Shown: positions 1-50,405 of the stretch, piece after piece
Numbering within the stretch: the stretch's first letter is position 1
How the letters are laid out: the number at the start of each line of letters is the position of its first letter
Assembly (NCBI GenBank): GCA_025361485.1
Contig: JANYLA010000089.1
Coordinates: 1-50,405, forward strand
Length of the DNA: 50,405 nt
Source of the DNA: Bacteroidales bacterium
Lineage (GTDB): Bacteria > Bacteroidota > Bacteroidia > Bacteroidales > Tenuifilaceae
Direction of reading: 5' to 3'
The notes under the pieces: generated by a model
Told to the model about the DNA's origin: nothing
The model's input: only the letters and a program-made list of their open reading frames with translations
Databases searched by the model: none
Made by a program: the position numbers and the translations under genes

Positions 1-494
1 AAAATAAATTTATAAAAATGATGATGTTAGTCTGTTAATTTGGTTTAAAAATAATGTTGAACTCGCTTGCAAAATTGCCTATTAATATTCGGATAACAAA
101 TTTTAAACAGGTTAAAAAACTTGTCTTTATTGGTAATCAAAACGATTCAACTTTTATTAACAATCGGTTAATAGTAGATTTGGTTAAAAAAATGAGGTTT
201 CCAACATGTTCAAAAAGGTTAATATAATGTGTAAAATTTTATCTAAATCAAACGGAAAAGATTTTGAAGATCAATAAAAATTTATAACATGATAACAGGA
301 CCAAAAAAGCAAAATATTTTTTATTGTGAAACGAACAGAATTATTAACAATTACTAAACATTTTTTCAAACAAATAAGTTCATCAATTAACCGAATAACA
401 TTCTTATACGGGAGGAATAGATATTTATTTGATTAAAAGCATTCAAATCACCTTAAGCTCACTACCTTTACGTTATAATTATGAGAATTTCAAG
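1..494. other. AT-rich intergenic region without a recognisable gene
   Basis: No open frame with recognisable protein sequence is seen on either strand, and stops are frequent in all frames. A purine-rich GGGAGG lies at 410-415, 13 nt before a TTG at 429 that is in frame with the downstream gene; it could be a ribosome-binding site for a longer form of that protein. No clear -7 box was recognised. Confidence 0.5.
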
Positions 495-1595
495 ATGAAT
501 AAGTATACAATAACGTTTGCTGTAATCTTACTTAGCTCAATTCGACTAACGGCAGTTGATCGTTACACATTTCAGAAAGATTCAATACAACCAAAAGACA
601 CTTCTCGAAACTTTCTGTTAGCCATACCAATTCTGTTTTATGGAGAGGAAACTCAATGGGGGGTAGGAGTAACATCGGGTTATTATTTTACTAAAGAGGG
701 GCAAGGAAAGGCGTCAAACATACACGGAACACTAATTTACACCCAAAACAAACAAGCAAGCTTAACTTTATTGCCCAAGTTTTATACCGAAAACCGGGAC
801 TTTTTTTATTCTGGACATCTAAAGTTAGACTACTATCCTGATAAATTTTTTGGAATTGGACGCAACACTCCCGACTCACTTGAGGAGAATTATATTTCTA
901 AGGATATATCATTCCTTGTTCAGCGTCAACGTGTGTTGATAGATGTTCTAATGGTAGGTTTTCAGGCACAATGGAGTTACTATAAAGCAGCTGATTTTAA
1001 AATGGGAGGGCAACTCATTAAAGATACAATTACAGGAACAAGTTCTTTCTTTACTTCTGGATTAGGAATGCTTGCAACGTGGGATACTCGCGATAATTTC
1101 TTCTACCCCACCGAAGGTGAGTTCTACAAGGCATCCTTAATGATTAATAGTAAAATATTCGGCAGCCATTTAGAGTTTAGCCGACTAACAATAGATTTGC
1201 GGAATTACTATCCAATTGTATCAAAGCATTTAATCAGTTTGCAGGTATTTGGAGATTTTGCCTGGGGCAAAACACCTTTTCAGTTTCTGCCATCCATGGG
1301 AGGGAATGATGTGTTAAGAGGTTATTATAAGGGACGCTATCGCAATAATGTGCTTTTAGCAACACAGCTAGAGTATCGTTTTCCAATATATAAATGGTTA
1401 AAAGGCTCAATGTTTGGTTCGGTGGGAGATGTTGCCAGTGAAATAGATGAGATTAGATTGAAGAAATTTAAAACATCATATGGCTTTGGATTGCGGGCAA
1501 GAGTAAATCCGGCCAACGTGCATCTTCGTTTTGATGTTGGTTTTACCCCCGATAATAAGCCAACGTTTTATTTTACAGCCAACGAGGCATTCTAA
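495..1595 (+). CDS. Outer-membrane beta-barrel protein of the Omp85/surface antigen (D15) type
   Basis: The 366 aa product starts with a signal peptide (MNKYTITFAVILLSSIRLTA) and then reads as alternating amphipathic strands of a beta barrel. The segment LRGYYKGRYR late in the protein resembles the conserved RGY/RGF motif of Omp85 barrels, and the chain ends in Phe (TANEAF), as outer-membrane barrels usually do. There is no room for several POTRA domains, so this is a short, barrel-only relative of BamA/TamA rather than BamA itself. The start at 495 is chosen because the signal peptide begins there; an in-frame TTG at 429 would add 22 residues. The substrate is unknown. It converges on the pepP-like gene across a shared hairpin terminator. 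Confidence 0.75.
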   Translation: MNKYTITFAVILLSSIRLTAVDRYTFQKDSIQPKDTSRNFLLAIPILFYGEETQWGVGVTSGYYFTKEGQGKASNIHGTLIYTQNKQASLTLLPKFYTENRDFFYSGHLKLDYYPDKFFGIGRNTPDSLEENYISKDISFLVQRQRVLIDVLMVGFQAQWSYYKAADFKMGGQLIKDTITGTSSFFTSGLGMLATWDTRDNFFYPTEGEFYKASLMINSKIFGSHLEFSRLTIDLRNYYPIVSKHLISLQVFGDFAWGKTPFQFLPSMGGNDVLRGYYKGRYRNNVLLATQLEYRFPIYKWLKGSMFGSVGDVASEIDEIRLKKFKTSYGFGLRARVNPANVHLRFDVGFTPDNKPTFYFTANEAF

Positions 1596-1599
1596 TAAA

Positions 1600-1628
1600 A
1601 AAGGGCTTGAGAATCAAGCCCTTTTTGT
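1600..1628. terminator. Bidirectional intrinsic terminator
   Basis: An 11-bp perfect stem (AAAGGGCTTGA, 1600-1610, with its complement at 1614-1624) closes a GAA loop. A-tracts and T-tracts on both sides allow it to stop both converging genes. Confidence 0.85.
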
Positions 1629-1647
1629 TATATAAATATAAGGTTTC

Positions 1648-3039
1648 TTAACCTAATACCGTTTTTTCCACCTCTTCTACCGTTATTGGAATTCGTTTTG
1701 ACCCAAGAAGCCTGCATCCCTTTGGGGTGATAAGAAGATCGTCTTCAAGACGAACTCCGCCAAACCCAATATATTCAGCTACTTTATCAAAGTTTATATA
1801 TGCTGAGTTAATCATTTCGCCTTTCCACTTCTCAAGAAGCGCAGGGATGAAATAAATACCCGGTTCTACTGTAATAACAAATCCCTCCTGAAGTCTTCGA
1901 CCAAGTCGTACGTATGCAGTTCCGAACTGATCGGAGCGCGAGATTTCGTCGTCGTAGCCAACATTGTTTTCTCCGAGGTCTTCCATGTCGTGAACATCAA
2001 TGCCCATCATATGCCCAAGTCCATGAGGGAAGAATAGTGCATGTGCACCATTGGCAACAGCATCGTTAACATCGCCTTTCATTAACCCAAGCTCCTTTAA
2101 CCCTGCCGCAATTACTTTTGCTGACTCCAGATGAACCTGAATGTAAGGGATGCCCGGTTTAGCAATTTCAATGGCTTTGTTATTAGCAGCGAGTACGATG
2201 TTATAAATATCCTTTTGGCGCTGAGTAAATTTACCACCAACGGGTATAGTTCTTGTGAAATCTGAAGCGTAGTGCGAAACCGTTTCTGCTCCAGCATCAC
2301 AGAGTAATAAGCGACCTTCTTTTAAAACCTGAGAGTGATCGTGATTGTGAAGCGTTTCGCCATTTTGCGAAAGAATTATAGGGAAAGAGGTGGATGAACC
2401 AAAACGGAGAGCGATTCCCTCTAATGCTCCAGCAATGTTTCTTTCTGTTTCCCCAATTTTTGCCATCATCATTGCAGTTGTGTGCATTTTGTAGCCGATG
2501 TCGCACGCTGAATCTATCTCGGCAATTTCGCAAGCTTCTTTTATGGAACGCATGGAAACAATTGCATTTACAAGTTCAGATGACGAATACTTTTGAACTA
2601 ATGAGGAATTAACTCCCAACAATTGCTCAAGAGATAAGATATTCTCGGCACGATAGGGTGGTGTAAAATGAATTTTTCGTCCTTGTTTTATCGCTCTTTG
2701 TAATGTTGATGGTAAATCTTTTAATGGATGAGTACATAGCACGCCTGCTTTTGCAGCTAAATCACTTATTGTGGGTTGTGGGCCCATCCAAATAATATCG
2801 TCAATATCTACATTATTACCATAAATACAATCTTTCCCATCTTCGATATCAATAACCCCAACTAGTCCAGGAAGATCAAGGCCAAAAAAATAAAGAAAGT
2901 TACTATCCTGACGGAAGTGATAGGTATTTTGAGGATAGTTCATTGGCGATTCGTTGTTTCCAAGGATAAGAATAATTCCAGAACGAATCTTTTTCCGCAG
3001 CCTAAGCCGTCTTTCTGAGTATATTTTACTTTCGAACAT
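1648..3039 (-). CDS. pepP: Xaa-Pro aminopeptidase (M24B, aminopeptidase P)
   Basis: This 463 aa cytoplasmic metalloprotease should remove N-terminal residues that precede proline. The N-terminal half is the aminopeptidase P N-domain; the C-terminal half is the pita-bread catalytic domain. All five expected metal ligands are visible: D248 (LLCDAG), D260 (ASDFTR), H343 (HGLGHMMG), E392 (VEPGIYF) and E432 (GVRLEDD), plus the accessory His of the VHD motif near 350. Length is normal for the family. It has its own promoter just upstream and is not tightly linked to the ROK kinase operon behind it. Confidence 0.93.
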   Translation of the reverse strand: MFESKIYSERRLRLRKKIRSGIILILGNNESPMNYPQNTYHFRQDSNFLYFFGLDLPGLVGVIDIEDGKDCIYGNNVDIDDIIWMGPQPTISDLAAKAGVLCTHPLKDLPSTLQRAIKQGRKIHFTPPYRAENILSLEQLLGVNSSLVQKYSSSELVNAIVSMRSIKEACEIAEIDSACDIGYKMHTTAMMMAKIGETERNIAGALEGIALRFGSSTSFPIILSQNGETLHNHDHSQVLKEGRLLLCDAGAETVSHYASDFTRTIPVGGKFTQRQKDIYNIVLAANNKAIEIAKPGIPYIQVHLESAKVIAAGLKELGLMKGDVNDAVANGAHALFFPHGLGHMMGIDVHDMEDLGENNVGYDDEISRSDQFGTAYVRLGRRLQEGFVITVEPGIYFIPALLEKWKGEMINSAYINFDKVAEYIGFGGVRLEDDLLITPKGCRLLGSKRIPITVEEVEKTVLG

Positions 3040-3064
3040 ATCGATAATTTTTATAAATGAGGTT

Positions 3065-3096
3065 CAAAGGTAGCACCTATTTGTTAATAATTCAAA
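3065..3096 (-). promoter_or_regulatory. Promoter of the Xaa-Pro aminopeptidase gene
   Basis: On the minus strand a -7 box TACCTTTG (3065-3072) matches the Bacteroidota consensus TAnnTTTG, with a TTTG -33 element at 3093-3096 at 20-nt spacing. The leader before the ATG at 3039 would be about 20 nt. Confidence 0.6.
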
Positions 3097-3160
3097 ATAC
3101 AACAAGACCTTTGGATTGGTTGGTATTATATGAATTGTTAGAAATAAAGTTGAACGAATG

Positions 3161-4117
3161 CTATTTAATTTCTTGCCAAATAAGGGCCGCAGCACCAATT
3201 ACAGCAGCGTTTCCGTCTAGTTTAGAGGGAAGAAGTTGCACTTTATTTCTAAAAACCGGGAACATAAACTCTTCCATATACCTTTTGGTTGGCTCAATTA
3301 TAAAATTTCCTGCTTTTGCTACCCCGCCGAAAAAGAAAATTGCTTCGGGGCTAAATAGGGTAACAACATCGGCGAGCTTAGTGCCCAGTATTTTTCCGGT
3401 ATATTCGAACGAATCGAGAGCAATGGAATCACCTTGAATGGCTGCTTCTGTTACCATTTTTGAAGTTAACCCCTCAAAGCTAACGCTTCTCAAGCTGCTT
3501 GCTTTGTTGCTTTGAGCAAGGAGCATAAAAACGGTTCGTTTAATACCTGTTGCCGAAGCATAGGTTTCTAAACAACCTCGGTTCCCACAGCCACATATTC
3601 GTCCGTTTATTTCTGCTACGGTATGTCCAAGTTCGCCTGCAAAACCATCGTGACCGATAACGAGTTTGCCGTTTGAAACGATACCGCTTCCCAATCCTGT
3701 TCCAAGGGTTATTACAATAAAATCTGTCATTCCCTGTGCCCCACCAAAAAGCATTTCGCCAAGGGCTGCAGCGTTGGCATCGTTTGTAACGACCGAAGGT
3801 AGATTTGTGTGTGCCGTAATCAGCTTGCAAATGGGCAATGAGCCTTTCCAGTCAAGATTTGGAGCATCAACAATGGCACCAAGGTTAAAGGAACCGTTTG
3901 GCGCACCGATACCAATACCTTGTAAAACGTAATTATCAATTCCAATTTGATGATGAAGGGCTTTAATTCTATTTGAAATGGCTTCGATAAAAGTATTAAG
4001 ATTAGCGTGATTCTGAGTAGATATGGTCGATTCAACGATACATTCCCCGCTCCTATTCACCAATCCAATAACCGTATTGGTACCTCCGATATCTATTCCA
4101 ACAACAATTTCAGTCAT
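3161..4117 (-). CDS. ROK family sugar kinase (glucokinase-like)
   Basis: The 318 aa product is a ROK family kinase, probably phosphorylating glucose or an N-acetylhexosamine in the cytoplasm. Visible features are the phosphate-binding DIGGT motif (residues 9-13), catalytic Asp in TNDANAA (D113), the EXGH motif ELGH (162-165) and the zinc-binding ROK signature CGCGNRGC (175-182). The start at 4117 is chosen because the domain begins there; a longer frame upstream adds 32 unlikely residues and would overlap the preceding gene. It is the last gene of an operon with the DUF4834 and DUF3352-like genes (7-nt gap). Substrate cannot be told from the sequence alone. Confidence 0.88.
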   Translation of the reverse strand: MTEIVVGIDIGGTNTVIGLVNRSGECIVESTISTQNHANLNTFIEAISNRIKALHHQIGIDNYVLQGIGIGAPNGSFNLGAIVDAPNLDWKGSLPICKLITAHTNLPSVVTNDANAAALGEMLFGGAQGMTDFIVITLGTGLGSGIVSNGKLVIGHDGFAGELGHTVAEINGRICGCGNRGCLETYASATGIKRTVFMLLAQSNKASSLRSVSFEGLTSKMVTEAAIQGDSIALDSFEYTGKILGTKLADVVTLFSPEAIFFFGGVAKAGNFIIEPTKRYMEEFMFPVFRNKVQLLPSKLDGNAAVIGAAALIWQEIK

Positions 4118-4124
4118 AGAAATG

Positions 4125-4358
4125 CTATTTAACCTCTTCAAAATCGACGTAATTGCCAACATTCTTATCAACAACCTTTTCCTTTGAGACAGTATCTTTA
4201 ATATAGGTTTCACCTACTTTTTGTCCCTTATCCTCGGTGTTATTCTGCATTCTGTGGGCTAAACGCGACAGATAGATTCGTAAGAATAATCGACCAATCC
4301 AACCGAGTACGGTTAGCACCAGGAATGCAATAAGTATAAATCTTAATAAAGCTAACAT
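4125..4358 (-). CDS. DUF4834 family small membrane protein
   Basis: This 77 aa protein has one N-terminal hydrophobic segment (about residues 4-28) followed by a charged tail ending in YVDFEEVK. A tail ending in (Y/F)xDFEEV is what I recall for DUF4834 proteins of Bacteroidota. The function is unknown. It lies 7 nt before the ROK kinase and 15 nt after the DUF3352-like gene, so the three are probably cotranscribed. Confidence 0.7.
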   Translation of the reverse strand: MLALLRFILIAFLVLTVLGWIGRLFLRIYLSRLAHRMQNNTEDKGQKVGETYIKDTVSKEKVVDKNVGNYVDFEEVK

Positions 4359-4373
4359 TTGATATAGAGTTAA

Positions 4374-7142
4374 TTATTTTACTGAATAGTTGAGCAGCAT
4401 ACCCCTCGATGAGCCTGTTAGTAAATTAAAGGTTACTCCTGAACCCGAGAATTTACCGATGCTAAATAGCGAACAGCCCTTTAATGGAAAACCATTATAA
4501 AGCGAGCCGTTACCATTGATTAAGTATATTGTTTTATTTGATTCGGAGCAAAAACCCATGTAATGAGTTGATTTTGTTAAATCAAAGTGTAAAATGGCTG
4601 GGTTAATTTCAGCATCAAACTTATATAAAAAGAGCAAATTTTTATTCTGTTTGTAAACATAAAGCTGTGATTTATCCAAGAAAACATATTCGTTCTTTCC
4701 ATCTAAATCAACATCCAGATATTCAAAAACATGGTTTGAAGAGAACGCTTTAAGCGCAAGCTCTTCAATCTTTCCGTTGAAATAGATATACTTAATGAGG
4801 CCAACGGAATCGGTGGTTACTAAGCGATCCAACTTAACATTACTGCTTTCGTCCAAAAAGAATTGGCTATTCATAGATTTGGAGAAGTATCGGGGAAAGG
4901 TAACTCGCTCATCCCCTTTTCGATCTAAAATATAGGGACGATTTTGATCGGCAAAAACGATATAGTCCTTTCCTTTAACTCTGAAATACTGAAGTTGATT
5001 ATAAACCCTCTTCTCGGTTTTTCGAAAATTCCAGCCTTTAACCGCTTTTCCGTTGTTATCGTACGAATAAATCCTTAAGTCTTCGCAAGCAACAAAAAGC
5101 CTATAATCGCGGCTGCCGTCATAATCGAATATGGCAACAGGGTTTGTAGCCTTCGATTTAAGCTTAACGGGATATCCCTCTACAAAACTACCTCTGCGGT
5201 CGATAGCAAAAACAAAGCTTTTGGTATTGAATAGGTATTGTAGCTTTTTATTCTTGAGCAGGTCAATCTGAGTAACATCGCCAATTATGGGCTCAGGGAG
5301 CTGTTTTGTCCAAATAATACGGCCAACCTCGTTGAGTAGATAAACCTTGTTCCTTACATCCTGAACAATAATTTCTTGATTTTTAGTAATATGGTTTATA
5401 ACTAATTGGGGTTTCATGGTAAAAATAGTATCGAGCCTTGTTTCCCATGCAGTTTGAGGTTCTTCCGAGGCGTAAGGGGAATATTGAATGCTGATATTAT
5501 TGAATATCATACCACTTCCGCCGTTTAGTTGAACGGCTATTCCTTGTATTTTATTTAAAGCAGATGAATGATCGAGAAGCGCTGATGAGTATTCCTCCTT
5601 TAAATAGTTAGTGAAAAGTTTTTCCGATTTATGTGGATTAAAGTATAAGAAATAATTCGATTCCGAGGCGAGCAAATTGCTGAACTGTCGGTACGAAACG
5701 TCGAGCTGTAAAAGGTTGTTGCGGATATTTGCAAGAACAAACCTCGATAATGCCTCCTTCGACGCACCAAAAATTACATATTCATCAATAAAAGTAAAGT
5801 ACTCATCTGAAACCTCGGAGAATAGACCGCCAAACAGTGCTTTGTTGATACCTTTGGCTGGCATTTTAAAGACATCAACACTTTTTTCGTTATCGATTTT
5901 TAGGATGAGCTTAAAATCCGATTTCTTTAGATTATTAGATTTTATATAGGTATCGACAGCATCAATGAACGACTGTTTTGTTTGACTTTGTCCTTTATTC
6001 TTCATTGCTACAAACCAACAATCTTTATAGTCAACACCATTGAAAGATGCGTAAACCAAAGCAATTTCTTCGAAAAAAACGTTTCGGTATAGATCGTGAA
6101 CATTAAAGCCAACCGTTTTATTGTAGTCGCTTAGGGCTGACGTATACTCTAAAATCTGATCGGTTTTATCTAGGTATAAACGGTAATCTTCAAGGTAAGT
6201 ATCGAGGTTTGGAATTCCAAGACAAATAAAGAATGCTGTTTCGGAAGGAAGAATCGAAGCAATTTTATTCTCAACGGGTTGCTGGTGTGCCAAAAGTTTA
6301 AGATAAGCATTGGATGTATCCTGGGCTTGGGTGAAACCGTTTAAGAAAATCTCTTCCTCCTTTAGGCTAATATCAAGCTCGCTCCAATGGGCAATATCTT
6401 TAAGTGTCTTGATCTTATCTTGATATGGAACCCTTACAAATTGTTGAAAGGTTGACGGAAGGTTTTTATTATTGATAAAAAGATTGGCATCAACCTTAGT
6501 GCCTGCTGTTTGAAAAATTGCTGAAAACGCAGGATCCGCCGCAAGAGATAAATTATTGTTGATTTGATGTATTGATGATTCGAGCAACGATTTTGACGAA
6601 GAGCAAATAATTAAGCCTTTGTAAAGAGCGAACGATAGCAGTTCTGCGGTTCTATACGTATCAATAAACGTAGAAATAGTAACATCTTCGAATTCATGCT
6701 TATCTATCTTAACGCCTTTGTTTACAAAATCATTTACAATGCTTGCCAGGTCTTTTTTATCAAAACCATTGGAAATATTAACGCTTGAGAAGAACTCGTG
6801 AGCGCCATTTTTACCTAAATGTGTCGAGATGTAAACAGGGTTTACTGTTATAAGCAGATTAAATGCAGAAGAACGATTGGTTAGCGTATCGATAAAGGCA
6901 AGAATGCTATCGGCTTTTGATATAGCGGCAAATGGTTTTACCGATTCCCAAATACGACTCTGTGTTTGTAGGTTTACTGAAAACCGATGGTAGTTGTTAA
7001 TCTTTAATATGAATGATGCATCAACGGGTATCGCTGCAACGGCATCTGATGCTGATTCGTTCTTTTCTTGTGACCAAAAAAAGAGAAAATAAATTGAAAG
7101 GGATATAATAAGTAAAACGGAAACAAAAATAATTTTCTTCAT
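4374..7142 (-). CDS. Large membrane-anchored exported protein, DUF3352-like
   Basis: The 922 aa product begins with a signal anchor (residues about 4-23, very hydrophobic), then a long region resembling the DUF3352 proteins of Bacteroidota (pattern of AAIPVDASFILKI near residues 36-48, then repeated alpha/beta segments). The last third, from about residue 580, looks like a beta-propeller with repeated short strand motifs (for example DYDGSRDYRLFVA and DVDLDGKNEYVFLD) of the kind that read like integrin or PQQ-type repeats. The role is unknown; it probably sits in the periplasm tethered to the inner membrane. First gene of a three-gene operon. Confidence 0.65.
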   Translation of the reverse strand: MKKIIFVSVLLIISLSIYFLFFWSQEKNESASDAVAAIPVDASFILKINNYHRFSVNLQTQSRIWESVKPFAAISKADSILAFIDTLTNRSSAFNLLITVNPVYISTHLGKNGAHEFFSSVNISNGFDKKDLASIVNDFVNKGVKIDKHEFEDVTISTFIDTYRTAELLSFALYKGLIICSSSKSLLESSIHQINNNLSLAADPAFSAIFQTAGTKVDANLFINNKNLPSTFQQFVRVPYQDKIKTLKDIAHWSELDISLKEEEIFLNGFTQAQDTSNAYLKLLAHQQPVENKIASILPSETAFFICLGIPNLDTYLEDYRLYLDKTDQILEYTSALSDYNKTVGFNVHDLYRNVFFEEIALVYASFNGVDYKDCWFVAMKNKGQSQTKQSFIDAVDTYIKSNNLKKSDFKLILKIDNEKSVDVFKMPAKGINKALFGGLFSEVSDEYFTFIDEYVIFGASKEALSRFVLANIRNNLLQLDVSYRQFSNLLASESNYFLYFNPHKSEKLFTNYLKEEYSSALLDHSSALNKIQGIAVQLNGGSGMIFNNISIQYSPYASEEPQTAWETRLDTIFTMKPQLVINHITKNQEIIVQDVRNKVYLLNEVGRIIWTKQLPEPIIGDVTQIDLLKNKKLQYLFNTKSFVFAIDRRGSFVEGYPVKLKSKATNPVAIFDYDGSRDYRLFVACEDLRIYSYDNNGKAVKGWNFRKTEKRVYNQLQYFRVKGKDYIVFADQNRPYILDRKGDERVTFPRYFSKSMNSQFFLDESSNVKLDRLVTTDSVGLIKYIYFNGKIEELALKAFSSNHVFEYLDVDLDGKNEYVFLDKSQLYVYKQNKNLLFLYKFDAEINPAILHFDLTKSTHYMGFCSESNKTIYLINGNGSLYNGFPLKGCSLFSIGKFSGSGVTFNLLTGSSRGMLLNYSVK

Positions 7143-7620
7143 AGCAACTCAGGCAGAATAAGTCAACTATCGAACTGGTAAACGATATGCAAATGTACAA
7201 TCTTATTATATCAAATATACATGAAGAAAAGATATTTTAATAGATGGGCTTAAACACAATTGTGTTCATTAATAAACGATATGATTTACTTCTGTATGAT
7301 ATATAGCATAATTCGCTCAAAATACATTTACGTTCTTAACACCAGCTTAAATCAGTGAGACTATAATTTTGAGAAGCAAAATTATTTAGTCGAACTGATC
7401 CTGAGCCTGCCGAAGGATCATATGGGTTATATTCCCCGCCACTTGCGGCGAGGAGCTTCATTCGTTATTGATTAGATATTGCCGTTAAGTTCTCGCCAGA
7501 TATGATGGACAGGATGCCAACGAAATTTTTTTATTCGATTACTACAAAACAATTTTTAAAAGGTTGCGTAAACCTAGGACATAATATGCTATATTGGCTG
7601 AGTGTTTAAAATGTTAAATA
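7143..7620. other. Intergenic region with short dispersed hairpin repeats
   Basis: No gene is seen in this 478-nt divergent gap. It holds a hairpin GATCCT...AGGATC (7397-7402 and 7414-7419) whose GAGCCTGCCGAAGG loop resembles repeats common in environmental Bacteroidota genomes, followed by a GC-rich imperfect hairpin CCGCCACTTGCGG at about 7437-7449. The rest is AT-rich sequence without a clear -7 box for the gene at 7621. Confidence 0.45.
7190..7197 (-). promoter_or_regulatory. -7 box for the DUF3352/DUF4834/ROK operon
   Basis: TACATTTG on the minus strand fits TAnnTTTG and lies about 48 nt before the start codon. A well-spaced TTTG -33 element is not obvious. Confidence 0.4.
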
Positions 7621-9147
7621 ATGAATAGAAGAGAATTAGTTTTTTTAGTGTTTGATATTCTGTTTGTATTTATAGGATTTTGGATTAGCGGATTGCTAAA
7701 ACACTCATCCCCTTTATTATATATAAATGATTACTACTTAGCAATTATTCTTTTTGGTTTAATTTGGATTTTACTTTCACTGTTATTCCGCAAGTATGAT
7801 TTGAATGAGAAAAAGCACCTTAAAAAAACGAAACAAATTTTTCTGAGTAATTTTAGCATTCTTGCTGTATCTGCAATACTAATCTATTTATTACGAGCCG
7901 ATAAATACTCTCGATTTATTGTTATCGGTACAATTAGCTTTACAACAATAATTGAATTTTCGTTCTTCTACTTCTGGGTGATGCTTAAAAAAGCAAAAGT
8001 TTTAAATGATGATTTTTTGCTACCAAAAACATTAAAAAGAAAGAATTATGAAGCCCAACAGCTATTTAAATTAAAGCAGTCCAAATTAGTAGATCCGAAA
8101 AGAGAAACATCAATAAAAAGGGAGATTATTTTTGAGTTAGGTAGAACGGCGTATTGTTATTTTGAGAAAGCGGTTAATCTGTTTGCTGAATCGACCTTAA
8201 TTCTTTCTACAACAACAAGATTTAATGTTACTAATCAGCGCGAAGATTATTATAATTCAATCATCAACCTTAAGCGGGTAAACGATATTCGAAGAATAAA
8301 TAAATTTTTCGAAGCGGTAAATGATAAACTCCCAAGAGGCGGAATTTTTGTTTGTCTTGCCGAAACGAAAGAGCTACGAAAGAACCGTATCCTGTCTAAA
8401 TTTCCACCTGTTTTTAATTACATTTATTATACTCTCGACTATTTTCTGAAAAGAGTATTCCCCAAGTTCCCAATTACTAAAAGCATATACTTTATTCTAA
8501 CACGGGGTGAAAACAGGGTGATTAGCCGTGCAGAACTTCTCGGAAGGCTTTATTCATGTGGTTTTGAGGTTCTTGAAGAGGAGAATGTTGATAAACTTTA
8601 TTTTGTAATTGCCCGTAAAATCAAACACCCTGCCTTTGATTTGGAACCAACCTATGGACCAATAATAAAGCTAAAAAGGATTGGTAAAGGAGGTAAGATT
8701 ATAAAGGTTTATAAGTTGAGAACCATGCACCCCTATGCAGAATATCTACAGAGCTATATATTCGATAAGCATAATCTTCAGGAAGGGGGAAAAATAAAGA
8801 ACGATTTCAGAGTATCAACCGCCGGCCGATTTATGCGCAAATTTTGGATTGACGAACTTCCAATGTTAATCAATTTTTTTCGAGGTGACATAAAAATAGT
8901 TGGCGTACGTCCTTTAAGTCAACACTATTTTAATCTTTATACACAGGAACTTCAAGAAAAAAGAATAAAGTTTAAACCAGGTCTTGTGCCACCATTTTAT
9001 GCCGATAATCCAAAAACACTAGAGGAGATAATGGCATCTGAAATGAAATACCTCAATGCATACGAAAAACACCCACTCAATACGGATGTAAAGTATTTTT
9101 TTAAAGCATTTTACAATATTGTTTTTAAGCGGTATCGGAGTAGTTAA
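7621..9147 (+). CDS. Membrane sugar-1-phosphate transferase with a methyltransferase-like middle region
   Basis: The C-terminal part (about 355-508) is a bacterial sugar transferase (WbaP/PglC type): KVYKLRTMHP, the catalytic pair in FWIDELP (D411, E412), GDIKIVGVRP and PGLVPP. Such enzymes load the first sugar phosphate onto undecaprenyl phosphate. The N-terminus has about four membrane segments (6-25, 36-56, 76-92, 98-122). Between them, about 165-335, is a soluble region with NDKLPRGGIFVC and ELLGRLYSCGFEVLEEE, which look like the last strands of a class I methyltransferase fold; the usual KRxFD re-entrant helix just before the catalytic domain is not recognisable. It stands alone, some 30 kb from the capsule genes. 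Confidence 0.82.
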   Translation: MNRRELVFLVFDILFVFIGFWISGLLKHSSPLLYINDYYLAIILFGLIWILLSLLFRKYDLNEKKHLKKTKQIFLSNFSILAVSAILIYLLRADKYSRFIVIGTISFTTIIEFSFFYFWVMLKKAKVLNDDFLLPKTLKRKNYEAQQLFKLKQSKLVDPKRETSIKREIIFELGRTAYCYFEKAVNLFAESTLILSTTTRFNVTNQREDYYNSIINLKRVNDIRRINKFFEAVNDKLPRGGIFVCLAETKELRKNRILSKFPPVFNYIYYTLDYFLKRVFPKFPITKSIYFILTRGENRVISRAELLGRLYSCGFEVLEEENVDKLYFVIARKIKHPAFDLEPTYGPIIKLKRIGKGGKIIKVYKLRTMHPYAEYLQSYIFDKHNLQEGGKIKNDFRVSTAGRFMRKFWIDELPMLINFFRGDIKIVGVRPLSQHYFNLYTQELQEKRIKFKPGLVPPFYADNPKTLEEIMASEMKYLNAYEKHPLNTDVKYFFKAFYNIVFKRYRSS

Positions 9148-9179
9148 AAAAAGGGAGCTAATCATTAGCCCCCTTTTTT
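9146..9179. terminator. Bidirectional intrinsic terminator
   Basis: An A-rich left arm and T-rich right arm surround the stem GGG-GCTAAT / ATTAGC-CCC (9153-9171) between the converging sugar transferase and TlpA-like genes. Confidence 0.8.
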
Positions 9180-9198
9180 AACATAAAAATTAGCCTTC

Positions 9199-10434
9199 TT
9201 ATTTTTCGCTTAAAAGCAGTTCAATTAGTTTTGTTGTCTCATCAACAAACTTGGTGTAATGCTCTCCGGTTCCTGGTCCTGAAAAACCAGTTTCAACTCT
9301 TCTAATACTGCCTTTTCTATCCAGAATCAATCCTGTTGGAAAGGCCATTTGACCCTCTATCGGGTAAAGTACCGAATCTCTCTTGGCTCCGCCTCGTGGC
9401 GACACGTAAAGGAAAGTATAATTTGCATCTGTTTGCTTAATAAAGCGTTCCATCTTCTTCTTTGAAGGTTCAAACGTTTTATCCTCAAAGTTTAGGGCAA
9501 CAACCTCAAACCCTTGATCTTTGTATTTACTATAGAGTTCGCTAAACAAACGTGCTTCATCTAAACAGTTTGGACACCAACTTCCTCCTGCAAGGGCAGC
9601 AACAACCTTTCCTTTAAACCGTTCATCTTTTGAAGTAACCGTTTGTCCATTCATATCAATGCCAGAAAAATCAAACGTTGAGAATCCTTTTTTAACTCTT
9701 ACGAGCTGCTCGCTCGTTGGCAGTTCAATCTTATCGTTACGCACGGCTCGCCATTTGCTTGACCATTTTGGGCTAGCCAAAAAACGACCATTCTCCATGG
9801 TCTTTTGATCGGTTAATTCTGAAGTTAAAATAAATGTATGCGCCCCATCAACGGCCGATAAGAAGAATTTATTACCCGAAACTTTTCCCTCAAGGTAACG
9901 ATAATCGCCAGTAGTATTAAGGAAAGTACCAGTTACCTTATTGCCTGTTTGGATAAACTCACCAACCATAATTGTAGAATCGGCTGTTCCCGGGTTTTCA
10001 ATTACCTTCCAGCGACCCGTTACATTAAATGATGCCTCGGTTGTATGCCAAGGGAATCGATCAATAACACCTGCTAGAGCATAGAATTTATAAGAATTTC
10101 CTGCTGCAATTCCTTTAGGAAAGTAATTACCAATAAGTGAGTCATTTCTAATGATGGCCTTAATCTCGCTTGTAAACACGGGTAGTTTCATAACTAAAGT
10201 ATCACCGTATTTTGTTATTTCATCGATTGTTATCTTCTCACCAGCATTGGTAATTACCATTTGAGGAAATCCCTCTGACGAAAGCGTGTAATTCATATTG
10301 ATAGGTAAATCCATACTTTTATCAGCAGGATCGATTTGAATTACCCCCAACCAAGGGCCTTGTTTCATTTCACTCTTTTTGTTGCAGCCAACAAAGGTTA
10401 ACGCTGCGATTCCAATAAGAAATAGTTTCTTCAT
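9199..10434 (-). CDS. TlpA-like thiol-disulfide oxidoreductase lipoprotein
   Basis: The 411 aa product starts with a lipoprotein signal ending in FVGC (Cys17). Residues about 25-235 form a beta-rich, DUF4369-like N-terminal region; about 250-411 is a thioredoxin fold of the TlpA/AhpC-TSA type with the active site WCPNC (C287, C290). It is expected to be anchored in the envelope and to reduce or exchange disulfides. Its start lies 17 nt after the RNase R gene, so it is probably read from the same transcript. It ends at a shared terminator. Confidence 0.85.
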   Translation of the reverse strand: MKKLFLIGIAALTFVGCNKKSEMKQGPWLGVIQIDPADKSMDLPINMNYTLSSEGFPQMVITNAGEKITIDEITKYGDTLVMKLPVFTSEIKAIIRNDSLIGNYFPKGIAAGNSYKFYALAGVIDRFPWHTTEASFNVTGRWKVIENPGTADSTIMVGEFIQTGNKVTGTFLNTTGDYRYLEGKVSGNKFFLSAVDGAHTFILTSELTDQKTMENGRFLASPKWSSKWRAVRNDKIELPTSEQLVRVKKGFSTFDFSGIDMNGQTVTSKDERFKGKVVAALAGGSWCPNCLDEARLFSELYSKYKDQGFEVVALNFEDKTFEPSKKKMERFIKQTDANYTFLYVSPRGGAKRDSVLYPIEGQMAFPTGLILDRKGSIRRVETGFSGPGTGEHYTKFVDETTKLIELLLSEK

Positions 10435-10451
10435 ATAGTTTAGGATTAAAA

Positions 10452-12659
10452 TTAACGCTTTTTCTTAAATCGTGGTTTGACCGGTCTTTTGGCAACAGTT
10501 TTTCGTTCGCCCGTTTCCACCAACCTAAAGTCAAGGTGCTTTTTGGCAAGATTAGTTCGCCAAACTTCAATTTTAACATCATCGCCAAGTTGAAATTTCT
10601 TACCATTTTGCTTTCCAACAAGGCAGTAGTTGTCCTCATCAAACTCGTAAAAATCATCATCGAGCTCACGGATTGGAACCATTCCCTCGCATTTGCTGTC
10701 GATTAGCTCAACGAAAAGACCAAAGCCTGCAACGCCCGTGATTACGCCAGAGAATTCCTGTCCAATTTTATCAGACATAAATTCAACCTGTTTATACTTT
10801 ATCGATGCGCGTTCCGCTTCAGTGGCCTTAACCTCCATATCGGATGAGTGCTTGCAAAGTTTTTCAAGTGATTGCTCATCCTTTGGAGTACCATGACTCA
10901 GATAATGTGCCAATAGCCTATGAACCAACATATCGGGGTAGCGGCGGATTGGCGAAGTAAAGTGAGTATAGTGTAAAAAAGCTAAACCATAATGTCCAAT
11001 ATTATTGGTTGAGTAACGAGCCTTAGCCATCGACCGCAGGGCAAGGGTTTCAATCAAGTTTTGTTCCTTCTTCCCCTTCACCTCGTCCATCAGCTTGTTC
11101 AGCGATTTGCTAATTTGCTTATCGCTTCCTCCTTCGATGTTATAACCAAAGCGGGTGATAAAGTTGCGTAGCGATTCGAACTTTTCGGGGTTTGGTTTAT
11201 CGTGAATACGGTAAACGAAGGGTTTAACCTTATTCTTATCTTTTGCTTTTCCAACATACTCGGCAACCTTTTTATTGGCAAGCAGCATGAACTCCTCAAT
11301 TAGCTGATTAGATTCCTTATTCTCCTTAAAGAAAACGCCAAGTGGTTTTCCTTTATCATCGAGGTTGAACTTAACCTCGGTTCGCTCAAAACCAATTGCT
11401 CCTGATTTGAATCGAGTTTTCCGGAGTATTTGTGCAAGCTCATGAAGTTTAAGAATCTCATTTAGCATGTCTCCCTTTCGGGTTTCAATCACGGTTTGCG
11501 CCTCTTCATAGGAAAATCTGCGCTTCGAAAAAATTACCGTTCTGCCAAACCATGTGTTTATGATTTCAGCGGAGTTGGTCAGCTCAAATACTGCCGAAAA
11601 GCAAAGTTTTTCCTCGTTAGGTCGGAGTGAGCAGATAAAATTCGATAGCCTTTCGGGAAGCATCGGAACGCATCGGTCAACGAGGTAAACAGATGTTCCT
11701 CGTTCGATGGCCTCATTATCAATAGGAGAACCGGAATCTATATAATGAGTTACATCAGCGATATGAACGCCAATCTCATAGTTTCCGTTTGCCAAAACTC
11801 GGAACGAGAGGGCATCGTCAAAATCCTTTGCATCAACAGGGTCGATGGTAAAGGTTGGAATATCCCTAAAATCGCGGCGCTCGTTATAATCTTTGGTTGT
11901 TATCTTATCGCTAATTTTGGTTGCCAAACCATCCAGCTCCTCCGGAAAGCGGTATGGGAGTTCGAACTCGGCAAGAATTGCGTGCATCTCAACCTCGTTA
12001 ACCCCAGGATTACCAAGAACCTCAACGACCTCGCCGTTTGGATTCTTCATATTTGCAGGCCAATCGGTAATGCGAGCAATTACCTTTTGACCGTTCTTTG
12101 CTTTTTTCAGATCCTTTTGAGCGATAAAAATATCGTAGGGCATCTGTTTGTTATCGGGGATAAGGAATGCGTAGTTCCGTTCAATGCTTATGGTTCCTAC
12201 AAAATTTCGTTTAGCACGTTCAAGCACTTTAACCACCTCGCCTTCGGGAAGGTCGCGCTTCATGCGATGCGAAATAAGAATCTGAACCTTATCACCATGC
12301 AGGGCATGGTTGAGGCGAAACTCGGGGATAAACACCTCACGATTATCCTCAGTATGTACCTCAGCAGTACCGTCACGGTTTATTTCAATTACTCCAATGG
12401 CATAACCCACCAACGCTTTAAGCTTGAACTTACCGGTATAAACCTCCTCAAGCGTTCCGCTGAACTTCAGCTCATATAGTATTTCGGTTATCATTACCCG
12501 AGGACCATCGTCCTTAATGTCGAGAAGTTTTGCAATCTGCTTATAGTTATAGGTGTAGGTTGGATTATTGGCAAATAGCTGTAGAATTTCTTTAATCAAA
12601 TCTTTTTTACGAATAGCGCCCTTGGCTTTTTTATCGTGTTTTTTCTTTTTGTTTTTCAT
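10452..12659 (-). CDS. rnr: Ribonuclease R
   Basis: The 735 aa product is a 3'-5' exoribonuclease of the RNB family. In order: N-terminal winged helix (about 15-75), cold-shock RNA-binding domains, RNB catalytic domain with FTIDPVDAKDFDDALSF carrying the catalytic Asp cluster, the HYGLAFLHYTHFTSPIRRYP segment, and a C-terminal S1 domain (GVITGVAGFGLFVELID) followed by a Lys/Arg-rich tail. It is complete and of normal length. A long reverse frame (11745-12479) overlaps it but has no recognisable protein character. Confidence 0.96.
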   Translation of the reverse strand: MKNKKKKHDKKAKGAIRKKDLIKEILQLFANNPTYTYNYKQIAKLLDIKDDGPRVMITEILYELKFSGTLEEVYTGKFKLKALVGYAIGVIEINRDGTAEVHTEDNREVFIPEFRLNHALHGDKVQILISHRMKRDLPEGEVVKVLERAKRNFVGTISIERNYAFLIPDNKQMPYDIFIAQKDLKKAKNGQKVIARITDWPANMKNPNGEVVEVLGNPGVNEVEMHAILAEFELPYRFPEELDGLATKISDKITTKDYNERRDFRDIPTFTIDPVDAKDFDDALSFRVLANGNYEIGVHIADVTHYIDSGSPIDNEAIERGTSVYLVDRCVPMLPERLSNFICSLRPNEEKLCFSAVFELTNSAEIINTWFGRTVIFSKRRFSYEEAQTVIETRKGDMLNEILKLHELAQILRKTRFKSGAIGFERTEVKFNLDDKGKPLGVFFKENKESNQLIEEFMLLANKKVAEYVGKAKDKNKVKPFVYRIHDKPNPEKFESLRNFITRFGYNIEGGSDKQISKSLNKLMDEVKGKKEQNLIETLALRSMAKARYSTNNIGHYGLAFLHYTHFTSPIRRYPDMLVHRLLAHYLSHGTPKDEQSLEKLCKHSSDMEVKATEAERASIKYKQVEFMSDKIGQEFSGVITGVAGFGLFVELIDSKCEGMVPIRELDDDFYEFDEDNYCLVGKQNGKKFQLGDDVKIEVWRTNLAKKHLDFRLVETGERKTVAKRPVKPRFKKKR

Positions 12660-12675
12660 AATATTCCTTGGTTTG

Positions 12676-12705
12676 ACCCCGTCAGGCTTTAAACCCTGAC
12701 GGGGT
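12676..12705. repeat. Dispersed hairpin repeat ACCCCGTCAGG/CCTGACGGGGT
   Basis: An 11-bp perfect inverted repeat (12676-12686 and 12695-12705) around an 8-nt loop. It lacks a T-tract, so it is not an ordinary terminator, and it lies in a divergent gap. Degenerate relatives occur at 21678-21703 and 24263-24288. Confidence 0.75.
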
Positions 12706-12725
12706 TGTGTTTAATAACAACAATA

Positions 12726-12733
12726 CAAATTTA
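12726..12733 (-). promoter_or_regulatory. Possible -7 box for rnr
   Basis: TAAATTTG on the minus strand fits TAnnTTTG. If used, the leader of about 60 nt would include the CCCCGTCAGG hairpin. No matching -33 element was recognised. Confidence 0.35.
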
Positions 12734-12847
12734 ATTGTTTTGCAGTGGCTTATGTTAATTATTAGGGAAATGATTATTTTATCTTAGAAATAGAAGATAC
12801 AGAACTACAATCGATTCATAAACATTTTTATTATTGAAACCAGAATT

Positions 12848-12855
12848 TACCTTTG
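12848..12855 (+). promoter_or_regulatory. -7 box for the GT-C/radical SAM operon
   Basis: TACCTTTG matches TAnnTTTG and lies 29 nt before the ATG at 12884, a spacing that gives a short leader. Confidence 0.5.
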
Positions 12856-12883
12856 TGTATTATCGTTTCGTAACAATTAAAAA

Positions 12884-14908
12884 ATGAAAAGAATAATTCC
12901 TTTAGCAATCATAATTGCTATTGTACTATCTCTAATCGTCTTTCATAGAAGTAATATCAATAGTTTTCCTTCAAAAATTCATGCATGGTCGCAGTCCGAT
13001 AGATATGCGCTAGCATTGGGTTTTATTGAGAATAAGTTTGATTTTTTTCATCCACAAACCTATAATCTTACAGAATCGCCCGACCATAATCCTACACCTT
13101 GCCAATCATCAATAACAGCAGTTGATTTTCCAATCAACGATTTTGCGGCAGCCCTGCTGATGAAGCTGTTTGGCACAACCAACCCTTGGTGTTTTAGACT
13201 CTACACGTTGGTTTATAGTCTTATCGGTATGTTTTTTCTTTTCCTTTTGAGTAAACTGTTTATAAAAGATAATTTGCTGTCGTTGATAGTTGTTCTATTT
13301 TGTATAACATCGCCAGTTTATCTTTACTATCAAATTGGGTTTTTACCTACAATTCCTGCTATTTCAAATCTTTTTATCGGGTTATATCTATTTTTTAAAT
13401 TCCAAACGAGCAAAAAGATTTGGCATTTTTCGCTTGGCATTTTCTTTATCACAATTGCTGTTTTGAGCCGAAAACCCTTTCTGTTTTTCCTTATTGCCCT
13501 TTTTGCTTATGAGTTGTGGGAAACAATTAAATCAAGAAAAATTAATTTTCGAATTGCCATAACCATTGCATTATCAACCATAACAATTCTTGGCTATTTC
13601 TTTTACAATCGGTTTTTAGAGCAAAAATATGGAAATGCTTTTCTCGGATTTATTCTTCCACCTAATGATTTCGCGCAATCCTTTGAAATAACTTTAGAGG
13701 TGCTTAAAAACTGGCTATTTCAGTATTTTACGATATTTCATTACGTTGCTTTATTTGTACTTATCATCATATCAATAGCCTCTTTTTACAGAAAGAAATT
13801 TACCCAAAGTATAAGTAGCAAGTTATTGCTGTACTGTATTGCCTTTACTTTTATTGCATATGCATGTTACTATGTATTAATGATGAAGCAGTTTCCTGCG
13901 CACGATTACTATTTCCTCGATTCGTTTTACTCAGTGGTATGTCTGTTAATGATTTATCTGATGAGCATAAATTTTAAGGACGTTCAATCTTCTAAATTTC
14001 ATTGGATATTATGTATTCTGGCTTTCCTCGTTTTTTTATTTATTGTTAATCGGAGGATACAAAACAAAAGGGAAGAAACAGGCTTTTGGGATAGAACAGA
14101 AATCACCACCAATAATTTTGATGGAGCAGATACCCTTTTGGAAAAGAACAACATTCCAAAAACGTCTAAAATATTGGTGCTAGATTCTTATACCACAAAC
14201 ATTCCTTTTATCAAAATGAAAAGGTTTGGATATGCTTTTATGTCTCAGAATCCTGAAAATATTAAAAAAGCCTTAACCTGGAACTTTGATTATATTGTGC
14301 TACAGGATTGTTATACCATTTCAGATATTGCTCGGTACTACCCTCCAATAATGAATGAAATTGTGAGAGTTGCTGGGAATGGAAAAATTTCAATCTATAA
14401 AAAACAAAAATCGTTGGGAAAGATAGATGCGCTGACGTTTTTGGGATTAAATTCCCAAAAGCCCTTTTTGGAAAAAAGGATAGATTTTGACTCAACCCCC
14501 GATAGCTGTTGGCAGAATATATTTTCAAAGACTTTCCCTGATACCTCTTATAGAAAATCGGGTGTTTTAACGGATAGCCTGGTGTTCAGTACCACATTTT
14601 CTTTAAAAAACACGAACCTATTAACTCAATCAAATCGAATCTTATACGTATCAGTTGATGTTTTTTCGGAAGAAAAATTGGATAATAGTCGGATAACAGC
14701 CTCAGTTGATGAGAATGGGCAACAAAAATATTTTAATACGTTTGAGTTAACCGATTTGGTTGATACCATTTCGAAATGGAAGCATCTTCAGGTCGTTTTT
14801 CCGATTTTACCACAATTAAAATCAGAAAACAACGAATTAAAAGTATTTATATGGAACGACGGAAGGCATCGGTTTTACTACGATAATATGTACATTTCGA
14901 TTTATTAA
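12884..14908 (+). CDS. GT-C-like polytopic membrane glycosyltransferase
   Basis: The 674 aa product has a first membrane helix (about 4-20), then a loop with AWSQSDRY, where GT-C enzymes such as ArnT and PMT carry their catalytic acidic residue, then about ten further hydrophobic segments to about residue 385, and a soluble C-terminal domain of about 290 residues whose last part looks like a beta-sandwich. The plan matches lipid-linked sugar transferases of the ArnT/PMT type, but donor and acceptor cannot be inferred. First gene of a four-gene operon: its stop overlaps the next start as TAATG. Confidence 0.68.
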   Translation: MKRIIPLAIIIAIVLSLIVFHRSNINSFPSKIHAWSQSDRYALALGFIENKFDFFHPQTYNLTESPDHNPTPCQSSITAVDFPINDFAAALLMKLFGTTNPWCFRLYTLVYSLIGMFFLFLLSKLFIKDNLLSLIVVLFCITSPVYLYYQIGFLPTIPAISNLFIGLYLFFKFQTSKKIWHFSLGIFFITIAVLSRKPFLFFLIALFAYELWETIKSRKINFRIAITIALSTITILGYFFYNRFLEQKYGNAFLGFILPPNDFAQSFEITLEVLKNWLFQYFTIFHYVALFVLIIISIASFYRKKFTQSISSKLLLYCIAFTFIAYACYYVLMMKQFPAHDYYFLDSFYSVVCLLMIYLMSINFKDVQSSKFHWILCILAFLVFLFIVNRRIQNKREETGFWDRTEITTNNFDGADTLLEKNNIPKTSKILVLDSYTTNIPFIKMKRFGYAFMSQNPENIKKALTWNFDYIVLQDCYTISDIARYYPPIMNEIVRVAGNGKISIYKKQKSLGKIDALTFLGLNSQKPFLEKRIDFDSTPDSCWQNIFSKTFPDTSYRKSGVLTDSLVFSTTFSLKNTNLLTQSNRILYVSVDVFSEEKLDNSRITASVDENGQQKYFNTFELTDLVDTISKWKHLQVVFPILPQLKSENNELKVFIWNDGRHRFYYDNMYISIY

Positions 14909-16044
14909 TGATACAAAGTAGGTTTCTTTGTAAGAAAAGCAATAGTATCAAAGTATATAAGCTCTTTATGAATACTCGAAAACTCAAGAAAGCAATAAAA
15001 AGACTTAGAAATCTACCTCGCGGTAGATACTTCGCTCTATACATTTTCAATAAGATAAAGCATTTCTGTTACAAATACTCACGATCAACAAAGGTTGCCT
15101 ACCCTTCCACCATAATGCTAGAGCTCACCAACCATTGTAATCTGCATTGTACAACTTGCCCCAGGGAGTACGATTATGGTAAGCAAATGGATAAGGGGTA
15201 TATAGATGTAAATCAGGCAAAACATGTAATAGATGAGGTTTGGCCTTATCTCGATTCTATCGGCTTAACGGGCATGGGGGAGACATTCCTCTATCGGGAG
15301 ATAGAACAAATTGTTGATTACATAAAATCGAAAAACAAGGGGATAATTATTTCCCTTTCCACGAATGCAATGACGTTCGATTTTATAAAAAGTGTCGAAA
15401 AAGTTATTGGTAAGGTCGATACAATTCAAGTTTCAATTGATGGATTAGATGGTGTTTATGAGCAGATAAGAAAGAATGCAAGTTTTGAAAACCTGAAGGA
15501 AAATCTTAAAAATCTTGTAAATAGATGCAAGGGAACAGAAACAACAATAATGCTTAACATGGTGGTAACAAAAGAAAATTATCATCAAATGCATGAGATG
15601 GTCACTTTTTCTGATAATATAGGCATTGAATTTTTAAACTTTACACTTTTTTATCTTAGCTCTGTTACCGATGTTGAATTGGAATACTACCAGTTTTATA
15701 AAACGCTACCCTTTTTAGAAGAACTTAAACGTGTAGATGCTGTAAGCGCGAATCATCCTTTTGTTGAGGTGAGTAATTGGGATTACAAATCCAAAAACGA
15801 ATTTAAGAAATGTCCATTTCCTTGGACCCATTTCTATATCTGTTGGAACGGTTTTGTTACCCCGTGCTGCTCAAAACCTTTTCCCAAAGAGCTGAACTTT
15901 GGAAATGTTTTCGAAAATGGCGTTATGGGATGCCTTAACAGCAAGGACTTTACTAAATTTAGGGAGTTGTGGCATAAAAATCAAACCCACCAATTTTGTA
16001 GAAAATGTCATTTTATTGAAATTGAACCAATAACAAAACGTTAA
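14908..16044 (+). CDS. Radical SAM/SPASM enzyme
   Basis: The 378 aa product carries the radical SAM cluster motif CNLHCTTC (C77, C81, C84), followed by GMGE-type SAM-binding sequence (TGMGETFLYREIE), and a C-terminal Cys-rich region (CPFPWTHFYICWNG, TPCCSKP, FCRKCHF) typical of SPASM or twitch domains binding extra Fe-S clusters. The start at 14908 shares one base with the previous stop (TAATG); an internal Met at residue 21 (14968) is an alternative. It is followed by the PP-loop gene with the same TAATG overlap. The substrate is unknown; the context suggests a sugar, lipid carrier or peptide linked to glycan assembly. Confidence 0.85.
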   Translation: MIQSRFLCKKSNSIKVYKLFMNTRKLKKAIKRLRNLPRGRYFALYIFNKIKHFCYKYSRSTKVAYPSTIMLELTNHCNLHCTTCPREYDYGKQMDKGYIDVNQAKHVIDEVWPYLDSIGLTGMGETFLYREIEQIVDYIKSKNKGIIISLSTNAMTFDFIKSVEKVIGKVDTIQVSIDGLDGVYEQIRKNASFENLKENLKNLVNRCKGTETTIMLNMVVTKENYHQMHEMVTFSDNIGIEFLNFTLFYLSSVTDVELEYYQFYKTLPFLEELKRVDAVSANHPFVEVSNWDYKSKNEFKKCPFPWTHFYICWNGFVTPCCSKPFPKELNFGNVFENGVMGCLNSKDFTKFRELWHKNQTHQFCRKCHFIEIEPITKR

Positions 16045-17135
16045 TGAGATATTGCACCAAATGCCTTTTAACCGATAGCTATCCCAAGATTACTTTCAAT
16101 GAGGAAGGAGTATGCAGCATGTGTACTAATCCCAAGCAATTTAAACCGCTTGGAGAAGAAAAGCTACTGACAATTTTTGAAAGTGCAAAAAGCACAAATG
16201 CTGAATATGATGCGCTAGTTCCTATTAGCGGAGGAAAGGATAGCACTTACATTCTTCATTTGGCGGTTAATGTGTATAAACTCAATGTGCTGACAATGAC
16301 CTACGATAATGGTTTGCTAAGCGATATCGCTTTACAGAATATTGAGAGTGCAATTAAGGCCACAGGGGTAAAGCATGTATTTAGCAGAACCAATTCAATG
16401 GTTCAGAACAAGATTTACCGCCACACGTTCTTGCACGCTGGCGATATTTGTGGTGCTTGCGATATTGCCACCAAGGCACATATATTTAAGGTTGCACAGG
16501 ATCATAAAACGCCAATAATTCTCCTGGGAACATCGCCGCTCGAAAACGATTCGTTTGTTCCCGACTCCATTCAGGATATTGAGCGATTCAAGTATATTAT
16601 GAAGAGTGCTGATGGTATAGCCAAAAAGGAGATAAAAGAATTTTTGATATACCCGAATCTAAACCTTTTAAGGTTATCGTACTATAAACATACCGGCCGA
16701 TTTGCCAAAGAGGTTCAACCGCTCTTTTATATCGACAATCCAACCGACAGGCAGATGGGCGAAATCATTACCGAGCACATGGGGTGGCGAGAGGATAAGA
16801 GCCGCGAGTACTCCAAGCATTTCGATTGCATTGCCGAACCCCTAACGAACTATGTTCGGAATAAGATTTATGGGTACGATAGGCGAGTATGCCAGTACAG
16901 CAACATGATTCGGTACAACGAGATAACTCGCGAAAAGGCATCGGAATTATTCCGTACCGATAATATTGAATCAAAACCGGTAAACTATCAGAGGGTATTA
17001 AGCCAGTTGAATTTAACGGATGAGAACCTTGATGCAATTGTAAAAAATTCTCCGATGAAATTTGAAAAGCACACCTCGAAGATGAATAAGTTTTTTGCTA
17101 TACTCATGAAGATTAAAATGCGAATAAAAGGCTAA
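16044..17135 (+). CDS. PP-loop N-acetyl sugar amidotransferase (WbpG/PseA-like)
   Basis: The 363 aa product has an N-terminal Cys4 zinc-ribbon (C4, C7, C24, C27) and the ATP-pyrophosphatase loop PISGGKDST (60-68), followed by CGACD. This is the architecture of the N-acetyl sugar amidotransferase family, which uses ammonia to turn an acetamido group into an acetamidino group on surface sugars. Known members usually work with HisH- and HisF-like partners, which are absent here, so the nitrogen source and substrate are open. Its start overlaps the stop of the radical SAM gene. Confidence 0.8.
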   Translation: MRYCTKCLLTDSYPKITFNEEGVCSMCTNPKQFKPLGEEKLLTIFESAKSTNAEYDALVPISGGKDSTYILHLAVNVYKLNVLTMTYDNGLLSDIALQNIESAIKATGVKHVFSRTNSMVQNKIYRHTFLHAGDICGACDIATKAHIFKVAQDHKTPIILLGTSPLENDSFVPDSIQDIERFKYIMKSADGIAKKEIKEFLIYPNLNLLRLSYYKHTGRFAKEVQPLFYIDNPTDRQMGEIITEHMGWREDKSREYSKHFDCIAEPLTNYVRNKIYGYDRRVCQYSNMIRYNEITREKASELFRTDNIESKPVNYQRVLSQLNLTDENLDAIVKNSPMKFEKHTSKMNKFFAILMKIKMRIKG

Positions 17136-17140
17136 GAGTG

Positions 17141-18634
17141 ATGGATAATAGCAAACTAAAGATTTTTATATTAGTGGTTATCTTCTTTAGTATCTATATG
17201 CTTTTACCTACGAGTAATAGCACTATCGATGCATGGTTTTTTGCCGGGAACGTAAAAAACGGCGAAAGTTTATTTCTCTCACATCATCTTTTCTATAATG
17301 CTTTTGGTTTTATTTGGGTTAATGCAATTGGATTCTTTATCAAGATAGATACTCTTAAACTGCTAATCATATTAAATGCAGTTTTTGCAGCAGCAACACT
17401 CTATATGCTAGGTTTAACTCTTCGATTAATAGGTGTTGAGGGCAAACGAGCTATTCTTTGGGTTGCACTCTTAGGTAGTTCGTGGGCAATAATGCGCTAT
17501 GCAACCGAAAATGAGACCTATATTATTCCATTGTTTTTTTCTTTGCTGGGGAGCTATTGTTTTATTAAAAGCCTAAAGGATAATCGGTTACACATCCTGT
17601 TTTTATCAGGATTATTCGCTGCAACGGCCTGTCTTTTTCATCAGGTAATGTTTTTCTGGTGGTTGTCGCTTCTTATCGGAGTGGCGTATCGGAGAAAGGT
17701 TAAATCATTCGTTTGGTTTGCGCTACCGGCGCTTATTGTTCCAATATCGTATGTTCTGGTTGTCGTCTTTTACAATGACCAGCCTTTATCCCTCAATTCT
17801 TTAATGCGTTTCGTTTTTAACGATTACTATACAGGCACAGCAGGTTTATCAACAGGGATAAGCTCTTTTATACTACTGGGAATAGGGAGTGTGCGCTCGT
17901 TTTTTCAGGTTCATGGTTACATAATAAATCTATCACATTTTAGCCCGCTATTCTATATTGGAGTTTTACTCTCAGCGTTACTACTGACCTTCGCAGCATT
18001 TCGACTAAGACAAATAAGTTGGGATTGGGTTAAGCTTAAGGAGCAAGCCGTTTGGGTGCACCTTTTAGCAATTATTCTTCAGCTTTTTTTTGCATTACTC
18101 TCAGACGGAAATGCTGAGTTTTTGGTTATGATTCCTCTACTTGCGGTAATAGTTTTGGCGCAGCTAATTAGCAATGAAATTAGAGTTGTTCAATCTTTAG
18201 CTTTAGGAATGCTAATCTGGAATCTATCGGTTGGTCTACTTCCACTCCATTATTACAATTTAGATGATAGTAATATTTTATCAGCACGGGTGGTTAATGG
18301 TCAAAAGGAGGTAAAGCAACCGCTATACGTCTTGTTCAGCAAACCTCGCATTGAGAACGAAGTTGAATACCATACTGGAGAATATCCAAAAAACCTCGTT
18401 ACAGGAATTCAATATGACGATGTTAACAATGTTAAGCAAAGGATTAATGAAGCGTTAGAAAAAGGATTATTAGTCTTTACCGATTGCTATAATCGTCCCT
18501 ACACCATATCTCGCGAAACGCTAGTTGTAGAAAATGAGTATGAAAATCAATTCTCTGAATATTATCACCAAAAGGTCGATTCTATCGAAAGTCTTACCGG
18601 TAGGTATTATTTCTATTCTGTAATTAAGAAATAA
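17141..18634 (+). CDS. Polytopic membrane protein, GT-C-like
   Basis: The 497 aa product has a membrane helix at about 9-24, a loop with TIDAWFFAGNVKNGE, roughly ten more hydrophobic segments to about residue 370, and a soluble tail of about 120 residues. The topology resembles GT-C glycosyltransferases and the DUF2723-type membrane proteins; no exact family is recognised. ATG at 17141 is preferred; a GTG one codon earlier is also in frame. It follows the PP-loop gene by 5 nt and ends the operon before a terminator. Confidence 0.65.
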   Translation: MDNSKLKIFILVVIFFSIYMLLPTSNSTIDAWFFAGNVKNGESLFLSHHLFYNAFGFIWVNAIGFFIKIDTLKLLIILNAVFAAATLYMLGLTLRLIGVEGKRAILWVALLGSSWAIMRYATENETYIIPLFFSLLGSYCFIKSLKDNRLHILFLSGLFAATACLFHQVMFFWWLSLLIGVAYRRKVKSFVWFALPALIVPISYVLVVVFYNDQPLSLNSLMRFVFNDYYTGTAGLSTGISSFILLGIGSVRSFFQVHGYIINLSHFSPLFYIGVLLSALLLTFAAFRLRQISWDWVKLKEQAVWVHLLAIILQLFFALLSDGNAEFLVMIPLLAVIVLAQLISNEIRVVQSLALGMLIWNLSVGLLPLHYYNLDDSNILSARVVNGQKEVKQPLYVLFSKPRIENEVEYHTGEYPKNLVTGIQYDDVNNVKQRINEALEKGLLVFTDCYNRPYTISRETLVVENEYENQFSEYYHQKVDSIESLTGRYYFYSVIKK

Positions 18635-18636
18635 AA

Positions 18637-18658
18637 AAGGGGACTCAAATCCCCTTCA
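18637..18658. terminator. Bidirectional intrinsic terminator
   Basis: AAGGGGA (18637-18643) pairs with TCCCCTT (18650-18656) across a 6-nt loop, with A-rich and T-rich flanks, between converging genes. Confidence 0.75.
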
Positions 18659-18663
18659 TTATT

Positions 18664-19527
18664 TTAGTAAGGCTTCCCCTGCGTTATAAAACTCCCAAGT
18701 ATAAACAGCTCCTGCGGGGTAACGCTTAGTACAGGGATTGGCGACTTGCTCAACATCTGCTGAGCGTAGCTACCAAGTACAAAGTTGCTGATGGCCTTCG
18801 ACTGCTCCGTCATTATGCTAATCAAATCAGCATTAATATCCAGGGCATATTCAATGGTAATATCCGTAATATTATCGCCCGTTAAGCTTGCCGTTTTGAA
18901 GGCAACGTCGTAGCCCTTTAAGTAGTCGCAAACCTGTTTTGTGTAGGCGTTGAGTTTTGCTACAATTTCGTCGGATTGAATAGATGATACCCCTACAACG
19001 TGTATTTCTGCACCAAAAACCTTGGCAATTTCAGCAGTAATTGGCACTTTTTGGCGTGTATCCGAAGTAATATCAATAGGCATTACAATCTTCTTTACCT
19101 CGTGGGGAACAGCTCCGTGTCTAATAGTAATAACTGGGCTTTCGGTAGCCGAAACAATTTTGAAAGCGTTGCTACCAATAAAAAACTCCTCAAAACCCGA
19201 TGCACCATGGGTTGAGCAGATAATTGTTGTATCTTCAAAAGCCTCTGCCTGGTTAACCACCTCGCGGTAAACCTTCCCCTTTTTAATAATATAGGTAAGC
19301 TCTAGCCCTTTATTTAGCTTGGCTGAATACTCCTCAATCAGCTTTTCAAAATTTTGGATGGCAGTCTTATGCTCCTCCTCAAGCCCAATACGTCCCATTT
19401 CCGATACAGCCCGCTGAACGTAAACCATTTGGATATTGCTCTTTAGCTGATTTGCAAATATGATTGCCAACCGAAGACCGTTTAACGCCTCCTTCGAAAA
19501 ATCAATAGGTACAATTATATGTTTCAT
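18664..19527 (-). CDS. Universal stress protein with two UspA domains
   Basis: The 287 aa product contains two tandem UspA folds. The first begins KHIIVPIDFSKEALNGLRLA and ends with GSNAFKIVSATESPVITI; the second begins KKIVMPIDITSDTRQKVPI and ends with GSYAQQMLSKSPIPVLSV. The ATP-binding G-x(9)-G-S/T signature is only partly kept, so nucleotide binding is uncertain. The start at 19527 is chosen because the domain begins there; upstream in-frame Met adds 12 residues. It diverges from ispG. Confidence 0.88.
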   Translation of the reverse strand: MKHIIVPIDFSKEALNGLRLAIIFANQLKSNIQMVYVQRAVSEMGRIGLEEEHKTAIQNFEKLIEEYSAKLNKGLELTYIIKKGKVYREVVNQAEAFEDTTIICSTHGASGFEEFFIGSNAFKIVSATESPVITIRHGAVPHEVKKIVMPIDITSDTRQKVPITAEIAKVFGAEIHVVGVSSIQSDEIVAKLNAYTKQVCDYLKGYDVAFKTASLTGDNITDITIEYALDINADLISIMTEQSKAISNFVLGSYAQQMLSKSPIPVLSVTPQELFILGSFITQGKPY

Positions 19528-19608
19528 GGTAGGTGTGGATTTGATTTGAAGTGCTTGTAGCAAATGTAGCTAGTTTGCTTGAAGTTAACAAGCAATAATC
19601 AATTTTAT

Positions 19609-19721
19609 AACCACAATAGGCACAATAGAACACAATAGTGCATGCTATTTCTAAGTTTTCTATGAGGTCTATCTAACAATAATTTCTGAAATCTATGTGA
19701 CCTAATGTGCCTATTGTGGTT
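19609..19721. repeat. Long palindromic element with about 9-bp periodic arms
   Basis: A 16-bp perfect inverted repeat bounds this element: AACCACAATAGGCACA at 19609-19624 and its complement at 19706-19721. Inside the left arm the word CACAATAG recurs at 9-10 nt intervals. Relatives lie at 32755-32839, 37449-37552 and 46201-46283. Confidence 0.8.
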
Positions 19722-19759
19722 CAATATCAAATTCCTTTACTTTGTAAAAAACTACTCCA

Positions 19760-21652
19760 ATGTCCAATACCAAATACTGCGAAAGTTTGATTCGACCGGA
19801 GAGGCTTAAAACGCCCTCGGTTGTTGTTGGAGGTGTGATGTTTGGGAAAGGCTTCCCAATTCGGGTTCAAACCATGGCTACCACCAGCACGAATGATACC
19901 GAGGCAACGGTGAGCCAATGTATTCGATCGGTTAAGGCAGGTGCTGAACTTTATAGGATTACTGCACCGAGTATTAAGGAGGCAAAAAATCTTGCTGAAA
20001 TTAAGTTGGGATTATCAAAAAAAGGGATAATTATTCCATTGGTTGCCGATATTCACTTTAATCCCGAGGTTGCGCTTGAGGCGGCACTTCATGTTGAAAA
20101 GGTACGCATCAACCCGGGCAACTACGCCGATCCTCGAGCAAAGTTTGATACGTTCGAATATACCGATCAGGAATACGCTGCTGAGCTGATTAAGGTCGAG
20201 GAGCGTTTTATTCCGCTGCTTAACCTTTGTCGTCAAAGGAATGTTGCCATCAGAATTGGGGTAAATCATGGCTCTCTTTCCGATAGAATAATGAGTCGTT
20301 ATGGCGACACCCCTGCGGGTATGGTGGAATCGGCAATGGAGTTTGTGCGAATTTGCCACGGGCAAAACTTCAGCAATGTGGTTATCTCCATGAAATCGAG
20401 CAATACAAGGGTGATGGTACAGTCAACCCGATTGCTCGTTAACCGGATGATGGAAGAAGGCATGATCTATCCACTTCACCTCGGCGTTACCGAAGCGGGC
20501 GAGGGTGAGGATGGCAGAATAAAATCAGCCGTTGGAATTGGCACATTGCTATCCGATGGAATTGGCGATACTATTCGGGTTTCGTTAACCGAGGATCCCG
20601 AGTTTGAGATTCCTGTCGCAAAAAAGTTGGTTCGCTATTTCGAAAATCGAAAAACCGAGCCAGAGATTAATGGTATTAATGAATTACCCTACGATCCATT
20701 CTCCTATAATCGACGCAAATCAAAAACTATCGAAAAAATTGGAGGAAACAATCCGCCAGTTGTCGTAGCCAACTTATCGCATAAAAACGTTATTAGTTAC
20801 AACGATTTATTGGAATGGGGCTGGAGTTTTAATACAACAAAACAGGAGTGGAGTAGAGTTGAGCAAGCGGCCGATTATCTTTATCTTGGTGATGCCGATA
20901 TTTCAGTAGTTGAATGTTTGATTCAACTACCAATCATTTCAACAATTATTATATCACCGGAAAATATCGAAAAAACCAAGGATTCAACGAACCCTATCTT
21001 TTGTAGATTTGATCAATCGAACCTTACCAACGAAGTTTTAGCAAAAATAAAAGGACTTGAAAACCTAATTTTTATTCTCGAAACCTCCAATACTAATGGA
21101 TACGTCGATCAGCGGGCAGCATTTGCAAAATTGATAAACGCAGGGGTTGAAAATCCGGTAATTATTTTAAGAAATTATGATGATTCTGATGTTGAAACAT
21201 TTCAGTTAAAATCGGCATCAGATATTGGCGCCCTGATGATTGACGGTTTAGGCGATGGCGTTATGATAACATCAAAAACGATTTCACAAAAGATTATCTG
21301 CTCTACCACATTTTCTATTCTTCAAGCAGCAAGAACGCGAACAACAAAAACCGAGTTTATATCATGTCCTGGTTGTGGACGTACACTTTTTAACCTTCAG
21401 GAAACGGTTGCAAAAATAAAAGTAGCCACAGGTCATCTTAAAGGGTTGAAAATTGGGGTGATGGGCTGTATCGTAAACGGTCCGGGCGAAATGGCCGATG
21501 CTGATTATGGTTATGTAGGAATGGGAAATGGAAAAGTATCATTATATAAAGGTAAAGAGGTTCAGAAAAAAAACATACCTGAGGAAACTGCTGTTGAGGA
21601 GCTAATAGAGATAATAAAGGGAAACGGTGACTGGTTAGAAAAAGAGTTGTGA
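19760..21652 (+). CDS. ispG: 4-hydroxy-3-methylbut-2-en-1-yl diphosphate synthase, long form (IspG/GcpE)
   Basis: IspG converts MEcPP to HMBPP, the sixth enzymatic step of the MEP pathway. The 630 aa length is the long form seen in Bacteroidota, Chlamydiae and plants, with an extra domain (about 300-510) between the TIM barrel and the Fe-S domain; the usual bacterial protein is about 370 aa. The 4Fe-4S ligands are C536 and C539 (SCPGCG), C570 and E577 (GCIVNGPGE). The N-terminal barrel starts RVQTMATTSTNDT. IspD of the same pathway is at 34868-35548. Confidence 0.95.
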   Translation: MSNTKYCESLIRPERLKTPSVVVGGVMFGKGFPIRVQTMATTSTNDTEATVSQCIRSVKAGAELYRITAPSIKEAKNLAEIKLGLSKKGIIIPLVADIHFNPEVALEAALHVEKVRINPGNYADPRAKFDTFEYTDQEYAAELIKVEERFIPLLNLCRQRNVAIRIGVNHGSLSDRIMSRYGDTPAGMVESAMEFVRICHGQNFSNVVISMKSSNTRVMVQSTRLLVNRMMEEGMIYPLHLGVTEAGEGEDGRIKSAVGIGTLLSDGIGDTIRVSLTEDPEFEIPVAKKLVRYFENRKTEPEINGINELPYDPFSYNRRKSKTIEKIGGNNPPVVVANLSHKNVISYNDLLEWGWSFNTTKQEWSRVEQAADYLYLGDADISVVECLIQLPIISTIIISPENIEKTKDSTNPIFCRFDQSNLTNEVLAKIKGLENLIFILETSNTNGYVDQRAAFAKLINAGVENPVIILRNYDDSDVETFQLKSASDIGALMIDGLGDGVMITSKTISQKIICSTTFSILQAARTRTTKTEFISCPGCGRTLFNLQETVAKIKVATGHLKGLKIGVMGCIVNGPGEMADADYGYVGMGNGKVSLYKGKEVQKKNIPEETAVEELIEIIKGNGDWLEKEL

Positions 21653-21677
21653 TTTAGCATTTCACGGTTTTTATGAC

Positions 21678-21703
21678 CTTTCAGGGATCAAAGAACCTGA
21701 AAG
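21678..21703. repeat. Degenerate copy of the CAGG hairpin repeat
   Basis: CTTTCAGG (21678-21685) and CCTGAAAG (21696-21703) form an 8-bp stem around a 10-nt loop; flanking CACG/CGTG words extend the symmetry imperfectly. It resembles the hairpin at 12676-12705. Confidence 0.5.
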
Positions 21704-21724
21704 TGTCGTGGGAATAAAAATTTT

Positions 21725-21755
21725 CTATCAACTGTCAACTATCAACCAGCAACTG
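21725..21755 (+). repeat. Heptamer array (solitary)
   Basis: Consecutive 7-nt units of the pattern CTRTCAA (CTATCAA, CTGTCAA, then a second CTATCAA and a CCAGCAA) in exact phase, between ispG and the response regulator gene. Confidence 0.75.
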
Positions 21756-21810
21756 ATTATTTAGAAAAACTCTCTAACTTAGCACCTGCTCAATTACAAA
21801 ACCCAGCTGC

Positions 21811-23172
21811 ATGACAAAGATTCTTGTTGTTGACGATGATTCTACATTTTGTATAATGCTCCGAACCTTTCTTACCAAGAAAGGCTTCGAGGTTAAAGAG
21901 GCCTTTTCGTTCGACGAGGCGGTTCATTTAATCAAAGCCAACGATTTTGATGTCCTTCTCTCCGATTTTCGTTTGCCTGAACATACCGGCATGGATCTTC
22001 TGGCTGAGGCCAAAAAGAAATCTTCCGATACCATTGTTATACTCATGACCGGTTATGCCGATATTCGTATTGCTGTAAGCGCAATCAAAAAAGGAGCTTA
22101 CGAGTATGTTACCAAGCCCATTAACCCCGACGAAATTCTTCTTACCATATCAAATGCCCTGTCCGCTCGAAGCAGAACATTAACTGAAAGCGAGGGAAAT
22201 AGCATTTCGAAAGGTTTAGCAAAAAAGTTTATCCGAGGCATAAGTAATCAGGCAAAGCAGGTGAACGATTATATTAACATCGTTGCCCCAACCAATCTTT
22301 CGGTTATTATTCAGGGCGATAGTGGTACAGGAAAGGAGTACATCGCCCGAGAGATACACAAGGAAAGCAAGAGGAGCCGTAAACCATTTATCGCCATTGA
22401 TTGTGGTGCATTATCAAAGGAATTGGCCAGCAGTGAGTTTTTCGGTCATCTTAAGGGCTCGTTCACCGGAGCAATATCCGACAAAATTGGGCAATTTGAA
22501 GCGGCAAACGGAGGAACTCTTTTCCTCGATGAAATCGGTAATCTTCCATATGATGTGCAGGTTAACCTGCTTCGTGCTATTCAGGAGCGCAAGGTTAAAA
22601 AGATAGGAGGAAGTAAGGAAGTTGAGGTGGATGTTCGGATTATTACGGCATCAAACGATGATTTAATCGAAGCGGTAAAACATGGCGATTTCCGCGAAGA
22701 CCTGTACCATCGATTAAATGAATTTACCATAAGCATTGCTCCGCTAAAGGATCGAAAAAGCGATTTAACCATATTTGCCAACCATTTTCTCGAATTAGCT
22801 AATCTCGAGATGGGCAAAGAAATAGCAGGATTTGACCATCAAGTTGTAGATGTTTTCATGAAATACGCTTGGCCTGGGAATATTCGTGAGCTCCGGAATG
22901 TAATTAGAAGGGCGGTTCTACTTGAGAAAGGGGATTTAATTACCATTCAAACCCTCCCAACAGAACTATATTCAACGGCCGAGGGAAACACTACAATTGC
23001 TCTAAAGCCAATTGAAAATCTTAGAGATTCCAAGGAAAAGGCCGAGCATCAGCTCATTGTTTCAACTCTCGAAAAGGCGCGTTTCAATAAAAGCAAAGCA
23101 GCGGAGCTGCTGAATATCGATCGCAAAACCCTTTACAACAAGATGAAGCAGTATGGGATAGATTATCAATAA
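21811..23172 (+). CDS. Sigma-54-dependent response regulator (NtrC family)
   Basis: The 453 aa product has a receiver domain (1-115) with D9/D10, phosphoacceptor D52 (LLSDFRLP) and K102; an AAA+ sigma-54 interaction domain with Walker A GDSGTGKE (169-176), the sigma-54 contact loop GSFTGA (216-221) and Walker B GGTLFLDE (234-241); and a Fis-type helix-turn-helix at the end (about 412-453, FNKSKAAELLNIDRKTLYNK). It should activate RpoN promoters when phosphorylated. No sensor kinase is adjacent, so its partner is elsewhere. A heptamer array lies on each side of the gene. Confidence 0.95.
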   Translation: MTKILVVDDDSTFCIMLRTFLTKKGFEVKEAFSFDEAVHLIKANDFDVLLSDFRLPEHTGMDLLAEAKKKSSDTIVILMTGYADIRIAVSAIKKGAYEYVTKPINPDEILLTISNALSARSRTLTESEGNSISKGLAKKFIRGISNQAKQVNDYINIVAPTNLSVIIQGDSGTGKEYIAREIHKESKRSRKPFIAIDCGALSKELASSEFFGHLKGSFTGAISDKIGQFEAANGGTLFLDEIGNLPYDVQVNLLRAIQERKVKKIGGSKEVEVDVRIITASNDDLIEAVKHGDFREDLYHRLNEFTISIAPLKDRKSDLTIFANHFLELANLEMGKEIAGFDHQVVDVFMKYAWPGNIRELRNVIRRAVLLEKGDLITIQTLPTELYSTAEGNTTIALKPIENLRDSKEKAEHQLIVSTLEKARFNKSKAAELLNIDRKTLYNKMKQYGIDYQ

Positions 23173-23210
23173 TAGATCTAAAGCAGTTTTAAAAAACACA
23201 CCTATTCACT

Positions 23211-23259
23211 AATGCCTATTGCCTAATGCCTATTGCCTATTGCCTAATGCCTATTGCCT
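23211..23259 (+). repeat. Heptamer array (solitary, 7 units)
   Basis: Seven contiguous 7-nt units, each either AATGCCT or ATTGCCT. No spacer or flanking inverted partner was seen. Confidence 0.9.
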
Positions 23260-23342
23260 AAATGATATACATCACCCATTTCACTTAGCATTAAAAAAAT
23301 GTTTATTTTGCATCAATTTATAACCTTTTAAACCAAAAGGAC

Positions 23343-24242
23343 ATGAACAAAGCCAGAAGTAGATTTTGCAGCCTAAAAACCTTAGCTTTATTGTCGTTCG
23401 TTATAATAAGTAATTGGGCTGTTGCACAAAATAGACCTCCACAGAATATTCGAAGGGTTACGGTATTATCACAATACGTGGTAGAGAATGGAACCTATAA
23501 AAGCGAATTCTATCCGGTAAAACAAGAAATGTATGATTCACTCGGAAGATTACATACCGAAATTGATTGGAGCCTAAAGGATCATTACCCTCACGATTAT
23601 CGTTGGCATACTTTTGATGGCAAACTTAAAATTAAAACCGAAAGTTTTATTAACGAAAAACCTTGGTTAGTAGAGGATTTCACTTACAATAAGGATAGTT
23701 TGGTTATTCGCAAAACCATAAAAAAAGCAACATCCACTGATGCCACTTTATTTCTTACTCTAAACTATAAGTATGACTTAAAACGAAATCCCATTGAGGT
23801 TACTGCACAAACCCCAAATGGAAAAACTGCATATATTTCAAAATCAACCTTTGATTTAAAAGGGAAAGAGCTTACCCGAATCGTAAAGGCAAAATCAACT
23901 TTTGTTCCGCAGGATTCTATACTAAAGCTCACCGGCACGCCCATTTACGATTCAATCGGTCGACTTCGAAGCGAACAGCTTATCATCAATATGGTTAACA
24001 AAATAGTCGTTAACAAAACACTAAAATACACTTACGATAAAAACAATTGCCTGATTGGACTTGTTGAATACGGCGAGAATGGAAAACAGGTTCGGCGCGA
24101 AGAACGAGACTACACCTTTAGTAGGAATCGCTTATCGATTACAAGGTATTATGATAGTAACAATATAATGGTTAAGATGACCGGAATGCGCTATGAGATT
24201 TATCGAACAAGCAATCGTAGGATTCGGGAGATGGATTACTAA
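23343..24242 (+). CDS. Exported protein of unknown function with weak YD/RHS-like repeats
   Basis: The 299 aa product has a signal peptide (about 1-28, ending AVAQ). The mature part is beta-rich and contains spaced segments such as EMYDSLGRLHTEID, NYKYDLKRNPIEV, PIYDSIGRLRSEQ and KYTYDKNNCLIGLVEY, which resemble single YD/RHS repeats. It may form a short beta-strand scaffold in the periplasm or at the surface. I do not recognise a named family. It stands alone between repeat-rich gaps. Confidence 0.6.
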   Translation: MNKARSRFCSLKTLALLSFVIISNWAVAQNRPPQNIRRVTVLSQYVVENGTYKSEFYPVKQEMYDSLGRLHTEIDWSLKDHYPHDYRWHTFDGKLKIKTESFINEKPWLVEDFTYNKDSLVIRKTIKKATSTDATLFLTLNYKYDLKRNPIEVTAQTPNGKTAYISKSTFDLKGKELTRIVKAKSTFVPQDSILKLTGTPIYDSIGRLRSEQLIINMVNKIVVNKTLKYTYDKNNCLIGLVEYGENGKQVRREERDYTFSRNRLSITRYYDSNNIMVKMTGMRYEIYRTSNRRIREMDY

Positions 24243-24262
24243 ACTGCCCTAGTTTTGTGAAA

Positions 24263-24288
24263 CCCCGTCAGGGTTCAAAATCCTGAAA
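24263..24288. repeat. Degenerate CCCCGTCAGG hairpin repeat
   Basis: CCCCGTCAGG at about 24263-24272 faces TCCTGAAAG at 24281-24289. The right arm has decayed relative to the perfect copy at 12676-12705. Confidence 0.5.
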
Positions 24289-24675
24289 GTGATTTGGAGT
24301 AATCTCTGTGCCCGCCGTGTCTCTGGGTTCATATTGATTTTGACTCTCTGTGTTGTTTTTGATTATTTCCCGAATTCGTACCTAACAATCTTTGTATTTA
24401 CTGCTATTATCAGATATTCAGTAATATATACTGATTGGCAACATTATTGATTAATATGAAACAATGTTCTTTGATGACCGAAATTGGAATAGCACATTAA
24501 TCATAAGGTGGAGTAAAACAAAAAGGTAAAACTAAATATATACGTTGGAATTTTTTCAATCCGTTTATCAGGTTTTAAAGTACGTTTATCAAGAAAAAGG
24601 TTAAAATCATCTATTAATATGTAAACCTTATAGCTAAGTCAACGTACTAACTGTTAATAAAGTGTTAGTAATTAC

Positions 24676-24683
24676 TATTTTTG
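24676..24683 (+). promoter_or_regulatory. -7 box of the type IX secretion module
   Basis: TATTTTTG fits TAnnTTTG. Transcription would begin near 24690 and give a leader of about 165 nt before the first structural gene. Confidence 0.5.
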
Positions 24684-24695
24684 CAACGCAAAAAG

Positions 24696-24755
24696 ATGAA
24701 AACTCAAATAAGAAGAAAACGGAAGATCCCTATACACAGTGGCCCATTTCCATAA
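24696..24755 (+). CDS. Possible leader peptide (19 codons)
   Basis: ATG at 24696 lies about six bases after the expected transcription start and opens a 19-codon frame encoding MKTQIRRKRKIPIHSGPFP, very rich in Lys and Arg, ending in TAA. It could be an attenuator-like upstream ORF or chance. Only the position near the promoter supports it. Confidence 0.2.
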   Translation: MKTQIRRKRKIPIHSGPFP

Positions 24756-24853
24756 TTAGGCTAAGGTTATAGCAATGCGAAAAATTGCCTTTTGGCATAA
24801 AATAAAGAATAAAAAGAACAAAACAATAATCGTTAAATTTATCACTAAACTAC

Positions 24854-25876
24854 ATGACAATGAAAAAATCAAACTTTTTGAAACTGGCTTTCATCGTTGT
24901 AGCCATGTTTGCTTTTGCGAGCTCATTTGCTCAGGGTGTATCAACTAACTATGTAAACATTGCTCCTGGAACAGCTGCAACAGGATTAAACCTATCGTTC
25001 GTAACCGAAGGTAAGGCTATACCTTTATATGTTACTCCTGACGTTAACTACCATCCTTCTTGGGTATTTCCAAGCACTGGTTTAACTCCTAATTTTACTT
25101 GGAGTGTCACTGGTGCTGCTATTACAGGTGGTTCTTTAACCCTTAACCAACCCTCAACTCTTAACTATTTTGAGCTTACCGGTGTTACCATTGGTGGTCC
25201 ATACCTTATTAATGCAAAAGAGGTTGCTGGCGCAGCTTTTGGCGGATGTAGCGATGCCGGTCTTAATTTTAATATTCAAGTGCTTCCTAAACCTACTGCT
25301 GGTATAATAGGAGCCGCTCTTGATGCTAGCTGGCAAACAACAACAGCTGGTTATAGCTACTATCGTTGCGGAAACCTAGCGGGTGGCGAAAACCTAACTG
25401 TTACTATTTCAGAACTTGGTGTACTAACAGCCAATGCATCTTATGCTTTCAGCATCGAGAAAAGATCAGTAAACATCGACGTTGCAAATGCCGAAATTGT
25501 AGCATCAATTGTAGCATCAAATCTAGTTGACCACCCAACCACAGCAAAGTATGCAGGTGTGAACGATGGAGCTACACAGATTATTACAACAGGTGCTTTA
25601 AATGTGTTGAATAGCTTAAGAACAAAGTACACTTTTACATTGAAAAGAGGATCTAATCTTCCAGGTTTACCTGCTGCACAAGGTGTTGTTTCAGCCGTTT
25701 CACAAAAATCTGATTATGTTACTGCAATGAATCTTCCTTTAGCAGGTAACAACGTTATGGGTCTTGATGAGATAACAATGTACCCATTTACAAACCCTGT
25801 TATCGTTCAGTACATCGTAAACCCAAATCCAACAACTGGTCCTATCTTTCATATTCCTAATAATTACGCTTTTTAG
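24854..25876 (+). CDS. Exported protein of the T9SS module, function unknown
   Basis: The 340 aa product has a signal peptide (about 1-27, ending SSFAQ) and a mature part of small and beta-forming residues with FTWSVTGAAITGG, which resembles Ig/PKD-like surface domains. It ends NPNPTTGPIFHIPNNYAF and has no typical T9SS sorting domain of its own. It heads a unit with a CHU_C-domain protein and a PorP/SprF protein and is probably a surface or filament component exported with them. ATG at 24860 (MKKSNF) is an equally good start. Confidence 0.6.
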   Translation: MTMKKSNFLKLAFIVVAMFAFASSFAQGVSTNYVNIAPGTAATGLNLSFVTEGKAIPLYVTPDVNYHPSWVFPSTGLTPNFTWSVTGAAITGGSLTLNQPSTLNYFELTGVTIGGPYLINAKEVAGAAFGGCSDAGLNFNIQVLPKPTAGIIGAALDASWQTTTAGYSYYRCGNLAGGENLTVTISELGVLTANASYAFSIEKRSVNIDVANAEIVASIVASNLVDHPTTAKYAGVNDGATQIITTGALNVLNSLRTKYTFTLKRGSNLPGLPAAQGVVSAVSQKSDYVTAMNLPLAGNNVMGLDEITMYPFTNPVIVQYIVNPNPTTGPIFHIPNNYAF

Positions 25877-25930
25877 TAGCATAATTAAACGGGAACAGAT
25901 AGATAAAAAACAGAGCCAAACACTAGTCGC

Positions 25931-27031
25931 TTGAAAGCAATATTTAAAATGGCGTTAGTTTTAGGCATTACACTTACAGCTGTAATGCAGAGCCGTGGGC
26001 AGATTGATCTGCCCATGGCCTGCGTTGGCAGTACTGAGAGTTACTGGGTAAAAGGAACAAGCGGAAGTTTGTTTACTTGGAAAATAACCTACGAGGACGG
26101 CACTATTGTACCGGCCTCGTTATATTCGTTTATTGGAAGCGGTAGAGGTGATTCAATCAAAATAAATTGGGATGCATCATTAAAAGGAGGAATTTACACC
26201 TTCGAAGTCGTTGAATTTAGTCCTATTTGTGGAGGATTCGGAGCACCATACACCCAGGATATCATTTTAAATTCACCATCAATTAATATCTCTTTTGATG
26301 GAGCACGGCCAGATGTGGCCGTTTGTTTTGGTAACGTAGCAGCCTTAGATCCAGGCGCTAACTATTATAGCTATCTGTGGCTAAAAGATAATTCAACAAA
26401 TCAAATTTATTATACCGGCGAAGCAGGAACCTATAAGGTTGAGCTCGTTTCTAAAGTAGACCAAAGTTGTTCATACGATAGCATCAAAGCAGTAATTCAC
26501 CCATTACCTAATGTTTGGTTAGGGAATGATACGGTTTTATTTAGCAATCAATCGCTTTTATTAGATGTTTTTGATCCCAAAATTCAGACTTATCAGTGGA
26601 GCACTACTCTTGATAATGTTTCTTCAGTTACAGCATACTATAATAAAAACCCACAAACAATTTGGGTAAAAGTTATTGATGAGAACAGCTGTGAGAATTC
26701 GGATACAATTCTTATAACTTCAAGTTCATTTAGCGACATACGTATTCCTGCTGTTTTTACGCCTAATGGCGATGAGATAAATGACAAATGGATTTTCCCA
26801 GGAAAGACCAAGAGTTCAGATCCTGATTTGAATCTCTACCTAAGCGAGGTTGAAGTCAAGGTGTTTAACCGTTGGGGAAAATTGGTTTGGCAAACAACTA
26901 ACGATGAGGCATGGGATGGAAGAGACCTAAACGGGAAACAACTTCCAATGGACTCGTACCATTACATAATTAAATTTAAGCTAGAAGGAAAGACCTACAT
27001 GAAAAAAGGGTCTGTCACAATTGTTCGATAA
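25931..27031 (+). CDS. Secreted protein with CHU_C (type B T9SS sorting) domain
   Basis: The 366 aa product has a signal peptide, Ig-like segments in the middle, and at the C-terminus (about 270-366) the gliding-motility-associated CHU_C domain: IPAVFTPNGDEINDKW, VKVFNRWGKLVW, WDGRDLNGKQLP and a final KKGSVTIVR. This is a type B sorting signal for the type IX secretion system, which typically pairs with a PorP/SprF protein; one follows. The start is TTG at 25931 (MKAIFKM...), which keeps the positive N-terminus of the signal peptide; ATG at 25949 is the alternative. Confidence 0.88.
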   Translation: MKAIFKMALVLGITLTAVMQSRGQIDLPMACVGSTESYWVKGTSGSLFTWKITYEDGTIVPASLYSFIGSGRGDSIKINWDASLKGGIYTFEVVEFSPICGGFGAPYTQDIILNSPSINISFDGARPDVAVCFGNVAALDPGANYYSYLWLKDNSTNQIYYTGEAGTYKVELVSKVDQSCSYDSIKAVIHPLPNVWLGNDTVLFSNQSLLLDVFDPKIQTYQWSTTLDNVSSVTAYYNKNPQTIWVKVIDENSCENSDTILITSSSFSDIRIPAVFTPNGDEINDKWIFPGKTKSSDPDLNLYLSEVEVKVFNRWGKLVWQTTNDEAWDGRDLNGKQLPMDSYHYIIKFKLEGKTYMKKGSVTIVR

Positions 27032-27065
27032 TAATAAATAGCCTTCTGAAAAAAACACAGAAGAT

Positions 27066-28055
27066 ATGCTAAGAAAAAAACACATATTAACTGCACTCGT
27101 TGTTTTTGGTTCAACCTTAGGGTTTGCCCAGCAGCAACCGGTTTACAGTCAATACATGCTTAACACCTACCTGATTAATCCAGCAGTGGCTGGCGCAGAG
27201 GGTTTAACAGCATTTAATTTAACCGCCCGCAGGCAGTGGGCGGGTTATGCCGAAGGGCCAAGCACCTATGCCGTAAGCGCGCAAACAAGAATACTTAAAA
27301 CAAGTTTTAGAAACCGATCGCGGTTAATTAAAGCCCGGGTTCGTAAACGCCGGCCAAGCGGTCGCGTTGGATTAGGAGGGTTTGTTTATAACGACCAGAA
27401 TGCTCGTGTACGCCGAACGGGAATGCAGGGTACCTACGCATACCATATATATATGCGTGATGTTCAGCTAAGCTTTGGTGCATCGGTTTCGTTTTACCAG
27501 TTTAGCATAAATGTTAGCCAGAAAGATACTTACAGCCCAGATATTATAGATCCAATTATTGGGAAAAACCAAAAAATATCGCCCGATGCTAACGTAGGCG
27601 TTATGATTAGCACCGAGAAGTACTATGCTGGGTTATCAGCAACAGCTCTTTTCCAGAGCTCCATACAATTTGGTAATAGTGGAAATACCAACGATGCGTA
27701 TCGAATTTTAAGGCAGTATTACTTTATTGGTGGGTATCGGTTCGAACCCTATAAAAGTCCATACGCCATTGAACCATCAATCCTTTTTACCACAAACGAA
27801 AAATTTCAAAACTCGCTAGATATCAATGTTAAAGGATATTATAAGCAGGATTACTGGGTGGGTATTTCGTTTCGAACCACCGGTGCTATGGTTATGATGT
27901 TTGGTGCCCGATATCAGAAATTTACATTTGGATACGCCTTCGACCAAAGTTTTAACGATGCGTCAACCCTCGGTAGATTTGGATCGCACGAAATAATGAT
28001 TGGCTATAAGCTGGGAGATACTGTTCGTCGATATCGCTGGCTCAATCGTTTTTAG
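27066..28055 (+). CDS. PorP/SprF family outer-membrane protein of the T9SS
   Basis: The 329 aa product has a signal peptide (ending FAQQ) and then the family signature PVYSQYMLNTYLINPAVAG, followed by barrel-like strands (RRQWAGYAEGPSTYAVS). PorP/SprF proteins form an outer-membrane barrel needed to secrete or attach the partner CHU_C protein encoded just upstream (34-nt gap). The gene ends before a strong terminator. Confidence 0.93.
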   Translation: MLRKKHILTALVVFGSTLGFAQQQPVYSQYMLNTYLINPAVAGAEGLTAFNLTARRQWAGYAEGPSTYAVSAQTRILKTSFRNRSRLIKARVRKRRPSGRVGLGGFVYNDQNARVRRTGMQGTYAYHIYMRDVQLSFGASVSFYQFSINVSQKDTYSPDIIDPIIGKNQKISPDANVGVMISTEKYYAGLSATALFQSSIQFGNSGNTNDAYRILRQYYFIGGYRFEPYKSPYAIEPSILFTTNEKFQNSLDINVKGYYKQDYWVGISFRTTGAMVMMFGARYQKFTFGYAFDQSFNDASTLGRFGSHEIMIGYKLGDTVRRYRWLNRF

Positions 28056-28089
28056 AAACGACATCAACTATTGTTGTTTATTAAGCATT

Positions 28090-28117
28090 GCACCGTCGGT
28101 TATTGGCGGTGCTTTTT
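28090..28117 (+). terminator. Intrinsic terminator of the T9SS module
   Basis: GCACCG (28090-28095) pairs with CGGTGC (28107-28112) and is followed directly by TTTTT. Confidence 0.8.
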
Positions 28118-28202
28118 ATTGATAGGAATAGATCCGTAGCTTTAATTTCAACTCTATATACTATATTTACCAAAAAGTTATAAATAAAATATTTTAAAAG
28201 AG

Positions 28203-29006
28203 ATGATACTAGCAACGATACACTGGAATGTAAACCCTGAAATTTTTCGCATTGGAAATTTTGCCATTCGTTACTATGGCGTTTTATGGGCGTTATCGTT
28301 TTATCTTGGATATTTGATTTTCAACCGATTCGTTAAGAAAGAAGGATTACCCGAAGATTTTCTCGATTCGCTAACGGTTTACACCGCAATAGGAACAATT
28401 GTTGGTGCAAGGCTTGGCCATTGTCTTTTCTATCAACCTGCAGATTACTTAAGTCATCCAATTGATATTCTCAAAATTTGGCAAGGAGGATTGGCTAGCC
28501 ACGGAGCTGCCGTTGGTATTATTACTGCAATATTCCTTTTTAGTCGTAAATGGAAGGTATCGTGGACATACGTTATGGATCGATTGGTTGTTACCGTTGC
28601 ACTAGCAGGATTCCTAATTCGTATTGGAAACCTCATGAACTCTGAGATTTATGGTGTTGAAACAAGTCTTCCTTGGGGTTTTGTTTTTGAACGGAAGCGT
28701 GAAATATTTCCAAAGCATCCAACCCAGCTTTATGAAGCGTTTATGTATCTGATCATCTTTGTAATTCTATATCTAGTGTATAATAAATCAAACTTTAAAC
28801 CTAAGCAAGGCGTGCTGTTCGGACTATTTCTTATTGGAGTATTCTTTTCAAGATTTGTTATTGAGTTTATTAAGGAGCCACAGGTTGAGTTTGAGAAATC
28901 GATGAGTCTAAATATGGGACAGTGGTTAAGTATCCCACTTGTGCTGGCTGGGATTGGATTTATCGCTTACGCGTACTACCAAAAAAGGAAAGAGCGCTAT
29001 AATTAG
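28203..29006 (+). CDS. lgt: Phosphatidylglycerol-prolipoprotein diacylglyceryl transferase
   Basis: Lgt adds diacylglycerol to the lipobox Cys of prolipoproteins in the inner membrane, the first step of lipoprotein maturation. The 267 aa product has seven hydrophobic segments, the family signature RIGNLMNSEIYG (140-151) with R140 and E148, and H100 in GGLASHGAAVG, matching the essential His, Arg and Glu of the E. coli enzyme. The length is typical. Lipoproteins encoded in this window (TlpA-like, Wza-like) would be its substrates. Confidence 0.95.
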   Translation: MILATIHWNVNPEIFRIGNFAIRYYGVLWALSFYLGYLIFNRFVKKEGLPEDFLDSLTVYTAIGTIVGARLGHCLFYQPADYLSHPIDILKIWQGGLASHGAAVGIITAIFLFSRKWKVSWTYVMDRLVVTVALAGFLIRIGNLMNSEIYGVETSLPWGFVFERKREIFPKHPTQLYEAFMYLIIFVILYLVYNKSNFKPKQGVLFGLFLIGVFFSRFVIEFIKEPQVEFEKSMSLNMGQWLSIPLVLAGIGFIAYAYYQKRKERYN

Positions 29007-29029
29007 TCCCGACCGAGTGCTTGGAAGCG

Positions 29030-30046
29030 TTATAATAAAATCTTTTTTTGAAATACTTCTCCGATAAACTTCACGGAATCAGATATTGGGGTAAATGAAA
29101 AGGCAATTTGTGTTTTTACTTTTTCGGAGGAGTAGAAAGTACTACTAAATGCAGAAGTTAAATTTTCGCGCGACACGACAGCACCTTTTCCGACGATGGT
29201 TCCAAGAATTTTAATAATAGGATAAGCTAAACTTAGCATCCATGGTTTAATTTCGAATCGTGGAGGTATTTTTCCAACGCTTTGCGCAATTTCAGTGAAA
29301 ACATCTTTATAGCTGAGGTTTTGCGAGTTTAAGATAAACCGTTCATTTTTAATTTCAAGATTGTTGGTCAGCAAAACCATTGCTTTTACTACATCTCGAA
29401 CATCAACGTAACCTGTTACTCCGTTGGTGTAGAATGGCATTCCTTTGGAAACACGATTGAAAAGCTGTCCGCTGCCCGAATTCCATCGTCCGGCTCCTAG
29501 AATAACCGAAGGATTTACAATTATAACCCTCAAACCTTGCTCTGCTCCGCGCCACACCTCCATTTCACCATAGAATTTACTTTTTGCGTAGGCGCTTTTT
29601 CCCTTAATTTTTGACCAAATGCACGTTTCATCAACCACTCCCTGCTCGTTTGCTTGGCCTAATGATGCAATAGAACTTACATGGCAAAGGGTTTTTACTC
29701 CATTCTGAACACAAGCATCAACAACATTTGCAGTTCCTCGAACATTGGTTTCGTTGATTAGCTGTGCATCTTTAGGATTAAACGAAACAACTGCACCAGT
29801 ATGGTACACCGTATCAACGCCTTTAGTTGCATTAACTAAAGCGGAGAAGTCGAGCAAATCAACATCAATCCACTCAATGAATTTTAGTAAATCATCGGGT
29901 TTTGGGGTATAAAGGGAAAATATTTTTCGGACAAAATCAACCGAAGAATTTGCGCGTTTGGTGGCCTTAACAGTATGACCCTGATTGGTAAGTTCAAAAA
30001 GAAGATGTGAGCCGGTTAGCCCTGTTCCTCCGGTTACAAGAATCAT
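29030..30046 (-). CDS. NAD(P)-dependent epimerase/dehydratase family protein (extended SDR)
   Basis: The 338 aa product starts with the Rossmann motif GGTGLTGSHL and has the active-site YAKSKFYGE (YxxxK) and a Ser in SSIAS. It resembles dihydroflavonol reductase-like and 3-beta-hydroxysteroid dehydrogenase-like SDRs. The substrate is unknown. It follows the split-barrel gene by 10 nt and converges on lgt. Confidence 0.82.
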   Translation of the reverse strand: MILVTGGTGLTGSHLLFELTNQGHTVKATKRANSSVDFVRKIFSLYTPKPDDLLKFIEWIDVDLLDFSALVNATKGVDTVYHTGAVVSFNPKDAQLINETNVRGTANVVDACVQNGVKTLCHVSSIASLGQANEQGVVDETCIWSKIKGKSAYAKSKFYGEMEVWRGAEQGLRVIIVNPSVILGAGRWNSGSGQLFNRVSKGMPFYTNGVTGYVDVRDVVKAMVLLTNNLEIKNERFILNSQNLSYKDVFTEIAQSVGKIPPRFEIKPWMLSLAYPIIKILGTIVGKGAVVSRENLTSAFSSTFYSSEKVKTQIAFSFTPISDSVKFIGEVFQKKILL

Positions 30047-30056
30047 TGCTTTTAGG

Positions 30057-30527
30057 TTAGTTTTGAAGGTTGATATTCTGGAACAAAAGATCTTTCTTCC
30101 AGATCAGCTTCTTTCCGAATCCAAGGCGGTTATCGGTCATTTTGATATATGTAAGATCTAATGTCCAAAGATGAGTATCCATAAGCAGTGCAATCGGGAA
30201 TCGTCTTAAGTAAGACATTTTTACCTTATCCAAAAAATCTCCCTTTGGCTCACTAATAATGCCTTGGAACTGAATCCCCTGTATTTTGCCCACAATCGAA
30301 GTTTCAAGAACAATACTACCCGCAACGTAAATATTATGACTTGCTTGGTGTATATGCTTTGTATCAAAATCTGAAGTGAAAACAAGGCTATTCTCTTCAG
30401 GTAGATATACGTAGAAACAGTTAGCGCACCAGGGCTCCTCTTCAAAGCTCGTGGCCAATGTTAGCACGTGATGTTTGTTGATAAAATCAACTATCCTTTT
30501 TTCGGGTGTATTCATTGTATCTATCAA
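30057..30527 (-). CDS. Pyridoxamine 5'-phosphate oxidase-like FMN split-barrel protein
   Basis: The 156 aa product has the FMN-binding split-barrel pattern (HHVLTLATSFEEEPWCANCFYVYLP..LVFTSDFDTKH..IYVAGSIV), similar to YhbP/PNPOx-like proteins. It probably binds FMN or a related flavin; a reaction cannot be assigned. ATG at 30515 (MNTPEKR) is an alternative start. It is cotranscribed with the SDR gene. Confidence 0.75.
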   Translation of the reverse strand: MIDTMNTPEKRIVDFINKHHVLTLATSFEEEPWCANCFYVYLPEENSLVFTSDFDTKHIHQASHNIYVAGSIVLETSIVGKIQGIQFQGIISEPKGDFLDKVKMSYLRRFPIALLMDTHLWTLDLTYIKMTDNRLGFGKKLIWKKDLLFQNINLQN

Positions 30528-30612
30528 AGATAGACAAAGGTAACAAATGGCGTGAAAATAAAATCACCCGAATCAAAAATCTCAAGTTAGAAAAAATGAT
30601 TACCATCAAAAC

Positions 30613-30643
30613 TTTGCTGTTTCGACCCAAAGGTCTATCTTTC
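30613..30643 (+). promoter_or_regulatory. Promoter of the VanZ-like gene
   Basis: TTTG (30613-30616), 19 nt, then TATCTTTC (30636-30643): the Bacteroidota -33/-7 pair at canonical spacing with one mismatch in the -7 box. Confidence 0.55.
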
Positions 30644-30667
30644 GCACATTATTAACCAAATATCACA

Positions 30668-31063
30668 ATGCGAAATTTCTGGAGTCGTCATTGGAAATCA
30701 ATTGTATGGGCAACATTTATACTGATTCTTTGCAGTATTCCGGGCAATCAGATCAATAAGGTTAAATTTATAGATATTCCACAGCTCGATAAATTTGTTC
30801 ACTTCTTTTTTTACTTCGTTTTCACCTTGTTATTAATCTCTGAAAACAATAAGCAAAGGCACTATAGAAAAGTTACTGTTGATTCAATTCTAATTGCAGC
30901 AACCATTTCGTTGAGCTATGGTGCGTTTATTGAAATAATGCAAAAGCTTGTAATGATCAATCGCGGGGCGGATATTTGGGATATGGTTGCCAATACTTTT
31001 GGATTTCTTGCTGCGGTTATCAGCTATCGCCAGGTGAATCGAATTACCGAAGGGTATATTTAG
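30668..31063 (+). CDS. VanZ family membrane protein
   Basis: The 131 aa product has about four membrane helices and the family pattern: LCSIPGNQI after helix 1, IPQLDKFVHFFFYFVFTLLL, GAFIEIMQKL and NRGADIWDMVANTFGFLAAV. The conserved DK.VHF and R.AD..D..AN elements are clear. The cellular function of such single-domain VanZ proteins is not settled. A heptamer array starts at its last base. Confidence 0.85.
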   Translation: MRNFWSRHWKSIVWATFILILCSIPGNQINKVKFIDIPQLDKFVHFFFYFVFTLLLISENNKQRHYRKVTVDSILIAATISLSYGAFIEIMQKLVMINRGADIWDMVANTFGFLAAVISYRQVNRITEGYI

Positions 31064-31093
31064 TTGACAGCTTACAGGTTTCAGTTGACAGTT
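31063..31093 (+). repeat. Heptamer array (solitary)
   Basis: Four in-phase 7-nt units ending in CA (GTTGACA, GCTTACA, GGTTTCA and again GTTGACA) directly behind the stop codon of the VanZ gene. Confidence 0.75.
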
Positions 31094-31232
31094 AAGGTAC
31101 AACTCCGATCCTAGAGCGCAGAAACCCCCTCCTTGCTTATTGCTATTTTTCAATGTATAAATCAATGGCGTTTAGTTAGCGTTTTTTTAATCAACCCTTC
31201 CAAGCCCGAAGGAATTTGGATGGTTTATTAAC

Positions 31233-31258
31233 CTAGCATAGTCCGCAGGACAGGCTAG
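31233..31258. repeat. Compound hairpin CTAGC-GTCC/GGAC-GCTAG
   Basis: CTAGC (31233-31237) and GCTAG (31254-31258) enclose GTCC (31241-31244) and GGAC (31248-31251) around a 3-nt loop. There is no T-tract. The role is unknown. Confidence 0.5.
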
Positions 31259-31327
31259 CGTTAAACTCTTTAACTAAACGACATTAAATCCTTAATCCGA
31301 AATCGAACAACAATCAACTTATTTTGT

Positions 31328-31335
31328 TAGATTTG
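31328..31335 (+). promoter_or_regulatory. -7 box of metK
   Basis: TAGATTTG fits TAnnTTTG. A start near 31342 places the riboswitch at the very 5' end of the transcript, as expected. Confidence 0.5.
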
Positions 31336-31355
31336 TACACTTGTTTTATTGACAA

Positions 31356-31405
31356 TGTGGAAAGATTTGACTGATTGCAACCACACAAAAAAAATGCTAA
31401 AACAG
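31356..31405 (+). ncRNA. SAM-II-type riboswitch upstream of metK
   Basis: The order of elements matches the SAM-II (metA motif) pseudoknot. P1 is TGTGG (31356-31360) with CCACA (31381-31385). Its loop carries GATTTGACTGATTGCAA, close to the SAM-II loop GAUUUAACCGUAUUGCAA. Downstream ATGCTAAAACAG matches the conserved GCUAAA strand. The pseudoknot pairs are visible: GCA (31377-31379) with TGC (31395-31397), and CTG (31371-31373) with CAG (31403-31405). The next gene makes the ligand, SAM. SAM-II is compact (about 50 nt), as here. The pseudoknot ends about 60 nt before the metK start, so how it acts on expression (translation or termination) is not clear. SAM-V is a related alternative. Confidence 0.85.
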
Positions 31406-31466
31406 AGCAAAGCTCCTAGCAATCGACAATCCTTTCCTGTTTATTAACCTTATTAAATAGAGAACA

Positions 31467-32726
31467 ATGGGATATTTATTTACATCCGAAAGCGTTTCGG
31501 AGGGGCACCCTGATAAGGTAGCCGACCAAATTTCAGATGCGTTACTCGATGAGTTTCTTCGTCAAGATCCTGATTCAAAGGTAGCCTGTGAAACCCTAGT
31601 AACAACTGGCTTAGTTGTACTTAGCGGTGAGGTTAAAACCAAAGCATACGTAGATGTTCAGGAGGTTGCTCGTAGGGTGATTCGACGCATTGGTTATACA
31701 AAGCACGAGTATCGTTTCGATTCTGAGTCATGTGCTGTTATTTCTAGCATTCATGAGCAATCACCCGATATTAATCAAGGAGTTGTTAGGGCCAATGAGG
31801 AAGATCAGGGTGCAGGCGATCAGGGAATGATGTTTGGGTATGCTTGCCGCGAAACCGATGAGTATATGCCGTTAACCCTTGTTTTATCGCATCTCTTACT
31901 CGTTGAACTGGCTAAAATTCGCCGTGAAGGTAAGCAGATGACCTATCTTCGCCCCGATGCTAAGAGCCAAGTAACCCTTGAGTATGATGATAAGAACAAC
32001 CCGTTAAGAATTCATACCATTGTTGTTTCAACTCAGCACGATGACTTTGATGAGGAGAAAACAATGCTTGCAAAAATAAAAGCCGACGTTCAAAACATCC
32101 TTATCCCAAGAACCATTGCGCTATTTCCTGAAAGAGTTCAAAAACTCTTCAAGAATGACTTTATCCTTCACGTTAACCCAACCGGAAAGTTTGTAATCGG
32201 TGGGCCACATGGCGATACTGGATTAACAGGCAGAAAAATTATTGTTGATACTTACGGCGGAAAAGGAGCACATGGTGGTGGAGCTTTCTCGGGGAAAGAT
32301 TCATCAAAAGTTGACCGTTCTGCAGCTTATGCTGCTCGTCATATTGCCAAAAATCTTGTTGCTGCTGGAGTAGCCGATGAAATTTTAGTTCAGGTTGCCT
32401 ATGCAATTGGCGTTGCTCAGCCTGTCGGTTTATTCGTAAATACTTACGGATCAGCAAAGGTCAGCTTGTCCGATGGTGATATTGCAAAAAAAATCGATGG
32501 GCTTTTCGATATGCGCCCTGCCGCAATCGTTAAGCGTTTTGGCTTGAAAAATCCGATTTTCGAAGAAACGGCAATGTATGGGCACATGGGACGTGTTCCT
32601 CAAAAGGTTAAGGCCAAATTTACCGAACCTGGTAATGGTGGTAAATCCTATGAGAAAGAGGTTGAACTATTTACATGGGAGAAGTTAGACTATGTTGATA
32701 AAATCAAGTCCACATTTGGTTTATAA
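31467..32726 (+). CDS. metK: S-adenosylmethionine synthetase
   Basis: MetK makes SAM from methionine and ATP. The 419 aa product has [13 protein letters not shown] (13-25), [12 protein letters not shown] with the methionine/ATP site, and the P-loop-like [15 protein letters not shown]. It is longer than the E. coli enzyme (384 aa), in line with Bacteroidota homologues. A SAM-binding riboswitch precedes it, which implies feedback by its own product. Confidence 0.97.
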
Positions 32727-32754
32727 ACTACATTTTAAATAGCAGAAAAATTTT

Positions 32755-32839
32755 AACCACAAAGGACTCAAAGGAGGCACAACGTTCGCAGAGAAAATTC
32801 TTTGTGTTCTTAGTGATGAACTTTGTGACCTTTGTGGTT
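32755..32839. repeat. Long palindromic element with about 9-bp periodic arms
   Basis: AACCACAAAGG (32755-32765) pairs with CCTTTGTGGTT (32829-32839). Words such as CACAAAG and CTTTGTG recur along the arms. Located between metK and gldA. Confidence 0.75.
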
Positions 32840-32899
32840 TCTTTTTTTAAGGATTCTTTTAGGCTATCTATAGCCATCCTACAAGAAGTAAAAAAATGT

Positions 32900-32907
32900 T
32901 AGGTTTG
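32900..32907 (+). promoter_or_regulatory. -7 box of gldA
   Basis: TAGGTTTG fits TAnnTTTG and ends 21 nt before the ATG at 32929. Confidence 0.5.
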
Positions 32908-32928
32908 TAATAACTTTTCTTTCTCACC

Positions 32929-33846
32929 ATGTCGATTAAAGTTTCAAATATTACCAAGGAGTATGGTCTCCAAAAGGCACTCGATGATGTTTCGTTCGAG
33001 GTGCAATCGGGCAATGTAGTTGGTTTTCTTGGTCCGAACGGAGCTGGTAAATCAACCATGATGAAGATTATTACCGGCTTTATTCCGCAATCGGCTGGTA
33101 TGGTTGAGGTGAATGGGATAACTATTGATAATCAGGAAACGGATATTCGAAAGGATATTGGATATCTACCCGAAAACAATCCGCTATACACCGACCTCTA
33201 TGTAAAGGAGTACCTAACCTTTGTGGCAAATATTTACCATCTTGGCAAGAGCACGAATAAACGGGTTGGCGAGCTTATTGAGCTAACCGGAATCGGGAAC
33301 GAGCAGAATAAGAAAATCGGATCTCTTTCGAAGGGTTACAGACAAAGGGTTGGCTTAGCGCAAGCGCTAATTCATAATCCAAGCGTGTTGATCCTAGATG
33401 AACCGACAAGCGGGTTAGACCCAAATCAGATTGTTGAAATCAGAAAATTGATTAAGGATATCGGAAGAGAAAAAACCGTGCTGCTATCTACACATATCAT
33501 GCAGGAGGTTGAAGCGATTTGTCAGAAAATCATTATCATCCATAAGGGCAAAATCGTGGCCGATGGTTCAACTCAAGAGATAATCGCTCAAACATCGGTC
33601 AAAGGGTTATCCGTTCTGGTTGAATTTATTGAACCGGTAAATCAAGAGGTGCTTAAAAGAATAAAAGATATTTCGGAGATAACAATGCTTGGTAAAAATA
33701 CCTGGTTATTATCATCAAAAACACAAAAGGACATCAGACCAGAGATATTTCGTTTTGCAGTGGAACATGGGTTAACGATAATAACCATGCAGCAAAAAGG
33801 CCAACAGCTTGAGGAGATTTTTCAATCGTTAACAAATCAGAATTAA
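32929..33846 (+). CDS. gldA: ABC transporter ATPase, GldA-like
   Basis: The 305 aa product has Walker A GPNGAGKST (35-43), the Q-loop region YLPENNPLY, ABC signature LSKGYRQRVG, Walker B VLILDEP and switch STH. The sequence around the signature and the YLPENNPLYTDLYVKEYL segment match GldA, the ATPase of the GldAFG transporter of gliding Bacteroidota. The partner membrane genes gldF and gldG are not adjacent here, so a general ABC-2 export role is also possible. Confidence 0.82.
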   Translation: MSIKVSNITKEYGLQKALDDVSFEVQSGNVVGFLGPNGAGKSTMMKIITGFIPQSAGMVEVNGITIDNQETDIRKDIGYLPENNPLYTDLYVKEYLTFVANIYHLGKSTNKRVGELIELTGIGNEQNKKIGSLSKGYRQRVGLAQALIHNPSVLILDEPTSGLDPNQIVEIRKLIKDIGREKTVLLSTHIMQEVEAICQKIIIIHKGKIVADGSTQEIIAQTSVKGLSVLVEFIEPVNQEVLKRIKDISEITMLGKNTWLLSSKTQKDIRPEIFRFAVEHGLTIITMQQKGQQLEEIFQSLTNQN

Positions 33847-33908
33847 TTATTATACCATTGAAGAAAAATTGATAACTTACGGAAACCAAATCATCAATAA
33901 AATTAATT

Positions 33909-34823
33909 ATGGAGAGTCAGGAAAATAATGTAACGGAAAACGCCCCCGCAGGAAAATCGAAAGCGGTTGTTTTTCTGTCGTTTTTAATTGTAATACTCGT
34001 TGTCGTTCTTGCCGTTTTAGGATGGATGTACAATCAAAAGGTTAAGGATTCGGAGGATATTCAAACAATGCTTACCTCCGAAAAGGATTCAATTACCCGC
34101 AACCTTAAAGGATTGATGACCGATTACAAATCGCTTGAAACAACTAACGATTCGATAAACCAAAAGCTTCAATCTGAACAGGATCGGGTTAAAAAATTGT
34201 ACTCCCAAATCCAATCGGAGAGGAACATCAGCTACACAAAAATTAAAGAGTATCAGCGGGAGCTTGGAACCCTAAGGACTATTATGAAAGACCTACTCCA
34301 CGATGTTGACTCGTTGAATGCCATGAACCAACAGCTAATTGCTGAAAATGTAAAGGTTAAAGAGGAGGCCTCGACTGCTAAAAAGACGGTTAAAGAGCTT
34401 GAGCAAAAAACCGAGGAGCTGAATACTCAGGTTGAGAAAGGTTCAGTAATTAAAGCCCGTAGCATTGTTGCCATGGCGGTTAGCCGCAAAGGGAATGAGG
34501 TTACCCGTGCCCGACGGGTTGAGAAAATTCGTGTATGCTTTACCCTATCTGAGAATGCGATTGCAAAAGCAGGTGTTCGAGATGCATACATCAGAATACT
34601 CGGTCCCGATCAGTTTATCCTTGCAAAAGCAGAAACCGATCTTTTCGATTTTCAGGGAGAAAAAATTGTCTTTTCGGCTAAGCGCGAGGTTGATTACCAA
34701 AATCAAGATATCGACCTTTGTATTTTTTATGATAATAAAGGTGAATTGGTAGCAGGTAAATATCAGGCAACCGTTTATGTTGATGGTATTCAAGTTGGAA
34801 ATGCTGATTTTACTCTTAAATAA
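33909..34823 (+). CDS. Membrane-anchored coiled-coil protein, conserved in Bacteroidota
   Basis: The 304 aa product has a short cytoplasmic N-terminus, one membrane helix (about 19-40), a long coiled coil (about 45-185, with regular Leu/Ile heptads and many Glu/Lys) and a C-terminal beta-rich domain (about 195-304, VRDAYIRILGPDQFILAK and GKYQATVYVDG). The C-domain looks like an immunoglobulin-type fold exposed to the periplasm. I recognise the plan but no named function. Confidence 0.6.
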   Translation: MESQENNVTENAPAGKSKAVVFLSFLIVILVVVLAVLGWMYNQKVKDSEDIQTMLTSEKDSITRNLKGLMTDYKSLETTNDSINQKLQSEQDRVKKLYSQIQSERNISYTKIKEYQRELGTLRTIMKDLLHDVDSLNAMNQQLIAENVKVKEEASTAKKTVKELEQKTEELNTQVEKGSVIKARSIVAMAVSRKGNEVTRARRVEKIRVCFTLSENAIAKAGVRDAYIRILGPDQFILAKAETDLFDFQGEKIVFSAKREVDYQNQDIDLCIFYDNKGELVAGKYQATVYVDGIQVGNADFTLK

Positions 34824-34847
34824 AAGACTTTGTTCAAGAAAAAGAAA

Positions 34848-34869
34848 GGGGCATTGATGCCCCTTTTTT
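34848..34869. terminator. Bidirectional intrinsic terminator
   Basis: GGGGCATTGATGCCCC (34848-34863) followed by TTTTTT, with an A-rich left flank, between the converging coiled-coil and ispD genes. Confidence 0.85.
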
Positions 34870-35548
34870 ATTTGCCGCTGTTAATTAAAACCTCAGCAAT
34901 TGTAAGATCCAACAGATTAGTAATTTTTATATTCTCCCGATTCCCCTCAACAAGATGAATTGTTTCTCCTGAAAACTCTGCCACCGAAGCATCATCGGTA
35001 AAGGATGGTTGCCAATTCGCTTCGTAACCCTTTTTAATGATCGATGCTTTAAAAACTTGTGGGGTTTGGACTAGCGATACTTTTTCGCGATCGAAAGGGT
35101 AGGTACTCAAATTTTCAGAGAGCCGAATCGATTCAACTGGCTTAATAACAGGAATAGCATTACCAAATTGAGCTGCAGCAACAAAACAATTTTCAATTAC
35201 ATCAGATGAAACGAGCGGACGAACGCCATCGTGGATTGCCACTAAAGCATCCATATTATTAACCATTGCCAACCCATTGCTTACAGAACTGAAACGGGTT
35301 TCGCCCCCTTTTATAATGGAATGAGGGATATTGAAGTTGTGTCTTTTACATAAATCAGACCAGAGGTCAATCTGCGATTCGGGAAGGACTAAAATAATCT
35401 CCGTAATAGATGAAATACTCCCAAATACATTTAGCGTATGCATTAGTATTGGTTTTCCGTTAAGAGTTAGGAATTGTTTAGGAATATCCGTACCCATTCT
35501 CGATCCAGCACCTCCAGCAACAATGATTACAATTCTATCAGAATTCAT
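34868..35548 (-). CDS. ispD: 2-C-methyl-D-erythritol 4-phosphate cytidylyltransferase
   Basis: IspD transfers CMP to MEP in the isoprenoid (MEP) pathway. The 226 aa product has the nucleotide-binding motif VAGGAGSRMGTDIPKQF at the N-terminus, HDGVRPLVS in the middle and SFTDDASVAE near the end, all characteristic of IspD. The length is typical. It stands alone. Confidence 0.95.
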   Translation of the reverse strand: MNSDRIVIIVAGGAGSRMGTDIPKQFLTLNGKPILMHTLNVFGSISSITEIILVLPESQIDLWSDLCKRHNFNIPHSIIKGGETRFSSVSNGLAMVNNMDALVAIHDGVRPLVSSDVIENCFVAAAQFGNAIPVIKPVESIRLSENLSTYPFDREKVSLVQTPQVFKASIIKKGYEANWQPSFTDDASVAEFSGETIHLVEGNRENIKITNLLDLTIAEVLINSGK

Positions 35549-35682
35549 TTTGTAATTAAAAGAGTTTTGGGAAAGTTAAGAAAAAGAATCTTCTTTTGAG
35601 ATGCTTTTTATGCATAACACCTATATCAACCAAACACATCTATCTTTATCGTGCTTTAAAAATTTATTGAATTGAAATTTTT

Positions 35683-35690
35683 TACATTTG
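35683..35690 (+). promoter_or_regulatory. -7 box of the acyl-CoA synthetase pair
   Basis: TACATTTG fits TAnnTTTG, 81 nt before the ATG at 35772. Confidence 0.4.
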
Positions 35691-35771
35691 CATTTGGGAT
35701 CGATGACAAAACAATAAATAGTATTTATAATGCTCTCTGGCTTAAATTATTAACCTTTAACGGGCGACTGT

Positions 35772-37433
35772 ATGGATAAGAGTTTCATCAAGTTTTTTGA
35801 GGACAGCGTTAAACAAAACTGGGACCTACCCGCCTTTACCGACTACCAAGGAACAACACTTACCTATGCTGATGTAGCACGAAAGATAGAGAAAATCCAC
35901 ATTATCTTTGAGAAAACAGGAATTCAGAAAGGTGATAAAATAGCCCTTATCGGCAAAAACTCATCAACTTGGGCCGTAGCATTTATTGCTACGGTTAGCT
36001 ACGGAGCCGTACTTGTTCCCATTCTTCACGACTTTAAGCCCGATAATGTACATCATATTGTTAATCATTCCGATGCTAGAGTATTATTTGCAGGCGATAG
36101 TATATGGGAAAACCTTAACGAATCGCACATGCGCGGTGTTAAGTGTATCATTTCGTTAACCGATTTTTCGATTCTCCACGAGAACACCCCTTTCTCGGTT
36201 AAGGAGATTCGGAATAAAGTTAAAGAGCTATTTGAGGAGAAATATCCAAACGGGTTAACCCCTCAAATGATTTCGTACCATAAAGATCAACCCGAAGAGT
36301 TAGCGTTGATTAATTATACATCAGGAACATCAGGCTTCTCAAAGGGTGTGATGCTTCCTTATAGGAGTTTATGGAGCAATATGGTTTTTGCCAAAGGGGT
36401 AATCCCGTTAAAGCCTGGCGATAATATGGTATCGATATTGCCACTTGCGCATGCCTACGGAGCGGCATTTGAATTTTTGTTTCAGTTTACAGTGGGTTGT
36501 CACATCCATTTTCTCACTAGAACTCCTTCCCCAAAGATTATTCTTGATGCCTTTGCCGAAATCCGTCCCCGCGTTGTATTGGCTGTTCCGCTAATTATCG
36601 AAAAGATTTATCGAAAAAGCGTATTGGATGCGCTTAAGCGACCATCGCTTCGGATTTTACTTAAAGTGCCTATCATCGATCGCAGGATTCTTAACAAGAT
36701 AAAGCAAAAGCTGACCAAGGTATTCGGCGACAATTTTATCGAGGTTATCATTGGCGGTGCGGCTCTCAACCCCGAGGTTGAGCTGTTTCTCCGCAATATT
36801 GGCTTTCGGTATACTGTTGGTTATGGGATGACCGAATGTGGGCCAATAATAACCTATGATTCATGGAAAACCAATCGTTTACATTCGCCGGGGAAGGTGG
36901 TTGTGAATATGGAGATCAAGATTGATTCCCCCGATCCTGAAAATGTGGTAGGTGAAATACTTGTAAAAGGTGCGAATGTAATGCTTGGTTATTATAAAAA
37001 CGAGGAGGCAACCAAACAGGTCTTTGATGCCGATGGCTGGTTACACACAGGCGATTTAGGAGTAATCGACAAAGATGGATACCTCTACATTAAAGGTCGA
37101 AGCAAAAATATGATTCTTGGAGCAAGCGGACAGAACATTTACCCCGAAGAGATAGAAGCACGCATAAATAATCTGTCATTCGTACAAGAGTCGCTTGTTG
37201 TTGAGCAGAATAAAAAGCTCATTGCGCTTATATTTCCCGATTTTGATGCGGCCGATAAGGCGGGTTATTCAAACGAAGATCTTGAGCGTGTTATAGAAAC
37301 CAATCGGGTTGAGATAAATAAGGTCCTTCCTTCTTTCTGTCAGATAACCAAAGTAAAGCTCTACCCCGAGGAGTTCGAAAAAACGCCAAAAAAGAGCATC
37401 AAGCGATTTTTATATCAATTATCACAAAATTAA
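35772..37433 (+). CDS. Long-chain acyl-CoA synthetase (AMP-binding), copy 1
   Basis: The 553 aa product is an ANL-superfamily adenylate-forming enzyme. Motifs in order: P-loop YTSGTSGFSKG (182-192), GYGMTECGP (A5), GWLHTGDLG (A7), KGRSKNMIL (A8) and the C-terminal Lys in KTPKKSIKRFLY (A10). It should activate fatty acids to acyl-CoA or acyl-AMP at the inner face of the membrane. A closely related copy follows after a palindromic repeat. Confidence 0.88.
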   Translation: MDKSFIKFFEDSVKQNWDLPAFTDYQGTTLTYADVARKIEKIHIIFEKTGIQKGDKIALIGKNSSTWAVAFIATVSYGAVLVPILHDFKPDNVHHIVNHSDARVLFAGDSIWENLNESHMRGVKCIISLTDFSILHENTPFSVKEIRNKVKELFEEKYPNGLTPQMISYHKDQPEELALINYTSGTSGFSKGVMLPYRSLWSNMVFAKGVIPLKPGDNMVSILPLAHAYGAAFEFLFQFTVGCHIHFLTRTPSPKIILDAFAEIRPRVVLAVPLIIEKIYRKSVLDALKRPSLRILLKVPIIDRRILNKIKQKLTKVFGDNFIEVIIGGAALNPEVELFLRNIGFRYTVGYGMTECGPIITYDSWKTNRLHSPGKVVVNMEIKIDSPDPENVVGEILVKGANVMLGYYKNEEATKQVFDADGWLHTGDLGVIDKDGYLYIKGRSKNMILGASGQNIYPEEIEARINNLSFVQESLVVEQNKKLIALIFPDFDAADKAGYSNEDLERVIETNRVEINKVLPSFCQITKVKLYPEEFEKTPKKSIKRFLYQLSQN

Positions 37434-37448
37434 TAAGTAGAAAAACCT

Positions 37449-37552
37449 AACCACAAAGCCTGCCGGTCGGTAGGCAGGGACACAAAGCCTTTCACAAAAG
37501 ACACGAGGCATTCTTCGTGAACTTAGTGAGCACTTTGTGCCCTTAGCGGTTA
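37449..37552. repeat. Long imperfect palindromic element between the two synthetase genes
   Basis: AACCACAAAG (37449-37458) faces CTTAGCGGTT (37543-37552) with mismatches; CACAAAG and CTTTGTG words recur inside. A GC-rich hairpin GCCTGCCGG...TAGGCAGG sits in the left arm. Same class as 19609-19721. Confidence 0.65.
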
Positions 37553-37593
37553 AGAATTCTATAACTTGCTTACAAACCCAATCCCTTACGGCC

Positions 37594-39252
37594 ATGATGA
37601 AAATCAATTACATTAAAGAGTATATTGAGAAGAGCATTCAGGAGAATTGGGATCAACCTGCATTTACCGACTATCAGGGTAAAACGCTTTCATACCAAGA
37701 AGTTGCTCAGCAAATTCACAGGCTTCATAAAATCTTCGATGTATGGGGGATTAAACAAGGCGATAAAATATCGCTAATCGGGAGGAACAACTCCAGCTGG
37801 GCAGTGACTTACCTTGCCACAATTTCCTACGGAGCGGTTATTGTTCCTATTCTTGCCGATTTTGCCACCGATGATATACACCATATCGTAAATCACTCCA
37901 ATTCGGTAATGCTTTTTGCTGGTGACTCCATTTGGGATAACCTTGAGGAGCGATCAATGCATCATCTAAAGGCTGTATTCTCTATCGATAGCAATTCACT
38001 TCTAGTTAATAGAGATAATAAAGCGGGGCACAAATATCAGGAATTGATTAAAACAATTGAGGTCGAACAGAAGGGGTTAAGCCCAAAGGCGATCTCTTAC
38101 CCTGAAATACCAAACTCAAACCTTGGCGTTATAAGCTATACATCGGGTACAACAGGATTTTCGAAGGGGGTTATGCTTTCGCTCAATAGTTTAGTTGCGA
38201 ATGTTGATTTTGGAAGAAATAATATAGGACTGATTCCTAAAGATCGAGTTGTTTCATTTCTTCCGTTGGCCCATGCTTATGGCGCTGCATTCGAGTTTTT
38301 GTTGCCCTTTTCGATTGGCTGCCACATCACTTTTTTAACAAAAACACCATCGCCAAAGATTATTCTTCAAGCATTCCAGGAGATTAAACCAAGATTAGTT
38401 TTAGCAGTACCCTTAATCATCGAAAAAATCTACAAGAAGCAGATTCTTCCCATTCTGAATCGACCAGCGATGAAGCTGTTAATCAATGTACCCTTTCTAA
38501 ATAAAAAATTTTATCAGAAGATAAACACCAAGCTCACCGATGTATTCGGTGGCAACTTTCTTGAAATAGTTATTGGTGGAGCACCGCTAAATAAAGAGGT
38601 TGAAGAATTTTTACGCAAAATAAACTTTCGCTATACCATTGGTTATGGGATGACTGAGTGTGGCCCGCTGATCTCCTACACCGGATGGAAAAATATAAAA
38701 GCAGGATCATGCGGATTAATCTTGCCAACCCTTGAAATTAAAATAGATTCGAAAAACCCAGAGACAGAAGCCGGACAAATTTTAATTCGAGGTGAAAATG
38801 TAATGGAAGGTTATTACAAGAACGAAGATGCAACTCGCAACACAATCATTGATGGCTGGTTGCATACCGGAGATCTCGGCATTATCGACAGCGATGGTTT
38901 TATATTTATACGAGGACGTAGCAAAAGCATGATTCTCGGTCCTAGCGGACAAAATATTTATCCTGAAGAGATCGAGGCTCGATTCAATAATTTATCGTTT
39001 ATAACGGAATCGCTAATCATTGAAAAGGAGAATCGATTAATCGCTTTGGTTTACCCCGATTTGGATGCAGCCGACGAGTCAAAGCTGGTAACCGCCGATA
39101 TTGAATCCATAATGGAAAAGCATCGGGTTGAGGTGAATAAAAGCCTACCTTCCTATAGCCAAGTAACTAAAATTAGGCTTTACCCCGAGGAGTTTGAGAA
39201 AACCCCGAAGAAAAGCATCAAACGATTTTTGTATCAAATTAACGAGAATTAG
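37594..39252 (+). CDS. Long-chain acyl-CoA synthetase (AMP-binding), copy 2
   Basis: The 552 aa product is a paralogue of the preceding protein, alignable end to end (NWDxPAFTDYQGxTL, YTSGTTGFSKG, GYGMTECGP, GWLHTGDLG, KTPKKSIKRFLYQ). The many scattered substitutions indicate an old tandem duplication. The start is taken at 37594 (MMKINYIKEY), where similarity to copy 1 begins; an upstream in-frame ATG would run back through the palindromic repeat and is unlikely. Confidence 0.87.
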   Translation: MMKINYIKEYIEKSIQENWDQPAFTDYQGKTLSYQEVAQQIHRLHKIFDVWGIKQGDKISLIGRNNSSWAVTYLATISYGAVIVPILADFATDDIHHIVNHSNSVMLFAGDSIWDNLEERSMHHLKAVFSIDSNSLLVNRDNKAGHKYQELIKTIEVEQKGLSPKAISYPEIPNSNLGVISYTSGTTGFSKGVMLSLNSLVANVDFGRNNIGLIPKDRVVSFLPLAHAYGAAFEFLLPFSIGCHITFLTKTPSPKIILQAFQEIKPRLVLAVPLIIEKIYKKQILPILNRPAMKLLINVPFLNKKFYQKINTKLTDVFGGNFLEIVIGGAPLNKEVEEFLRKINFRYTIGYGMTECGPLISYTGWKNIKAGSCGLILPTLEIKIDSKNPETEAGQILIRGENVMEGYYKNEDATRNTIIDGWLHTGDLGIIDSDGFIFIRGRSKSMILGPSGQNIYPEEIEARFNNLSFITESLIIEKENRLIALVYPDLDAADESKLVTADIESIMEKHRVEVNKSLPSYSQVTKIRLYPEEFEKTPKKSIKRFLYQINEN

Positions 39253-39258
39253 CGAAGA

Positions 39259-39286
39259 GAGTTGAGCGATAAGTTTTGAGTTGTGA
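39259..39286 (+). repeat. Heptamer array, left flank of four-helix-bundle gene 1
   Basis: Four in-phase 7-nt units of the form GNNNTGA (GAGTTGA, GTTGTGA and two variants), followed by an A-run. They are roughly the reverse complement of the right-flank array at 39680-39735. Confidence 0.75.
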
Positions 39287-39301
39287 GAAAAAAAAATAAA
39301 A

Positions 39302-39676
39302 ATGAGTCAGATAAATAGCTTTAAAGATTTGTTAGTTTACCAGAAAGCATATAAGCTGGCTATGGAAATATTTGAAATTTATAAAACATTTCCAAAAGAA
39401 GAAAAATACTTTTTAACTGATCAAATAAGAAGATCGTCAAGATCTGTTACATCAAATATTGCTGAAGCATGGGCAAAAAAACGATATGTTAAATCTTTTG
39501 TAAGTAAATTATCAGACTCATTAGGCGAAGAGTATGAAACTGAAGTATGGTTGGATTATTCAAGGGATTCAAAGTATATAACCACATCGCAGCACATTGA
39601 ATTAACAAATGGTTATGATGAGGTTCGAAAAATGTTAATATCAATCATCAATAATTCTGATAAATGGTGCCCATAA
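39302..39676 (+). CDS. Four-helix-bundle protein (S23/23S rRNA intervening-sequence protein family), copy 1
   Basis: The 124 aa product shows the family pattern: FKDLLVYQKAYKLAMEIF, then TDQIRRSSRSVTSNIAEAW, then the helix with SLGEEYETEVWLDYS. Family members form pentameric four-helix bundles and were first found inside 23S rRNA intervening sequences; Avd of diversity-generating retroelements is related. Free-standing copies have no settled function. This one lies between the synthetase and the export genes and is flanked by heptamer arrays in opposite orientation. Confidence 0.88.
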   Translation: MSQINSFKDLLVYQKAYKLAMEIFEIYKTFPKEEKYFLTDQIRRSSRSVTSNIAEAWAKKRYVKSFVSKLSDSLGEEYETEVWLDYSRDSKYITTSQHIELTNGYDEVRKMLISIINNSDKWCP

Positions 39677-39679
39677 TTT

Positions 39680-39735
39680 TTCTCATCTCTCACCACTCAT
39701 CTCTCATTTCTCACCTCTCACCACTCATCTCTCAA
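39680..39735 (+). repeat. Heptamer array, right flank of four-helix-bundle gene 1
   Basis: Eight contiguous 7-nt units (CTCTCAC, CACTCAT and close variants, consensus YWCTCAY) starting 3 nt after the stop codon. Confidence 0.9.
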
Positions 39736-39745
39736 CAATTTTCCC

Positions 39746-39753
39746 TACTTTTG
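39746..39753 (+). promoter_or_regulatory. -7 box of the capsule export gene
   Basis: TACTTTTG fits TAnnTTTG. A transcription start near 39760 would fall on the first in-frame ATG, which favours ATG 39775 as the real start of the export gene. Confidence 0.5.
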
Positions 39754-39774
39754 TTTTAAATGAATAGGATTAAC

Positions 39775-40548
39775 ATGAGTAAAAGATATTTAATACTTAT
39801 CGTAGCGGCAATTGGACTGCTCTCATCCTGCAACAAACGCGCACAGCTGCTTTATATCAATAATAACATTAGCAACGAAAACATAAAAACACCGAGCATA
39901 CCTCAATACACACTTAAAGCAGGAGATGTTTTATACATCCAGATTATTACTCAGGATCCTATCGTATCAAATCTTTTTAATAACCGTGGAATGGGTAGCG
40001 CTATTCAATCAAGCCTGTTTATGAGTGAGTCGACTAATTATCTTTATGGATATTCTGTTAGCGATTCGGGGTTTGTTCAGCTACCAGTACTCGGGAAGTT
40101 AAAGATTGCAGAGTTTACAATTAACCAATGTCGCGATTTAATCCAATCTCAAACCGAAAAGTATTTAAAGGATGGGATTGCTGTGGTTAAGCTACTTAGC
40201 TATAAGGTTACCATACTGGGCGAGGTAAGAAGTCCGGGGGTTAAAACAAACCTAAAAGATAATCTTACTATTTTTGAAGCCCTCGGCCTTGCTGGCGATC
40301 TTACCGATTTTGCACAACGAACCAATGTGCTCCTTTTACGACAAACGCCGGGTGGGATTAAAACCATTCGGGTTAACCTCCAGGACAAGAACCTACTATT
40401 CTCTGAGGCGTACTACCTCGTTCCCAACGACATTCTTGTTGTTGAACCCCGCAAAGGAAAACTTTTCAGCATGAACGCTCCAAACATTGCAATTTCCCTT
40501 TCCATTGTTAGCACCACTTTATTACTATTGAGCTATATTCTTAAATAG
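39775..40548 (+). CDS. Polysaccharide export lipoprotein, Wza-like
   Basis: The 257 aa product has a lipoprotein signal with lipobox LLSSC (Cys19), the polysaccharide export domain (YTLKAGDVLYIQI..., FVQLPVLGKLKIAEFTI) and an SLBB-type segment (YKVTILGEVRSPGVKTNLKDNLTIFEALGLAGDL), and ends with a C-terminal membrane helix (about 236-256). Wza-like proteins form the outer-membrane channel for capsule export. The Wzc-like kinase follows after a repeat-rich gap and another four-helix-bundle gene. An ATG at 39760 would add five residues. Confidence 0.9.
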   Translation: MSKRYLILIVAAIGLLSSCNKRAQLLYINNNISNENIKTPSIPQYTLKAGDVLYIQIITQDPIVSNLFNNRGMGSAIQSSLFMSESTNYLYGYSVSDSGFVQLPVLGKLKIAEFTINQCRDLIQSQTEKYLKDGIAVVKLLSYKVTILGEVRSPGVKTNLKDNLTIFEALGLAGDLTDFAQRTNVLLLRQTPGGIKTIRVNLQDKNLLFSEAYYLVPNDILVVEPRKGKLFSMNAPNIAISLSIVSTTLLLLSYILK

Positions 40549-40873
40549 TTGTTTAATAATTGATCAAAATCATTGTTTTCAACCCCTGATTTTATCGGCG
40601 GTTGTGAAATAATCTACCATCAATTGTTATATTTGTGTTGAGTTTTGTGTATTGTTTAATGTATATCCCGTTTTTACTGGTTTTGAAATAGATTAGAATA
40701 TTTTTTAATCTAATTATAAAACGATTAAAACTCAGCTACCAATGGCTTTGTCTAGCAGGTTTCCTGTGACTGACCAAGCGAAGCTGTGAAAAACAATTTA
40801 TTATTCCTGATTTCTTATTTCATAACTATTCTTGTAACTTGTATTTTTAATTGATTTACAGAGGTAGATAATA
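40549..40873. other. Gap with possible promoter and degenerate repeat unit
   Basis: No gene is seen. A -7 box TATATTTG (40628-40635) with GTTGTG upstream could start transcription of the downstream capsule genes. From about 40776 the sequence GACCAAGCGAAGC resembles the end of the 39-nt core described at 40895-40933, followed by loosely heptad-phased AT-rich sequence (40803-40844); this may be a decayed further repeat unit. Confidence 0.35.
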
Positions 40874-40975
40874 CCTAATTTCTAATTCCTCAAAAAGTAT
40901 CGTAAATACCAAGAGCAATCGAGTTGGCGGAGCAATTAGGAATCAGCAACCAGAAATTAGGAATCAGCAACACAC
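40874..40975 (+). repeat. Composite repeat unit, left of four-helix-bundle gene 2
   Basis: Three heptamers (CCTAATT type, 40874-40894), a 39-nt core (40895-40933) and six heptamers of the opposite sense (AATTAGG, AATCAGC and variants, 40934-40975) that abut the ATG. The core shares CGTAAAT, CAATNGA and TTGGCGNAGC at identical spacing with the right-hand unit. The heptamer arms can pair with each other, giving a hairpin with the core as loop. Confidence 0.88.
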
Positions 40976-41368
40976 ATGGCAATTACTAAATTCGAAGATC
41001 TGGAAATTTGGAAAGATGCACGAATACTGTGTCATAAAATCCGTTGGATTACTGAAAACACAAGTCTCTCAAAAGATTTTTCGATAAAAGATCAAATTCT
41101 AAGATCAAGCGGATCGGTAATGGATAATATTGCTGAAGGATTTGAGCGGGATGGAAATAAAGAGTTCATTCAGTTCTTATCCATTGCGAAGGCATCGTTA
41201 GGCGAAACAAGATCACAACTTCATAGAGCTTTTGATTCAGGGCATATTGATGAAACAAAGCATAAAGAATTAACTGATGACTGCTTGCTTCTTGCTCCAA
41301 GGATCGCAGGGTTCATTAACTATTTATTAAAATCTGAATTTAAAGGAATTAAGAAAAAACTTTTCTGA
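40976..41368 (+). CDS. Four-helix-bundle protein (S23/IVP family), copy 2
   Basis: The 130 aa product shows TKFEDLEIWKDARILCHKI, then KDQILRSSGSVMDNIAEGFERDGNKEFIQFLSIAKASLGETRSQL in family order. It is intact. The ATG directly follows a heptamer array and the last codons run into the next array (stop TGA at 41366-41368 is part of a 16-bp inverted repeat), so the gene and its flanks look like one element. It interrupts the export-to-kinase gene order. Confidence 0.88.
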   Translation: MAITKFEDLEIWKDARILCHKIRWITENTSLSKDFSIKDQILRSSGSVMDNIAEGFERDGNKEFIQFLSIAKASLGETRSQLHRAFDSGHIDETKHKELTDDCLLLAPRIAGFINYLLKSEFKGIKKKLF

Positions 41369-41458
41369 TTCCTAATTTCTCAAACATATGCGTAAATTGG
41401 AATATCAATAGAATTGGCGAAGCAACTAGAAATAAGAAACAAGGAATAAGAAATTTGG
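41364..41458 (+). repeat. Composite repeat unit, right of four-helix-bundle gene 2
   Basis: Same layout as the left unit and same orientation: three heptamers (TCTGATT, CCTAATT and one more, 41364-41384), 39-nt core (41385-41423) and five heptamers of opposite sense (AACTAGA, AATAAGA and variants, 41424-41458) ending just before the kinase ATG. Its inner 16 bp (41365-41380) are the exact complement of 40952-40967. Confidence 0.88.
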
Positions 41459-41464
41459 AATAAT

Positions 41465-43891
41465 ATGGACTACCAACCCCAACGACCCGATTATCCACCC
41501 CAAGAGGAAGATACGCTGGATATAAAAAAATATCTGTTTTTGGTGCTTTCAAACTGGTACTGGTTTGCGCTCTCAATTTTTGTAGGGTTATTCATTGGTT
41601 ATTTGGTAAACAGGTATTCGGTTAATGTTTATAGCATTCAATCAACGTTGATTGTACGCGATGATGAGAGTTCAAAGGGCTTTACTGGTGCGGAGAATCT
41701 TATCCAAGGGCTAAAACTGGTTAAGAATACAAAAAGTATACAGAACGAGATTGGAATTCTAAAATCCTACTCGTTGGCCTACCTGACCATATCAAAACTC
41801 GAAGAATTTAATATAACATACATTGGCGTTGGACGAAGAGGGGTTGTAAAAACGGAGTTATATACTCGTTCTCCGTTTATGGTTATTCTCGACTCATCAA
41901 AAAACAACAATGCGGGTTACCCCGTAAATATTACAATTCTATCCAACCAAAAGTATCTGGTTGAAATCGACAATAATTATGGCATTAAAAAAGAGGGAAA
42001 GTGGGGCGAGCCATTCAATAGCGAGCCATTTAACTTTACCCTAAAGCTCAGAAACCCTGATTTTATTTCAAATTATCCGATTGGAAGCAAGTTCTACTTT
42101 ACCATTAACACCCTCAACTCGCTTGCAAATTCGTATAAAAGCAAGGTTTCCATCGATCTCAACGACAAAAAAGGATCAATTTTAATTCTTACCTCTTCAG
42201 GCTTTGTTCCCGAAAAGGAGGCTGATTACCTGAATGCTCTTATGCAGGCTTATATCCAAATGGGGCTCGATGAAAAGAATAGAATCGCTGAAAACACCAT
42301 AAGTTTTATCGATTCGCAGCTCTCCGATATGACCGACTCTTTAAGTAGAGCCGAAAAAAGACTTCAGGATTTTAGATCGAGCAATAAGGTAATTAATTTA
42401 GGTAAGGAAGGAACGGTAATATACGATAATGTCCAACAGCTACAAGATGAACGGGCGAGAGCCGAGCTTAAAAGCAGATATTATGCTTACCTGAAAGAGT
42501 ATTTAAGTGGAAAAAAAGAATTAAAGGACATTGTGGCTCCTTCGGCCATGGGCGTTGAGGATTCGCAGCTTGCCGATATCCTTAGCGAAATGAGTAAAGC
42601 ATATATTGAGCAAGAAACGCTAAAGCTATCGGCGAATCCGTTAACACCGGGGCTGAATGCATACTCCTTTAAACTGGAGACATTAAAGAAAACGCTTGAC
42701 GAGAAGGTGAAAAGTCTAACTGAAGTGAACAAGGTAATTATGAGCGAGATAAATCGACGAATGGTTGATTCTGAAAAGGAGATGAGCAAAATACCATACA
42801 ACGAAAGGTTGCTAATTGGCTTTGAGCGCGAGTTTAACATGATTAATAAGCTGTACACTTACCTGAACGAAAAACGCGCCGAAGCGGCTATTGCTAAAGC
42901 TTCGAATATTGCCGACAATAAAATTCTCGACTATGCACTTCCTCAGAACGCAACGGTTATAAAGCCAAACAGGAAGATGATTTATATAAATGGTTTTATT
43001 GCAGGCGTTATGATTCCCCTACTGATTATTTTTGGACTAAACTTTTTAAATACCAAGATTACCGACTTAAACGATATTCACCGGGTAACATCAGCTGCAA
43101 TACTTGGTACAATAGGGCATAACAAGCTTACTGAAGACCTCCCGGTTGCAATAAATCTACGATCAACCCTTGCCGAGTCGTTTCGTGGGCTCCGAACAAA
43201 TCTACAGTACATTCTGTGCGAACCCGATAAAAAGGTAATTACAGTTACATCAACCGTTAGCGGTGAAGGAAAAACCTTTATTGCCGCGAATATGGCATTG
43301 ATAATTGCGCTTACTGGAAAGAAAGTGCTCCTGGTTGGCCTCGACCTTCGCAAGCCAAAGCTAAATTCTGTTTTTGGAATAAACTCCAATAACGGGATGA
43401 GCACTTACCTAATTGGTAAAGATGAGTTTAACGCCGTTATATTTAAAACAAAATACGACTATCTTTTTATTGCCCCTTCGGGGCCAATACCCCCAAATCC
43501 GGCGGAGCTTATAGGAATAACCCGCATGGATGATTTTATTGCTGAGGCTCGTAAACAGTTCGATTATATTATCATTGACACTCCCCCTGTGGCAGTTGTT
43601 ACAGACACCTTGGTGGTATCTCGACTAACCGATGCCCTTTTGTTTATTGTACGATTTAACTATTCCGACAAGGAGGTGCTGAACTTGGTTGAGAACATGA
43701 GAATCAGCGAATCCTATAAAAATATTGCTTTGGTTGTAAACGATGTTGTTACTAAAAGGCACTATGGCTATAGATACGGGAGCGGCTTTAAGTACGGGTA
43801 CCAATTCCCCTATGAGTATTCAAAGGAATACTATGACGATGAAGAATCACCATTAACGTTTAAAGATAAAATCATTCGGTTCTTTACTTAA
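41465..43891 (+). CDS. Capsule chain-length regulator and tyrosine autokinase, Wzc-like
   Basis: The 808 aa inner-membrane protein has a Wzz domain with a first helix (about 37-53), a long periplasmic coiled-coil region with a GNVR-type segment (NERLLIGFEREFNMINKLYTYL), a second helix (about 505-525), and a cytoplasmic BY-kinase domain: Walker A SGEGKT (about 599-604), Walker A' region VGLDLRKPKL and Walker B DYIIIDTPP. The tail carries a Tyr cluster (RHYGYRYGSG... and YEYSKEYYDDEE) for autophosphorylation. It works with the Wza-like channel in capsule polymer control and export. Confidence 0.94.
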   Translation: MDYQPQRPDYPPQEEDTLDIKKYLFLVLSNWYWFALSIFVGLFIGYLVNRYSVNVYSIQSTLIVRDDESSKGFTGAENLIQGLKLVKNTKSIQNEIGILKSYSLAYLTISKLEEFNITYIGVGRRGVVKTELYTRSPFMVILDSSKNNNAGYPVNITILSNQKYLVEIDNNYGIKKEGKWGEPFNSEPFNFTLKLRNPDFISNYPIGSKFYFTINTLNSLANSYKSKVSIDLNDKKGSILILTSSGFVPEKEADYLNALMQAYIQMGLDEKNRIAENTISFIDSQLSDMTDSLSRAEKRLQDFRSSNKVINLGKEGTVIYDNVQQLQDERARAELKSRYYAYLKEYLSGKKELKDIVAPSAMGVEDSQLADILSEMSKAYIEQETLKLSANPLTPGLNAYSFKLETLKKTLDEKVKSLTEVNKVIMSEINRRMVDSEKEMSKIPYNERLLIGFEREFNMINKLYTYLNEKRAEAAIAKASNIADNKILDYALPQNATVIKPNRKMIYINGFIAGVMIPLLIIFGLNFLNTKITDLNDIHRVTSAAILGTIGHNKLTEDLPVAINLRSTLAESFRGLRTNLQYILCEPDKKVITVTSTVSGEGKTFIAANMALIIALTGKKVLLVGLDLRKPKLNSVFGINSNNGMSTYLIGKDEFNAVIFKTKYDYLFIAPSGPIPPNPAELIGITRMDDFIAEARKQFDYIIIDTPPVAVVTDTLVVSRLTDALLFIVRFNYSDKEVLNLVENMRISESYKNIALVVNDVVTKRHYGYRYGSGFKYGYQFPYEYSKEYYDDEESPLTFKDKIIRFFT

Positions 43892-43963
43892 AAGGTGGAC
43901 GCTGGGAGGTTATAATTAGCACCAATTCCCCAAAAAAGTTATAAATATAATACAGATAAAAAA

Positions 43964-44012
43964 AGTTCAGAGTTCAGGGTTCAACCAACATATCGCTAAA
44001 CGCTAAACATTT
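43964..44012 (+). repeat. Heptamer array before fnlA
   Basis: Seven 7-nt steps in one phase, moving from AGTTCAG units (two exact copies) to ATCGCTA and AACGCTA units. No partner array was seen. Confidence 0.65.
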
Positions 44013-44046
44013 CTCATCCATTGATTCAATCAAATATCTTTTTCAC

Positions 44047-45051
44047 ATGAACTTCACTAACAAAACACTTCTGATCACTGGTGGATCTGGTTCTTTTGGG
44101 AATGCCGTTCTTCGTAGGTTCCTTGATACTGGTATTCAGGAAATCCGCATATTTAGCCGCGATGAGAAGAAGCAGGACGATATGCGTCACGTCTACAATA
44201 ATCAAAAGGTAAAATACTACATAGGCGATGTTCGCGACAAGCGTAGTCTCGATTACGCCATGTCGGGAGTAGATTTTGTTTTTCATGCGGCGGCTTTAAA
44301 ACAAGTACCATCATGCGAATTCTTTCCAATGGAAGCCGTTCGCACCAATGTAATGGGAACCGAGAATGTAATTGATAGTGCAATTGAGCATGGTGTAAAG
44401 AGGGTAATAAATCTAAGCACCGATAAGGCAGTATATCCAATTAATGCTATGGGTATATCAAAAGCTCTTGGGGAAAAAGTTGCAATAGCTAAGTCTCGGG
44501 TTTCTGGGACCAATGGTACAATAATTTGTAGTACTCGGTATGGGAATGTAATGGCATCCAGAGGATCTGTAATCCCTCTTTTCATTGACCAAATACAAGC
44601 AAATAAACCAATTACAATTACAGATCCTTCTATGACACGCTTCATGATGACCCTCGAAGATGCGGTTGATTTGGTGATATACGCTTTCACACATGCCAAT
44701 CCCGGCGATATCTTTGTACAAAAAGCACCAGCATCGACCATTGAAACATTAGCAAAAGCATTGATAGAGCTCTATGGCGGGATGGGAGAAATAAAAACTA
44801 TTGGTACTCGACACGGGGAGAAGGTATTTGAAACATTGGTAAATCGCGAGGAGATGTTGAGGGCAGAGGACTTAGGCAATTATTTCCGAATAAGTGCCGA
44901 TTCCAGGGATTTAAACTACGATAACTACTACTCCAAAGGCGAATCCGAAGTCTCTAGGATGGAGGAGTACACCTCGCACAATACCAAAATACTTGATGTG
45001 GAGGGGACAAAGAAGTTGTTGCTAAAGCTTGAGGAGATTAAAAATAGATAG
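44047..45051 (+). CDS. fnlA: UDP-GlcNAc 4,6-dehydratase/5-epimerase (FnlA/WbjB/CapE)
   Basis: First enzyme of UDP-L-FucNAc synthesis. The 334 aa product is an extended SDR with GGSGSFG (12-18), D126/K127 in LSTDKA and the M-x3-K variant of the active site (M135, K139 in NAMGISK), as in CapE/FnlA/PseB enzymes. The next two genes are the matching CapF and FnlC enzymes, which identifies the pathway. The end overlaps the longer frame of the capF gene, but capF itself starts 22 nt later. Confidence 0.9.
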   Translation: MNFTNKTLLITGGSGSFGNAVLRRFLDTGIQEIRIFSRDEKKQDDMRHVYNNQKVKYYIGDVRDKRSLDYAMSGVDFVFHAAALKQVPSCEFFPMEAVRTNVMGTENVIDSAIEHGVKRVINLSTDKAVYPINAMGISKALGEKVAIAKSRVSGTNGTIICSTRYGNVMASRGSVIPLFIDQIQANKPITITDPSMTRFMMTLEDAVDLVIYAFTHANPGDIFVQKAPASTIETLAKALIELYGGMGEIKTIGTRHGEKVFETLVNREEMLRAEDLGNYFRISADSRDLNYDNYYSKGESEVSRMEEYTSHNTKILDVEGTKKLLLKLEEIKNR

Positions 45052-45073
45052 CCAACAGCTAACCGCTCAAAAT

Positions 45074-46195
45074 ATGATTAAAGTCGGAATCACTGGTCAA
45101 TCCGGATTTATGGGAACACATCTGTTCAACTTTCTTTCTTTGAAGAAGGAGGAGATTACCATTATCCCATTTAACGATGAGTTTTTTCAGAGCCAATTAA
45201 AGCTCGAATCGTTCGTAAAGCAGTGTGATGCCATTGTTCACCTAGCAGCCATGAACCGCCATGACGATCCTCAGGTTATTTATGACACCAATTTAAAGCT
45301 CGTAAACCAGCTAATTGATGCCTGCGAAAGCACAAACTCGAAACCTCACATTCTGTTCTCATCTAGTACTCAAGAGGAGAAAGACAACCACTACGGTAAA
45401 TCAAAGTTTGAGGGACGACAACTTCTTGAAAACTGGGCAAAACGCAACAATGCTTCTTATACAGGATTAATTATTCCCAATGTTTTTGGACCATTTGGTA
45501 ACCCTTTCTACAACTCTGTTGTTGCAACTTTTTGTCATCAACTAGCGCATAATGAGCAACCATGTATTGAAGTTGATGGAGAGTTGAAGTTGATATATGT
45601 TGGGGAATTGAATCAAGAAATCTATCATTACCTCAGAAATCAGAAATCAGAAATCAGAAATCAGAAAATTTTGTATACATCGGAGAAAAAAGTTTCAGAG
45701 ATATTGAATTTGCTGCAAGGTTATAAAGAGAACTATTTTGAAAAGGGAATTTTACCTAACTTGAATGATCAATTTGAACGAAATCTCTTCAACACCTTTG
45801 TTTGCTATATTGATCATCAGACGTTTTTTCCATACCAACTGAAGATGAATATCGATGAACGTGGGACGTTTGTTGAGACCGTTAAGTTGAATAGCGGAGG
45901 TCAAATCTCATTTTCAACCACAAAACCCGGCATCACTAGAGGAAACCACTATCACACCCGAAAGGCTGAACGATTTGCGGTTATCAAGGGAAAGGCTCGT
46001 ATCGAGCTACGAAGAATAGGAACGGATAAGGTATTGATCTTTGATCTTGATGGTGACAAACCATCTTTTGTCGATATGCCCATCTGGTACACACATAACA
46101 TCATTAACGTCGGTTCCGACGATCTTTATACCATCTTTTGGATCAATGAGCCATTTAATGCTGATGATCCTGATACGTTTTTTGAAAAAGTATAA
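45074..46195 (+). CDS. capF: Bifunctional UDP-sugar reductase/epimerase, CapF/WbjC (FnlB)
   Basis: The 373 aa product has an N-terminal SDR domain (GITGQSGFMGTHL; Tyr/Lys in HYGKSKFEG) and a C-terminal cupin domain (about 265-373, with GNHYHTRKAERFAVIKG providing metal ligands), the CapF architecture that makes UDP-2-acetamido-2,6-dideoxy-L-talose. The start at 45074 (MIKVGITG) fits the domain start. Within the SDR domain a five-unit heptamer array (45634-45668) encodes RNQKSEIRNQK, a low-complexity insert close to the place where other CapF proteins have a compact loop. Confidence 0.9.
   Translation: MIKVGITGQSGFMGTHLFNFLSLKKEEITIIPFNDEFFQSQLKLESFVKQCDAIVHLAAMNRHDDPQVIYDTNLKLVNQLIDACESTNSKPHILFSSSTQEEKDNHYGKSKFEGRQLLENWAKRNNASYTGLIIPNVFGPFGNPFYNSVVATFCHQLAHNEQPCIEVDGELKLIYVGELNQEIYHYLRNQKSEIRNQKILYTSEKKVSEILNLLQGYKENYFEKGILPNLNDQFERNLFNTFVCYIDHQTFFPYQLKMNIDERGTFVETVKLNSGGQISFSTTKPGITRGNHYHTRKAERFAVIKGKARIELRRIGTDKVLIFDLDGDKPSFVDMPIWYTHNIINVGSDDLYTIFWINEPFNADDPDTFFEKV
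45634..45668 (+). repeat. Heptamer array inside the capF coding sequence
   Basis: Four exact CAGAAAT units and a fifth CAGAAAA, 35 nt in total. The reading frame passes through. Confidence 0.92.
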
Positions 46196-46200
46196 AAATA

Positions 46201-46283
46201 GAACGCAGATGACACGGATGCAACAGATAATCCCTGATAAAATTAATCTGTGTAAATCAGTCAAATCTGTGTCGTTTGTGTTC
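46201..46283. repeat. Long palindromic element between capF and fnlC
   Basis: GAACGCAGATGACACGGAT at the left faces AATCTGTGTCGTTTGTGTTC at the right (about 15 of 20 positions pair). Words such as CAGATGACACGGAT have about 9-bp spacing. Same class as 19609-19721. Confidence 0.75.
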
Positions 46284-46298
46284 CATTAATTCTCGAAT

Positions 46299-47438
46299 AT
46301 GAAATCTACGCTAAAAGTAATGACAGTTGTTGGGACACGGCCTGAAATCATCAGGTTATCAAGAGTAATGTCGTTACTCGACCAGCACCTCACCCAGGTA
46401 ATCGTCCACACCGGTCAGAACTACGACTACGAGTTGAATGAGATATTCTGGAATGAGCTGGAACTTCGCAAACCCGACCATTTTTTAAATGTTGATACCT
46501 CATCATTAGGAGCCACCGTTGGCGACATCCTTCGCAAAACCGAAGAGATTCTAAAGCTCGAGAAGCCCGATGCACTCCTTGTCCTAGGTGATACCAACTC
46601 CTGTCTCTCTGCTTATATAGCCAAGCGAATGCACATACCAATCTTCCACATGGAGGCAGGGAATCGCTCCTTTGATTTTAATGTACCCGAAGAGGTAAAT
46701 CGTAGGATTATCGATCATATTGCCGATTTCAATTTGGTTTATACCGAACATGCCCGGAATCATTTGCTTTCAGAAGGATTACTACATCGCCGAATCTATC
46801 TAACTGGTAGTCCGATGAAAGAAGTCCTCGACTACTACAAACCCAAAATCGACGCATCAAAAGTACTCGACAGTTTATCACTAACCGCTAACCGCTATTT
46901 TTTGGTTTCAACGCATAGAGAGGAAAACGTCGACAACCCCGATAACCTTCGTAAAATACTAACTGTTCTAAACAATCTTGCCGACGAATATAAACTTCCG
47001 GTAATTGTTTCGACACACCCAAGAACACGGAAAAGGCTTGAACAGCTTTCAGCCGTTAGCCTTCAGCCTTCAGCTTTAATTCGTTTCCTCAAGCCCTTTG
47101 GATTTCTCGACTACGTTCACCTGCAACGGCATGCACTATGCACCATTTCTGATAGTGGAACGATAAGCGAGGAGTCAGCAATACTATCTTTTCCCGCCAT
47201 CTCTCTCCGCCAAAGCATGGAACGCCCCGAGGCGCAGGATACAGGCTCAATAATCCTTACGGGTTTTGATCCCGATGTTGTATTAGATTCAATTGATTTA
47301 GTTATTGAGGAGCATAAAAACAATAAGATAAAGGCCATTCCTGTCGATTATCAAGTTGACAATACCTCATGGCGAGTGCTCAAGTTGATCATGGGCAACA
47401 CCAAACTTTCTAATCGGTGGCATGGAATAAATGAGTAG
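46299..47438 (+). CDS. fnlC: UDP-N-acetylglucosamine 2-epimerase-type enzyme (FnlC/WbjD/CapG)
   Basis: Third enzyme of UDP-L-FucNAc synthesis, non-hydrolysing 2-epimerase fold. The 379 aa product has VVGTRPEIIRLS at the start, VHTGQNYDYELN, HMEAGNRSFD, STHREENVD, and SDSGTISEESA near the end. Two heptamer arrays lie in its coding sequence (46879-46899, encoding SLTANRYF; 47043-47077, encoding QLSAVSLQPSAL). Its last 83 codons are nearly repeated 1.6 kb downstream, behind a Schlafen/AlbA_2-type gene. Confidence 0.92.
   Translation: MKSTLKVMTVVGTRPEIIRLSRVMSLLDQHLTQVIVHTGQNYDYELNEIFWNELELRKPDHFLNVDTSSLGATVGDILRKTEEILKLEKPDALLVLGDTNSCLSAYIAKRMHIPIFHMEAGNRSFDFNVPEEVNRRIIDHIADFNLVYTEHARNHLLSEGLLHRRIYLTGSPMKEVLDYYKPKIDASKVLDSLSLTANRYFLVSTHREENVDNPDNLRKILTVLNNLADEYKLPVIVSTHPRTRKRLEQLSAVSLQPSALIRFLKPFGFLDYVHLQRHALCTISDSGTISEESAILSFPAISLRQSMERPEAQDTGSIILTGFDPDVVLDSIDLVIEEHKNNKIKAIPVDYQVDNTSWRVLKLIMGNTKLSNRWHGINE
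46879..46899 (+). repeat. Short heptamer array inside fnlC
   Basis: Three 7-nt units: CACTAAC, CGCTAAC and a CGCTATT variant. Confidence 0.6.
47043..47077 (+). repeat. Heptamer array inside fnlC
   Basis: Five 7-nt units of the form CAGCYTT (CAGCTTT, CAGCCTT and variants), exactly 35 nt, the same length as the array in capF. Confidence 0.85.
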
Positions 47439-47462
47439 TACTAGAATTGACACCAACGGCGA

Positions 47463-48803
47463 ATGACCGAATCCCAAAATATTGAGTACAAGACCACATG
47501 GCGCGACGAATACCTAAAATGGATTTGCGGCTTTGCCAACGCCAATGGAGGAAAGTTATTGATTGGTATTGATGATAAGGGGCATATTGTTGGGGTTGAT
47601 GATCAAAAACGGCTAATGGAGGAAATTCCCAATAAGGTAGTTCAACATTTGGGCTTAGTAATTGAAACAAATTTACGTATTAAGAACAAAAAATACTTTA
47701 TCGAAATCATTGTTAGCCCAAGTAATCTGCCCGTTTCGTATCATGGTGTGTTTTACTACCGCAGTGGCAGCACAAAACAGGAACTCAAAGGTATCGCTCT
47801 TCATGACTTTTTACTTAAGAAAATGGGGCGATCATGGGATGGTATTAGCCCAGATAGTGCAGCAATTGCAGAAATTGATTCTACAACTATTCATCTCTTT
47901 GTTCGTAAGGCGCTTGATAGCAATAGAATTTCACCAGATGTAAATCCTAACGATATTAAAGGCACACTTCAAAATTTAAACCTGCTTAACGAAAACAATA
48001 AGCCCAAAAATGCGGCATTGCTAGTATTTGGCAAAAACCCTTTAAAGCATTTTACTGCGGCATACTTTAAAATAGGAAGATTTGGTGTGGCCGATCACGA
48101 TCTCATTTTTCAGGATGTTGTGAAGGAGAATTTACTTACCATGGCTGATCGGGTGATTGAGGTTTTAAAGTCCAAATACCTAGTTTCACCTATTCGTTAC
48201 CAAGGATTACAGCGAATAGAAGAACTTGAGTATCCCGAAGAAGCATTGCGCGAAGCAATACTCAATGCTATAGTTCACAAGGATTACACAGGTGCTCCTA
48301 TTCAAATGAGCGTGTACAATGATAAGCTAATTCTTTGGAATCCGGGCAAACTACCTGAAGACATAACCATTGAAATCCTAATGCAGAAACACCCCTCTCG
48401 CCCTGCAAATAAAAATATTGCTGAACTTTTTTTCAAAGCAGGATATATCGAAGTATGGGGAAGGGGTATTACGAAAATACTTAACGCATGCAAAATTGCT
48501 GGCTTACCAGCGCCTATTCTTGAGGAGTATGCTGGTGGGATTCAGATAACATTTCTAAAAAGCAAGACTGTCGTAGATAATGTCACTGATAATGTCACTG
48601 ATAATGTCACTAAAAACAGAATAGATTTGATTATTAATGAAATAAGATTGAATAACACTATTTCAATTGATCAGCTTGCTGAAAAACTTAATGTTACCCG
48701 ACGGACAATCATTCGCGATATTGATAAAATAAAAAACCAAAACTTAATTAAACGCATTGGTCCAGCAAAGGGCGGATTCTGGACTATTATTAGAGAGGAG
48801 TAG
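47463..48803 (+). CDS. Schlafen AlbA_2-domain putative ATP-binding transcriptional regulator
   Basis: The 446 aa product has an N-terminal AlbA_2 domain (ESQNIEYKTTW, then FANANGGKLLIGIDDKG at about 24-40), a GHKL-type ATPase region of the HATPase_c_4 kind (about 255-365, EALREAILNAIVHKDY, WNPGKLPEDI, EVWGRGITKI), a linker with three tandem DNVT units, and a C-terminal winged helix (about 390-446). Proteins of this layout are common in Bacteroidota and are often near mobile or defence genes; the exact role is unknown. It starts 24 nt after fnlC and does not belong to the sugar pathway. Confidence 0.85.
   Translation: MTESQNIEYKTTWRDEYLKWICGFANANGGKLLIGIDDKGHIVGVDDQKRLMEEIPNKVVQHLGLVIETNLRIKNKKYFIEIIVSPSNLPVSYHGVFYYRSGSTKQELKGIALHDFLLKKMGRSWDGISPDSAAIAEIDSTTIHLFVRKALDSNRISPDVNPNDIKGTLQNLNLLNENNKPKNAALLVFGKNPLKHFTAAYFKIGRFGVADHDLIFQDVVKENLLTMADRVIEVLKSKYLVSPIRYQGLQRIEELEYPEEALREAILNAIVHKDYTGAPIQMSVYNDKLILWNPGKLPEDITIEILMQKHPSRPANKNIAELFFKAGYIEVWGRGITKILNACKIAGLPAPILEEYAGGIQITFLKSKTVVDNVTDNVTDNVTKNRIDLIINEIRLNNTISIDQLAEKLNVTRRTIIRDIDKIKNQNLIKRIGPAKGGFWTIIREE
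48576..48611 (+). repeat. 12-nt tandem repeat encoding DNVT
   Basis: Three exact copies of GATAATGTCACT in the linker between the ATPase region and the winged helix. Copy number may vary by slippage without shifting the frame. Confidence 0.95.
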
Positions 48804-48812
48804 GCCGCTCTC

Positions 48813-49064
48813 TTTCCCGCCATCTCTCTCCGCCAAAGCATGGAACGCCCCGAGGCGCAGGATACAGGCTCAATAATTTTAACCGGTTTTGATCCCGATA
48901 TTGTTCTAGTTTCAATCGATTTAGCCATTGAGGAGCATAAAAACAATAAGATAAAGGCCATTCCTGTCGATTATCAAGTTGACAATACCTCATGGCGAGT
49001 GCTCAAGTTGATTATGGGTAACGCAAAATTATCGAATAAGTGGCATGGAATTATTGAACACTGA
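48813..49064 (+). pseudogene. Orphan 3' end of the UDP-GlcNAc 2-epimerase gene
   Basis: This stretch encodes the last part of an FnlC-like protein (SMERPEAQDTGSIILTGFDP to KWHGIIEH) without a start region. It matches 47190-47438 closely; blocks of perfect identity alternate with divergent ones. An ATG at 48840 is in frame, but the product would be a 74 aa fragment. It is probably the displaced original end of fnlC. Confidence 0.8.
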
Positions 49065-49103
49065 CAAAAAACAAGATAAAAGACAAAAGGCGAAAGACAA
49101 AGG
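49062..49103 (+). repeat. Heptamer array, left flank of four-helix-bundle gene 3
   Basis: Six 7-nt units such as ATAAAAG and ACAAAAG in phase, running from the end of the orphan fnlC fragment to the GTG start of the four-helix-bundle gene. Confidence 0.8.
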
Positions 49104-49253
49104 TGGAAGAAAAGAAAAAAGATTTGTGTGAAAGGTTATTTGAGTTTGCAGTAAGAGTAATAAAGTTTTTAAAAACAATTCCATATACTCCTGAAAACAA
49201 AGTTATTCGACTACAATTATCAAAATCAGCAACATCTTCAGGAGCGAATTATT

Positions 49254-49543
49254 CACCCTGTCAAATTGCTTCAAAATGATCGAAGGTTTTTATTACACGT
49301 ATGTACTAAGAAGCACGATAGATAATAATTTTTATGTTGGCTACACAAATGATTTGAAGCAAAGATTTGAGGCTCACAATTTTGGGAAAGTTCCATCAAC
49401 TCGACAACGAAGACCTCTAGAGTTAATATATTTCGAAGCATGCCAATCACAGCAGGATGCGCTACATCGTGAGAAGTATTTGAAAACCCATTACGGAAAG
49501 ATGTTTATAAGAAACAGGCTCAAATCTTATTTGACAGGGTAAA
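49254..49543 (+). mobile_element. GIY-YIG mini-element with 12-bp terminal inverted repeats
   Basis: ACCCTGTCAAAT (49255-49266) and ATTTGACAGGGT (49529-49540) are perfect inverted repeats at the two edges of the sequence that interrupts the four-helix-bundle gene. The whole insert is about 290 nt and codes for one protein. No target-site duplication is obvious. Confidence 0.8.
49276..49542 (+). CDS. GIY-YIG nuclease domain protein
   Basis: The 88 aa product is a single GIY-YIG domain of the UvrC/URI type: YYTYVLRS and FYVGYT give the two Tyr motifs, followed by DLKQRFEAHN with the catalytic Arg and DALHREKYLKTHYGK with the catalytic Glu. The ATG overlaps the TGA that ends the interrupted upstream reading frame (ATGA), so translation may be coupled. 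The right terminal repeat includes its stop codon. Confidence 0.92.
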   Translation: MIEGFYYTYVLRSTIDNNFYVGYTNDLKQRFEAHNFGKVPSTRQRRPLELIYFEACQSQQDALHREKYLKTHYGKMFIRNRLKSYLTG

Positions 49544-49790
49544 GAGTCTCAGGGAGGATCATCGAAAGCAGATTTTACAAATAAGGTCAGAATTTCTTTA
49601 CGAGAAATGAGAGAATCAAATTATTGGCTTAGAATTATTAAAAGAACAGTCGACGATGTAAATACCTCCGAAGTCGATTATCTAATAAATGAATCCGAGG
49701 AACTAAAAAAATACTAGGTTCAATCGTTCAAAAATCTAGACCATGAATTCAAAAGAAAACGTTAAAAACTAAAACAATTCCTATGGCTAA

Positions 49791-49855
49791 ACTTTTGTCT
49801 TTTTACTTTTGACTTCGTCGAGCTCGCTCCGCTCGGTTGTCTTTTGTCTTTCAAA
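49791..49855 (+). repeat. Heptamer arrays with GC-rich core, right flank of four-helix-bundle gene 3
   Basis: Four units (ACTTTTG type, 49791-49818), a GC-rich core CGAGCTCGCTCCGCTCG (49819-49835) that can fold on itself, then TTGTC-type heptamers (49835-49855). The arrays are T-rich and complementary in sense to the A-rich array at 49062-49103. The reverse complement of the core (CCGAG...CGGAGC) recalls the end of the core at 40895-40933. Confidence 0.75.
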
Positions 49856-49879
49856 AAGAGGTTTATTAATTTATAATCT

Positions 49880-50269
49880 GTGAAATTCCTTCTAATCCGC
49901 GTCATCAGCGTTCTATTACTTGCACTCGGAATTGCGACCAAGTTTTACTCCGGTATCGCCTCCGAATTTATTCACAACCATCTAGGCGGAGTTATTTATG
50001 TTTTATTCTGGATATTGTTTTTTTCAATTATTTTCCCAAAGTTCTCAAACCTAAAGTTGAGTATTTGGGTCTTTTTAGCTACAAGTGCTATAGAGTTTAC
50101 GCAATTAATTCATACACCATTCATAGATAGCCTGCGAGAGTATTTCGTTATCCGAGCATTAATGGGTAGCACTTTTAATCCTTTCGATTTTATTGGGTAC
50201 TTGGTGGGGGCCGTGTTGGGATATATACTTCTAGTTATAACTGAAAAAAAATCATTAGATGCTCTTTAA
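49880..50269 (+). CDS. DUF2809 family membrane protein
   Basis: The 129 aa product has four membrane helices and the family pattern ATKFYSG near the N-terminus, ATSAIEFTQL in the third segment and NPFDFIGYLVGAVLGY at the end. The start is GTG at 49880, after which the signal-like first helix begins. Its function is unknown; it overlaps the MBOAT gene and is probably translated with it. Confidence 0.8.
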   Translation: MKFLLIRVISVLLLALGIATKFYSGIASEFIHNHLGGVIYVLFWILFFSIIFPKFSNLKLSIWVFLATSAIEFTQLIHTPFIDSLREYFVIRALMGSTFNPFDFIGYLVGAVLGYILLVITEKKSLDAL

Positions 50270-50405
50270 CTCCATAAATTTCGTTCTTTTCTTTGTCGTT
50301 GTTACAACGCTATACTTTGTTCTACCGCACCGAGCACGGTGGATTCTGTTGCTAGCTGCTAGCTGTTACTTCTACATGGTCTTTATCCCGGTTTACATTC
50401 TTATC
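50259..50405 (+). CDS. MBOAT family O-acyltransferase, 5' part (AlgI-like)
   Basis: The 49 codons before the window edge encode MLFNSINFVLFFVVVTTLYF, then VLPHRARWILLLAASCYFYM, the typical N-terminus of AlgI/DltB-like membrane-bound O-acyltransferases that acylate surface polysaccharides. The ATG at 50259 lies inside the end of the DUF2809 gene (11-nt overlap). The rest of the gene is outside the window. Confidence 0.88.
   Translation, partial: MLFNSINFVLFFVVVTTLYFVLPHRARWILLLAASCYFYMVFIPVYILI

Follow-up and report, generated by a model that had tools for sequence, protein, structure and literature searches.

Why should small genes of one family lie between two facing runs of very short DNA repeats? 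This question is raised by a 50,405-nucleotide stretch of a Bacteroidales genome (contig JANYLA010000089.1, assembly GCA_025361485.1; the whole stretch is referred to here as the window), in which all three S23 (PF05635) genes are bracketed by short tandem arrays of opposite sense. A preliminary description had noted these arrays, inferred that protein and arrays form one unit, mobile or RNA-based, and compared the layout with that of REP sequences and RAYT. In this study, we asked whether the arrays are real, whether they generalize to other S23 genes, and what kind of element they may represent.

The S23 loci of the window

Inspection of the sequence, tandem repeat detection (TRF), lag-7 scoring, and profile searches gave the following features.

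39302 to 39676 (+): S23 gene 1 (PF05635, 124 aa, 116.6 bits, E 7.4e-34; also bAvd PF22296 at E 8.9e-9, below that family's cut-off)
39259 to 39290 (+): left heptamer array of gene 1, G-rich sense, weak (lag-7 score 6.5)
39680 to 39735 (-): right heptamer array of gene 1, C-rich sense, strong (lag-7 score 22; TRF period 7/14/28)
40976 to 41368 (+): S23 gene 2 (PF05635, 130 aa, 107.7 bits, E 4.2e-31)
40934 to 40975 (+): left inner heptamer array of gene 2 (lag-7 score 8)
41364 to 41384 (-): right inner heptamer array of gene 2, short, read by eye and overlapping the stop codon
40796 to 40821 (-): outer left array of gene 2, C-rich sense, the facing partner of 41428 to 41454 (score 18.5)
41428 to 41454 (+): outer right array of gene 2, G-rich sense
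49104 to 49255 (+): N-terminal part of S23 gene 3, a broken gene (start by eye; HMM match to positions 11-50)
49256 to 49539 (+): 284-bp insertion with a GIY-YIG ORF at 49276-49542 (Pfam E 1.2e-17) and perfect 11-bp inverted ends, CCCTGTCAAAT/ATTTGACAGGG
49540 to 49717 (+): C-terminal part of S23 gene 3 (PF05635, 25.7 bits, below the cut-off of 33.8; HMM positions 52-106)
49062 to 49103 (+): left array of gene 3, AAAAGAC type (found by TRF)
49791 to 49818 (-): right array of gene 3, CTTTTGT type (found by TRF; lag-7 score 9.5)

The left and right flanks are complementary at all three loci, with scores of 16 and 16 for genes 1 and 2 and 12 for gene 3. A blind scan of 314,378 bases of this genome (20 stretches plus the window) revealed 5 facing array pairs within 2.5 kb, and 3 of the 5 were exactly these genes (gap 390 for gene 1 and 695 for gene 3), although a mirror null (5 of 61 arrays) showed that single facing matches 2 kb apart can be chance. 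In the same genome, 6 of 10 testable S23 genes have same-period arrays of score 8 or more on both sides, compared with 3 of 231 control genes. These results confirm the arrays at the places where the preliminary description had put them, with three corrections. Gene 3 is not intact, being split by the insertion. The claim that the period does not differ between loci holds in the window only, as other S23 genes of the genome have period 8 (the locus L010) or 9 (the loci L008 and L009). The period is exact with regard to spacing, but the units are imperfect copies (77-85% matches for the arrays found by TRF).

Arrays at S23 genes of other genomes

S23 genes were found in 49 of 60 relative genomes and at 584 or more places of a species collection. 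In a first set, 77 of 142 S23 genes, but only 9 of 274 control genes, have same-period arrays on both sides, and flank complementarity of score 15 or more was found in 82 of 142 S23 genes, 4 of 274 control genes, and 1 of 142 mispaired flanks. This set comprised 142 of 162 hits (the others being truncated, having a flank under 150 nt, or being identical) and includes one doubtful hit on a very long branch. The score cut-offs were chosen after reading the first 60 loci, and we applied them unchanged to a second set of two groups (24 of 31 hits, and 26 of 52, 22 of the 52 having already been used). Here both-sided arrays were present at 15 of 24 and 14 of 26 genes and complementarity of 12 or more at 21 of 24 and 24 of 26 (mispaired, 1 and 0), although this set had only 18 control genes (0 of 18 with both-sided arrays of score 8). 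Taken together, 106 of 192 S23 genes, from many phyla, have same-period arrays on both sides and 116 of 192 have clearly complementary flanks (score 15 or more). Nevertheless, 45 of the 192 have complementarity below 12, and a few loci (L095, L155, and L268) have same-sense arrays.

The preliminary description's idea of a fixed 7-nt step is wrong, as the period is 6 to 10. The best period chosen separately on each side agrees in 105 of 115 cases (permuted mean 62, maximum 73) and tends to follow the protein tree, with 19 period changes against a shuffled mean of 31 (minimum 26 of 500). Left arrays are G-rich in 82% and right arrays C-rich in 89% of 104 each. The median is 4.4 units per arm, and AG is present in 58 of 74 units, compared with 41 expected. 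Unit order is not clearly mirrored between the arms (7 of 57 at 0.05, Wilcoxon p 0.051), so a strict stem is not required and an exact palindrome is not supported. A stop-codon barrier was also considered, but sense stops (90 of 143 left units, 74 expected) and antisense stops (63, 39 expected) are enriched on both strands, which is not specific.

Of the 142 loci, 114 could be classified by context (21 lay at edges and 7 far); in tandem slots the sense ratio of S23 genes is 91:3, against 303:51 for other genes after removal of S23 genes from the controls (p 0.001). The arrays do not appear to be a general property of small mobile genes, as both-sided arrays were present at 0 of 35 Y1_Tnp and 0 of 19 lone GIY-YIG genes (2 of 35 and 1 of 19 at the lower cut-off of 6). 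These genes were found by a motif search of fetched loci rather than by HMM, and two of the 32 Y1 loci were added because they had already shown inverted flanks. No rRNA match was present at any of 40 S23 loci scanned, window genes included, none of 5 S23 proteins matched a defence model in PADLOC, and no relatives of the S23 protein of L001, a locus of the window's genome, were confirmed in viral contigs.

Gene-less arrays and related sites

Arrays without an S23 gene also occur, two of them in the window.

23201 to 23260 (no strand assigned): gene-less array CTATTGCCTAATGCC, the same unit as the S23 element at L002 in this genome (own S23 match 37.5, above all 200 foreign subsets)
21725 to 21753 (no strand assigned): gene-less array CTATCAACTGTCAAC, with a unit like that of L003, although foreign S23 arrays match as well (foreign subsets at least as good in 49%)

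Six of 16 arrays tested away from S23 match the S23 units of their own genome above all 200 foreign subsets. Arrays with the L001 unit gave 34 matches in the window's genome (including the L001 element's own arrays), 13 in G003, a genome that holds the orthologous S23, 6 and 1 in two congeners, and 0 in 27 others. However, G004, another relative, has 37 matches to L010-type arrays in about 32 places but no L010-like S23 (best 26% identity). These counts are not full, as only part of the candidates was scored (30 of 49 in the window's genome and 40 of 149 in G004). A 92-bp sequence around L002 occurs only twice, both beside that S23, giving no support for a dispersed mini-element.

Across 37 genomes, 1 array was found in 42,474 non-coding bases of 11 S23-free genomes, compared with 52 in 182,738 bases of 26 S23-bearing ones (Spearman 0.45, p 0.005). 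Arrays at contig ends may have an S23 gene beyond the end, but the contrast stays when 600 nt at each end are cut off (1 in 32 kb against 43 in 132 kb). It should be noted that 19 of the 52 arrays come from one genome, that within the window's family array number does not track S23 number (Spearman 0.14, p 0.56, 20 genomes), and that the S23-free genomes are all from other families, so lineage may explain the contrast.

No S23 is present at the gene-1 and gene-2 sites in the relatives G001-G004, nor at the L010 site in G002-G004. At the gene-1 site, relatives show gene-less hairpins; thus, one site can hold an S23 copy in one species and a gene-less hairpin in the next. No target-site duplication was seen, but at gene 1 the sites of relatives hold other hairpins, so that there is no clean empty site and the comparison is inconclusive. 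The paralogues L008 and L009 share only gene plus arrays, but several S23 loci persist vertically at one site, more like residents than active jumpers.

A candidate gene-and-repeat system

The best explanation, to which we assign a probability of about 0.55, is that S23 genes and their facing arrays form one genetic unit, probably a selfish repeat-and-protein element that lives in gaps between co-directional genes. We found no description of this pairing in the literature searched. We infer that the S23 ring recognizes the array, about four to five units per arm with a step of 7 (6 to 10) nt and often an AG core, in the way TRAP meters spaced triplets; the solved structures 2GSC and 2RLD hold five chains each, although the S23 median net charge is only +2. 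We also infer that the coding copy is the source and the gene-less hairpins are derivatives, as RAYT is to REP, and that in the transcript the arrays pair and hold the S23 ORF in the loop, so that the host message tolerates the insert and RNase III may release it. A closing stem is predicted in both elements folded (z -4.3 and -4.5). It is no more than a guess that the arrays are copied by template switching or reverse transcription with host enzymes; S23 has no known catalytic domain.

A more far-reaching reading, which we regard as doubtful, is that the S23 ring is a step-metering protein that recognizes, and with host polymerases builds and spreads, arrays whose step is set by the protein clade. 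The intergenic heptamer repeats reported for decades in cyanobacteria, xanthomonads, Beggiatoaceae, and Bacteroidota would then be footprints of one ancient, bacteria-wide selfish system whose autonomous copy is the S23 gene between facing arrays. If the protein sets the step, it would be a new way in which a protein shapes DNA repeats.

Among the alternatives, the best, although unlikely, is an RNA-only element, an mRNA relative of the 23S rRNA intervening sequence (IVS), in which the arrays are simply an indel-tolerant stem cut by RNase III to release the S23 message, the protein does not act on the arrays, and gene-less hairpins are deletion relics. The known IVS layout with in vitro excision by RNase III in Coxiella (PMC4990558), the sense bias, the predicted folds, and the gene-less hairpins at the gene-1 site are in favour of this view. 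However, it does not explain why the period tends to follow the protein clade, why one-sided arrays with the S23 unit are dispersed, or why the arms share units but not clearly unit order, and none of the 40 loci scanned shows an rRNA match. Less likely still is a domesticated operon regulator, in which the ring binds the left array in the leader like TRAP, competing with pairing to the right array, and so tunes its own expression and that of the next gene; at least two broken S23 genes keep arrays (L011, and L194 with an in-frame stop), and dispersed gene-less arrays are not explained. Finally, the possibility that S23 genes merely land in slippage-prone repeats whose arms are kept alike by quasi-palindrome correction, although consistent with arrays lacking S23 in the same genome, with shared units without clearly kept order, and with the lack of a dose effect within the family, is largely refuted for the paired arrays, because insertion into a pre-existing array would leave both halves in the same sense (complementary score of 15 or more in 82 of 142 against direct 23 of 142) and the S23-free genomes sampled have almost no non-coding arrays.

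Intergenic tandem heptamers are already known as STRR of cyanobacteria (PMC2670836), GGGAATC of Xanthomonas and GGGGA(C/T)T of Nostoc (PMC4692102), and TAACTGA of Beggiatoaceae and others (PMC4679880). In Xanthomonas they mostly have four units, form 70-75 convergent pairs per genome, and lie close to the upstream gene, and a Xanthomonas S23 (XCC0516) is solved as 2GSC; no hit above 59% identity to XCC0516 was found in the 369 gammaproteobacterial genomes searched, which included no Xanthomonas genome. The main texts of PMC4679880 and PMC4692102 mention neither S23 nor 'four helix'. On cyanobacterial and Riemerella plasmids, all 8 S23 loci read have best period 7, and 6 of 8 have complementary flanks (score 12 or more), L268 having same-sense arrays. 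Our data offer a possible genetic partner for repeats that the papers seen on Xanthomonas, Nostoc, and Beggiatoaceae report without a known cause, and a first context-based role for a family of unknown function.

The 23S rRNA IVS shares with these elements the protein family and an ORF in the loop of complementary ends, but here the sites are intergenic among protein genes (no rRNA match at the 40 loci scanned) and the ends are phased arrays. Avd of diversity-generating retroelements probably has a related pentameric four-helix-bundle fold, and gene 1 matches bAvd weakly, but no reverse transcriptase was found among the 10 window proteins scanned. TRAP is a proposed analogy only; it appears to be an 11-mer ring of unrelated fold that reads triplets with an AG core at a spacing of 2-3 nt, with no facing second array. 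The layout is comparable to that of REP and RAYT, in which a single gene is flanked by inverted copies of a short repeat that is also dispersed, gene-less, in intergenic DNA of the same genome, with G004 as an exception here. RAYT is typically a Y1/HUH nuclease and REPs are typically single palindromes, whereas here the protein matches no nuclease model (gene 2 matches only PF05635, and gene 1 PF05635 and weakly bAvd) and the repeats are tandem 6-10 nt arrays; the Y1_Tnp genes examined have inverted flanks (9 of 35) but no arrays on both sides.

Facing arrays around S23 genes in this genome and in others

In this study, we examined contig C98, which belongs to a 3.49-Mb draft genome and carries three S23 matches, together with an insertion that splits the third of them:

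39302-39676, S23 match (gene 1)
40976-41368, S23 match (gene 2)
about 49104-49717, broken S23 copy (gene 3)
49256-49539, 284-bp insertion in gene 3 with perfect 11-bp inverted ends (CCCTGTCAAAT/ATTTGACAGGG) and a GIY-YIG ORF

As stated in the preliminary description, all three lie between short tandem arrays of opposite sense, although the units are imperfect copies. The insertion in gene 3 looks like a small mobile element of its own. A blind scan of 314,378 bases of this genome for arrays of 6-10 nt with a reverse-complementary partner within 2.5 kb gave five pairs, of which three are exactly these genes (gaps 390, 606, and 695), while the other two have gaps near 2 kb and may be chance. Heptamers are also found inside a coding frame, with five perfect TCAGAAA units (45633-45667) in an epimerase gene with a C-terminal domain (45029-46195), just after its first domain.

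The genome holds 11 PF05635 matches. By eye most of these have facing arrays, but, whereas the preliminary description had taken the 7-bp period to be the same at each locus, not all are of period 7: the S23 locus L010 has a period of 8 and the loci L008 and L009 have 9. By score, six of 10 testable genes have same-period arrays of score 8 or more on both sides, against three of 231 other genes. At a further S23 locus of this genome, L002 (contig C150), a 92-bp sequence is present in direct copies on both sides of the gene (58058-58149 and 58594-58685), which are 100% identical and found nowhere else in the genome.

Of 60 relatives, 49 carry S23. A species-wide scan gave 80 loci from Bacteroidota, Clostridia, Planctomycetes, Acidobacteria, Nitrospirae, Chloroflexi, CPR bacteria, and others, the best of at least 584 relatives. 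Nevertheless, S23 is not everywhere, as 60 of 369 gammaproteobacterial genomes matched the 2GSC protein. In 142 S23 genes with full flanks, both-sided arrays occur in 77 (control 9 of 274) and complementary flanks of score 15 or more in 82 (control 4 of 274; S23 flanks mispaired at random 1 of 142), while direct-sense similarity reaches 15 in 23 (control 3 of 274). A second set scored with unchanged cut-offs agrees, with both-sided arrays in 15 of 24 genes from Gammaproteobacteria and 14 of 26 from other phyla, and complementarity of 12 or more in 21 and 24 (mispaired 1 and 0), although its own controls are few (0 of 18). Of eight S23 loci read from cyanobacterial and Riemerella plasmids, two of them near-identical, all have best period 7 and six have complementary flanks of 12 or more; of the others, L264 reaches 11.5 and L268 (1501-1860 of a Pseudanabaena plasmid locus) has long heptamer arrays in the same sense on both sides and sits between cas6 and cas4. 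Y1_Tnp genes, the RAYT class, have inverted flanks in 9 of 35 but no both-sided arrays (0 of 35), and lone GIY-YIG genes, which include L245, have inverted flanks of score 15 in 5 of 19 and both-sided arrays in 0 of 19. The test therefore sees ordinary inverted ends, and the phased arrays go with S23. Lone GIY-YIG genes also occur as tandem duplicates about 354-422 bp apart (for example, in genome G022, contig C100, 8076-9132).

Period and evolution of the arrays

When the best period was chosen on each side separately, the two sides agreed in 105 of 115 cases (permuted mean 62, maximum 73). A period of 7 dominates (79), followed by 8 (15), 9 (5), 10 (4), and 6 and 12 (1 each). On a tree of 142 proteins, the period of 116 labelled rows changes 19 times against 31 for shuffled labels (minimum 26), although the tree has few columns and many unresolved forks. 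The arms have a median of 4.4 and 4.3 units. Left arrays are G-rich in 82% and right arrays C-rich in 89% of 104 each, and AG occurs in 58 of 74 thinned units where 41 were expected. The solved relatives 2GSC and 2RLD have five chains each, and the Xanthomonas protein is described as a homopentameric toroid (PMC4990558).

In six orthologous Flavobacteriaceae loci with homologous flanks (L081, L082, L085, L087, L101, and L113), the unit drifts from CAAAGGTT to CTGAGTAG to AATCTAAG; period 8 is best in all six, and complementarity scores range from 9.5 to 22.5. The slot listed for Flavobacterium columnare as guanylate kinase, four helix bundle protein, and nicotinate-nucleotide adenylyltransferase (PMC5524665) resembles that of the S23 loci L102, L108, L116, and L139, judging from our reading of the start of the downstream protein rather than from a search. 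Unit order is not clearly mirrored between the arms (7 of 57 at 0.05, Wilcoxon p 0.051), so the arms are made of the same unit without being exact palindromes.

Site occupancy, gene-less arrays, and position in transcripts

The four congeners examined (G001-G004) have no S23 at the gene-1 and gene-2 sites, and G002-G004 have none at the L010 site, where G001 has one, as checked with the HMM. At the gene-1 site the congeners are not bare: G004 has a gene-less hairpin of GTTGACT-type heptamers and, by eye, the others have similar though weaker ones. At the L010 site, G002-G004 (loci L175, L174, and L173, respectively) have gene-less CGCAAAG-type hairpins, while at the gene-2 site we saw no heptamer arrays in the congeners. 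L008 and L009, whose proteins are 84% identical and lie in one genome, share DNA from 14 nt before the start to about 52 nt after the stop and nothing outside. One Desulfobacteraceae genome (G061, the MAG of locus L084) has 25 S23 matches in 4.4 Mb, some of them pieces of one broken gene, with similar copies at different sites, which is perhaps a burst and decay. No target duplication was found, but hairpins occupy the gene-1 site in the congeners compared, which leaves no clean empty site there.

Six of 16 arrays away from S23 in this genome match its own S23 units better than all 200 foreign subsets of equal size, whereas the other ten do not. Arrays of the unit of L001, an S23 element of this genome, give 34 matches in the genome itself, two of them the L001 element, and 13 in G003, which has the orthologous S23; there are 6, 1, and 0 in the other congeners and 0 in the remaining 26 genomes. 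Against this, G004 has 37 matches to L010-type arrays in about 32 places, some as hairpins, without an L010-like gene. When non-coding arrays of 5-13 nt period were counted in sampled stretches, 11 S23-free genomes of the order had 1 in 42,474 non-coding bases, while genomes with 1-2 S23 had 11.6, those with 3-7 had 25.7, and those with 8 or more had 36.7 per 100 kb, the last value falling to 19.5 without G025. G025 has 20 S23 matches and 19 non-coding arrays in 8.2 kb of non-coding DNA sampled (L413-L415), far above the others, and by eye its gene-less period-8 and period-9 arrays carry the units of its S23 genes L055 and L025. The Spearman correlation over 37 genomes is 0.45 (p 0.005) but within the family only 0.14 (p 0.56, 20 genomes), and arrays in coding DNA are flat across the sets (6, 3, 5, 6, and 4). 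So arrays go with the presence of S23, not clearly with its number, and lineage is a possible confounder.

In slots whose two neighbours share a strand, S23 is in sense 91 times and antisense three times, against 303 and 51 for other genes (p 0.001) and 47 and 20 for small genes (p 2e-6), S23 having been removed from both. The left array begins a median 5 nt after the upstream stop codon (n 129) and the right array ends a median 7 nt before the next start (n 81). The RNAs of gene 1 and of L001, the two that were folded, are predicted to form the arrays into a closing stem with the S23 ORF in the loop (z -4.3 and -4.5; 0 of 100 shuffles as stable). None of 40 S23 loci scanned shows an rRNA match.

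A probable mode of action and comparison with known systems

Association, co-variation, and shared boundaries show that gene and arrays are one unit. The coding form is probably the source of the gene-less forms, which is supported by presence and unit match but not proven, G004 being an exception. Given the clade-bound period, the unit number near five, the AG core, and the polarity, it is inferred that the ring protein probably reads the array at its fixed step. Template switching on the facing arms or reverse transcription by host enzymes can only be guessed at as the means of copying.

No description of this pairing was found in the open-access literature searched (including PMC4679880; PMC4692102; PMC4990558; PMC5524665; PMC2670836), preprints and subscription papers not being covered, so the pairing is likely, although not certain, to be new. 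We consider it distinct in kind, because the protein fold and the repeat type differ from those of REP/RAYT and the sites differ from those of the rRNA IVS, although the unit may be placed with the IVS if more weight is given to the shared S23 ORF.
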